NCBI GenBank assembly: GCA_037976565.1 | Contig: CP137682.1 | Span: 22,930,800-22,994,799, forward strand | Length of the DNA stretch: 64,000 nt | Direction: 5' to 3' | Source: Mesocentrotus franciscanus | Lineage: Eukaryota; Echinodermata; Echinoidea; Camarodonta; Strongylocentrotidae | In this document: one piece after another, positions 1 through 64,000 of the stretch | Layout of the letters: the number at the start of each line of letters is the position of its first letter | Numbering within the stretch: the first letter of the stretch is position 1 | Notes under the pieces: model-generated | What the model saw: only the letters and a program-made list of their open reading frames with translations | The model's database searches: none | What the model was told of the DNA's origin: nothing | Made by a program: the position numbers and the translations under genes

Positions 1-235
1 AGCCATGGTAGCCACATCTGTATGAATACTGCTCTTCCTGCAGCCCTTGCGTTTGTTATTACCCCAGTATTGCCAGGTACCCATTTACACCTGGGTAGAG
101 ATGAGAGACAAATGCAGGCTAAACACCTTGTCCAAGAATGTAAGCACTGTGGGAGGATCGAACCCAGAACCTCTCGTATGAGAGTCAAGGGCTTTTACCA
201 ATATACCACAGTGCTCGCTCCCCTAAAACCAGGGG
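1..235 (-). repeat. tRNA-derived SINE, family 1, partial
   Basis: On the minus strand, 144-215 reads as a tRNA-like head: a 7-bp acceptor-type pairing (AGCACTG with CAGTGCT) and a B-box-like GGTTCGATCC. The anticodon arm does not pair properly, so this is not a functional tRNA. Downstream on the same strand comes a body with the signature 'acccaggtg..aaatgggtacctgg' (about 75-108). The same signature recurs at 19.5 kb and 35.03 kb, which defines a dispersed SINE family. The element runs off the window edge. Confidence 0.6.
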
Positions 236-530
236 GGGGTGTTTCACAAAGACTAAGATCGACTTTAAGTTGGACTTAAGTATAACAGGCCGTTCATGCC
301 ACTGTTTGCTCTTACCATTTACTGGCATTTGTCTTTCAAGGGACGTACAAATCGTGGTTTCAAATCTACAGAGTTTACGTTTTTTGATAGTTCATTATTG
401 AAGGAAAAAATATCATCTAAAGATTATAATTTAGAGACCAATGGGGATAGCAACCAATGGCATGAATGGCCTGCCATACTTAAGTCCAACTTAAAGTCGA
501 TCTTGGTCTTTGTGAAACACCCCCCTTGTT
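229..530. mobile_element. MITE with ~70-bp terminal inverted repeats
   Basis: The left arm (about 231-306) and right arm (about 455-529) are inverted copies that begin GGGGGGTGTTTCACAAAGAC and end near TTCATGCCA, with only a few mismatches. The central ~150 bp is unique and no transposase is visible. It is a non-autonomous DNA transposon of unassigned superfamily. Target-site duplications could not be read with certainty because the ends lie in G/C runs. Confidence 0.7.
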
Positions 531-562
531 TTAGTGACCACCTCTCTATAAAGTAATAATAA

Positions 563-1116
563 TACAGTGAAACCTGCTTTAGCAACCACATGTATAGAAA
601 GACCTTGTGTCTATAAAGACCACATTTTCTGTTTCCCTTCAATAGTGTTTGTCATTGGAACCTGTTCTAAAGGAACCTATATATCAAGACCACCTGCCTG
701 TAAAGACCGCTTTCCATGTCTCCCTTAATGCCCCTCCAAAGTGATGGGAGCCCTAAATTCGCCAAAAATTTGATGGCAAAATTTCACTTAAATTGTATCA
801 TCAATGTGAAAGAGGATGTCATTTAAGACACACTTCTGCAAAGATTTCCCCCAAAAAAACGTGTTTGAAGACAAATATTGATAAAAGAATACGTAATTTG
901 GGTTTTCTGTTGTATGCAGAAAACCTAAATTTTGTATTCTTTCATCAATATTCAACTTCAAACACATTCGTTTTGAAAATCCTTGAAGAATTGTGTCTTA
1001 AATGACATCCTCTTTCACATTATGATACAATTTAAGTGAAATTTTGCCATCAAAATGTTGGGGCTCTCAACACTTAGAGGGGCTTTAAATGGCCTTTATA
1101 CACAGGTTTCACTGTA
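563..1116. mobile_element. Fold-back MITE, pogo/Tigger-like, TA target site
   Basis: The ends are TA|CAGTGAAACCTG (TA at 563-564) and CAGGTTTCACTG|TA (TA at 1115-1116). The interior is itself largely palindromic: the stretch with 'gatggcaaaatttcactt' (~772-790) is mirrored at about 1035-1055, with the centre near 905-920. The TA duplication and CAGT.. ends fit the Tc1-mariner/pogo group (family knowledge). Related copies with CAGTCAAACC ends lie at 16.9 kb and 54.9 kb. No transposase is present. Confidence 0.8.
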
Positions 1117-1692
1117 GCTACATTTATATACATATCCATCCCAGCGGGTGTTCAGTGCACCAACAAAATACTATTATTTGTGGACCAATTAGGTGCATGA
1201 ATGGACCCAAACGTTGATTCACAAATTCAACCTCCCATTCAGTCATACGTATTCTATAGAGATGCCCTTCAAGTTCACCCCATTATATATCAGTTTCTAC
1301 AGCTAATTTTTTCTGTTTTCTCAACAAAAATTAAAAAAGAGGTGTTGAATACCGGTATTAAATCAATTCTATAGCACTCATCTACTGTATAACATTTATA
1401 CAAATATGTTAAATTACGAAGGAAACTAAAACTTAAATTTTGTTTCACAAATACAATATAAATCTTGGAGATGCGTTATTCATCCAAAAAATAAGTACAA
1501 GGTGGAAATAAAATTAGAAATAAATATTTTCTAGCATAATATCAGTTACAAATTGATGAGAAATTATATTTAGACTATATCCTTTGTGGGAAGCACCATA
1601 ACTTCTTACCACGCTTACTCCAGTACCGGTACTGTTAAAATCATTTTTTTATCAAGAGTACCCCTCTCTCCCTCCACCCCTCTCTCTATCTC

Positions 1693-1726
<34 letters not shown>

Positions 1727-1733
1727 ATCACAG
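1117..1733. other. Non-coding stretch upstream of first visible SFI1-like exon
   Basis: AT-rich sequence with no supportable exon or repeat, apart from a CT-rich microsatellite (about 1668-1722) that doubles as the polypyrimidine tract of the acceptor at 1732-1733. It is probably intron, because the first visible exon starts in the middle of a coding repeat without a start codon. Confidence 0.5.
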
Positions 1734-4700
1734 GCCTGGCAAACATGGAGAGGATCACAAGCCAATTATCAGAAAGCTGAAAGCATGAGAGGAGAAAGAG
1801 AGAAGTCCCTACTGAGGCAGTCTTTCAATGCCCTACGGAACTGGGCCAGAGGTTGGTATATCAGCTTTATCCTTGTCTTCTCTTTCTTTGCTTGTTTGTA
1901 TATCAGACTATGTAAATGTGTGTTTATAATCTCTCCCTCCTCTCCTTCATCTCTCTCTCTTTCTCGCTCTATCTCTCTCTCTCTCTATCTCTCTCTCTCT
2001 ATCTCTCTCTCTCTCTCTCTATCTCTCTCTGTCTTACTTTGTCTCTCTGTCTATCCATGTCTGTCTCAGCCTGTAGTTACCCATTGTTGCTGTTGTTTTT
2101 TAATGTATCTGTATGTGTATGTATCTACAGTATTTCCTTCCTCCTGAAATTATCTTAGCCCTAAACCTATATCTTATTAGATGAAATCAAACTTGAGGCA
2201 AATGTCACAGGAACAAATCTTGGTTCACCCATCTAAACACCAAGCAGCCTCTGAGTAAATTGAGGCCTGATTCATAGATCATACCTCTGAACTAAATCTC
2301 CAAACTGACTGATTTCTTGGCCATTCAGGGTAATTTAATTTGTTTGGTTGGTCCATAGTCGGATGTCATGTTGGTCTCATCGATGTGACTGGCATGTAAC
2401 AGTCCAGCATCTGTCCATATTTTTTCGTTGTTAGATCACTCGGGGAGGAGAATCGTTCTGCATTGTGTACAAGCCAGGAAGAATCATTTCACCCTCAAGA
2501 CGACATTTGCAGTATGGCGAGATGAGAGCCGATTGAGACAGCTGGCCAAAGATCATCATAACATGTGCATCCAGAGGAGGTATGGCACATTTTTTTCCCC
2601 AACCCATAGCAGTACAGGGTTTTCTAAAAGTCTAGATGAATCACCTTTTCCTCACATTAGCTCACATTAGTTATTGGTATTTTCCACACTTTCATAGTTA
2701 CCGGTAAGTGAAATAAAAATGTATATTAAATGAAACAGTTTGAATTTAAATTTCATAGAAAATCAACAAAGAAGTGCAGATTGTACAAAAAATAGTGATT
2801 TCACTTTGCGTTGCCAATTTAGAGACTTCAGAGGTTACCGGTAGTTTAGATTAAATTGCTCTTGTTTATGAACGGCCCAATGAATTGCAACAGAAAGGGA
2901 CTCAAATTTTCCAGCAATTTTTTTTTTTTTTCTCTATGACTTTAGAAGCTTATGTACAATTTGTAATTCAGAGCATTCTAGATCAAAAGATAAAATGGAA
3001 AAAGACAGTGTGAAGCCCTGCTATGAATTTATATAATAATTTTTATTTTTTGTGTGCTTCTTTTAAGTGCTTTATGCAGGGTTCTAATCGCTTGGAGGAG
3101 TTTCAGTCAGAAACAGAAGGTCTTAAATGCTCTCCACCAGAAGGTCACAAGTCGAGTGATCGATAGAAGACAGCATGAAGCTTTCAGAGTGTGGAAAGAC
3201 ACCTACCTTGCAACTCGGGAAGCAGAAGCTAAACTGAGTACTTTCCTAAAGAGAAAGGAGCAGCACTTCTTGCTAGGTATGAGTGGATTATTACTTGATC
3301 GTCATATTCATATTCATACTCATGCTTTTGTGTTTGTGTTCATATGTGTGTTTGTGTTTGTGTGTATGGGCATGTTGGTGGGTGTGGGTGTGTGTTTTTG
3401 TGTTCATGTTCATTGTCATAATCATAGTGTTATTCACATCATTTATATTTATATGTATATTAATAATTTATATTTATATGTATATTAATAATTTATATTT
3501 ATATGTATATTAATAATTTGTATTCATATTCATAAGTTATAATCAAATTCATATTAATAACTTATATTCAAATTCATATTCATAATTTATATTAATATGG
3601 GTATTCATAATTTATATTCATATTCATATTCATAATTTATATTCATATTCATATTCATAATTTATGTACACATTCGCATTCAAATTCAGAGTTCTTTGGT
3701 CATGCACAAAATGTTGTACATCTAGCATAAAGATCATTCTCTAGCTGTTTCCGGTAGATGGGGTGGTTGTGTATCTGGACACTTAAACAAAAATTCTCTC
3801 TGTCCATCTCTCTCTCCCCCCATCTCTCCATCTCCCTCCAGCTCCAAAATAATGTTTGATTTTATGTTCTTGCAGGTGCTTTAGTGACTGGCGTAATGAG
3901 GTACATGAGGTCCAGGCCCAGCGACTGAGAGAGAGGAGGAGGATGAGATGGGCAGTGGCAAGATGGAGGAGGAGCATGGAAAGAAAGAAATTGATAAGAC
4001 AGTATGAGAGCGATCTAGAGGAGCTAGCAGTGCTTCACTGGGACCATGGTGTGAGGTAAGCAGGGTTCAGTCATTGGAGATGGGTTGATGGTGATGGTGG
4101 TGGTAATGGTGGTGGTAATGGTCGTGATGGGGGTGGTGGTGATGGTGATGGTGATGAGGATGGTGATGATGGTGATGATGAGGATGGTGGTGATGGTGAT
4201 GATGATGATGAGGATGGTGATGATGGTGATGATGAGGATGGTGGTGATGGTGATGGTGATGGTGATAGTGATGATGGTGATGATGAGGATGGTGGTGATG
4301 GTGATGATGATGATGAAGATGGTGATGGTGATGATGATGAGGATGGTGATGGTGAGGATGGTGGTGGTGATGGTGATGGTGATGATGATGATGAGGATGG
4401 TGATGGTGATGATGATGAGGATGGTGATGGTGAGGATGGTGGTGGTGGCGATGGTGATGATGATAGTGATAATGATGATGATGGTGATGATGGTGATGAT
4501 GATCGTGATGGTGATGGTGATGATGGTGAAGATGAGGATGGTGGTGGTCGTGATGAGGATGGTGGTGGTGGTGATGGTGATGGTGATGATGAGGATGATG
4601 ATGGTGATGTTGATGGTGATGATGGTGATGGTGATGGTGATGGTGATGGTGATGATGATGATGGTGAAGATGAGGATGGTGGTGGTGGTGATGATGAGGA

Positions 4701-7700
4701 TGGTGGTGGTGGTGATGATGAGGATGGTGGTGGTGGTGATGGTGATGAGGATGGTGGTGGTGGCGATGGTGATGGTGAGTAAGGTTCTTGGTGGTGATGG
4801 TGATGATAATGTTGATGATGATGATGTAAAGTAGGAGGAGGAGGAGGAGGAGGATAATGAGGGTGATGGTGTTGATGAGGATGGTGGTGGTGGTGGTGCT
4901 CACTCACTGCTCATGATCATGATAATGATGGTGATGCTGATGGTGGTGATGATGACAATGGTGATAATGATGGTGGAGATGGTGCTGATGATGATCAGTG
5001 TGGTTGTGGTAGCAGTAGGGAGGACGATAAACCTGAATGAAATTAGATGTGGAGATTAAAATAATGTGTAGTCAAACAAAATCAGAAAGCCATTTTCTTC
5101 ACAAATGCTTTTACCTTTGTTTCCATTGTGATACCTACAGACGAGGATATTTCAACAAATGGAGGTCAACTCTTCAAGCAGTTAGACATCAAAGAAGAGA
5201 GTGCTTTCTGGAACAGAAATATGGCCTCCTATGGAAGCAGCATGTCACTCAGATGCTAATGGCCCAAGCCATGGTGAGCCCTCTGCAGCCCCATTCACAT
5301 TTGCTTAGGGAAACTGCTGCGATAAACTGCTGAGGCATAATGTGTTCACATTTCTCTATCTTATTATGTGTACCACACTCATTGAATGTAGCTTTTACCT
5401 TTTTTCATCCCCACATGCATTTCGTGTACAAGCAAGAAATGCACTTGTCAGAGGACTTTAGTGCCATGTCAGTGTGCGAACCCATGACCTTTGCATCGCC
5501 AGTCAAGTATTTTTTCAGATTTCTGTAAGAAGTCTGTAACTGCCATTGACACTACGTATCTCTTACGCTTTCATGCATGCAGCCGACGGTTTAGACCACT
5601 CGACTTAACACCTCATGTCGATGGCATGGCAAGCAAACTGTAATCATTGTGACTGCTACATTTCCTTTCATTCTGTTCTTTCTTTCTTCTTCTTTTTTCT
5701 TTTTCGTTACAGGCAAGGTACTTGAGGCTTGAGAGATGTTGGAAAGCTTGGAGAAAACGCTTCATAATTGATCGTGTCTCAAGAGAGATGTTGGAACAGG
5801 ATCAACGTATGCTTCTAACCAAGGTTGGTATGAAATCGTGTAGTTTCCTATGAAGGCTTGCTCACATATGTCTCTGTAAATCACTGCAGTTTACCCGGGA
5901 AGATTTGTTCAGTTTACTGCGCTTCATTTTTTGTAGCTTATAACACACAGATAAGTAAGTACATGTAGCACCTTTCTTGTGCGTAGCTACTTTTTTTCAT
6001 CCCCAATTGCAATTCATTCAGCACACGCAAAAATGCCGTAGGAAGGCGTGGCAGTTTACCCTGACATATGCGAACGGGCCTTCAGGCAAGATTTTTATAT
6101 AAAGATTTTTTCGGATTAGGTCGAGTTATAGTAAAAAGTTGAGTTATAGTAAAAAAGAAAACTAATTTGTGAGCTCTCTCTCTCTCTTTATGATAGTTTT
6201 GAAAGATTATCATAGTGGAAATGTCCCCATGTTAGAAATATGACTTGAATTATTTTGAAACTTTGAGGACCAAATTTAGATGCATGTGTGTCTGTGATCT
6301 CAAGTACCCAAGTATGTGTGCTATGCTTTCCTTTTCTTTGTGATAATTTAGCAAGATTCAGCCAATTTATATTTGTAATTATTACTAAACCTAGTAATTC
6401 TAGATTTATCTTCAGTTGTGTACTACATAATCTACCCCTCCAAATAACTATTATAGTGTTTCTTTTTAAATGCAGTCACATGACCTTTAATGTTGCTTTC
6501 ACAAAAACTGAGAGATACTTGTCATATTTATTTTTTGGAATTTAAAAAAAAATCAAGTTAAGAGTACTATTGTATGAGTTTATTATTTATAAGTTTTTAT
6601 TTCTTAGACATTCATGAATCTGTTTCTGTTCCTCAAACTTTTATTTCAAGTAAATATGTGTAGATGCTTAATACAAGTAGCTTTTGTACTGATGATAGCA
6701 CAAAACAGAATTCAACAAAACTTACTAATGTTAAAGGGGAATACCGAACTAAAAAAGAAAATAGTCAAATTATATACCTTTTTCAAGCTTAGTGCATGAA
6801 AAACACAACACCGTTTAGTTTATCCCTTTAGAAGGTTGCGTTTAGGAGAACGGCTGCTTAGAAAATTGTACAATGGATCATGTTCAACTGGAAGATTTGT
6901 GAGAATTATTGAGGCCGATTTGATGACGTCATGGTGAATAGCAAACCGGGAAGTATCGCGCAGAGCCTATCTTGCGAGTGCCGAGCTAACCGAGACTAGC
7001 TCGAAGAGAGCAAATGTTGAATGCTGGTACCTCTTAATTCCAAGACCCGTACTGGTCTGAATAACACAAAATATGAAATATAATTGCTTACTACTTCAAT
7101 TCTCGTCTGCAATCATACTTTTTCTCGGGTAAATAAAGTCTGCTGAATATTAGTTCGGCCCGCGAATAATTAAAGTATAAACTTAGTAGTCTATTAACTT
7201 TAATAGTGCAATCGATACAATCTTCGTCCATGGGCCATGAAGCAGACGATGCAAAACCAAATACACCGGCAAACATGATGATCTTTTCTTTCCCTTTCTT
7301 TGAAAATAATGTATTTGAAAGAATGATGCATAATGATGAGAGAATTTTTCATATAAATTTAACGAAGTGTGGTCAATTTCATTTTTAGAAGCTGCAGCTA
7401 ATATATATGTAGTTATAAATAGATCGAGAGACCCGGACACTGCAATGCACACACTTGAATTTTGCGGTACGCACTATACTGTACTGCACTACTTCGACGC
7501 GTCGGAGCCCTGTGACAGCCTCTATCTAGATCTACTCAATACTGGAGTAATTTCTAAAGTCTATTCTAAGTCAGTAGCAGTGCTCGCTTCATTTTCAATG
7601 AATAAAAACAAATCTCACCAATCTAAACTATGAAGCCTATTTTCATCTGGCATTGGCCTTGCGTCACCAACATTGTCCTCTGGTCTGCCGTGTGGCAATG

Positions 7701-8432
7701 GCTCTAACTACCAAGTTCCAAATCTGACCATTTCAACCCCTTCACCCTTAACCACGGCATCAGCATCCAGTGCCCCGCCGTGCTCGTCACCATCACCTTC
7801 TCCAACTTCACCAGGATCCTCATCACTCGTTTCATCCTGGCTATCACTCCGGCTATCTTCGCTTTCACGTTCAAAGTCCATTACCAAATCATCTTGGTCA
7901 TCACTAAAAGTAATGGACGATGCCATTATCGTACAATTTTGAGATCTCCAACAAGGAGAACCCACAAAAACAAAACCTTCAATACTTTCTATTCATATGC
8001 AAATACGGCAACTTGTACAATAATAGTGCAGTCAGTCGCTTATTGCATTCACCCCATGACGACATCGGCAAACCTCCAAATTTTACTCCGAGACCTAGAT
8101 ACCAGGGAGGTGTCAGATTAGAAACTTCAATGCATTCTAACTCCATCTCAGGAAAGCCATTTTTAACGGAGAAAAAAGCAAATCGTTGTCCCACTCTTTC
8201 ATTTCATATATAATATATTTTGTTTGGTATTCTCCTTTAAAGACTATATGCCTTACTATTTTGCTAGAAAATGTATAATACATGTAGATGAGCATTGAGA
8301 AAAGTAAGATATTAAAAGAAAATCAAGATAGTAGCTTTTACTATGTGAATTACAAATGATCTCTTGCAGGTTTTCCACCAATGGCACCAACTTTCTGTTC
8401 TACAGAGAACGGAACTAGGCTCTAAAAAATGA
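1734..8432 (+). CDS. SFI1-like: SFI1-like centrin-binding-repeat protein, 3' part (7 exons)
   Basis: Exons read from splice signals and phase: 1734-1851, 2435-2579, 3080-3276, 3876-4055, 5141-5273, 5713-5823, 8370-8432 (stop TGA 8430-8432). The product is a long helical, Arg/Lys/Glu-rich chain with evenly spaced aromatic and tryptophan repeats, for example FNALRNWAR, FAVWRDES, LIAWRSFSQ, AFRVWKDTY, CFSDWRNE, YFNKWRSTL, CWKAWRKRF and VFHQWHQL. Such repeats are the hallmark of SFI1-type proteins, which bind centrin along a rod at centrosomes and basal bodies (family knowledge). Phases match at every junction except between exons 3 and 4, where one leftover base meets an exon needing two. The 5' half lies outside the window. 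CCDC191-type proteins carry similar repeats, so the exact orthologue is uncertain. Confidence 0.75.
1935..2062. repeat. (CT)n microsatellite
   Basis: Intronic run of ctctct/ctat units, plus strand pyrimidine. The serine/leucine-rich open frames across it are artefacts of the repeat. Confidence 0.85.
3290..3680. repeat. AT-rich tandem repeats (ttcata and tatattaataattta units)
   Basis: In the intron after SFI1-like exon 3. Short units of the type 'attcat' and an ~18-bp unit 'taataatttatatttatatg' recur, with a GT-rich stretch at about 3325-3400. The tract evidently arose by slippage and no coding content is seen. Confidence 0.75.
4083..4995. repeat. (GAT/GGT)n trinucleotide array, ~0.9 kb
   Basis: Almost uninterrupted mixture of gat, ggt and gag triplets in the intron between SFI1-like exons 4 and 5, starting about 27 bp after the donor at 4056. 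Every frame on both strands stays open: Met/Val on plus, poly-His and poly-Ser/Pro on minus. Those frames are by-products of the repeat, not genes. A related array lies at 59.3-60.1 kb. Confidence 0.95.
5330..5625 (-). repeat. Degraded tRNA-derived SINE remnant
   Basis: Minus strand: an A-box-like 'gtcgagtggtctaaa' (~5588-5602) and, about 80 bp further on, 'cttgactggcgatgcaaagg' followed by 'tcatgggttcg'. The latter matches the head of the SINE at 19.38 kb. The spacing suggests an internal insertion in an old copy. Confidence 0.4.
5824..6730. other. SFI1-like intron 6, unique sequence
   Basis: No gene or clear repeat is seen apart from a short duplication of 'gagttatagtaaaaa' (about 6124-6155) and a brief CT run (6176-6188). 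It is part of the long intron between the exons ending at 5823 and starting at 8370. Confidence 0.6.
6731..8240. mobile_element. TTAA-flanked DNA transposon remnant (piggyBac-like ends)
   Basis: The left end TTAA|AGGGGAATACCGAAC (TTAA 6731-6734) and right end GTTTGGTATTCTCCT|TTAA (TTAA 8237-8240) are inverted matches, bounding 1502 bp. The TTAA duplication is characteristic of piggyBac-type transposons (family knowledge). Inside, on the minus strand, an acidic frame begins with Met near 7926 (MASSITFSDDQDDLVMDFE, then a Ser/Asp/Glu-rich stretch) and ends near 7708. A second frame (8194-7979) contains LTPPWYLGLGVKFGGLP. No piggyBac transposase could be recognised. The element sits in the last SFI1-like intron. 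Confidence 0.65.
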
Positions 8433-9728
8433 CCATGGTCCTGGAACTCATAATGGACATCTAAAACTAGGCTCTAAAGAATGACTGCCCATGGTCCTGG
8501 AACTCATAACGGACATCTAAATAGAGAACGGAACTAGGCTTTAAAGAATGACTGCCCATGGTCCTGGAACTCATAATGGACATCTAAATAGAGAACAGAA
8601 CTAGGCTCTAAAGAATGACTGCCCATGGTCCTGGAACTCATAATGGACATCTAAATAGAGAACGGAACTAGGCTTTAAAGAATGACTGCCCATGGTCCTG
8701 GAACTCATAATGGACATCTAAATAGAGAACAGAACTAGGCTCTAAAGAATGACTGCCTATGGTCCTGGAACTCATAATGGACATCTAAATAGAGAACAGA
8801 ACTAGGCTCTAAAGAATGACTGCACATGGCCCTGGAACTCGTAATGGACATCTAAATAGAGAACGGAACTAGGCTCTAAAGAATGACTGCACATGGTCCT
8901 GGAACTCATAATGGACATCTAAATAGAGAACGGAACTAGGCTCTAAAGAATGACTGCACATGGTCCTGGAACTCATAATGGACATCTAAATAGAGAACAG
9001 AACTAGGCTCTAAAGAATGACTGCACATGGCCCTGGAACTCGTAATGGACATCTAAATAGAGAACGGAACTAGGCTCTAAAGAATGACTGCACATGGTCC
9101 TGGAACTCATAACGGACATCTAAATAGAGAACGGAACTAGGCTTTAAAGAATGACTGCCCATGGTCCTGGAACTCATAATGGACATCTAAATAGAGAACA
9201 GAACTAGGCTCTAAAGAATGACTGCCCATGGTCCTGGAACTCATAATGGACATCTAAATAGAGAACGGAACTAGGCTTTAAAGAATGACTGCCCATGGTC
9301 CTGGAACTCATAATGGACATCTAAATAGAGAACAGAACTAGGCTTTAAAGAATGACTGCCCATGGTCCTGGAACTCATAATGGACATCTAAATAGAGAAC
9401 GGAACTAGGCTTTAAAGAATGACTGCCCATGGTCCTGGAACTCATAATGGACATCTAAATAGAGAACAGAACTAGGCTCTAAAGAATGACTGCCTATGGT
9501 CCTGGAACTCATAATGGACATCTAAATAGAGAACAGAACTAGGCTCTAAAGAATGACTGCACATGGCCCTGGAACTCGTAATGGACATCTAAATAGAGAA
9601 CGGAACTAGGCTCTAAAGAATGACTGCACATGGTCCTGGAACTCATAATGGACATCTAAATAGAGAACTGAACTAGGCTCTAAAGAATGACTGCACATGG
9701 TCCTGGAACTCATAATGGACATCTAAAT
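8399..9728 (+). repeat. 67-bp minisatellite, ~20 copies
   Basis: Tandem unit of 67 bp (tagagaacggaactaggctc ... aatggacatctaaa) repeated about 20 times with single-base variants (tgcccatgg/tgcacatgg, aacgg/aacag, ctcta/cttta). The first unit overlaps the last SFI1-like coding exon (8370-8432). The unit therefore contains the final codons (RTELGSK..) plus the stop and adjacent 3' sequence, and most later units keep the same short frame ending in TGA. Two multi-unit blocks (about 8520-8900 and 9115-9590) share the same order of variants, so amplification also involved larger segments. Confidence 0.95.
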
Positions 9729-10030
9729 ATGTTGATAGAGTTTCGTGCAGTGGATACTTGTTATGAAACGCTCTGGGGCTGTAATCTGAAAATGATGTTA
9801 TCTTATACTTAAAGAAAAATGATGTTAATTATCATAATAAACTCAAAATACACAAAATTAACAATTACCATTGGTGCTTGCACGAATGTCTCTTTTAACT
9901 TTACGGGATTGAAGCCAGCCTCACACACACATCAACCAATGGCTTGTTCTAATTTTGATTTCTTATGACAGTTAACATTGTTTTACTAACGGATAACATC
10001 GTTTTCAGAAAACCACCGTTATAATATAAG
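9729..10030. other. Intergenic sequence downstream of SFI1-like gene
   Basis: AT-rich, no recognised gene or repeat. It probably contains the 3' UTR or polyadenylation region of the SFI1-like gene (for example 'aataaa' near 9836), but no site can be fixed. Confidence 0.4.
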
Positions 10031-10305
10031 TAGGGTTCCCACGGCCACGGAAAAACCGGGAAAGTCATGGGAAAATAAATTCTTCTGGAAAGTCATGGAA
10101 AATGAAAATACTTCTAAAGTCTTGGAAAGTCATGGAAAATCATTGAAATTGATCGTGGGTGTGGGCTGTTTGTGGCTATGGTAGCCTTCCAATTTGAACT
10201 GACAATTCGTACGCTGCTTGGATCCGGCACCCATACCCAAATGGTACTTATCTGGTCATGGAATGTCATTGAATTTGGTTCTCAAATTTATGTGGGAGCC
10301 CTGAA
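10031..10305. mobile_element. hAT-like MITE
   Basis: The ends TAGGGTTCCCAC (10031) and GTGGGAGCCCTGA (ending ~10304) are inverted. The interior repeats 'gggaaagtcatgg' and 'tggaaaatcattg', a pattern seen in many animal hAT-derived short elements (established). No 8-bp duplication could be confirmed. Confidence 0.55.
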
Positions 10306-11422
10306 TCAGGTATTATTGTTCTAAGGTAATTGTGCCGATTCCAGCTCTTAATATTGTTTTGTATTTCAAACTTGATACAATGAGATACCTGATAAAGCAA
10401 GGTAATTTTTATGGCCCCAATATTGATTTTATTACACTGTACTTTCCAGTACTTAAAATTGTGTTGATTAACATTAGAAAACAAACACACAAGCACGAAC
10501 AAAACTATGTACAAAGCTAAGTCTTCCAACATGTAAATTGCAATGATATAAAGATAGATGAAATATAATTTAAGTAAAGAAATGCACATGAATATAAGGC
10601 TGTAAAGTTGAACAAATTTAATACACAGGAGAAAGTTGAACAAATCATATTATTTATTACTTCGTATGTGCAATAAATATTTTCATTATGTCAGAAGCAT
10701 TTATTCTTTATTTACAGGGCACTATTTTGTTGCATTTTTTATGCATATCATTCCTATTTTTATCTCCTGTTATCTTATGTAATAGCAGACTTGGTGTGTA
10801 ATTTACATTGTGTTTATTTGTGTTATAAATTATATTTTTGAGAACATGTAAATGTTATTAGAAAGCTGTAATGTAGTCGGGTTTTAATGATAGCGGCATT
10901 GATTTAATTTTTTTTCCCTCAAAAGGCTCATTCACATATAATGCGGTAAACGGCAGTAAAACAACTTGATGTGTAGACCATTTGACGTACGCGCTCGCAT
11001 GGAATAGGGCGTGCACGAAACCGAAGTAGGAGTTGGGTTGCGTACGCGCCATTTAATGTTATCCTTTCTTCACATATGATTAAAAGTTTGATGAGGTTGA
11101 ATTTATACAATCTAGCTACATAGAAATTTTTTTAGGAGGTGATTAGTACAATGCCATGCACTTATTTAGCCTTAGCGGTTTTACTGTGGCATATGTGAAT
11201 GAGGCTAAAATAGCAGCAAATTAGTTCAATTTTTATATAGTCTTTTGGGGTATTTTTGAGTAATCACATACCTTTTATCATTTACAATCAAGAATTTGAA
11301 CAATCAAGAAAAAAAGGAGGTAGAAGTCTGAAACATGTGCCAAAATGTGTACATGTACAGTTTTGGTTACATTGAGAATGAAATGGACCAAAACTTTCTT
11401 CTTGCCAAATTCACTACTTACA

Positions 11423-11427
<5 letters not shown>
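10306..11427. other. Intergenic AT-rich sequence
   Basis: No gene supported. Frames here are short and without family resemblance. The words 'cattcacatataatgcgg' (~10930) and 'catatgtgaatgaggc' (~11192) may be the inverted ends of an old MITE (about 10920-11210). Confidence 0.4.
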
Positions 11428-11471
<44 letters not shown>

Positions 11472-11490
11472 TAGAGAGAGAGAGAGAGCA
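11428..11490. repeat. (GA)n microsatellite
   Basis: About 60 bp of agagag with one interruption (aaggtag near 11467). Confidence 0.9.
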
Positions 11491-11619
11491 AGACACTTGT
11501 TCATATTTCATATGTGGGTCAGATTGTGGCACGTCCAAGTTATTCAGTCATTTGGTGTCTCGTATTGTGGAGTTTTGAATAAGAATTGAAATCAAATGTG
11601 TCGTTTCATTTCATATTTG

Positions 11620-12176
11620 ATTTGATAAAATGGCTATATCCAACCTTGATAGCAAACTAGAAATATCAGAGAAGTTCACTGATGAAAGTTTGAATGAAAT
11701 TGGAAAAAAATGAGAAATATGAATTTAAAAAAAGTTGTAATCACTATATAGCTATGAGCTCTTCAAATTGGCTGAATTGGTCTCTGTGATGTAGTGGTGG
11801 ACAACTTTCCCGTTGATTCCAACACACAAAATGACTAAAATCCCAATTTATCAAAAACATATTACTCAAGTGGGTCGCTTCTCTTAGAGGATCTATAATA
11901 ATATGCTATCCATAATATATTTTGAGTTGTATCCTAAGGGAGAAGGCACATGGGAGAAAAACAGAAATCAATAATATTTTTGTAGATGCAAATCAGACCA
12001 AACTGCCGATTTGAGATTGGCATAGACTTAGTGATTTCATATTTCAAACATTCATAACTTTCTTATTAGTGGTCCAATTTATTTCAAACTTTCGCCATTC
12101 TGTTTATCTTATTTTTCTGCTTCCATAAAAGTGAACTTGTTACAAGGGTTGGATTGCCCTTTAAAGATACTATTTC
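11620..12176. mobile_element. MITE copy, TTAA-type, related to 54.1-54.6 kb
   Basis: The right end 'aagggttggattgccctTTAA' mirrors a decayed left end (atatccaaccttgatagc). The internal words 'gtgatgtagt.gtggaca', 'aaattggc.gaattggtc' and 'ctttcttattagtggtccaa' are shared with the element at 54086-54626. No transposase. Non-autonomous, TTAA-flanked type. Confidence 0.55.
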
Positions 12177-13079
12177 CCTTTTGCAGCCAACATCAAATTC
12201 TGTAGAACATTGCAGGAATCATGAATATGTCATGTATGTCCTATCTGTGAAATTTAAACGTTAGCAATGTCCTTGTATTAAAATTATGCAAGGAAACCCG
12301 TTTACTTTATGGACTTCACTGTCAGACAGACAGACACTATTGAGTGACTGATTGACTTCTTTTTTTCTTTGGTAATAGCATACATAAATGAGTTGTAACA
12401 GGTACATGCAGCATTTGTCTATATAACCCACTTCTTGTAATGGCCAAAATTAAATTGATGCGAGTCTTTGCGCAGCACAAAACATACGACCATTCGGTAC
12501 AAGGGTCTGAAAATCAGACTATTTACTGAAGTGATTGCAATCACTTATGTCGATTTGACAAAACTAATCGTCGTTATTTTCCCACAAAAAGACATTTTCA
12601 AGCGCTTTCGTTTTGACAGAAGTTCTAAATTACTATCATCTTTCAAATGCCATAGGAATTTTACCTTTTCATTTTTTGGGCCTGCAAATGGGACATAGCA
12701 CCTTTAATACAGTTAGATGTGGTAGGCAACATATGGGACTAAGTATTGTGGACTTCTAATTATACAAAAGTTTTATTGAATAATAAGAGTAACAACAATA
12801 AATCTTTGCCATCGGCAAATTTCTTGCTTTGCAAATGGAGGCCCTGATCAAATCACTAAAATATTTTAATTCACAAGTATACAGTATGCAGACTTAGCTC
12901 ATATGTTTTCTGTAATTTGCGAGTCTTCTGTAGTTGCACAATTATCACTGCTGTTTTATTCTCTGCAAGTATGTCTATTTTAATTTATGAAATGGTTATC
13001 CAGGGTGTATGAATTTTAGGTTATGCAGTGCTATCTTTAATATGTAGGCTTAAATGTATGTATACATCAGACTACTATC

Positions 13080-13080
<1 letters not shown>
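12177..13080. other. Intergenic sequence without supported features
   Basis: AT-rich; no exon or clear repeat recognised. Confidence 0.5.

Positions 13081-13110
<30 letters not shown>
13081..13110. repeat. (AT)n microsatellite
   Basis: About 30 bp of perfect ta repeat. Confidence 0.9.
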
Positions 13111-13117
<7 letters not shown>

Positions 13118-13294
13118 GTTTGTATATATGAATATTTATGAAATTTAGTTTTGTGTATGTGTAGTTGTACATATCAATTTTAAAAGACAGTTTTGTACCA
13201 GTGAAAGTTGTGTACATGGTTTACATGTAGACTCCTCTGTTGGGATACTTTTTTTTTCTTCTTCATTTGTGTTTAATCAAGTTACTTATTTTAA

Positions 13295-13612
13295 CTCATC
13301 GTCATCATCATCATCATCATCACTATCACCATTATCATCAGCATCATCACTAGCATCATGATCATCAGCAGCAGCATAATATTGTATCCTCATTGTTATC
13401 ATTATCATCTTCATATTTATCACTACCACCACCATTATCATGTTTTTGATCTTCATCACCATCAAAATAAATGATCTTTATCATCCTCCCCCTACTCATT
13501 CTCATCATCATCATCACTATCAACATCTGTATCATTAGCATCGTCGTCAACATTATCATCACTTGTATCATCATCCTCCTTATCATACTCATCATATTTA
13601 TCCTCCCCATCA
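13295..13612. repeat. (ATC)n-rich imperfect microsatellite
   Basis: Degenerate cat/atc triplets over about 300 bp, with further cat-rich sequence after 13850. Open frames here (Met/Ile-rich on minus) are repeat artefacts. Confidence 0.85.
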
Positions 13613-13619
13613 GGCGTTA

Positions 13620-13843
13620 AAAAAAAAGATGTTGTATCGCCCTTTGCGACCGACCCAAAAATCTTGAAATCTACGGTCGGTTTTTTATTCTATTTTTTAT
13701 TTTTCACCCTTTTTCAGAAAAAAATGTTTAATGAATAAAAAAAAATATGTATTAAAGCGTTCAAAACTGAGAAATATCAGCCCATATCAGACCCATGTAT
13801 TGGCACCTAAAGGGCAATACAACATCTTTTTTTTTTTAGGCCT
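13620..13843. mobile_element. MITE with GATGTTGTATTGCCCTTT ends, copy 1
   Basis: The left end (AAAAAAAGATGTTGTATCGCCCTTTGCGACCG type, 13622 on) and right end (AAAGGGCAATACAACATC, ~13812-13829) are inverted. The subterminal 'tctacggtcgg' sits next to the left end. The copy at 15.54-16.01 kb has the same ends in the opposite orientation. Confidence 0.75.
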
Positions 13844-13989
13844 CATCATCATCCTCATCACCATTATCATTAGCATCAATAGCATAGAATCAAGAGAACC
13901 ATTTTTGGCCACCACCACCACCATTAATAATATCCCACCCGCCACACAATTCATTATCTAATTTTTTAAATCTATTTTTTAAATTTTAT

Positions 13990-15384
13990 CTTCATTTATT
14001 CTAGATTACTTTTATCATCACCACTTCATACTTGAATATATATACACATCGTGTAATTTACCTTTCAAACTTTTTTCAATCATCACCTCACCTCACAAGG
14101 AACACATCTTTGTACTTGAATTCATGGCTAGCTTTCAGTTTTTTAATTTTTATATTGATGTACCACTCGTTAAAAGCATATTGTGCAATTGTATATGACA
14201 ATCTTCGGTTCACATCTGCCAAAATATAGATTTTTTTTTGGTATCAACATGCAGGGGGTTCTGAAAACAATAAATTATTTGTAAATTTTCATAAGCAAAT
14301 AACTTCTTTCTTTTTCGTATATTTGTTTATTTTTGTGTGTGTGTCTGTGTGTGCATGTACATTATTATTTTTTGTATCAACATTCAGTTTTCTGAAAAAT
14401 AATAACTATTTGTAAACTTTTGTAAGCAAAGAAGTTTTCTTTTTCTTAGTTTGTTTATTTGTGTGTGTGTGGGGGGTGTGTGGGGGTGTGTGTGTGCGTG
14501 TACAGTACAAGTAATTTTAAAACACACAAAACAGATGCGTATAACAAACATTTACCCGGTAATTGGTTACAGCATATCAATAATAACTAGGTGAATCTTC
14601 GACTGCGTGCAGTCAAAATGATGCCTCTGCCATAGAGCGATTTTACAAACCAAAACAGAAGCAATTTTTATAATTCAAGTTTGATTGTAATCCATTAACA
14701 GGTTCTCAGAATATCGGGATTACAAGCTATTTTTCATATACATGTATGTCCCTTGAGCTTTGACCTCATGATCCCAAAATCTAATCAGTTCATTGGCTCT
14801 GCAAGATACATACATGACCCAAGTTTGGCAGGAATCCAATCGGTTCTTGAGATAACGCGATCATGAGCTATTTTTGCATACATAATGAGCCCTGTGATCT
14901 TTGACCCTTGACCATATGACCCCAAAATATACAGTAGTATTACATATGGAAGTACTAACATACAAAAGAAATATTTTTGGTGATTTGTTGATTTTGTTCA
15001 CAGTATTTCATTAACTAATTGATCAAGATCTTTAGCTATTTGCATGCAAATAGTTTACATACACGCATATACATTAATTGACTGATCCTTTTGTGACAAT
15101 CATTTCACATTTTGGGGTTTGGCTCAATAACTTTAGATCCAGAGCCCTAAAAAATATGAAGGATGTATGAGTTAGGCTAGTAGAGAGGGCAAATTACAAT
15201 ATTTGTTTCATGCCAGGAATTGGAGAAAGGAAAATAAGCTTTAAAATCCTTGAATTGGCAGCAGTTTATTTCAACATTGTGGCAATAAAAGAAAAATATT
15301 ATTGTTGCCAACTCGAAGAACAATAATGTGATAAATTTAACACTAAAAATAGAGCCTGTCCTGATATGGAAAAAACAATTGTAC
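13990..15384. other. Intergenic AT-rich sequence with GT repeats
   Basis: Contains (GT)n runs at about 14334-14354 and 14461-14500 inside an imperfect ~160-bp duplication ('gtatcaac.t.cag..ggttctgaaaacaataa' at ~14240 and ~14375). A 'ttgacc..gatcccaaaat' block is partly repeated at ~14760 and ~14903, each preceded by a 'gagatatcgcgat' type word. No gene supported. Confidence 0.45.
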
Positions 15385-15535
15385 ATTATGAGATGTGAGG
15401 TGGTCTTGCAGTACCATCATTCGTACTCTCTTTCTTTGCCTACAAACCTCGGTTCAAAACTGAGTCACATCTTTTGGCTGGTGAACAGTACAAGATCACT
15501 ACCCAGACACAAATAATCTTATTTTAATAAGGCCT
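15385..15535 (+). repeat. SINE family 2, partial copy
   Basis: The words 'tacaaacctcggttcaaaactgagtcacatc', 'ttttggctggtga' and 'cccagacacaaataatct' align with the fuller copy at 17.24-17.43 kb. The B-box-like GGTTCAAAACT suggests tRNA ancestry. Confidence 0.55.
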
Positions 15536-15537
15536 AA

Positions 15538-16012
15538 ATAAAAAAGATGTTGTATTGCCCTTTAGGTGCCAAAACATGAGTCGGTCGGTCGGAAATCTTT
15601 TTTTCTTTTTTTTACTTTTTTTTTTTAGTGCCTTCAAAATGTGTCATGAATATAGTGTTGTGTGAGCCTTTCCGTAGAAAACTCTAAACAGCGACCGTCG
15701 CCCCCCAAATGGTGCAGTGCATGGTATATACACTTGTACAACACGTACACGAGGCCTGGGTCTACTTGCATGTTTACGCTAGTAGGATTTTGAAACTAGG
15801 ACAGAAGACGAGTGAGAATTTGTGAATAATTTGATGATTTTATGCATTTATATCCCATTTAAACAAACAAAACACATACTTTTTTTATTCATTAAAAAAA
15901 ATATTTTAAAAAAAACGGTGAAAAAAAAAAACTTTTTTAAAAAGCCGACCGTAGATTTTCAGATTTTTGGGACGGTCGCAAAGGGCAATACAACATCTTT
16001 TTTTTTTAGGCC
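15538..16012. mobile_element. MITE with GATGTTGTATTGCCCTTT ends, copy 2 (inverted)
   Basis: The same inverted ends as the 13.6 kb copy (left ~15547-15565, right ~15982-16000), but the 'ccgaccgtagattt' subterminal block now sits at the right, so this copy is inverted relative to the first. Flanked on both sides by 'aggccta'. Confidence 0.75.
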
Positions 16013-16042
16013 TAATACATGTCTGTAGAGACCCCATTATGC

Positions 16043-16105
16043 AGCTGTCATTTGTAAGACGCACCTCTCGACTCCCGGGAAAGGTGCGTCTTACAAATGA
16101 CAGCT
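16043..16105. repeat. Perfect 24-bp inverted repeat, 15-nt loop
   Basis: Arms AGCTGTCATTTGTAAGACGC.. (16043-16066) and the exact reverse complement (16082-16105) around a short loop (16067-16081). Confidence 0.95.
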
Positions 16106-16713
16106 ACACACACATACATAGAGATCAAACATAATTTTAATAGAAACCAGAGATGAAACGCTACACTTGAAGAGCAGATTACGGTCTTCTTTTACTCTTC
16201 TAAAAGAGCTAGCAGTAGCAATATATAAGAAAAGGTAACGAACACATGTACAAGCAATGGCCTGTATTAAACACAAAGCTGTGCAATTGACTGTAGGATC
16301 GATCAATGAATGGATCATACATAGTGATTAATAGCGAAATAGCAGTTAATTGCTAAGTTCGCTAGCTCATCTTTGTGTTATTGAGCTCAGGACTGTGCCT
16401 ACGTGAATGCATGGAATGAGTGATAACATCTAGAGCTCAATCCTCCTCATTGTTTCTCATTCTTTGTTTTACAGATGCACATGATCATTAATATTTGAAT
16501 GGCCACTTGCTCTATGTTTGCAACTTTCTTAATCAGACCTTCTAATGGTTAAATGAATGTTCCCATCCAAGCGTAAAAGTTCAAAACTTGACCTTGATGA
16601 ACTTGATGTTGGTAGACTATTGATGCTTTAATTTGATGTACATGTATATCTTATATTTTATAGACAATTTATATGAACATTTTGAACGAGTGTCCTCTCT
16701 CTTTTTTTGCTGA

Positions 16714-16716
<3 letters not shown>
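16106..16716. other. Intergenic sequence without supported features
   Basis: No exon or repeat recognised. Confidence 0.5.

Positions 16717-16754
<38 letters not shown>
16717..16754. repeat. (AT)n microsatellite
   Basis: About 36 bp of perfect ta repeat. Confidence 0.9.
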
Positions 16755-16756
<2 letters not shown>

Positions 16757-16924
16757 CAGAGTTAATGCTAAAAAAGGTCTCTATTACTTTGTATTACTGT
16801 AATAATAATGCACTCAAGCAAATAAAATAGCTAGAAAATGGTGACTTTCCTTAAATATTATTGGTTTGTTGTTTAGTGCTTCTGAGAAAAACTTGTTCTA
16901 AAAAAGCTTGAATAAGATAATATA

Positions 16925-17097
16925 GTCAACATGTCTATAAAGGCCACCGACGGGACACAGGAAAACTGGCCACTGTAGACAGGTGGCCTTTCTAGACAGG
17001 TTCTACAAGTTTCTTCCCAGAGGGAGACAATATAGGTGACCACTATAAACAAGTGGCCTTTACAGAGAGGTGATCACTAAGACAGGTTTGACTGTAC
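16925..17097. mobile_element. Pogo/Tigger-like MITE, copy 2
   Basis: Repeated 'tctataaaggccacc' and 'gacaggtggcctttctagac' units end in GACAGGTTTGACTG|TA (~17083-17098). The left end is decayed (gtcaacatgtc). It shares its right end with the 54.9 kb element and its internal words with the 0.6 kb element. Confidence 0.65.
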
Positions 17098-17239
17098 ATA
17101 AATCAATATGTCAATACCACTATATGTACTAGTCTAATGGCTTCTTCACATATGACATATGACGCAGGATACCATATGGCTTTTTTCTTTCTGTGTACTG
17201 GTAAATGAAAGGCAGGCTGGAATGAAAATAAGTAGCTGC

Positions 17240-17428
17240 TCGCAATAAAGGCGTTGTGGCGTGCGCCTGTAATCCAGCTAACAGTGGAAGTTACAAACTG
17301 ATTCAGCCGAGGACGCAGGTTCGAAACTGAGTCACGTCTTTTGGATGGTGACGTTAAAGGTCGGTCCCCAGACGTAAATAATCATATCTGATTGATACAC
17401 GTCTGTAAAAACCCAATACACACACACA
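17240..17428 (+). repeat. SINE family 2, fuller copy
   Basis: Contains 'gcctgtaatccagctaacag', an acgcaggttcgaaactgagt B-box region, 'ggtgacgttaaaggtcggtc' and a tail 'gatacacgtctgtaaaaacccaatacacacaca'. An inverted copy with the same order of words lies at 45303-45485. Confidence 0.65.
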
Positions 17429-18123
17429 AGGTCCTATGCGTACTCACCATCTTTGAGATACAGAATTGTGAAGCGTATTCACTAACTGAAGAATGGTGCC
17501 TTTCAATTCATCATATGTGAACAAGTCATAAAACCCCTATCAGGGACTTGCAAGCCCTCAAAAAAATTATCACCAAAATTTATCTGTAGCAGCAAGTATG
17601 TGCAAAATTTCAGACCAAAATACTCTGTGGTTTTCTCAATATAAGTGAAAATTGAACCACAATTGTGGTATGGAGGTAATGCTATGAATTTTCCTGAATA
17701 ATTTGGAGAAAACAATCCGAGCAACATTCCCCTTCAGGCTAACACAAGCACATATCCTCGTGAGACCATCGGCAAGCATCTTTAAAATTTTTCTTCCTGC
17801 GGATACCCAGACGCTCGTCTATGAGATCATTTTGGTTCCAATGGCAGTTCCGCACAACAGTTGAGCCGTAACCTCTGCCGATCGCTTAGCCAGTTCCGTC
17901 TTTGACAAAACCCAGAGGTGAATCACAATACTTTCAGGCCCTTGCCGTCGTCGTACCTGACCAATCATACTCTGTTTTGTCATTTAAAGACACGGTTCGA
18001 CTGCTGTGCAATCGCTTGAAATACGTGTATGTCTTCGTAAAACATGCACGGGCCTGCAATTGTGTAGTAAAAATTTCTCTCCTTCCACCTATCTGGAGTA
18101 GCCATGACAACATGATGGCGTCG

Positions 18124-20007
18124 CTACCTCTTGGTTGTGCCCAAACTTGCGGCCGGCCGAGAACTGTCTTTGGACCTGCAAATTTAATGAAATGAAGGAA
18201 AGATATAACATCCAACATAACAAAAGGCAAAAAGAGAGCGAGAGAGAAAAAGAAAAGAGGAAGAGAAAGTGGAATGAGAGGAAGTGAGTAAGAGGGATGG
18301 TCAAAAGATCAGACAGAGAATGCTCCACAGAAAAAAAACAATTTGAAGAGGGATATTATATGAGAAATAAAATACAAAGATGTATCATCCACTTGTACAG
18401 TAACTGACACAAAAGGAAAAGAGAGAGAGAGAGCAAGAGAAGCAAGAGAAGAAAAAAAGGAGAGAGCAAGTGAGTAAGAGAGAGACGATAAAAAGGTCAG
18501 AGAGGGAGAGAGAGAGAGAGGGAGAGGGCATGAGAGAGGGAGAGAGGGAGAGAGAGAGAGGGAGAGAGAGGGGGAGAGAGGGGAGGAGGAGGAGGAGAGA
18601 GAGAGAGAGGGGGAGGGAGAGAGAGAGGGGAGGAGAGAGAGAGAGAGGGAGAGAGAGGGAGGGAGGGAGGGAGGGAGGGAGAGAGAGAGAGAGAGAGAGA
18701 AATAAATACCTAGGAGCCGGTTCAGAGAAGTCAGTTTCGGCTGATCCAAGGATCCTTAATCTGGCTTGCTTGTACTCTTCTTCTCTCTCCGCTAAAGTCT
18801 TTTGCTTGGTCTTCAAGAGAAATCAATTTGGAAAAAAGTTGTGTTTCAAATATGAACTTCAACAAAATCCCTATAATTCCTTCCATGAACCATGTCAAAA
18901 AGAATATTATTAGCCGAATTCATGTAGAGAATTGCGGTAATCCTTCGAAACACTAGACATGTTTTGTTTATGCTCCATTCTGGTTTGGTTTTAAATCAAA
19001 GTGTGATTTCAAAGGCTAAATGAATATTCACTTCTTCAGAATGGACCATGTCAAAACATTAATTTAATAAATATGAATATTTTCTTGTTCAGAAAAGACC
19101 ACTTTAAATTTATTAAATATGTATATACTCTTCTCCAGAATGGACCGTGTCAAAAATATTAAATTTAATCAATGTGAATATTTTTTCTTCAGAATGGCAT
19201 ATGAAATTGATTGCATATTACAAAATGCATAGGTGCCAGACAGAATTTATGAGAGGGACTGAAAATTATCCACAATGAGCTATTTTGTACCCTACAAAAG
19301 CCTGAAATATGGCATGAAAAATTAGCAAGGGCCTGCATTCACGCTTTGCCTGATAATGTGACATGTGCTTTATAAGAGGTGTCGTAGTCGAGTGGTTTAA
19401 TCACTTGACTTGAAATGCAAAGGTCATGGGTTCCACACGTCACTTATATCCTTGAGCAATTCATTTATCTATATTGCTCCTCTCCACCCAGGTGTTAAAT
19501 GGGTACCTGGTAGGATGCGAACATCATTGGGGTTGGATTAGCATGTGCACGCCATTACAAGGTGACTAGCTGGAATGCTGACCAGGGAATGGAGAAATGT
19601 AATTGAATCCAGTGACAGGGGTAATAATAATACTGTGAATGCTTTGGTCGTTTAATGGTAATGCGCTATATAAGTAACGGGTATTATCATTTATCAAAAT
19701 CACTATTATCATCACAATGTGGGAGAAATCATAAATTAAGTGCCATACCTTGTTGACATCCTTGTTCTCTGTCGCATTCTGGTCTCCTCCAGCCTCTGTT
19801 GGTCGCTTGAGGATTCTGAGCTGCGGCTGGTAGGATGTCCTTTGGGTGTCTTCCTGGAGTAGAACCACAGCGGGTGACGCATCCTTCTTTCTACACCAAT
19901 ATAAAACAACAATAATAATATTCTGGATTTATATGGCACTTGATGCATTGGCAATATCGCTTGGTGCTTTAGAGATACCATGGTCATATCAAGATGTTAA
20001 AGAAGAA

Positions 20008-20038
<31 letters not shown>

Positions 20039-23000
20039 AAGAAGAAGAAGAAGAAGAAGAAGAAGAAGAAGAAGAAGAAGAAGAAGAAGAAGAAGAAGAA
20101 AGAGAACAAGAACAAGAACAAGAACAAGAACAAGAACAAGAAGAAAAAGAAGAAGAAGAAGAAGAAGAAGAAGAAGAAGAAGAAGAATGAGAACAAGAAG
20201 AATGAGAACAAGAAGATGAGAACAAGAAGAAGAAACAAAGAACAAGAACAAAAAGAAATTACTGTTCTTAGGCTCTATCTATTTTATCAAAGATTAGAGG
20301 GGGAAACTCATGACCCACTTTCCTCTTAATACTCAATATTTAAACTTTTATTATAGGAACTTACTCTTGAGTAGCCTGATCACGCTGCTTCTGTGCCTCC
20401 TTTAATTTCTTTTCGAGAACCTACAATTACAAAAAATGAGAGAAAAAAAGGAAAAATGTAATTTACTATTCCCAAATGCATTGCAGCTTCTTCTTTTTCT
20501 TCTTCTTCTTCAGGTGCAGTATAGGCTACCGGTGTATTGTCGTACTGTTGAGGTGCAGTGCAGATGTGTGTATAATGTCTGATAAAAGGTACAGTTAACT
20601 GAGTGCGAGTAAAAACAACTACCGTTTTAGCGGAGCTGGGTCTTTTGTACCTCTTGATTACATTAACGGTGTTTTGAGGGAGGGAGTTCCAGAGTCGTAT
20701 TGCATCCAAGAAGAAGCTCCTCTGGTAGACCAGCGTTCGGGCAAAAGGAAATATGATCTTCTTGGAATGCCCTCTGTGCAGGGATGTACATGTAGATGAA
20801 GTGAGGAAAGTGTGTGGGATGTCTATCAGCAAGCTGGTGAGGCGATAGATCATCACCACCTTAGCCTGTGCCCTGCGTTCTTGTAATGTTGGCCACTTGA
20901 GCTGGTTCAGCATGGCTGCTACGCTGCTTGTTCTGCGGAGGTCATTGAAGATGAAGCGGACATAGCGCCGTTGAACCATTTCAAGCTTCTTGATGTTTGC
21001 TTGCGTATGAGGGTCCCATATTATTGACGTAGGTAAAAAACTATCAAAATCGATTCAAACGCCTAATTACTCTTATGATAAATACCTTGTTAACCCAAAT
21101 TTAAATTCATTTTATGTTAAATCAACAAGTATTCATGAAATTACCAAATTGTCTTCTATGTTAAAAATAGATAAATCAAGTGGACCTGACGGCATTTCAC
21201 TTAAAGTTGTTAAAAATTGTATTCATTATTTTGTTAATCCATTGTGTGACATATTTAATAAATCTTTGAATAGTGGAATCGTCCCAGATAAATTAAAAGT
21301 TGCCAAAATTGTACCCTTATACAAAAAGAATGATGTTAAAAATATAGAAAATTATAGACCCATAGCTTTGCTATCTGTTTTTGCAAAATTGTTGGAAAAA
21401 GTAATGCATAAAAGGTTGTATGATTATTTACTAAAATATAATGTTCTTATTTCAGAGCAGTTTGGTTTCCGTAAAAACCATAGCACTGATTTGAGTATTG
21501 TGAATTTTTCTAAAAATATTCTACATGAAATTAATAATGGAATGTTTTGTTATGGATTATTTATGGATCTATCTAAGGCATTTGACACCATCGACCACCA
21601 TATTTTACTTAAAAACTATACCATTACGGTGTACGGTGTACAGTATACCTCATCAGTGGTTTTCTGATTATTTATATAATAGAAAACAATATGTGGTGGT
21701 CGATGGTGTCGAATCTGATTATATGGATGTAAATACGGGAGTTCCGCAAGGATCGGTTCTCGGACCACTTTTATTTATCATATATATGAATGATATTATT
21801 AGCTCATCCAAATCACTTATGTTTTCATTATTTGCTGATGATACGGTTGTTTATTATTCTCATTCCAATGTAACATGCTGAGTTTCTATTTTAAATGAAG
21901 AGTTAATTAAATTGAATGATTGGTTTAAATGTAATAAATTGTTTTTGAATTATGAAAAAACAAAATATTTAATTTTTCACACAAAGAAAAAGAAAGTTCC
22001 AAATGTCAAATGTAACTATCGAACGACAACCAAGTATTATTTTTTTAGGTACTAATAATGAAGAAACTCTTGATTGGAAATATTATATTTGTTCTAAAAT
22101 TTCTAGAAGTATTGGTGTCTTATCTAGACTAAAGAATTTTCTCCCAAGGAACATATTAATGAATATTTACAATGCAACAATTCTTCCCCACTTAAATTAT
22201 TGCAATATCACTTGGGGTAATACTTAAAAAACAAAACTATTAAAAATGTATATGTTACAGAAACGGGCAGCTCGCTTAATTACAAATAGTCATTATATGT
22301 CTTCAAGTTTACCACTATTTATAAAACTGAAAATTATTCCTGTATATGACTTGATCAAACTTAATACATGCATATTTATGTTTAAATTTCATAATAAACT
22401 GTTACCATCTGTTTTTATTAATATGTTCCAAACAAATTCTTCTATTCACAATTACCCCACTCGTCAAAGTCAAAACTTACATCACCCACTTTGTCGTTCA
22501 ACTTCACTGTATAATTCTTTATCATTTATTGGGGTACGGGAATGGAATTCCTTGAATCATGACCTAAGATCCAGTACTACAATTAGCAAATTTAAATCAA
22601 TGTACAAAAAAGATATTTTTCAAAGAATGGTATCCAATATTGAGTAGACTTCTCTTTCCCATCTTTCTTCTACTTGTATCTCTTTCTTTCCTATTTTTTC
22701 GCTCCTTTCTATTCTTTCTGTGTAACCTTCTTTATGGATGTGTGTGTGTGTTGATGTGTATGTGCTAATGTGCGTACTTGTATTATGCAAGTCTTTACTT
22801 TTTATTGTTAATTTATGTTAATTTAGGTTTATTTGCACTTTTATGTTTTGTTTAATATGTAATTGTTTATCAGTCTATTCTGTGTGTTATAGCGCTTAGA
22901 GACTTCGGTGGTAAGCGCTTTATAAGAGACGTTGTTATTATTATTATTATTATCTTGTTATTGTTTGTTACAGGGCCCCGATTACAAGCAGATTTCTGCT

Positions 23001-26000
23001 TCTAAGGGGTCCTAACCATTATATTGTATATTGTATATTTTTCATTGTAAATTGTTTTATACTGGTTGAATAAAGAATTGAATTGAATTGATACTCCATG
23101 ATTGGTTGAAGGAGAGTATTGTAGCACAGTTCATTAACCTTTCTAGGGCATGGTTGGATATTCCTTTGAAGAAACTAGAAAGGCATGGGTGGAGTTGGCC
23201 TTTTTGGTGACAGAGTTGATAAGTTGGTTCCAGCTGAGGTTCTTCTGCAACTCAACACCTAGATACTTTGTGGTATTTTTATAATCCAGGGTCTGTCCGT
23301 GGATGGAGTAGGATTTGATGATGGGTTTGCGTTTATTGGTGACATGGAGAACCTGACATTTCTGTGAGTTGAATTCCATCAGCCAATCACGCTCCCAGCA
23401 TTGGAGCGGGTAAAGATCCTCTTGGAAACGTGGGCATCTTCCTCCGTCTTTGATGTTGCTGTATAGCATACAATCATCACCGAAGAGCCTGACTGTTGAA
23501 TTTAGGGAGAGGTACTCTGGCAGATCGTTGATGAAGAGGAGAAACAGCATTGGGCCAATAACACTGCCTTGCGGGACGCCAGATGTTACTTGGCTGGTGT
23601 TGGAGATGGATCCTTCCAGTACAAACTTTTGGGTCCTGTTACTCACTACTCAGGAAGTAAAAAACCAATGCGTGTGTGTGATCCAGGATTCCATAGAATT
23701 GGAGCCTTCCATGGGGAACCTTGTCAAATGCTTTGGAGAAATCAAAGAGTACCATGTCTAATCATTCTCTGTCATCGATGGCTTTGGCGAGGTCCTGGAC
23801 AGCAAGGACAAGCTGGGAGACGCAGGATCGTTTCTTGCGAAAGCAATGTTGTGCATCAGACAAGATGTTGTGGTCTTCAAGGTGGGTCTGAACCCATGAT
23901 GCTGCTGAGAACGATGTTCTCCAGTACTTTACAGGTCACTGACATCAGAGAGATAGGCCTGTAGTTCTCTGGCTTGCTACGGTCACCTTTCTTGAAGATT
24001 GGAGCAATATTAGCCATCTTCCATTCATCGGGTATGACACCCTGGTTAAGGGAGGCTCGGAAGAATAAAGTGAATACAGGTGTCAGTTTGGTGGCAAGTC
24101 CCTTCAGAAGTCTGGCTGGGATTTGGTAAGGACCGTGGCTTTATGAACATCAAGCTCAGACAGGATCTTCAGAACCCCTGGTGGAGAGATAGTAATGTGA
24201 TCCATCATCCATGGCTGGGTATGGGCTTTGCCCTTTGTCTCTCAAACTGGTCATATCTTCATTGTAGTTGAAGACGGATGAAAACTGATGACTTAGGATG
24301 TTCGCCTTTGAGAGGCTGCCTGAATAAGTTAATCCATCAGATGATTTTCAATGGAACCACACCTGAAGCATCACATTGCTTGCTGTTTATAAAACTCCAG
24401 AAATGCTTTGGGTTACAGGTGGTGTCTGGGCTAACAATGTCTGTCAGGTACCTGTTCTAGGCTTGTTTGCAGGTGATTCGTGCCGGTTTCTTGACTTCCA
24501 GGTATTTCTCACGGTCAGCTTGGACATTACTACCCTTGGCTATGTTGTTATAGCATTTCTTTTTCTTCTGAGAGAGGCTTTTCATAGTACGCGTAATCCA
24601 AGGTTGGTTGCACCTAGTTGATGTCATCATGGATGGAGTCAAGTAAATGAGTCAAGGATGTTTTGATGTCAGACCACATGGTTTGTATGGAGCTAGATCT
24701 GCAGTATTGATCAGTGAAGCCTTTCTGAAATGCAAAACAATCTTTCTAAATGTTTTCTACATCTGCATGCTTCCAGAGGAAGATCTTTCTCTTTACAGGT
24801 TTGTGTCTGCTGGTTTCAACAGATGACACTACAGATACAATGTCATGATCACCGATCCCGGGCAGCGAAAAACACTTGTCAACGAGGGTAGGCCCGTTGG
24901 TGAGGAAGAGGTCTATGCAGTTGTTCTGTCTTGTTGGGAAATCTACAATTTGTTGTACGTCGCAGTTTTGAAGCATATCCAAGAACCTCATGCTGGTGGC
25001 ATTATGGTTTGGGTTGCCTTCAATTGCTTGGGTTAGTGTTACCCAATTGACGTACATGTAAGGGAGGTTCTATCACCTCCAAGCCACAGAACTGCGTTGC
25101 GGTGCTGAGTGTGAAACTGTGAATATCCTCCATGATTACCCAGGATTATATCAGGGTCTGTAGAGTCAATCAGAGAGCCTAGTTCTTCCTTTTTATTTTT
25201 GGCACTTTGGAAATTGATGCTGAAGATTTTAATCTTACGCTTGATTTGATTTCCTTTCATCAAAGTTCTTTGGCGAGCTGGAGATGAAGAAGCTAGTGGA
25301 GGACCTGGCCTAGGTGGTCCTGTGGAGCTACTAGTGTCAGTAGACTGTGAAGTAGAAGTCAAGCTGTCATAAATGTTACTTGTTTCCATTTGAAAAGAGT
25401 CAAACAGGCTTGTGGAGAACTGCGGCATACCACGAAACATTTGAATGTGCCAGGGCCTCGTATACAGGAGTTGACATTTGCATGCACTCGACATGATGCC
25501 ATTGGTTACAGTCATCACACGCTACACCCCTTTGCTTCCATGTAACTGGACGGTCACAAATCTGGCAGGGGTACTTGATGGTAGGGCCAGGATTCAATTC
25601 CACATCTAAGGCATTTGAGAGGAGAAGAAGGGTGAGGTATAGGAGAGATAGTGCCTTGCTGTGGCATGAAATGCATGTGTTTACTTCAGGTCTCCTTTGA
25701 ACTTGCAGAATGTGCAGGGTGTTCTTTTCTACAGCTCCCTTGGATGAGCTTGAAAAACCTCTCTGTACTAGCCTGGGTTGATTTATATGCCAGGGGCCCT
25801 CTTTTCTCGAAACCGTCATAAGCCTAACTTCTTGACAAAATCAGCGTTAGTAAGCTAATTGTCTGCTACGTGTTTCACGAAGCCCTCTTTGCCAAGATCA
25901 AGGACAACATCCTGACTAATTAATTGGGTATAATATGGCCTGCAAAAAAGGACAAGAAATCCTCCAGCTATGATCTTTCTACTCACTCACTTAAAAAGGG

Positions 26001-29000
26001 AGCTATCATTTTATATATTTAAATTGAAAATTTTATGAAAATATGCCATGTTAATATCTAAGGCTTTTTCCACTTAACTAAACTGATTGTACATGTACGT
26101 GATTATTTCCACATTGTAAAATCCTCGAAGGGATGGGTAATCTGCCATGGCAGGCAAGCCAAAGTCAAAAATATCTTCTCTTGTTTTTTTAGACCCATAT
26201 TAATGTCGAGATAAATATTCTGCAAATGTGTAAACTGAATAGTTTAAAACATTGGACAAAACTTTTATAGCACCGTATTCTTGTATTTTATATATGGGTG
26301 TATGTTTATAAACTATCAAACTATCCAGGGGTACCCATATCAAAAACTAAATTGATTCATTGGTCATGAAATGAAATACTCACAATTGTATTTTACAAGT
26401 AATTCTATGGTATAATCTACACAAATTTTGAAGTATTTTGCATCTCTTATTCCCTGGTACTATTTTCAATCTTTTTTATTCCTAATTCATTTAAATAATT
26501 GCAGTTTTCCTAAAATTACTTTTGTTTTAATCTGATGAAATTGCGAGTAAGACTATGTCTTGGCTCCTCTTCTCGCCGATAGTATCTATTTTTACGAGAT
26601 GTCTAGCTAGTGGTTTAGGAAGATCAGAGACATCCTGTAGTTGGCGGATAAGTTATGACTGTTTTGTCTTTGGTTTCGAGAAACAAGCCCCAGAGAAACG
26701 AGCCCCAGGTGAACTTTAAAGAGGGGGAAGCATGTATGTACAAGAGAATTTGTTCTTGTGTTAGGATGATGTTCACTACAGTATACATGAGGATTACAAA
26801 GCACATTTGATGTACATGTACATACATGGTGGTGGTGCTACATTACAATCCTGACAGTAAAAAAAAAAATCCTGCAAGGCAGGACAAAATATGAGTTGAT
26901 CCTACATATGCTAGTTAACACCATAAACTAAAGTCAAGCCTCACATCACAGACAACGAGTCAAACTGTCAGTTTTAAAGAGTAGACTACACTTCAGCGAG
27001 CTACATGTACCTACAGTACGTATGCAAAACATGGAGAGTACTGAGTACATAATGCACATGTATAATTCAGTGACAATAAGATGGCAGGCTTCACGTCTAG
27101 AGCTAGAGCTAGAGGTCAATAAAAATGTCATAGAGAATAGTACTTAGTAGTGAAGAGCAGATCATCCAAATTGAAGAAGACAAAAGATCAAACGCTAGTG
27201 TACTTTCATATCCATTTTGACCCATCTGTAACTCCAGCTCCCTACTAAAACATACGGTACCAAAAATCAATTAAATCTTCATCAATTGTTCAAATAATGG
27301 TCATGATTTAAAAGTCGTTATTTGTTTCTTACCTGTTTCGTGTCTATTTTCTTATCTCTTTTGGAATAATTTTCCTAAAAACAAAGACATTATAATATAC
27401 ACTTTCTCACAGGTTTCACGGCAAGCCGCTGCACAATTGCAATACAATTGCATACCGTACCGTACCAAAGAAGGGGTGCGGGCGGCGCACGTGAAGTTAC
27501 CGACCGTAATAATGATCATCATCGTCATAATGTGAATTACTTACATGAATTTAATGAGGATCTGAGATTACAGTCGCTAACTTCATGCATGCGCGCGCGC
27601 CTGCACCCCTTCATCGGTACGGTATGCGTCTTTTTTAAACGTAATCTAGTCATCCTAGCGCTGCATATTAATATTTGAATATATGGATATTTGCATGGGT
27701 ACGGTTTGGCGGAGATCAAAATTAAAATCGGCCAGATTCTGGACTAACCAGTATGTCCCAATGATTATGGACAAGTTACGACCTGGGTAGTCATTCGTTT
27801 ACGGTAAGCCTCCCGATTTTGTCGCCATGTCATTTATTATAAGTACAGGTGTAAACTTAGATATACACTTGTAATTTTGGTATGAAATCTCATATTTGAT
27901 AAATTATCGCACCAGATTCTGTGTGCGTGCGTATCATGAATATTTATGAGTACCGCATGACGTATAGGTTCCTATTGAGCCAATCAAATGCAGTGGTAGG
28001 ATAGCTAGGTTACATTATAAAAAGACTTGTATGGTACGATATGCAATTGTATTGTAATTGCGCAGCGGTTTGCCGTGAAACCTGTGAGGAAAGTGTATAT
28101 TATAATGTCTTTGTTTTTAGGAAAAATACTCCAAAAAGGATACCGGTAAGAAGATTGAAATGAAAGGGGTATGAAACATAATGACTTTTAAATCATGACC
28201 ATTATTTGAACAATTGATGAAGATTTAGTTGATTTTTGGTATGTTTTAGTAAGGTATCTCCACGCCGGAGTTACGGGTCAAAAATGGATACGAAAGTACA
28301 CTAGCACCCAGTATACTTGCACACTTGGAGGTGTACATGTAGCCTAGCGCCTAGGCAGCGTTTCATGAAGCTGTCATACAGTATTAGTACAAGTTCACCG
28401 ACATCCCATTGAAACGCGTGTTAAACTTAATTTGTCAGCATTTCAATGGGATGTCGGTGAACTTTTACTTATGACGCTTTCGTGAGACGCTGCCCAGTTC
28501 TCTACTACTGTAAGTCACAAAACTCTTTTTTTTAAAATACAAATTAGTTACTTAGTGGAAGGCAAACTATCATGACATATTGTTAATATCATTCTTGATG
28601 GTGAGTTTAAATGATTGAGTAAATACTTGAGTGTCACTATTTTTTAACTGGAGTGCCATGTTAGGCTTTAATAGACTCTTGTTAATGTTAGAACTTAGAG
28701 AGTGGAAGCTTATTCCAAATTCACACGCTCCAGCAAAGCATAGTAGTCAATGCTAATGCGTATTGACCTCTAGGGTTGCATACATGTACATGTGTAAACC
28801 AAACAATCCATTTTTTGAACTTTTATACCGGTAAAATATGGTACTCTACTATTACAACATAACGTGGGTTATGTTATACATAACTTGAATCATATACCAC
28901 TTTGGTACATGATTCTGTTAGTAGAATGGAAAGAAATTTTGTAAACTTACTTTTAAAGCCCTTCCCCTCCTTTTCGAGAGACAACTGCTTAGTTCCCTCC

Positions 29001-32000
29001 TCCTGATATCGATAAAATAAAAAAAAGCGTGCGATGGGGACACTCTACCAGGGACGTCATTTAAAGCTGTCTATCTCGCATGCGCACGTAGACAACCTGC
29101 CGCTGACCTAGTACCTGTCTTAACATTAACAACCGATCGCAACGATAAACACATGCGATGTAATCGTATGTTGAGGTCTCCCTTCATTTTGAAAAAACTT
29201 CATAAAATTAGAAAATGGCGGAACATAGCTGAAGACGGTTGGCCCAATCGGTAAAAGAACATGTAGGCTCAAATATCTGGAAAACCAAGGTTAAGACTCA
29301 AGGAAATTTTCATCAACGAAACTTGTAAGTTCCATTCATTACTTACAATGTAATTTATAATCAAGATTGATTCATTAAATTGTTTATCATATCATTTGAA
29401 AGTATCATACAGCAGGTTTCACAAAATATTCGGTAGGGGCGCTGGTCCGAGAATAAGTATCGTCCGCACAAACAAGGATCGTCTTCGTAAACGCTGACAG
29501 ACGCGTCCGCAAAAATAAGGATCGTCCGCATTTTCGCCGACGTTTCTTATTTCTGATCCGCGCGTTGGCGATGCGAAAAACGGGTTCCGCGATGATTTTC
29601 TTGATGCATTTTACATTGACTTTGAACAGAGACTTTCACGTTATGAATATGAGCAATAAATCCTCGGGAAGACGGACACACCCATAAAAATAGATGGTGA
29701 ACTTGGGGTATTTTATTACGCGAATCCGTTTTGATCGAAACCCTAACCCTGCAGAGCGCGCCCACGAAAATGCCGACAATCCTTTTTTTTCGGATGCATT
29801 TCGTCCACGTATACGACTTACGAGGATATCCTCGTTTATGTGGACGATCCTCATTCTCGACCAGCGCCCCTACTGTCTGATACACGTAGAACTTTAGCTT
29901 ACAGCCAGCGCATGCGCAGAACTTTCATCCGATCTCGGTCTCATTTTTCGTAATTTGGTGCCTACATGTAGCCTCGCCGACATGGGCCCTTTAGATTGGC
30001 CAGCGCTGGCTGCCATAGGCTCTATGTTATAAGATATTAGTGCGAGGAGATGGCTTGCGATTTTCCGTTTTTACAGATACCAAAATTATGATATTTCAGT
30101 CAAACCCTCTATTTGTTACAATTTTTTCAGCGTCCTTGAAAAGTTAAGTATATGACTTAAGTTTAAGTCTTACTTAACTAAGTCTTAAAGATAAAGACCA
30201 GTTCTGGTCATGCGATTGCATTGTGAAAGAAACGTTGTGGAATCGATCAGAAAAGGTTGATCATCTAGCATATAAGTATTGGTGTGTACTGCAAGGTTCT
30301 GGAATCATCAAAATGATAAGAAATTTGGCCCAGTCTTGGTAAAGTTACAAGCACTGTACACAGAAAGATGTATATGGGACTACGCGACCACGTGCGCGAT
30401 ATCTACTTGGTCCTAATAGATATAATAATTTACCAAATATATCAATTAGTAGGCGGTTTCCCGGCAAAATTTGTATCATCACGTATTAGTCAAAATATAT
30501 TCTTTCACATGATTGGTAATGAGAGCTTCCATTTCATTTTTTGAGAGAGGGGCGTTTCCAAAACTGGTCTTTACCTTTAAGTTTGAAAAATTCTCATTTT
30601 CGTCATATTTAAGGTTAAAACTGGAAATTTATTCTGAAATGTTCATTGGTTTTTCTATTTTATGTGCATCAGTTATGTGTGAAGTGCGTCACCTGTTTAA
30701 AGCACGACATGTCAAAATCTCTGTGGTGTGACGTAATCTTACGTATTGACTTTGACATTGAACTTAAGTCGCGCTTAAGTTAAGTAGGCCCTCTCTCACT
30801 TAAATTTGAAGCCACTTGAGCGTATCGGCCAATGAGTGGGCGTAAACTCACTGTACATGCGCTCAATGCGGTAAGTTCTTTGTGTGATATTGCGTGAATG
30901 TACTGCAGTACAATGTTGCCCGTCGACGTCTTAATACACAGCCAGGATAGTAATGCTGCTATGTGTGAATTCACATAGAGTAAAGGAGGGAGTTTTCGGC
31001 CGGCGGCATTTTTCGGCCGGTCCGTTGGATGCATGGTAAAATCCCTTTAAAATACATTGCATAATAGCATATCACATATCACACACATACAATAACATGC
31101 CTGAGTCACTGGAGAACCACATTTGCAATGGAAAATGTATCCCTAAATATCACATTTTAGTGATGTAATCGGCGGTCCCGCTACCCGAATCTGAAAAATC
31201 AAATATCTTACGCGTGTCTGTAAGGAATATGGGTGCCGTAAAATGAGCTGTATTTTAAGTATTTTTCAGATTTTGAGCCAGATTTTTCGAGTACCGCAAG
31301 CTTAAAAGTATCTCACCGCACGTATCTTATCACTGCAGTCGGATACTATAGCGCTGTATCTCTGTTTAGTTTAGATTCCAATTTCTGATCACCGCACCCG
31401 CAGGTGTAGTTTTTGGCCGTGCGGGGGATTACGTGCTCTGGCTGCACGTGCTATAGATCAGCGGACGAGCACGTGGCGCGCGCTCGCTATTGACTTTGTA
31501 CATGCGGCCGAAAACTGCCTCCGAAAAAGTGAACAAGGAAATGAATATTGCCATGGCAATTCATGATTTTTTTTCTTGGATTCTTTTTTTTGTTTAAAGT
31601 ACCAGAGCGAAGGTTTTAAAATGCTTTTATCCTTAATAATATTGGTATCATTGCAAAGGTAATGTTACAATCTTTCTAATAATTTATATTTACTTTTCAA
31701 AAATTGTTACAGAATTGACTAATCTGCTATCAAAAATGATGAATTTGCTACCCGTTTTTTTCACCCTCGATCAGCCCGCTGTTCGCTGGTACGATGTGTG
31801 ACGTAATAGGTTGGGCACATGAGCGAGAGTGCTCCCAAGCCCCCTCACACAGCTCTGTCCGCTGCATGCATTATACGTATATGAAAGCCAGTCGAACGCG
31901 AAATATCCTATCACAATGTCCGAGCTTGAAGAAGAAGTTTTACTAAATTTAGGTATCGAAGTTGATGAGCACAGCTCCACAACTAGTGACAGTGATTATT

Positions 32001-35000
32001 TGATTTTTAGTATGTTTTAGTAGGCTATCTCCACGCCGGAGTTGCGGGTCAAAAATGGATACGAATGTACACTAGCGCCATGAAATTCCCAAGTTCGAGC
32101 TGGCTGAGCCGAGCTGCCGCGACGCACCGGCCCGCTGAACTGGCGATCGATCCGTCCGATGCACGGGGTGACTGACTGGGCGAGACATTTTCTAATTTTT
32201 AGAAAGTGTAGGGCTATTTTGGCAAATTTCACGGATAAGAAAACAAAAAGAATAGATGTGAGATTATATCTTGCAAATACCAATTACATATATGCACCAT
32301 AAATGGAACTGCACGACATCATAAAAATGCAAAGCCAAAGGGACTCTCGTGATTTATCAACACTCAACAGCAATCACCAATCATCTTGCACATGCCAAGC
32401 CATGACCGAAAACTTCACAGCAAATTACACAAAACGGAAGAATATTTGGACAAATCGATCTGCACGATTCACCCCCTCGTATTACATTACATAATTTGCT
32501 TAATATGCAATAATAAAATGTAATTTCCTGATTTCGAGAGACTGTTATTCCACTTTCATTCGAAGTCTGGGTAATGTATACTGAATAAAAAATACCGCAC
32601 GCGAGCTGAGCGAGAGCCGAGCGAGAGGCCTAGGAATTTCGAATCGTGCCCAACCTCTGACGTCATAAGTCTATACTCCGTAATTTTATTTTTCAAGCCA
32701 GGAAAGAAGTTCTGAGAAGGGTCTTGGAAAAAGCATCTTATCGCGTTTCATTTATATTTATAATACTTTAGAGCAGATGATTTGTGTTCATATTGGTGTA
32801 AGCTTTCAGTACATGTATAATTTGTCCATTTTGTGACATTTTGTGACATTTCTTCGCTCAGCTACTTTAAATAATAGTAGTATTGGCTTCATGATTTCAA
32901 CAAAAAATGATAATAAATAGAGTAAAGGAGGGAGTTTTCGGCCGGAGGCAGTTTTCGGCCGGTCCGTTGGATGCATGGTAAAATCCTTAAAAATATATTG
33001 CATAATAGCATATCACATATCACACACATACAATAACATGCCAGAGTCACCGGAGAACCACATTTGCAAAGGAAAATGTATCCTTAAATATCACATTTTA
33101 GCGATGTAATCGGTCCCGCTACCGAATCTGAAAAATCGAATATCTTACGCGTGTCTGTAAGGAATATGGGTACCATAAAATGAGCTGTATTTCAAGTATT
33201 TTTCCGATTTAGAGCCAGATTTTTTGAGTTCCGCAAGCTTAAAAGTATCTCACCACACGTATCCTATCACTAAGTTGTACTTATTGAATGATTACTTAGT
33301 TGATTCTTAATCTATGCTGTCGTGATTTACTGGTGAACTGGATGCGCAACTCAAGGCGATCGGTAATCCATTGTCTTAAATGGGCACCCACTTCCGGGTT
33401 CGTAAACATGCGGTCCGATGCATATTCATGTGAAGATTTTACGCGCTATCACCATGGGTTCGGCCAGCGCGGAGCTAACGCCTCCCTACTTAGCTGATCT
33501 GAAAAATGTGGGGAAGGGTATTTTCAAACTGTAATCGCTTGTGATCCCTTGGGGCTAGCGAAAAAATAAGTGCTGGGATATTTTCCTTACGTCTAGCCCT
33601 ACATAAGCCTGGGGGGCTCGGTTCAGGAATCGCTGTTTTGATTAAGATATTTTTAGAATTCCGAAGTGAGCCCCTTTGGGGAATATGGAGAAAAACTTGC
33701 TCTTTCATATGACACCTCATTTATTGAGTTTCACCTTCAGGATCACGAGTGATTTAGGTTTGAATTTCGATTTGGTGATAAAAAAATTGACCAATTTTGC
33801 ATGATCGCGCAATGTACGTAGACTGCATAGGGCTGCGTGCAATCTCTATGGGAAGGATTTTAGCACACAACATCGGGTGCGCGATCAGACACCCTAACTA
33901 TAGCGCTGTATCTCTGTTTAGTTCAGATTACAATTTCTGATCACCGCACCCGCAGGTGTAGTTTTCTGCCACGCGGGGGATTACATGCTTTGGGCTTTTT
34001 TCTGGGATTCTTTTTTTTGTTTAAATAATAATAGTATCGATATTGGTAGACAGAAATAACCGTCTGGTATGGGTCATTCTTTAATAAAACTGACATTTGT
34101 TGACATTCCCCATACACAGACGGTAACCAATACGGCTCGCAACGGGGGGAGAGATTGAGCCGATTGTGCAGCACTTGTTACCCCAAACTTTCTCCCACGA
34201 TTTTCCTTATTTAGATCTAATTTTCTGATTTATAAATCAGATACAAAAATACTATGTCTATTTTTCTCCTATGTACAGTTATCAATTTTTAATGACTTAT
34301 TTCTAAATGCAAAATTTACGGACTTACGTATATGAATTATCCAATTTTTATCTCAGAACCAAGGAAACGGTACGTTCATGCATTCGAACTGGTAATCTAT
34401 GACATGACCCGCCCGATATATTTCGGGTCAACCGACCAAAACAAGCCCAATGGCCAATCAGAGCACGTGTTTGATATTGGGCTTATGAATATTCAAACAT
34501 CACCGGCTCAAGCCGGGCTGACTCATACGTAGCTATTGGACGTTCGAAAAGAAAAATGAATATTCATCAACTTAAACCAAGATGGCTGACAACAAATCTT
34601 GTTGACTACAAGACTTTCTCGGATTAATCATTAATATAGGATCTAAATGAGCAAGCTATCGTAAGTCAAAGTAGATATTTCTGTGTTATTTTCATCTTAA
34701 TTAATATTCAGTGTAATATTGCAGCCAAAGTGGATATATGAAGACGTAAAGAGTGAAAAATCTCGATGCATATCTCATTCATCGCGGTCCGGCCGAACCG
34801 AACCATTCGTTCCATACACTACTGCATACGCCGTACTTCAGTCTATGTATAGAGGCGGTCAGAGGAGCCAGATGCAATCTCAGCGGAACAACCGTCGATA
34901 TCAGAGACTGAAGCTGTGTTGTGGTCGAGTGGATACGTCGCCGGACTGTCGATCACAAGGTCCGCGGTTCGAGTCCCGCCGCTGCACTAATGTCCTTTGG

Positions 35001-35862
35001 CAAGACATTGATCTACATTTGCCACACTCCACCCAGGTGAAGTAAATGGGTACCTGGCAGGAATTTATTCCTTGAAACGCAGCGCGTAACAGCTGCACTG
35101 CTAAAGCCAGGGTAATTATGCTGCATTATTGTAGAGCGCTTAGAGACTTCTGATAAAGTAAGTGTTAGGCGCTATATAAGCACTGTAATTATATTATTAT
35201 TATTACGATATTGGCTGCCTTCATGATTTCAACAAAAAATGATAATAAATAGGAAGTAAAGAGTCCAAAAATAGGATTTTGCCTTAAGTGGCCGAAAACT
35301 CCCTCCTCTACTCTAGGTCTACTGTAAAATAAAAGCCAATAAAGCAATATTTATGTGTAGTCTAGAGGCTATTTTAGTAGAGCAAGATTCTAGACCCAAT
35401 TTGTAAAGTCTAAACTACTAAAGTCTAGTTTAAAGATATTTTTGCGGATCAAGCCAGGCCAGGCCAGGGTGAGGGTTCAACTGCAAGGACAAACTCACAA
35501 TTTAGTTAAATACCACAAATACTTCCAATTATATGCCTTTCAATAATTATCCTATTTCTGTGGATCATGATTCCAGTGCGTGGGATTGCCTTCTTATTCT
35601 AGTCTAGAATCTACACACATAAATTGCAGTAGGTGGGCAGAAATAGTTAATGCTGTGACTGAGTATGAGGCCGAGAGTGACGTACATCATACGGAATCAT
35701 ACATGGGGTCATGGCCTGGGCCTGGGCATGGGCATGGCAGTCTATCTTAATCATGCTAATCAGTTCAGTTCAGTAAAAACATAATAGAATTGACTTTTGT
35801 TAACTTACTCCACTGTCTGCCATATCTTCCCAGCTGTCCCATACTTCTTCCGATTCATCCAT
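18124..35862 (-). CDS. SZRD1: SUZ-domain-containing protein, SZRD1-type (6 coding exons)
   Basis: Minus-strand coding exons: 35862-35809 (ATG; MDESEEVWDSWEDMADSG), 27374-27333, 20420-20365, 19890-19749, 18810-18710, 18175-18124 (stop TAG). All junctions have AG/GT signals and phases agree, giving 447 nt, 148 aa; vertebrate SZRD1 is about 152 aa (family knowledge). Recognisable blocks are the acidic Trp-containing N-terminus, VLEKKLKEAQKQ (~33-44), QLRILKRPTE (~75-84) and LAEREEEYKQARLRILGSAE (~105-124), the SUZ-type basic/acidic block. SUZ motifs bind RNA and link to mRNA-localisation or decay factors (established for the family); the function here is inferred. The last exon ends SKDSSRPAASLGTTKR and lacks an obvious SUZ-C motif (GPDG..GF), so a different or additional 3' exon is possible. 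Introns 1 and 2 hold most of the transposons between 20 and 35 kb. Confidence 0.85.
18238..18700. repeat. (GA)n / (GGGA)n microsatellite
   Basis: Purine-rich on plus, densest at 18421-18700 in SZRD1 intron 5. It ends about 10 bp from the donor of SZRD1 exon 5 (low end 18710). Serine/leucine frames on minus are artefacts. Confidence 0.9.
18914..19376. other. SZRD1 intron 4, diverged tandem units
   Basis: Words of the type 'ttcttcagaatgga(c)catgtcaaaa.att' recur at about 19032, 19088, 19130 and 19187, a degenerate ~55-bp tandem array. No coding content. Confidence 0.5.
19377..19695 (+). repeat. tRNA-derived SINE, family 1
   Basis: tRNA-like head (A-box 'gtagtcgagtgg', then 'ggtcatgggttcc' ~19424), body with 'cacccaggtg.taaatgggtacctgg' (~19486-19511), 3' tail 'gcgctatataagtaacgggtattatcattt'. 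Lies in SZRD1 intron 4. Confidence 0.75.
19996..20255. repeat. (GAA)n microsatellite, ~260 bp
   Basis: Pure aga/gaa run, then a variant segment of aacaag units, then gaa again. Poly-Lys, poly-Ser, poly-Phe and poly-Leu frames are artefacts. Lies in SZRD1 intron 3. Confidence 0.95.
21035..23091 (+). mobile_element. LINE-B: 5'-truncated non-LTR retrotransposon inserted in LINE-A
   Basis: Plus-strand RT starts in the middle of a domain: MLKIDKSSGPDGISLKVVKN (21161 on), YRPIALLSVFAKLLEKV, FGFRKNHST, MDLSKAFDTIDHHIL, then after a frameshift GVPQGSVLGPLLFIIYMNDI and FADDTVVYY. A C-terminal part (QKRAARLITNSHYMSSS .. WNSLNHDLRSS) ends at 22647. At least two frameshifts and one internal stop are present. 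The 3' part has 'cgctttataagagacg(ttattatt)' at ~22916-22951, then ends in aataaagaattgaattgaattg. LINE-A coding flanks both sides: ...TLLQPIMEY on the right, IWDPHTQANIKKLEMV on the left. Confidence 0.85.
25583..25606 (-). other. 2A-like translational recoding motif in LINE-A
   Basis: Minus-strand codons read D-V-E-L-N-P-G-P, matching the 2A consensus D(V/I)ExNPGP. It is followed directly by the PHD finger. 2A peptides make the ribosome skip a peptide bond between the last Gly and Pro, and they are known near the N-terminus of APE-type LINEs in sea urchin and other invertebrates (established). Activity here is inferred. Confidence 0.8.
25791..26709. mobile_element. Non-autonomous DNA transposon, CAGGGGCCC ends, copy 1
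   Basis: Left end CAGGGGCCCTCTTTTCTCGAAACCGTCATAAG; the right end GGTTTCGAGAAAC..GCCCC is inverted (~26672-26706). Internal sequence ('ttgccaagatcaaggacaac', 'gaagggatgggtaatctgcc') is shared with 43.5-44.6 kb in the same orientation. No transposase. It abuts the 5' end of LINE-A. Confidence 0.75.
26710..27194. other. SZRD1 intron 2, no supported feature
   Basis: AT-rich; no gene or clear repeat recognised between the TIR element and the inverted duplication. Confidence 0.4.
27195..27475 (-). repeat. Left arm of inverted duplication containing SZRD1 exon 2
   Basis: About 280 bp that reappears inverted at 28028-28312. It contains SZRD1 exon 2 (27374-27333) with its splice sites, flanked by 'gacattataatatacacttt' and 'cacaggtttcacggcaagcc'. 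Confidence 0.85.
27476..28027. other. Spacer of the inverted duplication (SZRD1 intron 1)
   Basis: About 550 bp between the two arms, with 'gcatgcgcgcgcgcc' near 27585 and 'cggtaccgt'-like words. No gene seen. Confidence 0.4.
28028..28312 (+). repeat. Right arm of inverted duplication, with exon-2-like relic
   Basis: Mirror copy of 27195-27475. The counterpart of SZRD1 exon 2 is at 28121-28145 on plus: an acceptor-like ttgtttttag, then GAAAAATACTCCAAAAAGG and a gtaag donor after ACCG. It is shorter and faces the opposite way to the gene. A further fragment of the same repeat (gtatgttttagtaggctat .. tacactagcgcca) lies at about 32008-32080. Confidence 0.8.
28355..28497. mobile_element. Small hairpin MITE (~145 bp)
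   Basis: Arms: gcagcgtttcatgaagctgt .. gttcaccgacatcccattga and its inverted copy ending gtgagacgctgc. The short centre is cgtgttaaacttaatttgt. The gcagcg(t)ttcat(g)aa ends are typical of tiny fold-back elements in invertebrate genomes. Confidence 0.75.
28498..29432. other. SZRD1 intron 1, mostly unique
   Basis: No confirmed exon. A minus-strand exon-like segment (~29003-28952) flanked by AG and GT is discussed under rejected items. Confidence 0.4.
29433..29873. mobile_element. MITE with GTAGGGGCGCTGGTC ends
   Basis: The left end GTAGGGGCGCTGGTCCGAGA (29433) is inverted at the right (..TCTCGACCAGCGCCCCTAC, ending 29873). Subterminal 'gatcgtccgcacaaac' and 'aaaataaggatcgtccgc' repeats are mirrored by 'tttatgtggacgatcc'. 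About 440 bp, no transposase. Confidence 0.75.
30125..30800. repeat. Dispersed repeat, related to 52.5-52.7 kb
   Basis: The block 30190-30385 ('gttctggtcatgcgattgca', 'aaaaggttgatcatctagc', 'gtactgcaaggttctggaat', 'cactgtacacagaaagatg') reappears inverted at 52495-52690 with high similarity. 'cttaagt'-rich words at about 30145-30180 and 30762-30783 may be the element ends. Confidence 0.6.
30977..31528. mobile_element. TIR element 'agtaaaggagggagttttcg', copy 1
   Basis: Left end AGAGTAAAGGAGGGAGTTTT followed by CGGCCGG. The right end (gcggccgaaaactgcctccg, ~31505-31524) is its diverged inverse. The interior ('taatcggcggtcccgctacc', 'ctgatcaccgcacccgcagg') is shared with copy 2 at 32.9 kb. Non-autonomous. 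Confidence 0.7.
31918..32020 (+). CDS. Short acidic open frame, possible exon or transposon fragment
   Basis: From the Met at 31918 the frame reads MSELEEEVLLNLGIEV, then DEHSSTTSDSDYLIF, and stops at 32020. The start is in good context (cacaatg). The end overlaps the fragment of the repeat seen at 28.25 kb. Acidic, Ser-rich and hydrophilic; no family recognised. It may be the N-terminus of a transposon-borne protein truncated by rearrangement, or chance. Confidence 0.25.
32081..32869. other. SZRD1 intron 1, no supported feature
   Basis: No exon or repeat supported; slightly more GC-rich near 32090-32180. Confidence 0.4.
34038..35214 (+). mobile_element. 1.16-kb insertion with 9-bp target duplication
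   Basis: CGATATTGG occurs at 34038-34046 and 35206-35214. The bounded 1159 bp starts tagacagaaataaccgtctg and ends in a (att)n tract. Its 3' third is a SINE (34905-35205). The 5' part has no recognised coding region. Confidence 0.65.
34905..35205 (+). repeat. tRNA-derived SINE, family 1, best-preserved head
   Basis: tRNA-like head ~34914-34988: A-box TGTGGTCGAGTGGAT, B-box GGTTCGAGTCC, paired arms around the B box (ccgcggttcgagtcccgcc). Then 'cacccaggtgaagtaaatgg' + gtacctggc, and the tail 'agcgcttagagacttctgat .. ggcgctatataagcactgta' + (att)n. It lacks a proper acceptor stem, so it is not a tRNA gene. Confidence 0.8.
35315..35808. other. SZRD1 intron 1 proximal part
   Basis: Contains 'tagtctaga'-type repeats (~35367-35425) and short tandem 'ggccagg' and 'gggcctgggcatggg' words. 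No exon other than SZRD1 exon 1 beyond it. Confidence 0.4.
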
Positions 35863-36376
35863 TTTCGCAAAAACAAAGCCTTTTCTACAATTTTCAAAAA
35901 TAAAAAGAATATAGGGCCTACGGCTACGCGACAACGTAGTCAACAAATAGTCTTGACTCCAGGTAATAGTTTGGGCTAATTTTCTTAATCTTTTCACCGC
36001 ATGTAATTATACTTTTCCAACTTCATTCTAGTTCATTTTTATGTATATTCTGCTATAAGGACATATAACAGGGTTTTATTTATGCTACTATTTTATCTAT
36101 TTAGTGAAACACATGTTAGCCTATGATTCAAAACAGCCGGTGTTGAGACTAAATTTGTCCCCCCTCCCTCCAGCTCGGTAGTTTCCGGCTCCCCCGGCCG
36201 CCCGCCCCGCCCCTAGCCCCTCCCTCTCTTTTTGATCTTGCCTCGTTGAACCACCAACCCACCCCCTTTTCTGCTCTTTGTAGTTATTGATTGTAAAATG
36301 AAAAAAACGAGGTACTTTTTCTAAATATATAGTCTATGCCTAGATCTATATAGATTCTACCAATTAAAAATATCAG
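35863..36376 (-). promoter_or_regulatory. Presumed SZRD1 5' UTR/promoter region
   Basis: Sequence upstream (on minus) of the SZRD1 start codon. There is no clear TATA box or CpG island. A pyrimidine/GC-rich stretch on plus (36155-36230, cccctccc/gcccgcccc) is the only striking composition. Assigned by position only. Confidence 0.3.
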
Positions 36377-39160
36377 CCAGTCGATTGATTGATTGATTTG
36401 TATTCGTCAAGCTTCAAACAAACAACAATATACAAGAATAACAGATCAAAATTAAGTCAGCTTGAACAGGATAACCCACGAACTTAAGCTCGAGAGGTTT
36501 TTTCCATGCAGTGGGGTCCCCGACATACATGTACAAAATTAATAAGTTAAAATTATTTTATTATTATAGTAATTTACAGACAGATAAGAAAAAAAAACAT
36601 ATTAAAGATAATAATGATGATGATAATAATAACGACATTAAACTGATGATAGAAATGATAATAAGTGAAAAAGAAGGAAGAGAAGGTTGAAGAAAAAAGG
36701 AGGAGGAGGAGGAGGAGGAGGAGGAGGAGGAAGATTAAAATAATGATGAATATGTTGAATTTCTATAACGAACAAAAACATAAGTATATACAAAAATAAA
36801 AAGTATGAAACGGCAGAAGAAAAAAAAATCTGTATTCAGGCTATATCAATCATATAACATTGTTATTCGCTTCTCTCCTCTGACTCTCAAGTGTTAGGTA
36901 TTCCTTTAATTTCCTCTTTAAATGAGCAAAGTTTTCTACTTCCTTTAGTATAAGAAGGGAATTCCAATGTTTTATGGCAATATAATAAAACGAATTTCCA
37001 ATACTACAGTGTACCTACTCTTTCTGGTAAGTTAAAGTTGAATCGGCTATTTCTTGTATTATAATCATGTAAGTCAGTAACAAGATCGAAGTTGGATCGA
37101 ATATAATGATTCGACCTAGTAGTATGATATATTTTATGCACGTAATTGCAAAACGAGTTGTTTTGATCTTTGAGTTCATGAGTTCGTGGACCAGAACAGT
37201 TGATGAATCTTACCTTTTTGTTCTGTATAATTTTCAACTTCTTTAATTGATCTGACTTGTTTATGCTACTATACCATGCAGGCCTTGCAGGGTTAGCATA
37301 GTCAAATAAACATTGAATAAGAGCAAAACAGAGTATACGTCTTGCTTTTAAATCCATACAACTTTGACATGTGTACACAAATTTCAGATGAGCATTTATT
37401 TTGCTTTTTTTTTACAACTGATTCTACTAAAGATGAAAATGAAATTCCGCTAGCCAACTCAATGCCTAAATACTTCACAGATTCTTTTCTCTTGATTACT
37501 TAATGATTATTGTGTGTCACTTTGAATTCAAATGACTTTTTAGAACTACTTTTAGAACAAAACAAAAAGCTTTCTGTTTTTCCCAAGTGTAAAGAAAGCT
37601 TATTATCAGTCATCCAGTCGACACACGTAGACAGCTGCTCACTAAGCTTTTCCTCAACATATTTTGGATTAGGATTTGAATAAAGTAGTACGCTGTCATC
37701 TGCGTACAATAATAGTTTAAAGTCTTTTATACAAATACACATACCATTGGTATAACTTGTAAATAGAATTGGGCCTAAAATGCTTCCCTGCATGAGGATC
37801 ACCGCAGGTTGTAGACATTCGTTTGGAACGAATATCATGAATGGTCACTACTTGGTGTTGATTAGACAAGTAGGATCTGAACCACTCTAAACTTGCCTTA
37901 TTAAAACCCATTCGTTGTAACTTCTTCAATGAGACGCAATGATTAACTGTATCAAAAGCTTTTTTGCAGATCAAGGAGCAGTGGAGCACCATACCAACAA
38001 AGAGCTCTTGGGAAGTTTCTGTCCTCAAATAATCAGTCAAATGAGTTAGACATGTTTCAGTCGAATAGTCATGTCGAAAACCAGATTGAAATTCATAAAT
38101 TATATCGTTTTCTTTGAAGTATTTTTCAAATTGAACACATACCGATTTTTGTAGAATCTTTGATGCTACGCTTAAAACACTAATAGGCTATAGTATAATA
38201 GCTAACATCAGGTTTATCTTTCGTTTTATAAAGTGGAGTCACTTTTGCTATTATCCTCTGGAAAAGTACTCGTCAAGATATAGGTTCATTAAAGCTCCGA
38301 TAGGTCATGCACTAGTTTGGCCAGGAGGGATTATAGAGGGATTAGCGTGGTCACTGACAGGTGGTTATCTCATAAACTCAGCTGTCAATAATATTAACAT
38401 AAGAAAAAGAGAATCACGGGGGACCAATTAACGGGCACGTATACGCTTAGGCATGTTTTCTACATAATTATAGAGGGAGCAAGTACGTATAGCTACAAGT
38501 AGTACAGTGGGGCTTTAAGTAACTTAAAGGCTTATAATAAAACCTTCGCACCATCTTTTAGAAATTTAGCTGGAATCATGTCTAACCCAGTACTTTTTGA
38601 TACATTCAATTTACGTAACTCTTTGAAAACAAATTGTTCACTGATTGGTAATAACTCGAAGCTGTTTTCACATAGTACGCCTTTTCTTTCGTAAGACTCA
38701 CGAATACAATCATTGTCTGCGCTGAAAAGGTCTTTGGAAGGGGGGGGGGGTTGTCTGCTACTAATTTGGCAGCCACATTATAAATAAGAATTGAATTCAT
38801 TAGGGATGGCCATCTTATCATGACATAATTCCCCATCGATTGTTAACAGATTCTTGTTCTTTTCTCTTATTTTTTAATCCTAAGTTTTTTAGATTTTGCC
38901 AAAGCTTTTTCGAATCATTTTTTTATTTTCTTCTATCTTGTTTTGTAAGTAATCGAGTTAAGCCTTTTTCACCTCTCTTTGGACCATATTTCTTAATACC
39001 CTGTATCTTTTATAGGGCGTCTCATCTTTTGCTCTTTTCCTCATTTTTTGGTACACTATATTTCTCTCCGGGAAAGAATATCTTTAGTCACCCAATTTTC
39101 TGATCTTTGTTTGATTCTAATCCGTTTCAGTGGCGCTATCATAATTTATTCAAAGTTGAG
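36377..39160 (-). mobile_element. LINE-C: degraded non-LTR retrotransposon (RT)
   Basis: Minus strand. Decayed pre-RT region ~39130-38850 (WSKERCKKA, LDYLQNKIEE-like). RT: KAFDTVNHCVSLKKLQRMGF, LEWFRSYLSNQHQVV (38040-37850), SILGPILFTSYTNGM, YADDSVLLYSNPNP and LSLHLGKTESFLF (37838-37500). C-terminal part: LCFALIQCLFDYANPAWYSS-like (37378-37004). The 3' end is marked by an aatc tetranucleotide tail (gattgattgattgatt, ~36377-36396, on plus). Several frameshifts and stops, so it is inactive. A MITE sits in it at 38.29-38.52 kb. CR1/Jockey-group affinity is inferred. Confidence 0.8.
38288..38520. mobile_element. ~230-bp MITE (attaaagc ends) inside LINE-C
   Basis: From 'cattaaagctccgataggtc' to 'acagtggggctttaag'; short inverted ends TTAAAGC/GCTTTAA. 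A homologous copy lies inverted at 61033-61208, sharing 'cactagtttggccaggaggg', 'gtcactgacaggt.gttatc' and 'attaacataagaaaaa.g'. Confidence 0.7.
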
Positions 39161-39293
39161 ATAAAAACATGGTGAAATATTGAACATGCCTCATTTACAT
39201 CTGTAGATCTATACAGTCAGTTATTCCTGACCAATCACTGAACAGCAGTTAGTTAACTTGGAATAAAAGTCTCTTCTGTATATTTTTTCATGG

Positions 39294-39515
39294 ATCTGAT
39301 AGAATCCGGAAGTAACTCGGACCAAAGACAACTCGGCCCAGCTGCCAAAACGGTCAGTTTTTATCATTTTACCCTAACCCTAACTCTAACCCTAACCCTA
39401 ACCCTAACTCCAACCCTAACTCTAACCCTAACCCTAAACCAGCAAAAACTGACCGTTTTTGCAGCTGGGCCGAGTTGTCTTTGCATGGTCCGAGTTAGCC
39501 CGACTCCATCTGATA
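39294..39515. mobile_element. Hairpin MITE with telomeric-repeat loop, 8-bp target duplication
   Basis: ATCTGATA at 39294-39301 and 39508-39515 flanks 206 bp (39302-39507). The arms carry GTAACTCGGACCA..AAGACA + ACTCGGCCCAGCTGCCAAAA + CGGTCAGTTTTT and are inverted at the right (aaaaactgaccgtttttgca .. ccgagtta). The loop (~39371-39441) is ccctaa repeats with a few variants (ctctaa, ctccaa). The 8-bp duplication fits hAT-type or related transposases (family knowledge). Confidence 0.85.
39371..39441. repeat. Interstitial telomeric (CCCTAA)n tract
   Basis: About 11-12 units of ccctaa/ctctaa/ctccaa, equivalent to TTAGGG on minus, the animal telomere repeat. It lies exactly between the two arms of the hairpin MITE. 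Confidence 0.95.
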
Positions 39516-39519
39516 TCAT

Positions 39520-41905
39520 TAGGGCTCGGTGTAAAAATGTCAGAGGAAAAAATGTCCGAGGTAAAAATGTCCGAGGTAAAAATGTCCGAGGAAAAAATCT
39601 CCGAGGTTAAAATGTCAGAGGTAAAAATTAATGTTAGAGGTAAAAAAAATATTATACAAAAGCGTGTTACATATTGGTAATGGTTGTATATTAGGCTAAT
39701 CGAAAAGATATAACGAAGGATTCTCTGCAGTCATGAATTTCAGCGCTGCTTTATTTTCTTCTTTCTTTAACTTTTATTTACCTTTCTGCCCGAAATTGTG
39801 ACTTTTTGCCCGATTATTGCCGAGGAAGACGGGGAGACGGGGGCCGGGGGGGGGGTATCCTTCTTTTGGGGTCATAGTGACCCGGCTGCCTCCCCCTCAT
39901 AATTTGTCTAAGCAAGGTTAGTGATACTGGTACACTGAGCAAACTTCTGGAGAAAAGAATGTCTAAAATCGAGAAGTTTGGCCATGAATTATAGGCCGAG
40001 TTGTGGCTAGATGGTGTAATCATTAAATAAAAAGAAAAGTCATCACAGCTCCCCAAAAGAGGATACTATCACGCCTGTGAGTCCTCCCCCCCCCACTTCA
40101 CCGTCCCTTCTGAAGATTGTTGGACATTTTAACAGCGTGGCAATGACTACTATAAAATGTAATTTCCTACAAATGCATATTTCCAACAATGTCACTTTCT
40201 TGTGGGCTTGATACTTTCGGACACTTTGATAATTATACAAAGCAGAAAGCCGCCCATGTTACATCTATAACCGCACCATCACATTCCAGAGAAGCGCGCG
40301 CTTTGCAAAGAGTTCAATCGTCGATCACTATTGCGGTATAAATAGTCTGGGTGAACATCAATATTATAAGCAGCTTTGATTCTCTGATACAAAGCAGAAA
40401 GCCACCGCACCATCGCATTCCAGATAAGCGCGCGCTTTGCAGATGTTCTGTTTAAGCTACATCGTTCTATTATTATTTGCTGTGAGAGACCAAACTCTGA
40501 AATTGACAAATATTTATTCATTAGTAACATATCAGAAACATAGTTTTACTGTACACATTTAGAGCATCATGATACTGCTTGTATACATGATAATATATAA
40601 TTGTTTGAAGGATATTTGGTGCAAGATTTATAATGTGTGCTGGCATACACTGTATACGACAGTTTCCAGCAGGTACATATTCGTACAAGTCTACACATTA
40701 AACAAAATGCATCATGAATTTGGCAGAAAAAAAACAGTTGATACTTAGGGACTTAAACTGTATTTCTCCCACGTTTCTTAATCACAAACATGATTTTTTT
40801 TTAAATATAAAGTTACACAGTGTTATGGTCGAAAGCACATGACAAAATACCTGGCTAGATATGTCTCAACGTTTACTACTAGGCCCACTATCTGACATTC
40901 TTCAAGCGAAGCTTTGATATTGTTTGTTAAACTTTTGTAATAAAGTATTGATGAGGGGAACAAAGCATCCGTGTCTTTTTCTTAATGTTTTCTTGTCATA
41001 ACAGTCTTTGCTGGGATGGACATGAAGATGGGTCTAAGTACTGAATTTCTGGAATTTCTGTGCGATCTTTATAACTGATTCCCCGTTTTATCTCATTCAA
41101 TCTTAATACATGTATTATAATGTGCTTAGGCCTACTTCTTCAAAATCAAAAAAACATTAAAACATCAACCAATTTAAAATATGGAAAAAATGATAGAAAT
41201 TAATATATGCAAACCTGATCACAAAATATAAGTTTCAAATTTATTTTCCACATTGTATTATCGTCAGGACACTTTGTACGAAGTACAATATAGGCCTACA
41301 CAGTCATTTATAAAATATAGTAGAATAGCCCAATAGCTTACGTCTCGACATTTTGTGTGATACTAGTACTGAGATATTATGACGGCACCAATTTTTACCC
41401 CTACATTTTTTTTGTACCCGACATTTTTACCTCCCCGTCTCCCTCGGCAATAATCGGGCAAAAAGTCACAATTTCGGGCAGAAAGGTAAATAAAAGTTAA
41501 AGAAAGAAGAAAATAAAGCAGCGCTGAAATTAATGACTGCAGAGAATCCTTCGTTATATCTTTTCGATTAGCCTAATTATACAACCATTACCAATATGTA
41601 ACACGCTTTTGTATATATATTTTTTTACCTCTATAACATTAATTTTTACCTAAGACATTTTAACCTCTGACATTTTTACCTCTGACATTTTTACCTCTGA
41701 CATTTTTACCTCTGAAATTTTTTCCTCTGAAATTTTTTCCTCTGACATTTTTTCCTCGGCGACATTTTTTCCTCCGACATTTTTTCCTCCGACAATTTTA
41801 CCTCTGACATTTTTACTTCTGACATATTTTTACCTCTGACATTGTTTACCTCTGACATTCTTACCTCTGACATTTTTACCTCTGACATTTTTACCTGGCA
41901 CCATC
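39520..41905. mobile_element. ~2.4-kb element with long inverted repeats bearing a 15-bp minisatellite
   Basis: 39525-39838 is an inverted match to ~41430-41900: tandem 'ggtaaaaatgtcaga' units lie outermost, then 'cgtgttacatattggtaatg', 'aaagatataacgaaggattc', 'tttcagcgctgctttatttt' and 'ttgcccgattattgccgagg' in mirrored order. The right array is longer (~41630-41900) than the left (39530-39645). The 1.6-kb centre shows no recognised transposase. Confidence 0.75.
39840..41370. other. Interior of the long-inverted-repeat element
   Basis: No coding region. An internal ~55-bp duplication ('aaagcagaaagcc.cc' .. 'accatc.cattccaga.aagcgcgcgctttgca') occurs at ~40238-40305 and ~40389-40441. Confidence 0.5.
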
Positions 41906-42644
41906 ATGAGTCCTGTGATGACCTATAGCCATGCCGTATTTTCCATGTACAGAACTTGAAGTAAAAGAATGGTCGCTATAATACGGCCTAGATCAACTTT
42001 TTGCTAAGGCAACCAACATGATCCAGTAGAGAAGAACACTGTAGGGTAGTACTGTAGCCTGTAACGCGCGTTGCCTCTTTAATGACTGTTGGCTAAAAGG
42101 CCCGTGAAGACAATATATTTCTTAGCCATGCAGTGGCGATTTGTGAAGAAGACAAATATTCATGTCTCCTATAAGGCCATTACAAAAATATTCATGTTTA
42201 GCGTCCCCGCCTGCTTCCTTTTGGGGGCCGTCTGCCCTTTTTTTTCCTTCATTTCAAGTTCTTTTTTTTTTAAACTTAATGAAAAACAGTAAAAACATAC
42301 TGCTGAACTATGGTCTTTTTCTAAATTTAAAAAATACAAAACATAAATGCTGGCGGCAATCTTGAATAATAACATTTTGAAGAAGAAAAAAAACAGGGTT
42401 TTTTTTTTTTAATGGCCTAAAATTTTAAAAGAATAATTTCGTCATATCCTATCAAGAATATTGGAAAATTTCTCGATAAACAAATTGTTCATGTTTCAAC
42501 TTTTATAAAACAATAGAGCCTATAGACTGCTAGAGGTAGGTTTGTATAGTCGATCTAGATCCATACGTAACTGCCTAGCCCTATTTATTTTGCCTTGCCC
42601 GAAATTAAAACAACAACAACAACAACAACGAAGTACTATATAGT

Positions 42645-42735
42645 GACGGGTACAGAGTCGGGCTAACTCGGAGCCGGGGACAACTCGGCCCCTCTGGAAC
42701 CCGGCCGAGTTCGGATCCAACATACACAGTCCGGT
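42645..42735. mobile_element. Relic related to the telomeric-loop MITE
   Basis: 'gagtcgggctaactcggagc' and 'gacaactcggcccc' match the inverted right end of the 39.3-39.5 kb MITE, followed by 'ggccgagttcggatcc' in the opposite sense. No telomeric repeat here. Confidence 0.5.
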
Positions 42736-42739
42736 AACG

Positions 42740-43088
42740 GTACCATTTAATATTAACAACAGGCAATTTCCGGGTTAGCTGAGCTGTCAATAACATTGTC
42801 AAATTACGTTTCACAACTCACAACCGTGAACTGAATGGGCCAAAGATTCTCTAGCTTAAAGATTAGACCGCCAAAGTCTAAAGTGAGTAGATATATAGAC
42901 GGTATATCTGTATTTTAATTGCCATCTGTCCAGAATACCAAACAAATATGTTTCCACGTAAACTCAGCTCAGCGAGCGCGAGCGCGAGCTAACTCAACGG
43001 AGCTCCGTTGCGAATTAAGCCGGGCCGGCCGGGGTACGGTCGGGGATCGGAGCTCGTCTCGGTGGAATATTGAGTCTATGCATAGCAT
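42740..43088. other. Intergenic, GC-rich palindromic patch
   Basis: Contains 'agcgagcgcgagcgcgagct' and 'aacggagctccgtt' (about 42972-43010) and a ccgggccggccgggg run. No gene supported. Confidence 0.4.
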
Positions 43089-43376
43089 ACCGGGGCCCCG
43101 TCTTTTTTATAAAGATTTGCGATGATCCGAACCAATCGCAATTCGCAAATCAATCACAAGTTTGAAGTCTCTTGTCTCTTATGTACATCTATCTAGTTAC
43201 GATTTAAATGTTAAATTTAAACTGTTTTTAAGACCTAGACCTACATGTAGATGTACTACTAGATCTAGTGAGTAGTGTTTATAATATAGACCTAGACTAA
43301 TTATAGACTAGATCTAGTCTAGATCTAATTAGGTCTAGTCTAGCTCTAGGGTCTATATAAAGACGGGGCCCGGTCC
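43089..43376. mobile_element. MITE with CCGGGGCCCCGTCTTT ends
   Basis: The left ACCGGGGCCCCGTCTTTTTT and right ATATAAAGACGGGGCCCGGT are inverted. The interior is rich in ctagatctag words. Confidence 0.7.
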
Positions 43377-43531
43377 TTTAATTTTTTGTATGAATTTACT
43401 GGAAGAATGCTGGGGAAGCTGTCGAGCTTCCATGTCTATCTTCTTGACTTGTATTCTAGCTTAATACTTCTCATAATAAACAAGTCATATGATACAAGTC
43501 ATGATATACTATTATTACTAATACCCCAGCC

Positions 43532-44596
43532 CAGGGGCCCATTTCTCGAAACCGCCATAAGTCTAACTTTTTGACTAAATCAGCGTTAGTAAGCTACTTG
43601 TCCGCTACGTGTTTCATGAAGCCCTCTTTGCCAAGATCAAAGACAACATCCTGACTAAATAGTTATGATGCTTCCGACCCCGTCATATCTCTGTCATAAC
43701 TTTTTAGTCGATGGGCAGCGCCATCACATGTCATTTATTGGGTAGACTATGGCTGGCAAATAAGGACAAAAATTCCTCCAACTATGATCTTTCTACACAT
43801 TCACTTAAACAGGGAGTTATCGTTTTTTATATTTGAAAATCTTATGAAAATATGCCATGTTTATAACTAAGGCTTTTCCCACTTAACTAAGCTGATTATA
43901 CACGTTTATTTCCACATTGTAAAATCCTCGAAGGGATGGGTAATCTGCCACGGCAGGCAAGCCATAGTCAGAAGTGTATTCTCTAGTTTTCAGACCCATA
44001 TTAATTTAGAGATAAATTCTATCTTCAAATGTGTAAACTGAATAGTTTAAAACATGTGTTTTAACGTTTGGAATGCTAAAGTTTTGTCATTTCAATATTG
44101 TGCCGACGCCTAAAACATCGGACAAAACTTTCATAACATCGTATTTTTACTAAGAATGATATAGGGTGTATTTTTATAAACTATCAAATGAAAATATCCG
44201 GGGGGTACCCATCTAAAAAACAAAACTGATTCATCGGTCATGAAATGAAATACTCACAATTATATTTTACAAGTAATTCTAAGGTATAATCTACTCAAAT
44301 TTTGAAGTATATTGCATCTTTTAGCTTTATCCCCTGGTACCATTTTCAATCTTGTTTAGTCCTAATTCATTTAAATAATTGCAGTTTTCCTTAAATTACT
44401 TTTTTATAAATCCGATGGTACTGTGACTAAGGCTATATCTTGGCTGCTCTTCTCGCCGATAGTATCTATTTCATGAGATGTCTACGTGTAGCTAGTAAGC
44501 TCTTCGTGAAACGGTTTAGGAAGATCAGAGACATCTCTGTAGTTGGCGGATAAAGTTATGACTGTCTTGTCATTGGTTTCGAGAAATGGGCCCCAG
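43532..44596. mobile_element. Non-autonomous DNA transposon, CAGGGGCCC ends, copy 2
   Basis: Left end CAGGGGCCCATTTCTCGAAA (43532); the right end GGTTTCGAGAAATGGGCCCC (to 44594) is inverted. Homologous to 25791-26709 along most of its length but about 150 bp longer; it contains 'gctattcgtgaaacggttta'-type and 'atgggcagcgccatcacatg' segments missing from copy 1. Confidence 0.8.
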
Positions 44597-44799
44597 GGGT
44601 TCTCAAACTTTTTGTTGACGGTCCAAGTGTGATTTTCATGAAGCTATTGAAAGCTATTAAATAAAGCAAAGGGTCCGAGACATGGGTTGCCTTTTGTGCA
44701 AAAAAAATTCTGGTCATAAAACCAGTCATTCGTTTACGTCAAATGAAGTAAAACAACTACAACGTTAATATTAATTGCTGGAAGCGAACTGAATCAGTG

Positions 44800-45150
44800 T
44801 AACCCTTGGGTCTCTCCTCCGGTATAACTGATCGGGGGTGTGCAGGACGTGAACCACTACAGTCTACACTGGGGTATTTCCCCCTGCTCTTATACGAATA
44901 GTGCAGTGGGTTCTTAACGTGCAAAGGTGGTGACTCGATCTCCTCTACATGGGGCCTCCATTTACAGTCCTATCCAAGGAACGGAGTACAGTGTTTTCCA
45001 CTTAATATAGCCTGCGTCTATGAAACAAGGGGAGGGGCATGTTAACACACAACACAGGCTTCAGTCATCCGCCCGGGTTGGATTTGAACCCACGATCTTT
45101 GGTTTGACAGGCAGATGCTTTACCGACTGAGCCAACTTGCCTAGACCAGG
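44800..45150 (-). repeat. tRNA-derived SINE, family 3
   Basis: Minus strand: A-box 'ttggctcagtcgg', 'catctgcctgtcaaacc' and B-box 'gggttcaaatcc' (~45145-45075), then a body with 'gcacgttaagaacccactgc', 'cgtataagagcaggggg' and 'gtgtagactgtagtggttca'. The head resembles a tRNA of the GTC-anticodon type, but its anticodon and acceptor arms no longer pair. Confidence 0.7.
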
Positions 45151-45300
45151 GCCCGTTGCACAAAACTTACCATTCATGGTAACTTTGCCATCAATGGTAA
45201 CTACCATGAAAACCTTGATTTTGATTGGCTGTTGAGCCCTGTTACCATGGTAGTTGCCATTGATGGCAAAGTTACCATCAATGGTAAGTGGTTGTTCCAC
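45149..45300. mobile_element. Small hairpin MITE
   Basis: 'gggcccgttgcacaaaactt' and 'taccat.catggtaactttgc' are inverted at 'gcaaagttaccatcaatggt' and 'aagtggttgttccac'. About 150 bp, inserted between two SINEs. Confidence 0.75.
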
Positions 45301-45302
45301 TG

Positions 45303-45485
45303 AGACTAAGTCCGTGTGTGTGTAATTGGGTTTTTAGAGACGTGTATCAATCATATATAATTATTTACGTCTGAAGACTAACCTTTAACGTCGCCATCTG
45401 AAAGACGAGACTCAGTTTCGAACTGGGGTCCGCCTGAGCCAGTTTGTAGGCGGAGACAGAGAGCTGGCTCCGCTGACCGCCTTTA
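45303..45485 (-). repeat. SINE family 2, minus-strand copy
   Basis: Inverse of the 17.24-17.43 kb copy: 'gggtttttagagacgtgtatcaatcatat', 'taacctttaacgtcgccatc' and 'ctcagtttcgaactggggtcc' appear in reversed order. Confidence 0.7.
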
Positions 45486-45550
45486 TACAGAGACTGAAGA
45501 ACATCATACGAGTTAGTGAGGGGAGATAATGCAATGCAGTTTGTGTGTGA

Positions 45551-46017
45551 TTGACTCCGGGGTACTCACGTATATTGGGTATACGGGATGTGCCGCTCGG
45601 AAGGGTGACTTTTTCAGGAAAGATCCTTAGACATGGGTACCCTTTTCATTAAAAAAATCCTTAGACATGGGTCCCATTTTTAAAAAAACCCTTAGACATG
45701 GGTCCCTTTTTTCATTTATTCCTTCCCCCTCTTTTCTCGCTCATTTTCTCCAGGATTTTGGGATTTGCTCCTAAATACTCGAGCCTACATTATAAATGCC
45801 TAAATCGAGAAACTGCAAAATGATTGGCCATTGTATTATTACAGCTAAAAAAATGTAATATTTAAAGTTTGAAATCCTTAGACATGGGTCCATTTTTCAC
45901 AAAAAATCCTTAGACATGGGTACCTTTTTACAGCAAAGGACCCTTGGATGTGGGTATGGGTTCGGAGGTCTCAGCCGCACACCCCGTCCGACTATAATCT
46001 GAGTACCCCGGTTGACT
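45551..46017. mobile_element. MITE with 6-bp target duplication and internal tandem units
   Basis: TTGACT at 45551-45556 and 46012-46017 flanks inverted ends CCGGGGTACTCA (45557) and TGAGTACCCCGG (to 46011). Inside, 'ccttagacatgggt(a/c)cc' recurs five times (~45627, 45659, 45690, 45875, 45907), with a sixth diverged unit 'cccttggatgtgggta'. Confidence 0.85.
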
Positions 46018-46485
46018 ATCTCTTTGCACGCAGTAGCTTCATGGAAAGTTGGAAACAGACAGATTATTTGAAAGAAAGTCCCTATATTTTGATCTTTTAC
46101 AATAGTTTTGATCATATTTTTATAGTACATAAAAATTAGATCTATTTTCTTTCAATCATATTTTTCTATATCAAATTGTTGAGTCTATGTAAAGAAAAAT
46201 TGAGGGCAAACTTTTTACCGTTCCAGCAAAAATCAGCTAATTATTACCGCCCCTTTGTGTATGGTAAGGGTTACCGTCTGTGTTGTACTTTCAGCTAATC
46301 TGTCCATTTCCCTGAAACTTCTGCGCGTGATGAGATGTGCAATCATGCACACACAAACTGCATTGCATTACATCCCCTCACTCACCCGTACAAAGCACTT
46401 TGTGCATGATATCAGGAAAATTGATGTGATAACAAGAATTGATGACGATTTTCATATTTCACTTCATTTGAACTTGTCATAGAAT

Positions 46486-49400
46486 ATGGAGCCAGAGAAC
46501 AAGGAATCTCGGTGTAGAGAAAACACAGGTGAATTTTCAGAGCCTGATATAGATACCCAAGAGATCAATCTAGATATGGAAAGGCCACTTGGTGATTGTA
46601 TCTTTGAAGACCTCCCTTTTGAGCTGATCCAGCGCAACTTGATCTTCGTACCCGATCGCGACCTCAAAGAATGCAGCTGTGTCTGCAAGACGTGGCGAGA
46701 AGCCGTGACCAAGCAGTCCTTTTGGAAGCAGAAATGTGAGAGGGGAGGCCAATATGTTGAAAAATACATGGCGCCGTACTTCCCGACAGATTGGAAAGAA
46801 TTCTACTTCAAGTCGCCCTTTACAAGAAACCTCATTAAGAACAGCAGTGGTCAGGGTAAGATACTGACAACAGTTTTATTTTACAAGATTTACTCCTTAT
46901 TTCATTGATAGTTTAACATTTTGCTTTTCATACTCTATGATTGACATCTCTTTTGCATCTCACTTACATTTTAGCTCATGACCTCCATTCCCCTCTCCAC
47001 CTTCAAATATCACTCTCATTGCCATTGCCACGCCTTGTTACTTCCATTCCATTTCCACCTCTAATGCTATCATTTCCATTCCATTTCCACTTCACATGGT
47101 TCTATTGTTTAGTTCTCATTTATATTCAGAACATCTCATGATCACCGTTCCATACTGTCTATCAGTTCTCCTTTTCTCTGGGTTCTTCCTTCTCTTTGGG
47201 TTCTCCCATTTATGTTGTACTATTCCATTTTTATGTTTCTGATAGGTTCTTAGTTTATGATGTCACTTATGTTCTGATCTGTTAAACATGAGTTTCTTCT
47301 AGTAAAGTCAGTGCAACACAGGATCTGGTCTCATGGACGCCTCGATCCTTGTTTTGTCTCTTTTTAAGTTGTGTGTTTAAGTGATTCCATGCAGTGTGTC
47401 CCGTGTGACATATGACATTTGACATTTCTCCATGTATTTCCTCCTTGAATGAAAAATCTCAAAATATGACTATGACTGCTGGTAGTGATACCAGAAAGCA
47501 CCAATAATCAGTGGTCATATTAAGAGTTCCTTAACTTTTGGATGAAACATGTGGATAAAAAGGCATGTCGTAAAGGATACACTGGCAGAATTGCCCTTTC
47601 GTGTTTCAGACGTGTATTTTTGTGTCACTTCTCGTAAACTTGGACCCCTTTTTTAATGCAGATAGCAAGGGAGAGTATGACCTGTGTGAATGGAAAATCC
47701 TTAGCAATGGAGGAGATCGATGGAAGGTGGAGACAGATTGTCCAGGTTCAGCCCGCCTGCCCAATGAAGTTCTCCTGCTTACTGGAGGCCAGGGCAAGAG
47801 CTTTGCTACGTCCTACGGATGGTGCGAGAGAGAACAGATCATTGACCTCTTAGAAGAAGGGTTCAGCGAAGAAATGTTGGATTGTCTGCAGCCCACTATC
47901 TTTGTTTCAGAGTGGTAGGTATGGCCAAGGGCCCATAAGCTACATGTACGCGACCCGCACATGTGCAATGCAATGCACAAATTCTGCCAAACTTCTATGG
48001 TGACTCAGCAACAAGAATGTCTCTTTGAACATCGTGATTTTTTCCACAAGTCAACTTCAGAATATGCAGAATCAGGATAAACAAGAGAAATTTATCCTAA
48101 AGCACTGAATTCTAGGACTTTAAGCCTTTGGGAAACAAAAGTGTGCAGCTTATGGCCTATCTCATCATACTCTTGCAAGAGTGTTGATGCTATGTGGAAG
48201 TTTTACTTAGGGGACAGGTTCTGTTACTAACGGCTCGTTCAGATACGATGCGGCAAAACCAGCGAGGTCTCTTTTTGATGACATAATGTGTAACACGCTT
48301 CACATTTCTCTTTCTAATAACAAAGAGCTCACCGAGTACGCGCAGAAACTAAACAAAAAATGTGGCTTTTTTGTGGCAGTTTAACTACATCATATCTGCA
48401 TGAGGCTTAAAGCAGCAAAAGCCCTCTGTATTTTATGCATACATATGTATATGTCAAGTGGCTTAATTTCATGTGTATGTGTCAGATACATAGAAGAGTG
48501 AGAGTTAAAGGGAATGCAACCTCAAAGAGTTCTAAGGTTGAGTTGAGAAAGGTGACAAATTGTTTGTGAGCTTCTTTTTCTTCTTCCTCTTCTTCTTAAA
48601 GTCGGACTTGGGTCCCGTGCAATCCATACATTGAGCAAGTGGATACGGATGCATTGAGTAGTCTACTCAGTACTCACTAGTCACTCTTAGTTTACTTGAG
48701 GGTGTATTTTAACTTGCAAAATCTCTTTTTATTTTTTTGAAGGTCACATTTTGATTATAGCATTACGGCATAGAACTACTACCGTACAAAATAAATAATT
48801 TTTGGTGATTGGTATACAAATAATACACAGGTGCGTTATGGTCGATGCAGCGCATGAGGGTATTCACTACGGTGCAATAAAATTCAAGAGGCATAGCCAA
48901 GTGTATTTTGTGCCATTGTGAATACCCGAATAGTGCTGCATCGTCATAACGTCACAAACAAAAACCTGTGTATTATTTGTTTTATAAAATGGGTCGACAA
49001 TCTTACTTAGCAAGGCGAAAACACTGTAAACCTGCAACCTTCATAAGAAAAAACGTGTGCACACAGACGATCACGGCAGCAGTGGCCTCGTAAACAGACT
49101 GTGCATGGTGCGACTTCTCGTTAACATGCATTGAATTACAGGCAGCGTGCATCATGCCTTTTTATTGCACCTTTTGCACGGCTGTTATCACCAAAATGCA
49201 CTCCCCCGCGTATATGGTAAAAAATAATGCACGGTCACGTGACCATTCTGACGCTTCTCATTGGCTACATTCTTGAACCCATTTTATAATACACTTAACC
49301 TTTCTGCTCACCTTTGTTTCCTGTGCAGGTATGCTGCCAGGTTTGATTGTGGAAATACCTATGAATTTGGCGTACAGCTCTTAAACGGCAGACCTACATC

Positions 49401-50702
49401 CGAGGACACTAAAGATGTGATTATTGATAGCTTCACGTTTGGCCCCATCCAGACACCGGAATGGCCAGAAAAGAGCTGGAAACAGGTAGGATGTGTTTCA
49501 CCAAAATAAACTATCCGAGACCATCTCCAGGTTTAATTAGAAAACTGACCCCCAAATAGGGAGTCAGTAGGTCCAAACAGCAGGTCCAAAACACTTGTGC
49601 AAGACTGATTTGTGTTTGTTTCAAATTCTCATGGATCACCCTTCTTTTGAGAGATCTGCACTGGCTACCATTACGCCAAAGAATATCATTCAAGATTCTG
49701 TCAATTGTCTGTAAATCCCTAATTGGTCAAGCTCCTAGTTATATCGTAGAACTGTCTCACAAACATACTCACAGCCTGTGCAGTTCCCAAGACACTGTAT
49801 AATTGCAAACCCCATCGCATAAAACAAAAATAACACTGGGAGATTGAGCATGTACATGGCCAGGCTCAAAACTGTGGAATAACTTACCTCTAGAGACTAG
49901 GAAATCACTGTCGTTAAGTACTTTTGAATCAAAACTTAAAGTACATCTTTACATTTTACTTTATTTTGTAGATATGAAGCCTATCAGGAGCTCATGCAGT
50001 GCAGTAGAATATATATTTGCATAGTGTTGGCGCTTTATAAGTGTAAATTATTATTATTATTAGTAGTAGTATTATTATTAAAACTTGTCCACAACCCCCT
50101 GTTACACTGGTGCCAGGTAAATCTATCAGGGGTAAAAATGTCAGACATGAAAACATCAGAGGTTAAAATATCAGAGGTAAGAATGCCAGAAATAAAATTG
50201 TCAGAAATAAAAACATGAGAGGTTAAAATGTTAGAGGTAAAAATGTTAGACGTAAAAATGTCAGAGGTTAATATGTCAGGGGTAAATATGTCAGGGGAAT
50301 TTTTTGTTTTCCTTTGACATCTGTACACCAAACCATTACAGCACCTTGCCAAAAGCTAGCCAAGGCAGGTTTTGGGTGCAGCCTCCTTGCAGACATTTCC
50401 GGTGACCAACATGACATCATTTCTGATTTTGACTCATGTGAGCACCAGGCATTACCTTTAGAAACAAATAACCTCTCAATCAATCAATCAAACACTTGAA
50501 TTATCTTTCCAAGGCAACACATCACTTCAGAGAGTACGGTCCAGGATTACGTTTCATTCGCTACTGGGACAGAAGCAAGGATAATAAATTCTGGGCGGGG
50601 CACTACGGAGGCAAAATAGCAGGTTCAGAGGTGCGGTTTGTCTTCAAGCAAGAGCAAATAACAGCCGAAGAGGGAGGGGCACAGGGAGCCTCATCAACGT
50701 GA
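46486..50702 (+). CDS. F-box protein with FBA domain (FBXO2/6/44-like)
   Basis: Exons 46486-46855 (ATG 46486), 47662-47914, 49329-49485, 50514-50702 (TGA). Splice signals and phases agree at all junctions; 969 nt, 322 aa. The N-terminal ~38 residues are acidic; the F-box is at about 41-90 (FEDLPFELIQRNLIFVPDRD, CVCKTWREAV, FWKQKC). The FBA domain follows to the end: NLIKNSSGQG, CEWKILSNGGDRWKVE, FATSYGWCEREQIIDLL, LQPTIFVSEWY, FREYGPGLRFIRYWD, FWAGHYGGKI. F-box proteins of this group join SKP1-CUL1 ubiquitin ligases and several bind N-glycans of misfolded glycoproteins (established for vertebrate members). The Tyr-Trp pair of that sugar pocket appears here as Phe-Trp (KFWAG). It is closer to FBXO2/6/17/27/44 as a group than to any one member, so no symbol is given. 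A LINE fragment and several repeats lie in its introns. Confidence 0.9.
46856..47661. other. F-box gene intron 1
   Basis: Pyrimidine-rich, with repeated 'tccatttccac' words at 46985-47100. No other feature. Confidence 0.6.
48817..49295. mobile_element. Fold-back element in F-box gene intron 2
   Basis: 'acaaataatacacaggtg' .. 'cgttatggtcgatgcagcgc' .. 'gggtattcac' (48817-48875) is inverted at 48915-48985. A second pair of related ends ('tgttttataaaatgggtcg' ~48980 and 'gaacccattttataatacac' ~49273) suggests a larger element reaching close to the acceptor of exon 3 (49329). Confidence 0.55.
49535..50066 (+). mobile_element. LINE-E: 3' end of a CR1/L2-like retrotransposon
   Basis: Plus-strand frame reads LLRDLHWLPLRQRISFKILS, then a diverged QAPSYIVELSHKH, and further on KLWNNLPLETRKSLSLSTFE with SKLKVHLY, the usual C-terminal landmarks of CR1/L2 RT polyproteins (family knowledge). 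It ends in 'ggcgctttataagtgtaaat' + (tta)n. Severely 5'-truncated; in F-box gene intron 3. Confidence 0.8.
50110..50300 (+). repeat. 15-bp minisatellite (aaaaatgtcagaggt), third locus
   Basis: About 11 units from 50128 on, headed by 'tggtgccaggtaaa', which also ends the right arm of the 39.5-41.9 kb element (as tttacctggcacca). Lies in F-box gene intron 3, directly after LINE-E. Confidence 0.85.
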
Positions 50703-50766
50703 CACTCCTTGATTGGAAGTTACAGGTGTGAGATATATATCTGTTTATATATATATGTCGGATTAT

Positions 50767-50768
<2 letters not shown>

Positions 50769-50836
<68 letters not shown>
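50769..50836. repeat. (AT)n microsatellite
   Basis: About 66 bp of perfect at repeat, just downstream of the F-box gene stop codon and likely in its 3' UTR or immediately beyond. Confidence 0.95.
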
Positions 50837-50839
<3 letters not shown>

Positions 50840-52430
50840 CAAATTTAAAAAAAAAAAAATTATGTCCAGATTTTGTATCATTCTTAATTGTTTTTTTTTC
50901 TATGCTCGTAATGATTCGGTGAATTGAAAGTCTTTGTAAATACATGTACATTTTCTGTTATTGTAGAAATAGGTGAAAAGAGATAATAGGATATTAGCCT
51001 ATCTGGCTCTTAACGGAAGAAAGTCCCTGTTCACCCCGTGTTATGGTGCACCTTCTTGGCGATGTAGTAATTGGTATTGAGCATAAGGAGATGTACCAAA
51101 AATGTTCAATTTAATGATTACAACTATTACTATTACTGTTGTACAGACAAACCAAAGCTATCCGTCTTGCACTCATCAGAGTAAATCGCAATAATAAACA
51201 GAAAGCCGAAATCTGAAGCTAAATTAACAAAGAGCTAAAAAAATAATGGGCTGTGCCGCTGTGATTGGCTGCCTGGTAGTAGACAAAAAGCCAGCCGTTT
51301 AATGACAATGGGCTGTAGCAATGCTAGCAAGAATAACACGAGTCCTCACAAACTCTTTCTGTGGGCACATAATAAGGCCAGCGAGCTGAATACATTTGTA
51401 TATGCGGCTTCCATCATACGTAAATGAGTGAAATTTTCTCGCTCGGCTGTGAGCTGTGAACCAAGATGAACTGGTTTGTTTAGTGCAAGGCGAAAAGCTT
51501 TAGTATGTCTGTATTTTTTCTTAGCTTTTCTTTTATTTTGTATTACCAATCATCTCTTTATTACTGTTGTTATATTGAGGCTTAACTCTATCTAGCCTGG
51601 GCTATTTTGAAACTGCATAGCCTGGGGGTGGGGGGGGGGGTATGCCCCTATGATCTCGGCCATGAAACGGCCGCGAAAATTTGCATGCATGTCAAGTGAA
51701 GTGTATAGAATACTGTGGTAATTTCAATTTTTAGAAAAAATTAACTCATTTGCATATTTATGGTAATTTTTGCAATTAAGGTCATAAAATTCACATTGTT
51801 ACCCATAAAACATTACTTTTCACTGCATATACTCTTAAGACCATTTTGAATAATAATACAACAGCAAAATTTGGAAGAGCCAGGTTGTTCCTTATGTTAT
51901 TTATTGTTTTGATAATTTCTTATGTACCGGTATTTCTTTTTTTTTAAACTTATGTATTTTATTGTTTTTGTTGTTTTATTTCATTTCTAACTATAATTCA
52001 ACTATTTTGACCCCCAAAACAAACACCTAAACTATAAACAAGACCAAATAACCAATGGTTTATCTCTTTTTTGGAAAAATGATTTTTCCATATGTTTTGT
52101 ACACAAAAGACGAAAATGAGCGATTTTCGGGCTGACATGCCAAGACAAATGGTCATGTGACTTTGTAACGGTAGGTCCGATTTTCCGAAAAATTTGTTTC
52201 AAAAGATGCGCAAGACCCCAAAGAATAAAGTCATAAAATTTCAGCGCAACATTTTTTTGCGTTAAAAAATTATCGCAAAAAATGTAGGGCTAGATAGGGT
52301 TAAAGAGAAGGTTGAGTTCTGGAGAGAGGTGAAAAATAATTTGTGAGCGTTATCATTGTTATTATGCAAGTGTGGAAGAACATCAGAGAAAAATTGTTCC
52401 CTGAAAAGCATGGCTCTTCAAATGCCTCCA
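50837..52430. other. Intergenic sequence
   Basis: No gene supported. AT-rich, with a g-run near 51626-51640 and some conserved-looking words but no repeat pairing found. Confidence 0.45.
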
Positions 52431-52494
52431 TATTCTAAATATGACAAGTAACAGCTTAAAAATGATGCCCGATTTTTATGCCACATGTTTGTGT

Positions 52495-52690
52495 GGTCCC
52501 ATATACATCTTTCTGTGTACAGTGCTTGTTATACTTTACCAAGACTGGGCCATATTTCTTATCATTTTGATGATTCCAGAACCTTGCAGTACACACCAAT
52601 ACCTATATGCTAGATGTTCAACCTTTTCTGATCGATTCCACTCCGTTTCTTTCACAATGCAATCGCATGACCAGAACTTAACTTTATAGG
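52495..52690 (-). repeat. Dispersed repeat, inverted copy of 30.19-30.39 kb
   Basis: The reverse complement matches 30190-30385 with only scattered differences over about 190 bp. Confidence 0.75.
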
Positions 52691-52979
52691 CTCATCAGAC
52701 CTCACTGATAATGATAAACTATATGCATACATAATGTAACAATTATACATGTATTTATCTGAATGTTTATCGTATTGCTGGATTAAATGCCGTCTCTCTC
52801 TCTCTCTCTCCCTCTCCTCCCCTCTCCTCTTCTTCCTTGTCCCATCCACTCTTTTTTTTTTCCTTCTCTTCTCTTCCTCACATACTGGTTATGTTTTCCT
52901 ATTGCAAAATACACCCATGCATTTTACCGTTATGCTTTTTGAACAATTATGGCATGCATATTATGTCAGTTTTAAGTGT

Positions 52980-53460
52980 TTAAAGGGGAAATCCACCCTG
53001 ATTTTAAGTTGGTATTAATAGAAGCAGAAAAATGAGACAAACAGGTGTTGGCAACTCTGTGACGTATCTTGCGAGCTCCATTCCCACTTGCTCTGTACTG
53101 AAAAAACCCAGAAATTGTTATTTTCCCTCAAGAAAACTTTCAATCATACATGCACCCTAAATATAATTATTGCCAATATGTTTCTATATAACACTTGTGT
53201 AGAAAAAAATCTATTCCGACATCGATAACACAGAAAAAAGAAAGTTTATGATTTTTTGGGGTGAGGGGAGCTTAAAGATAAAGATAAATTGTACCGGTAT
53301 GTCACAGAGTTGCCGATTTGTGTTTGATTGATCGCAACTTCAAAAATTAATAATTTTCTTATTTTTGATTGTACTTTCCTCAAACTTTTACATACCTGTT
53401 CCTCTTATTTCTCTGCTTCTATTAAAACCAACTTAATATCAGGGTGGACTTCCCCTTTAA
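52980..53460. mobile_element. TTAA-flanked MITE (473 bp)
   Basis: TTAA at 52980-52983 and 53457-53460. The ends AGGGGAAATCCACCCTGATT and the inverted ..TCAGGGTGGACTTCCCCT continue in homology for about 65 bp (ttggtattaatagaagcaga). An inner inverted pair 'ggcaactctgtgacgtatc' / 'gtcacagagttgcc' is also present. PiggyBac-type target site; no transposase. Confidence 0.85.
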
Positions 53461-53827
53461 TAGTACCTGTAATATTGTTTCTTGTTCACATAATCTTGTT
53501 TCCTTGTACTTGATGTTTTCAATCTTTTCATTTGCCACACTAGTATGCGTGGTGATGTCGACGAGTGGCATATTCATCATGCATATGCATATTTCCGTGC
53601 GCGCCACTTTCAATGAGCTCAAATCACGTACCGGTACGGCTCGCTAGGCACGTTCTAGATTGAGGTGATCGTCAGAACCGAGGTGGACACAGTAGTGGAC
53701 AGGGTAGACAACGTGGCCCATGTGCAGATCATCAGAATTATGTCATCATGTCGCAGTTCACTATGTCGACTTGATAATCGAAAAGCAAATTTAATGCACA
53801 CATCTTTGTGTCCACATAATGTCCTCT

Positions 53828-53963
53828 GGGCCCCTGTAACTCAAAGCTTGGCAATCGATAGTACGATTGATTTTGCAATTGATTTCATTGACCACTATAT
53901 ATAAGCAATCTATTGTAAAATCAATTGTACAATCAGTTGCTAGGCTTTGTGTTTCGGCCCCTA
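53828..53963. mobile_element. Small hairpin MITE
   Basis: 'gggcccctgtaactcaaagc' and 'ttggcaatcgatagtacgat' + tgattttgcaattga are inverted at 'tcaattgtacaatcagttgc' and 'taggctttgtgtttcggccc'. Confidence 0.75.
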
Positions 53964-54085
53964 GACTGATTGTCATTTCAAAGCAGTAATATTGGAGGCT
54001 CGTATATTAACATAAACCTTTGAGTTCTGACCTAAAATGATGATTATCAGTGCCTTAAATACAATTTGGGAATGATTTATCATAG

Positions 54086-54630
54086 TTAAAGACAATCCAA
54101 CCCTTGTCATGAGTTCATTGGTATGAAAGCAGAAAACTCAGAGGAAATGATCGAGTTTGAAATAAATCGGACCAATAATAAAGGAGTTATGAATATTTGA
54201 AATAAGAGATCTAAATCTATGCGAATCTCAAATTGGCAATTTGGTCAGTGGATTGTGATGTAGTTGTGGACCATTCCCTAGTTTGTTGTGTAAAAAAATA
54301 TTAATTTCTGTTTTTCTTTATTTATTATGGATAGTATATAATTATAGGTCTTCTAAAAGAAAAGAAACTCCAGAGTCATACATTTTGAAAAGTTTACATT
54401 TTAATCATTTTGTGTGGTGAAAGAAATGTGAATGTTGTCTGGCACTATGTCACTGTGACATTAAAGATTCAGCCAACTTGAAGTGCCCATAGGTGTAGTG
54501 ATTACAACTTTCAAAACTTCATGATTTTCTAATTTTGTATCTGATTTTATTCAAACTTTCACCAGTCTGCTTCTTTGATTTTACTGTTTTCTTTTAGGGC
54601 AGTTGTCTGTTAAGGTTGGATTGTCCTTTA
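54086..54630. mobile_element. MITE, TTAA-type, related to 11.6-12.2 kb
   Basis: Left TTAA|AGACAATCCAACCCTTG; right GTTAAGGTTGGATTGTCCT followed by tTTATc (decayed TTAA). Shares internal words with 11620-12176. Confidence 0.65.
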
Positions 54631-54856
54631 TCGTTATAGGAGATCTGACGAACCCTTTGTTGGCCAATTTAAATCAGGGATTTAAATCAGAATAAACGTT
54701 GTTTTTTTTTTAAATATTCAATGATTCAAGCACTTCCATGTGTTTGAATTTGTTATGTAACATGTATTTTGTTGGTGTTGGTGACCTGAAAGAAAAGGTA
54801 AATGAGTGGTCTCATATCTGCTCTGAAGCAATTATTGGATTTATATCTATATCATA

Positions 54857-55016
54857 TACAGTCAAACCGGTATAGCGGCCACCTCTCTATAAAAGAATAC
54901 CTGTTTATAGTGGCCAGGTATATTGCCTCCCTTGAGAAAGAAGTATGTTATAGAACCTGTCTACAGTGGCCACTTTCTGTTTCCCTTGGATGGCCTCAAT
55001 GGACAGGTTTGACTGT
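54857..55016. mobile_element. Pogo/Tigger-like MITE, copy 3
   Basis: TA|CAGTCAAACCGG (54857-54868) to ACAGGTTTGACTG (ending 55015). Internal 'tagcggccacctctctataa' and 'ctacagtggccactttctg'. Left TA is preserved; the right flank is tt. Confidence 0.8.
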
Positions 55017-55467
55017 TCATGCATATCCTGCTCATCACCATGTATTAGTATATTTAGCTCAGATGTTGCACTCATTTTTGTTTCCAAGCAATTTTTGTAG
55101 CAACACATCGATTCTCTTGTACAATGATATTAGTACATTCAACCGTATATTTTTGTTAAACTTTATTGTATGACTATATGGCTTTAAAAATTACTGTATA
55201 TAGATGATATTGATTTGATATTTTTGTATGATATGATTATGGTACATAACACTCACGTGTAAATTATCTTACTAATAAATTAGTAAATTATCTTACTAAT
55301 TTACTGCCATGTAGCCGTGGCTTGTGTTTACACTTATTTCCCACTCAAGGACATGTATTTAACCATTTATCTCCTAGTCTTGGGAGGGGGGGGGGGGAAG
55401 AATGAAGAATTGTAAATTATTCTACCTACCATTGTAGATCCATTCTGATGAACAGTTATATTCATAT
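55017..55467. other. Intergenic sequence
   Basis: AT-rich; no feature supported beyond a g-run at 55384-55398. Confidence 0.5.
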
Positions 55468-55872
55468 TGTGACGTAACCGGGCTCTGCCGGGGTAGCGTT
55501 CTGCCTTTGCAGTCTCTCAAAACCCGGTCCACGCTCTCGACAATCAATCATCAGCGATGTCTCAGTGGGCTCTCACAAAAGTATATCGTGTAAGAATAAC
55601 GTGGACTAGCTCTCATTCACTCACTCCCGAAACCACTGAATGTATGACAGGACTAAAGAAATAACACTTACAGAGTATTTGCAGTTCAAGTAACTTTATG
55701 TAAGATCTCGTACCTGTCTCAACGACAGCTCAACATTCACTCCTGTCGCAACGACAGCTCAACGCTGCCGGAGTCAGACTCACTCACATCTTCATGATGT
55801 GCACGTATATATATGACAATTAATGATAACGCCCTCTACGTCTTACTAACTTACTGGACTAGTTATGCTACA
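55468..55872 (-). repeat. LTR (3' LTR in coding sense)
   Basis: 405 bp, TG..CA ended. Contains 'ctcaacgacagctcaac' and 'gtcgcaacgacagctcaac' short repeats and an atatatat stretch. Confidence 0.9.
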
Positions 55873-56920
55873 CAGCCCCTCCCCAAGTGTGGACTGTCCT
55901 CGGACCACTCTTTGGCAAAACAACATAACATTTCATCGGAATATTCTTTCTAAAAAAGTATACAAATACTTAAAAACTCCTTAAACTACATATAAAACTA
56001 AGATGTAACAACAAAATAATCTATGTACAAAAGTAGAGAGAGAGAACAAAAGAGGAGTAGGGAGAAACGGGAAAGTTTAGGAAGGCAAAGGTGCGGAAGG
56101 AATAGGACCAGAAATGTAGAAGCATGGAATACATGGAATAAAACACAATGCATAGGTGTTTCAATTACATATAAATCTTTTCATAAAAAAATATATGCTT
56201 ATACATGTTAAACTAAAACATAACCCTCGATCGTCTTTTCTTCTGCTATCTTACAAATACAATATACCCGTATACATGTCATAACTTGAACACGAGGTAT
56301 ATACGGCAAGTGACATATACATGGCAAGTATAATAAACTCAAAACAATGCATCCCTTAAATATTGTTAACACGATATATTTGCATAGTAACAATACAACA
56401 TAAGCAATATTCTTTCAACTTTGGTAAAGTGCAACATAAGAACTCGAGTAGAGTGAAAGAACAAAAGAAGTAGAGGGAGAACGAATGAAAATATGAGTTG
56501 AAAGACAGACGAAAGGTGAAGGGTAGAAGGAATGCAGGATTCAAGATGAATAAGATAAGGCACAATTCATTACAGGTACAACAAAATACATTGGCTGGAA
56601 TGGCAAAGTACTGGACGTTTAGCTGCTTAGTTTGAGTTTATGGCAAAATTAAAGAAGTTGGGCCTTGGTGGATTCCTAGTTCTCGCGAGATTTCTCCTAG
56701 AAGCTGGGACAGGAACCTTTCGTCGTGCATGTACAAGGGGCTCAACGGGGTCAACCTCCTCTTCCTCTCCTGAAGCTGCACATGTGCAAGTTGGCTAGGA
56801 GCGTCCTGCTCAAAATTCATGCTGACTTACACTCGCTTCTAACTAGGAGTCCTGGGACTGAAGAGGTGCCTCTTCGTAGGGTTTCAACCTGTTCACCTGA
56901 ACTACCTTCTACTGCCGTAC
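55873..56920 (-). other. LTR element interior, pol-derived and unassigned
   Basis: Begins (plus side) with the polypurine-tract complement cccctccccaag. Frames are short and broken, and no protein domain is recognisable with confidence. A purine-rich stretch lies at 56034-56110. Confidence 0.5.
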
Positions 56921-56924
56921 ACTC

Positions 56925-57075
56925 GAGCGGATGTCAGCATCCGTTCCTACCCAATAGAACCTCATGCGAACTATATCTCTGGTCTTGTTCATGCCAAGGT
57001 ATCCACTAGACTTGCCACCATGCAATTCCTTCACAACGATCTATCGAAGCTTAGACAACATTCAGTTACTCTATG
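56925..57075 (-). pseudogene. Integrase zinc-finger region relic
   Basis: Minus strand: LRSIVVKELHGGKSSGYLGM + NKTRDIVRMRFYWVGTDADI resembles the H2C2 zinc-binding region of gypsy integrases (usual pattern HxxxHxGxxKT...FYWPG). The second His of HxxxH is replaced by Tyr, and the frame stops after VRQ. It is a fragment that fixes the element's strand and superfamily. Confidence 0.65.
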
Positions 57076-57384
57076 GCCTTGGTCACATTCTCATTTCCTG
57101 TAGAGAACGCCTTGCTTCATTTCCAGTTGGGCTCACTTCCTCCGAAGGGCTTCTCCACACTGGACTTTGAAGCCATTCCTGACCAATCAAGCCGCTCCGC
57201 TGAACGCCGCTTTGCTTCCAGGATCCACTTGACTGAAGGATCTTGCGCCTGGTCTTGGCTCATCTGCTCATTACTGATGCTGGATTCTATCGTAACTGCC
57301 CTTGCCTCCGCATAGCTATCTCGGGGTACCTCCACTTTCGGTGCTAATTATTCATCAGCGATTGCTGACTCCTCGAAATTCTTG

Positions 57385-58735
57385 GCGCTATACCTTCCAC
57401 GTATAGGCGCAACCTCTGCCTTCGCCTGCACACCGGCGAAACTCAAGGCGCTATACCTCCATCGTATAGGCGCTATCTCTGCCTTCTCGAAACTCCAGGC
57501 GCTATACCTTCCACGTATAGGCGCAGCCTCTGCCTTCGCCTGCACACCGGCCAAACTCCAGGCGCTATACCTTCCACGTATAGGCGCCACCCCAGGTGCC
57601 ATCTCTGCCGTGGCATTCACACAGGCGAAACTCAAGGCGCTATACCTCCATCGTATAGGCGCTATCTCTGCCTTCTCGAAACTCCAGGCGCTATACCTTC
57701 CACGTATAGGCGCCACCCCAGGTGCCATCTCTGCCGTGGCATTCACACAGGCGAAACTCAAGGCGCTATACCTCCATCGTATAGGCGCTATCTCTGTCTT
57801 CTCGAAACTCCAGGCGCTATACCTTCCACGTATAGGCGCCACTCCAGGTGCCATCTCTGCCGTGGCATTCACACAGGCGAAACTCAAGGCGCTATACCTC
57901 CATCGTATAGGCGCTATCTCTGCCTTCTCGAAACTCCAGGCGCTATACCTTCCACGTATAGGCGCAACCTCTGCCTTCGCCTGCACACCGGCCAAACTCA
58001 GGCGCTATACCTTCCACCTATAGGCGCCATCCCAGGTGCCATCTCTGCCGTGGCATTCACACAGGCGAAGCTCAAGGCGCTATACCTCCATCGTATAGGC
58101 GCTATCTCTGCCTTCTCGAAACTCCAGGCGCTATACCTTCCACGTATAGGCGCAACATCTGCCTTCGCCTGCACACCGTCGAAACTCCAGGCGCTATACC
58201 TACCACGTATAGGCGCTATGTCTGCCTTCAACTCCTAGGCGCTATACTCCCAATGTATAGGCGCTATCACTGCCGGCGCCTACACACAGGCGAGATCCAA
58301 GGCGCTATACCTACCACGTATAGGCGCTATGTCTGCCTTCAACTCCTAGGCGCTATACTCACAATGTATAGGCGCTGTCACTGCCGGCGCCTACACACAG
58401 GCGAGATCCAAGGCGCTATACCTACCACGTATAGGCGCTATGTCTGCCTTCAACTCCTAGGCGCTATACTCACAATGTATAGGCGCTGTCACTGCCGGCG
58501 CCTACACACAGGCGAGATCCAAGGCGCTATACCTACCACGTATAGGCGCTATGTCTGCCTTCAACTCCTAGGCGCTATACTCACAATGTATAGGCGCTAT
58601 CCCTGCCGGCGCCTACACACAGGCGAAATCCAAGGCGCTATACCTACCACGTATAGGCGCTATCACTGCCGGCGCCTACACACAGTCGAAATCCAAGGCG
58701 CTATACCTGCCACGTATAGGCGCTATCTCTTTCCG
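57385..58735. repeat. Palindromic minisatellite (ggcgctatac..gtatagggcgc type) inside LTR element
   Basis: The core word ggcgctatac faces gtataggcgc around a 7-9 bp centre (cttccac, ctccatc, ctaccac, tcacaat), giving hairpins every 50-60 bp. The first half (57385-58230) is built from units with 'cttctcgaaactcca', 'gcctgcacaccggc' and 'gtggcattcacacaggcg'. The second half (58230-58735) is a different ~110-bp unit with 'ttcaactcctagg' and 'gccggcgcctacacacaggc'. Long frames stay open on both strands (57382-58023 plus; 57995-57348 minus). Confidence 0.95.
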
Positions 58736-58795
58736 TGTGCCAATCTAGGCGCTGCTGGGGGAGTTCGTTCCGAGCTGCTACAACCACGTGCTTCA

Positions 58796-58815
58796 ATCCC
58801 AACCGCTGCCACCAG
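58796..58815 (-). promoter_or_regulatory. Putative primer-binding site
   Basis: Immediately next to the 5' LTR in coding sense: CTGGTGGCAGCGGTTGGGAT, the kind of sequence seen beside gypsy LTRs. The priming tRNA was not determined. Confidence 0.6.
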
Positions 58816-59220
58816 TGTGACGTAACCGGGCTCTGCCGGGGTAGCGTTCTGCCTTTGCAGTCTCTCAAAACCCGGTCCACGCTCTCGACAATCAATCATC
58901 AGCGATGTCTCAGTGGGCTCTCACAAAAGTATATCGTGTAAGAATAACGTGGACTAGCTCTCATTCACTCACTCCCGAAACCACTGAATGTATGACAGGA
59001 CTAAAGAAATAACACTTACAGAGTATTTGCAGTTCAAGTAACTTTATGTAAGATCTCGTACCTGTCTCAACGACAGCTCAACATTCACTCCTGTCGCAAC
59101 GACAGCTCAACGCTGCCGGAGTCAGACTCACTCACATCTTCATGATGTGCACGTATATATATGACAATTAATGATAACGCCCTCTACGTCTTACTAACTT
59201 ACTGGACTAGTTATGCTACA
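58816..59220 (-). repeat. LTR (5' LTR in coding sense)
   Basis: 405 bp, looks identical to 55468-55872. Confidence 0.9.
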
Positions 59221-59318
59221 ATATTATAAATATCACGGATGAAAAACAAGAGAATACAAAAGTATTGAAACCGACTAAATCACCTTATTATACAGAGAGT
59301 TTGTTACAACACTCATAG

Positions 59319-59364
<46 letters not shown>

Positions 59365-60070
59365 GAAGATTATGATGATGGTGAAGATGATGATGATGAT
59401 GAAGATTATGATGATGTTGGTGGTGGTGATGGTGATGATCATGGTGATGGTGAAGATAATGATGATAGTGGTGATGATGATGGTGATGATGATGAAGATT
59501 ATGATGATGGTGATGGTGAAGATGATAGTGGTGATGATGGTGGTGATGGTGATGATGATGATGATGAAGATTATGATGATGGTGAAGATGATGATGATGA
59601 AGATGATGGTGGTGGTGATGGTGATGAAGATTATGATGATGATAGTGGTGATGGTGATGATGGTGGTATGGAGAAATATATATGCACTTCTAATTTAATA
59701 CATGAGGACAACTATAAGGTGTGTTTCCATGAAGTACAGTGAAACATTAATGATTTGGTCAATAATGATATTACTCAGCTTGTGGATGCTGGGAATTATG
59801 ACAGTGTTGATGAAGATGGTGATGATGGTGCTGCTGCTGATGATGATGTGATGACGATGAAGAATAATGATGATTAATATAGTGACGATGGTGATGATGA
59901 CAATGATGACGATGATGACGATGATGGTATGGAGGAATATACTTCCGATGACATGAAGATGGTGATGATGGTTCTGCTGCTGATGATGATGTGATGACGA
60001 TGAAGAATAATGATGATTAATATAGTGATGATGACGATGACGATGATGGTGAATGTATGATGACATGAAG
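59319..60070. repeat. (GAT)n-rich array
   Basis: Dense gat/gaa triplets at 59319-59670, then a looser part in which a ~130-bp block ('gatggtgatgatgg.gctgctgctgatg .. gaagaataatgatgattaat') is duplicated (59815-59885 and 59955-60025). Met-rich and His-rich frames are artefacts. Confidence 0.9.
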
Positions 60071-60290
60071 ATGACTGATTACAAAAAATAAACATGTTGC
60101 ATGATAATCACGATGCTAATTATCAAAGTGATGATATATTTCGGTGACGATGGTGATCAAGATGTATATGACTGGTTTTCATGAAATGTCTGTATGAAAA
60201 ATAAATCGAAGAATTGTGGTCTATTTTTTTTTTAAATCTTTCTCACTTTACTGTTCTCTCGTATACTTCAGTACTGAATTTATATATATG

Positions 60291-60292
60291 CG

Positions 60293-60334
<42 letters not shown>

Positions 60335-60385
60335 TATACTACTACTACTACTTCTATTACTACTACTACTACTACCACTAGGCCT
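60291..60385. repeat. (ACT)n microsatellite
   Basis: About 90 bp of act triplets, followed by (CT)n at 60437-60505. Confidence 0.9.
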
Positions 60386-60509
60386 ATTAACATTACAATT
60401 CTTTCTCTTTCCTTCTCTTTCTCCTCTATTCTCTTTCCCTCTCTCTCTCTCTCTCTCTCTACCCCCCTCTCTCTCTCTACCCCTCTCTCTCTCTCTCTCT
60501 ACCTCATAG

Positions 60510-61032
60510 TGTCTGTTGAGAGCCAGAAGAGCAATGTTTTAAAAGTATAGAAATTGTTCCATTCTAGCTCCAAACATACGATATACAAATTGTACAAAAG
60601 CCCTTTCACTCTCTAACTTGAACCCGAGAATGGAAAACACGTAAATGGAGGCCAAGCTGTGAAACTTTTTAGACTAGAATTTGTTGGATCCCTGTACAGG
60701 AGTTGTATAGCTTTACGATAAGTGAATCCCTTTTTTTCTAGTCTGAATTAACATCGTAGATCGTACAACGAAACGTCATATTGCAAAACGCAGGCATATA
60801 TGAGCATCATTTCGAACGAACTCTTGATAAAGATTCAGGGCTCTGTTCTAGTCAGAATGTATGGTACGCAAATCATATTTATATATTTATTTATTTATTT
60901 CTGATATTTAGAAAGGGTGACTCATTATCACCAATAATATAATTGGGTGAGGCTTAATTATTGTGAGCGTGCTCTGATGATTGGCCAGCTGTCATGTGCC
61001 AAAGAAGTGACTTATTCAAAATTAGTTTCTTA
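60510..61032. other. Intergenic sequence
   Basis: No gene or repeat supported. Confidence 0.5.
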
Positions 61033-61208
61033 AAGCCCAACTGCACTATACTTATAGCTACTTGCGCCCTCTATATAGCAAACAATTACCTAAGCGGTGA
61101 CCGTTGGTCCCCATGGTCCCTTTTTTCTTATGTTAATTGAGAGCCGATTTGATGAGATAACTACCTGTCAGTGACCATGCAGGGAGGTCTAATCCCTCCT
61201 GGCCAAAC
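61033..61208. mobile_element. MITE (attaaagc family), inverted copy of 38.29-38.52 kb
   Basis: 'aaagcccaactgcactatac' .. 'gtgcagatacgctttaatac'; its reverse complement follows the 38.3 kb element from end to end with gaps. Confidence 0.7.
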
Positions 61209-61576
61209 TAGTGCAGATACGCTTTAATACAAAGTTAATTATCCAGTGCAGTGGGTACACCCCTTTCGTGATACAATTAATGATTCTTTCTACGACGTTT
61301 CTTTCTACGAGTTTCATGTACACACTCTTTATAGTCTGAAAGGGCTACAAGTATATTATCTGTATTGGGTTTTTTTCCCTACATAATTATTAACCCCTTC
61401 AGGTGCTGTTTCGGCCTTTATCTATTATGGTGTACCGTATGTACATTCGGCCAAAAAATGAAAGTAGACGCTATTTCCAGTTAAGATTTTCAGAACCCAT
61501 TGCCTACTGGAACCGGGTTGTTCCTGTATTAAACTTATGAACAATGCGAGAATTTAGTAGTCAACGGGTTAATATT

Positions 61577-61712
61577 ATAGTTATATCGTCTGCTACGAGA
61601 GGACTAGCTGTTTTTATACGCTCAAGGGGTAGTTGAATCCCCTGCCATCACCCGAGGCGCGCCAGTATAGAAACAGCTAGTCCTCGAGTATTAGAGCAGT
61701 CGATATGACATT
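61577..61712. repeat. Inverted repeat, ~45-bp arms
   Basis: 'atcgtctgctacgagaggac' + tagctgttttta (61584-61617) is inverted at 'tagaaacagctagtcctcga' + gtattagagcagtcgatat (61668-61707). The spacer includes caaggggt..ttgaatcccctg. Confidence 0.75.
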
Positions 61713-61949
61713 TATATGCCGAATTAAAACAAAAATCTACCAAGAATTCTTACCTTAGCCTTTTATTGAGTAAAAATTGGTTAAAACATCACATAAAAAT
61801 GTGAATCACTGTCTGTTAATCTTCGCTGGAAAAATGACTGAAAGTTTCAATCATTTGGGAATCGCAGACAAAAGCACTGTATGGTGTCCGCGCTCGCACA
61901 AAGACAATTTTAACACGTAAACCAATGGGGATCGCAGTACTCATGCCCT

Positions 61950-62027
61950 GCCTACCAGTCAATAGTCTTTTGAAAAGCGCCCTAGGGCACTTTTCAAAAG
62001 AATATTGACTGGTAAAGGCGGGGCATG
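61950..62027. repeat. Near-perfect long palindrome
   Basis: 'atgccctgcctaccagtcaa' + tagtcttttgaaaagcgccc faces its inverse through a 6-bp centre (tagggc): gcacttttcaaaagaatatt + gactggtaaaggcggggcat. Only a few mismatches over about 78 bp. Confidence 0.85.
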
Positions 62028-62039
62028 GCTAAAATCACG

Positions 62040-62422
62040 ACTCCAATTTCGACTTATCAGATGGCTAGATTTCTAAAGTGAGGTATATAAAAACTTATAT
62101 TAATCCTCTTTACGATGATATGCAATTGCAATCATACCATTCAAACATGAGAGAGCATAGCCATTTAACACTCAATGCACAAATTATGCATCTGGCCATT
62201 CAAATGTTGATGAGCATTTCCATCTTGTAGAGTCAGTGCTTCGAAAGACAACCAACGACTGAAAATACCGGACTAATTCTCTTGTTCACACCACTCATCA
62301 TGCACTGCTATAAGTGAATTAATTCTTTGCAGATACAATGACATGGTCTCCGATCGGTTAATCTCCTTATTCCTAACCGAACCTAACTTTTTTAAAGTAA
62401 ATTGAAGGACTCGAACTGACTG

Positions 62423-62458
<36 letters not shown>

Positions 62459-62515
62459 TTTTTTCTTTTTTTTTCTTTTTAATTCTTTATCTTTTTAATT
62501 GTAATTTGTTGTTTG
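62040..62515. other. Sequence upstream of LINE-D
   Basis: Contains an (AT)n run (62427-62452) and a tttttcttttt tract. It may hold the LINE-D 5' UTR, but no boundary can be set. 'cagatacaatgacatggtct' + ccgatcgg (62332-62359) matches nothing else seen here. Confidence 0.4.
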
Positions 62516-62528
62516 AATTGTTTACATA

Positions 62529-64000
62529 ATGGTCTTTAACGCCTACAAATACCCATGTGCCTGTTGTATGCAACCTGTACAAAATAATCAAAAGGGATTG
62601 AAGTGTACTAAATGAAACCAATGGCTTCACATCATTTGTGCTGGTATTCCCTCCCAAATCTATGATGATTCGTCAGAGGATTTCTTTGGCTGGCAATGCA
62701 ACATTTGTATTCTTAAGGAATTACCTTTCTATAATGAACTGGGTCTTTCCATTAATCCAGAGTCAAATAATGTCCATGTTAAAGCAAAGAGCACAAGAAT
62801 GGATACCTCTTGTGGTTTATACTACCATGAGTTGCAAGGTAATGGTCTTAAGGTTGCTCAATTAAATGTTAATAGTCTTCTAAAACATATAGAAGAAGTG
62901 AGGACATTTGTAAAATCAAATGATATTCAGGTTTTTTGCTGTAAATGAAACCAAAATAGATGTATCTATTTATGATGATGAAGTCATGATTGACAATTCT
63001 AACTTGGTTCGCAAAGACAGAGTTCGACAGGGAGGCGGAGTTGCCATATATCTTCACAAATCTCTACATTTTGAGAAAATATCGCATGAAACCCTAGATG
63101 ATTTAGAAGCAATAGTAATAAAGGTGTATCTTAAGCTTGCAAAACCCCTCGTCATATCAACTTGGTATAGACCGCCCTCTTCGGACGTTGGAATCTTTCA
63201 TTTATATGAGCGGTTTCTTAGCTTTATTGACATAATGAACTGTGACACAATTTTAGTAGGAGATGTAAACTGTGACCTACTGGCCAAACCTTTATCGAGT
63301 ATGAGTAAGAAATATATAGATATCAATAATATATATTCTCTAGTTCAAGTTAACACAAATGAAGCAACCAGAATTACAAATGCTTCTGCTACATTAATTG
63401 ATCATCTCTTAACTAATAACTCCCAAAACGTAAAGAGGTATGGAGTAATTCATAATGGAATGAGTGACCATTCTATTAGCTTTTTAATTTGGAATGCCAA
63501 TGTTTCATCACACCCCAGATTTATTAACTTCAGAAGTTGCAGCAAACTTAATGGTAATGAGTTTAGAAATGACATTCGCAACCAGAAATGGGAGTATATA
63601 AATCAATGCAATTCAATTAATGAAGCTGTCGAGTTATCGCAAAATCTGTTATTACAAGTTGTTGACAAACACATGCCATATCGTTCAAAAAGAATAAGTT
63701 CAAGGGGCTCTCCGTGGATGAATGCAGGTATTTATAAACTCATGAAAAAGCGTGACAAACTGAAACGGAGAGCATGTAAACTTAAAGATGAAAAACTCAT
63801 GTGTGAATACAGAGTACTACGTAATAAAGTAACTACTGATGTAAGGAAAGCAAAGAGAAAATACTACTCTGATAAATTCTCACTTTCTAGTGCTAATCCA
63901 AAGCAGACTTGGAAAACATTAAAATCTATCATTCCAAATAAGAAACGTGAAACGCCAATAGTTGCGCTTAATTCAGAAAGTAATGTTGATACTGCTAACC
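62529..64000 (+). mobile_element. LINE-D: non-LTR retrotransposon, PHD finger + endonuclease, nearly intact, cut by window end
   Basis: From the Met at 62529, a PHD-type finger: YPCACCMQPV, GLKCTK then TGA (62613-62615) where a Cys is expected, NQWLHIICAG, WQCNIC. Then endonuclease start VAQLNVNSLLKHIEEV. A one-base T insertion near 62931-62937 shifts the frame. After it the endonuclease runs without a stop to the window end: VNETKID (metal-binding Glu), TWYRPPSSDV, ILVGDVNCDLL (Asp/Asn), TLIDHLLTNN, MSDHSI (catalytic Asp-His). Then WMNAGIYKLMKKRDKLKRRA and VRKAKRKYYSDKFS lead toward RT, beyond the window. Only two lesions in about 1.47 kb suggest a young copy. APE-type LINE. Confidence 0.85.

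What the first reader, a model, noticed from the sequence alone, without database searches (positions are those of the whole stretch)
39294..39515. A 206-bp MITE whose hairpin loop is telomeric repeat
Inverted arms of about 60 bp enclose ~70 bp of (CCCTAA)n, and the whole unit is bounded by the 8-bp direct repeat ATCTGATA. The telomeric tract is therefore likely to have been carried in by a transposon, not left by a chromosome fusion or a double-strand-break repair event. If the family is numerous, this would be a mechanism that scatters interstitial telomeric sites. A relic without the telomeric loop lies at 42.65-42.73 kb.
Basis: partly seen in the sequence, partly recalled or inferred. Interest (0 to 1): 0.75.

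Follow-up and report, generated by a model that had tools for sequence, protein, structure and literature searches.

The report
Telomere-carrying hairpin transposon family
A short mobile DNA element that folds into a hairpin carries chromosome-end (telomere) repeats in its loop and has scattered them through an animal genome, so many internal telomere-like sites there come from transposons and are not scars of fused or broken chromosomes.

Summary
Window 39302-39507 is a 206-bp inverted-repeat element; a 52-pair hairpin encloses 67 bp of (CCCTAA)n, and perfect 8-bp repeats ATCTGATA flank it. The host is an unnamed 773-Mb genome in 21 contigs. The family is numerous: 97 hits of a 3'-arm pattern without telomeric letters, on all 21 contigs, and 183 exact 3' termini; reversed controls 0. 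Of 60 such copies read, 52 have two or more CCCTAA units. At a fixed register, 8-bp duplications with at most one mismatch flank 36 of 67 copies, against 9 of 2000 mismatched pairs. One copy lies inside another, giving an empty site. Of 52 (CCCTAA)3 sites on contig 1, 18 are this family, 16 belong to two unrelated inverted-repeat families, 8 to a fourth group or a satellite, and 10 are unassigned. Transposition therefore scatters telomeric sites here. Unresolved: the transposase, how the tract was first acquired, and any function. Tandem-repeat MITEs are known; nine searches of an open-access library listed no title or abstract start describing a telomeric loop. I rate it a new variant of a known kind.

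The parts
39294..39301 (.). left 8-bp target-site duplication ATCTGATA
   Evidence: identical to 39508-39515
39302..39507 (+). 206-bp inverted-repeat element (family 1, subfamily B arms)
   Evidence: the near-full-length relatives listed are 76-91% identical
39302..39362 (+). 5' arm, terminus GAATCCGG..AACTCGG
   Evidence: fold; terminus resembles GAATCCGGGCTAACTCGG of other copies
39371..39437 (+). telomeric tract (CCCTAA)n, 11.2 units
   Evidence: inside the hairpin loop 39363-39443
39444..39507 (+). 3' arm, terminus CCGAGTTAGCCCGACTCC
   Evidence: terminus CCGAGTTRGCCCGACTCC found 183 times in the genome
39508..39515 (.). right 8-bp target-site duplication ATCTGATA
42654..42718 (-). family-1 relic: outer parts only, inner arms and telomeric loop deleted
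   Evidence: sequence; alignment to the 3' arm of L092

Best explanation
The unit is a non-autonomous DNA transposon of MITE type. Shown: it has asymmetric terminal inverted repeats (GAATCC.. / GGAGTC..), paired inner arms and a telomeric (CCCTAA)n loop in fixed orientation. Many copies are flanked by 8-bp direct repeats, they lie on all contigs without enrichment near contig ends, and most copies read carry the loop. Inferred: a transposase supplied in trans by an element not found here recognises the ends and inserts the unit at AT-rich 8-bp targets with a weak nTnnnnAn preference, so each jump plants a new interstitial telomeric site. The tract was probably already in an early founder of the family and is inherited as cargo. 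Its length then changes faster than the arms, as a slipping microsatellite would, and some copies lose loop and inner arms. How the founder gained the tract is not known.
For: Numerous and dispersed: 97 arm hits on all 21 contigs and 183 3' termini, reversed controls 0. 80 of the 97 lie on contigs whose length I had: KS against uniform p = 0.22, 8 within 2 Mb of an end against 8.3 expected. Loop present in samples chosen without telomeric letters: 37 of 40 and 15 of 20. Orientation: of 67 copies with both ends (17 of them found through their telomeric tract), 66 have CCCTAA on the strand ending GACTCC and none has TTAGGG on that strand. TSDs: 36 of 67 at most one mismatch, 20 perfect; control 9 of 2000. 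Target bias T2 20/36 and A7 22/36, p = 2e-6 against flank composition. Nested copy L050 with 7/8 duplication GGTCAGTT/GGTCAGTG; the joined host aligns through the site, with small gaps, to L092, L084, L087 and L096. Tract turnover: L079 and L091 have 98.6% identical arms, different flanks, 7 and 14 units; L052 and L090 98.1%, 6 and 18 units.
Against: No transposase with these ends was found. The listed 3' termini (97 + 54 = 151 places) come no closer than 65 kb to any of 25 PF12762 matches and 39 kb to any of 79 PF05699 matches; 6 PF12762 loci of 25 were read and had no match to the termini better than 5 edits in 18, but the 3.1-3.2-kb stretches may not reach the element ends. 31 of 67 copies have no duplication at the fixed register: some are shifted by a base, some decayed, some have wrongly called ends. 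A few copies spread by duplication of larger DNA, not by their own jump: L075/L099, L122/L123 and L085/L086 share aligned left flanks. T at position 4 (21 of 36) is as common as T2 and A7 and is no part of the hAT signature. L119 has perfect duplications and a non-telomeric loop, so the tract is not essential for insertion. L128, with no 5' end found, has a short stretch in the opposite orientation.
Confidence: 0.92

Rival explanations
1. Each telomeric tract was added on site during double-strand-break repair or is the scar of a chromosome fusion, and the flanking inverted repeats are incidental.
For: This is a usual origin given for short interstitial telomeric sequences (passages of PMC9693754; abstract starts of PMC7215372 and PMC8537989). 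Ten of 52 contig-1 sites had no family signature and could be of this kind.
Against: Related arms surround the tract genome-wide in constant orientation, 36 of 67 copies with 8-bp duplications; no clustering near contig ends.
Confidence: 0.02
2. Origin of the tract: a real telomere was captured, either by telomerase adding repeats to a broken element end before rejoining, or by two inverted element ends flanking a terminal array.
For: The unit is exactly the metazoan telomere hexamer; three units read backwards are rare in the genome (12 against 3718 hits). Two further inverted-repeat families with unrelated arms carry the same hexamer.
Against: No intermediate was seen. The twelve contig-end stretches read carry no telomere arrays, so no true telomere could be compared.
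Confidence: 0.5
3. Origin of the tract: a chance CCCTAA-like stretch in the loop grew by slippage into a microsatellite that only resembles a telomere.
For: Tract length differs widely between copies with nearly identical arms, and units ACCTAA and CTCTAA are common (77 and 43 against 379 CCCTAA).
Against: The same hexamer in at least three unrelated families would need repeated chance births.
Confidence: 0.3
4. The copies mainly spread inside larger repeats or by segmental duplication, and the hairpin unit is a passenger, not a transposon.
For: L075/L099, L122/L123 and L085/L086 share left flanks, and L070 and L102 lie in one repeat.
Against: 36 of 67 copies have 8-bp duplications, and the 67 left 8-mers are of 62 kinds.
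Confidence: 0.05

Closest known systems
Tandem-repeat-bearing MITEs, such as those of the clam Donax trunculus (title only, in the reference list of PMC5615363) and Xenopus MITEs (recalled)
   Same: short non-autonomous element with inverted ends and an internal tandem array (from the title and recall, not read)
   Different: here the array is the telomeric hexamer, lies in the loop of a long hairpin, and recurs in at least three families with unrelated arms in one genome; whether any of those MITEs has a telomeric array was not checked
Oyster Helentron-borne satellite-like arrays (PMC7492417, title and abstract start)
   Same: mobile elements disperse short tandem arrays through a genome
   Different: rolling-circle type by its title; no telomeric unit is named in the part seen
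Short interstitial telomeric sequences of mammals
   Same: short internal (TTAGGG)n tracts at many sites
   Different: those are attributed mainly to break repair; transposon delivery appears as a proposal in the passages seen of PMC6410037 and PMC9693754
Foldback transposons (Tetris of Drosophila virilis, PMC4079207, listing and abstract start only; sea urchin TU elements, recalled)
   Same: long inverted arms
   Different: in those the tandem repeats make up arms (recalled); here they fill the loop

Membership tests
MITE (non-autonomous DNA transposon) | short, non-coding, inverted terminal repeats | tested here: met
   67 copies with both ends, 101-329 bp, median 179; hairpin fold of the window copy; coding was not tested beyond length
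MITE (non-autonomous DNA transposon) | target-site duplication of constant length | tested here: met
   8 bp, 36 of 67 at most one mismatch against 9 of 2000 control pairs
MITE (non-autonomous DNA transposon) | many dispersed, similar copies | tested here: met
   183 3' termini; 795 first-look candidates of which 40 were scored
MITE (non-autonomous DNA transposon) | autonomous partner with the same ends | tested here: inconclusive
   none near PF12762 or PF05699 matches for 151 listed 3' ends; other transposase families and the unlisted termini not tested
hAT superfamily | 8-bp duplication with nTnnnnAn bias (recalled) | tested here: met
   T2 20/36, A7 22/36, both in 11/36; a weak bias, and T4 21/36 is not part of it
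hAT superfamily | termini beginning like CAGNG (recalled) | tested here: not met
   termini are GAATCC and GGAGTC
Merlin / IS1595-like | 8-9-bp duplication (recalled) and the same termini on a PF12762 element | tested here: inconclusive
   6 of 25 PF12762 loci read in 3.1-3.2-kb stretches; none has the termini; L113 has inverted ends with AGAGTTCCTTTGCACCCCC
break-repair interstitial telomeric sequence | telomeric tract inserted without flanking inverted repeats or duplication | tested here: not met

The most novel reading that the evidence does not exclude
Unrelated hairpin transposons of this genome have repeatedly acquired a telomeric loop because the tract does something for them: it may bind telomere proteins or fold as a G-quadruplex on the extruded loop, protecting or processing the excised element, or it is regularly supplied by telomerase during failed excision repair. 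Family 2 (150 junction hits; 9-bp or longer direct repeats with CCSGG in 6 of 11 copies) and family 3 (46 junction hits) show no arm similarity to family 1.
Probability: 0.15. Interest if true: 0.85.

Novelty: new variant of a known kind. Interest (0 to 1): 0.64.

Why it matters
Interstitial telomeric sites are often read as scars of chromosome fusion or break repair, and the passages I saw of two reviews give transposon delivery as a proposal. Here a chromosome-scale genome shows it directly: 18 of 52 perfect three-unit sites sampled on one contig belong to this family and 16 more to two other inverted-repeat families. Karyotype inferences from such sites in this lineage could mislead. The families also make it testable whether a telomeric tract helps a transposon.

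Tried and rejected
Autonomous partner: PF12762 gave 25 matches; six loci were read (L109-L114) and none has the family-1 termini, though the stretches may be too short. PF05699 gave 79 matches. A script puts the nearest of 151 listed 3' ends at 65 kb and 39 kb respectively. MULE and other superfamilies were not searched.

Arms: a copy's two arms resemble each other more than arms of other copies (62 copies; 0.826 against 0.763, best permutation 0.788), but this is mostly a subfamily effect. Within subfamily A the excess is small (21 of 5000 permutations reach it); within B and C it is absent (2107 and 943 of 5000). I therefore do not claim continuing correction of one arm by the other.

Is a telomeric loop usual for hairpins here? 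No: in 184 kb (the window, which holds the element, plus twelve contig-end stretches) my scan found 22 hairpins, and only the window element had two or more telomeric units.

Host identity: one F-box protein search gave a single unnamed relative. I do not name the host. 21 contigs and a TU-like neighbour recall sea urchins, untested.

Family 4 (6 of 52 sites) and the satellite (2 of 52) were assigned by short signatures only; I do not count them as transposons. Family 3 shows a clean duplication in one of five copies (L044), so its transposon status is weaker. In one search many copies were counted in both orientations; I use, whose end-calling is wrong for some copies (for example L096), so 36 of 67 is likely low. 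In one search the family-2 parser failed on L035.

Literature searches. No listed title or abstract start describes a MITE with a telomeric loop; one search listed 15 of 106 papers and the library lacks most subscription journals. Passages only were seen of PMC6410037, PMC9693754 and PMC5615363; PMC3879986 is not held.

Full report
What is there. Window 39294-39515 reads ATCTGATA, then 206 bp, then ATCTGATA. The 206 bp fold as DNA into one hairpin of 52 pairs with an 81-nt loop (-56.8 kcal/mol, z = -15, 0 of 200 shuffles). The loop contains 67 bp of telomeric hexamer, 11.2 units at 86%. The arms are not perfect: the termini are GAATCC on one side and GGAGTC (complement) on the other, an asymmetry seen in many other copies.

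The genome. The window is part of an unnamed assembly of 773,163,409 bp in 21 contigs. Three units of CCCTAA occur 3718 times (overlapping hits, both strands), against 12 for the pattern read backwards. The twelve 10-kb contig-end stretches I read (eleven starts, one end) had no terminal telomere arrays.

Telomeric sites first. The first 100 hits, the only ones listed, fall into 52 sites on contig 1, 0-46.56 Mb, taken without regard to arms. By signature, 18 are family 1 (the window's), 11 family 2, 5 family 3, 6 family 4, 2 a satellite and 10 unassigned. So 34 of 52 are in three inverted-repeat families. Family 2 has arms GCGTCATTTTTTTCTGCGGCACAGATTGGGG.. and exact direct repeats of 9 or 10 bp around CC(G/C)GG in 6 of 11 copies, two of which (L041, L042) appear to share a site; its arm-to-tract junction is found 150 times. 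Family 3 has GTCGCC-rich ends and its junction is found 46 times. One representative of each family was compared: arms of families 1, 2 and 3 show no similarity beyond shuffles (28, 130 and 118 of 200 shuffles reach the observed scores for 1-2, 1-3 and 2-3).

Family members next, chosen without telomeric letters. The 3'-arm pattern GACCGTTTTN{5,35}CGAGTTRGCCCGACTCC hits 97 places on all 21 contigs, the exact 3' terminus 183, reversed controls 0. I read 40 of the 92 arm hits not already held (the first and third twenty of the list): 37 have two or more CCCTAA units, two (L078, L094) have one, one (L093) has none and has lost its 5' part. Of 100 listed termini 54 lie outside the arm list; I read the first 20 of the 51 not already held: 15 have two or more units, L124 and L129 have one, L116, L119 and L133 have none. 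L119 is intact with perfect duplications CTCTCCCC and a quite different loop. L133 and L116 are remnants of 28 and 24 bp between perfect duplications (ATCTAGAT, AATTCACC, read from the output): loop and inner arms have gone, as in the window relic at 42654-42718.

Insertion. With both ends fixed, 36 of 67 copies have 8-bp repeats with at most one mismatch, 20 perfect; left and right flanks of different copies match this well in 9 of 2000 draws. The 67 are 17 telomere-selected copies, 35 of 40 and 14 of 20 of the other two samples, and the window copy. The duplications favour T at position 2 (20 of 36) and A at 7 (22 of 36), p = 2e-6 against the flanks, a bias I recall from hAT elements; T at 4 (21 of 36) is equally common and not part of that signature. 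The termini are not hAT-like, so I do not file it there. L050 is a copy inside the arm of an older copy, with duplication GGTCAGTT/GGTCAGTG; after removing insert and one repeat the host aligns, with small gaps, to four other copies. Arm hits on the 16 contigs of known length (80 of 97) are spread evenly (KS p = 0.22; 8 within 2 Mb of an end, 8.3 expected) and in proportion to contig length (chi-square p = 0.53).

The tract. It lies on the same strand relative to the ends in 66 of 67 copies, the other being L119, which has none; L128, with no 5' end found, has a short reversed stretch. Copies with arms at least 98% identical and different flanks have 7 and 14 or 6 and 18 units. L031 has a tandem duplication of loop and inner arm. 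I read the tract as inherited cargo that changes in length, not as something added anew at each site; this is inference from comparison, not from observed events.

Limits. No transposase was tied to the ends. Family age, host name and any function of the loop are open. Loop counts rest on 60 copies read out of 151 listed places, the telomere-selected copies of contig 1 apart. That I found no description in print rests on nine searches of an open-access library, seen as titles and abstract starts.

Noticed in passing
window 39523-41902: A second element begins seven bases beyond the MITE's right duplication: about 2.4 kb with long inverted arms made of a 15-bp minisatellite (GTAAAAATGTCCGAG) plus a 99%-matching inner part (39690-39836 / 41431-41577), possibly flanked by ATCATTAG/ATCATGAG. 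Its build recalls sea urchin TU elements (recalled).
   Followed up: partly
L020, L027, L029, L032, L035, L038, L041, L042, L047, L048, L051: Family 2: hairpins of 129-167 bp (L035 not parsed) with 3-8 telomeric units and similar arms (150 junction hits), direct repeats such as CTCCCGGGT and CACCGGGCC; in L020 and L051 the insertion seems to lie at the centre of a longer palindrome.
   Followed up: partly
L015, L017, L022, L044, L046: Family 3: element with GTCGCC-rich ends and a long telomeric tract (286 bp in L044); 46 junction hits in the genome.
   Followed up: partly
L036 and L045: A tandem satellite with CCCTAGGACACCGGGTC.. units contains short telomeric stretches.
   Followed up: no
L119: Family-1 copy with a non-telomeric loop that is itself a nested palindrome made of family-1-like end letters (GGGCTAACTCGGCCGAGC).
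   Followed up: no
L057: The family-4 motif GGAGCAATTGTC (one edit allowed) is hit 16 times on the minus strand of the first 10 kb of contig 1, mostly 180 bp apart: a satellite sharing letters with family 4.
   Followed up: no
L070 and L102: Two 5'-truncated family-1 copies lie in the same kind of larger repeat (left flanks align over 192 of 200 bases).
   Followed up: partly
window 21011-25840 and 37720-38187: Fragments of reverse transcriptase (PF00078) and a PHD-finger ORF near one of them (25403-25840), as in LINE-type elements.
   Followed up: no
window 46483-47915: ORFs of an F-box gene with an F-box associated (FBA) domain.
   Followed up: no
window 8465-9729 and 57365-58727: Two large tandem arrays: a 67-bp unit x 18.9 at 96% and a complex GGCGCTATACC..CGTATAGGCGC array.
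   Followed up: no
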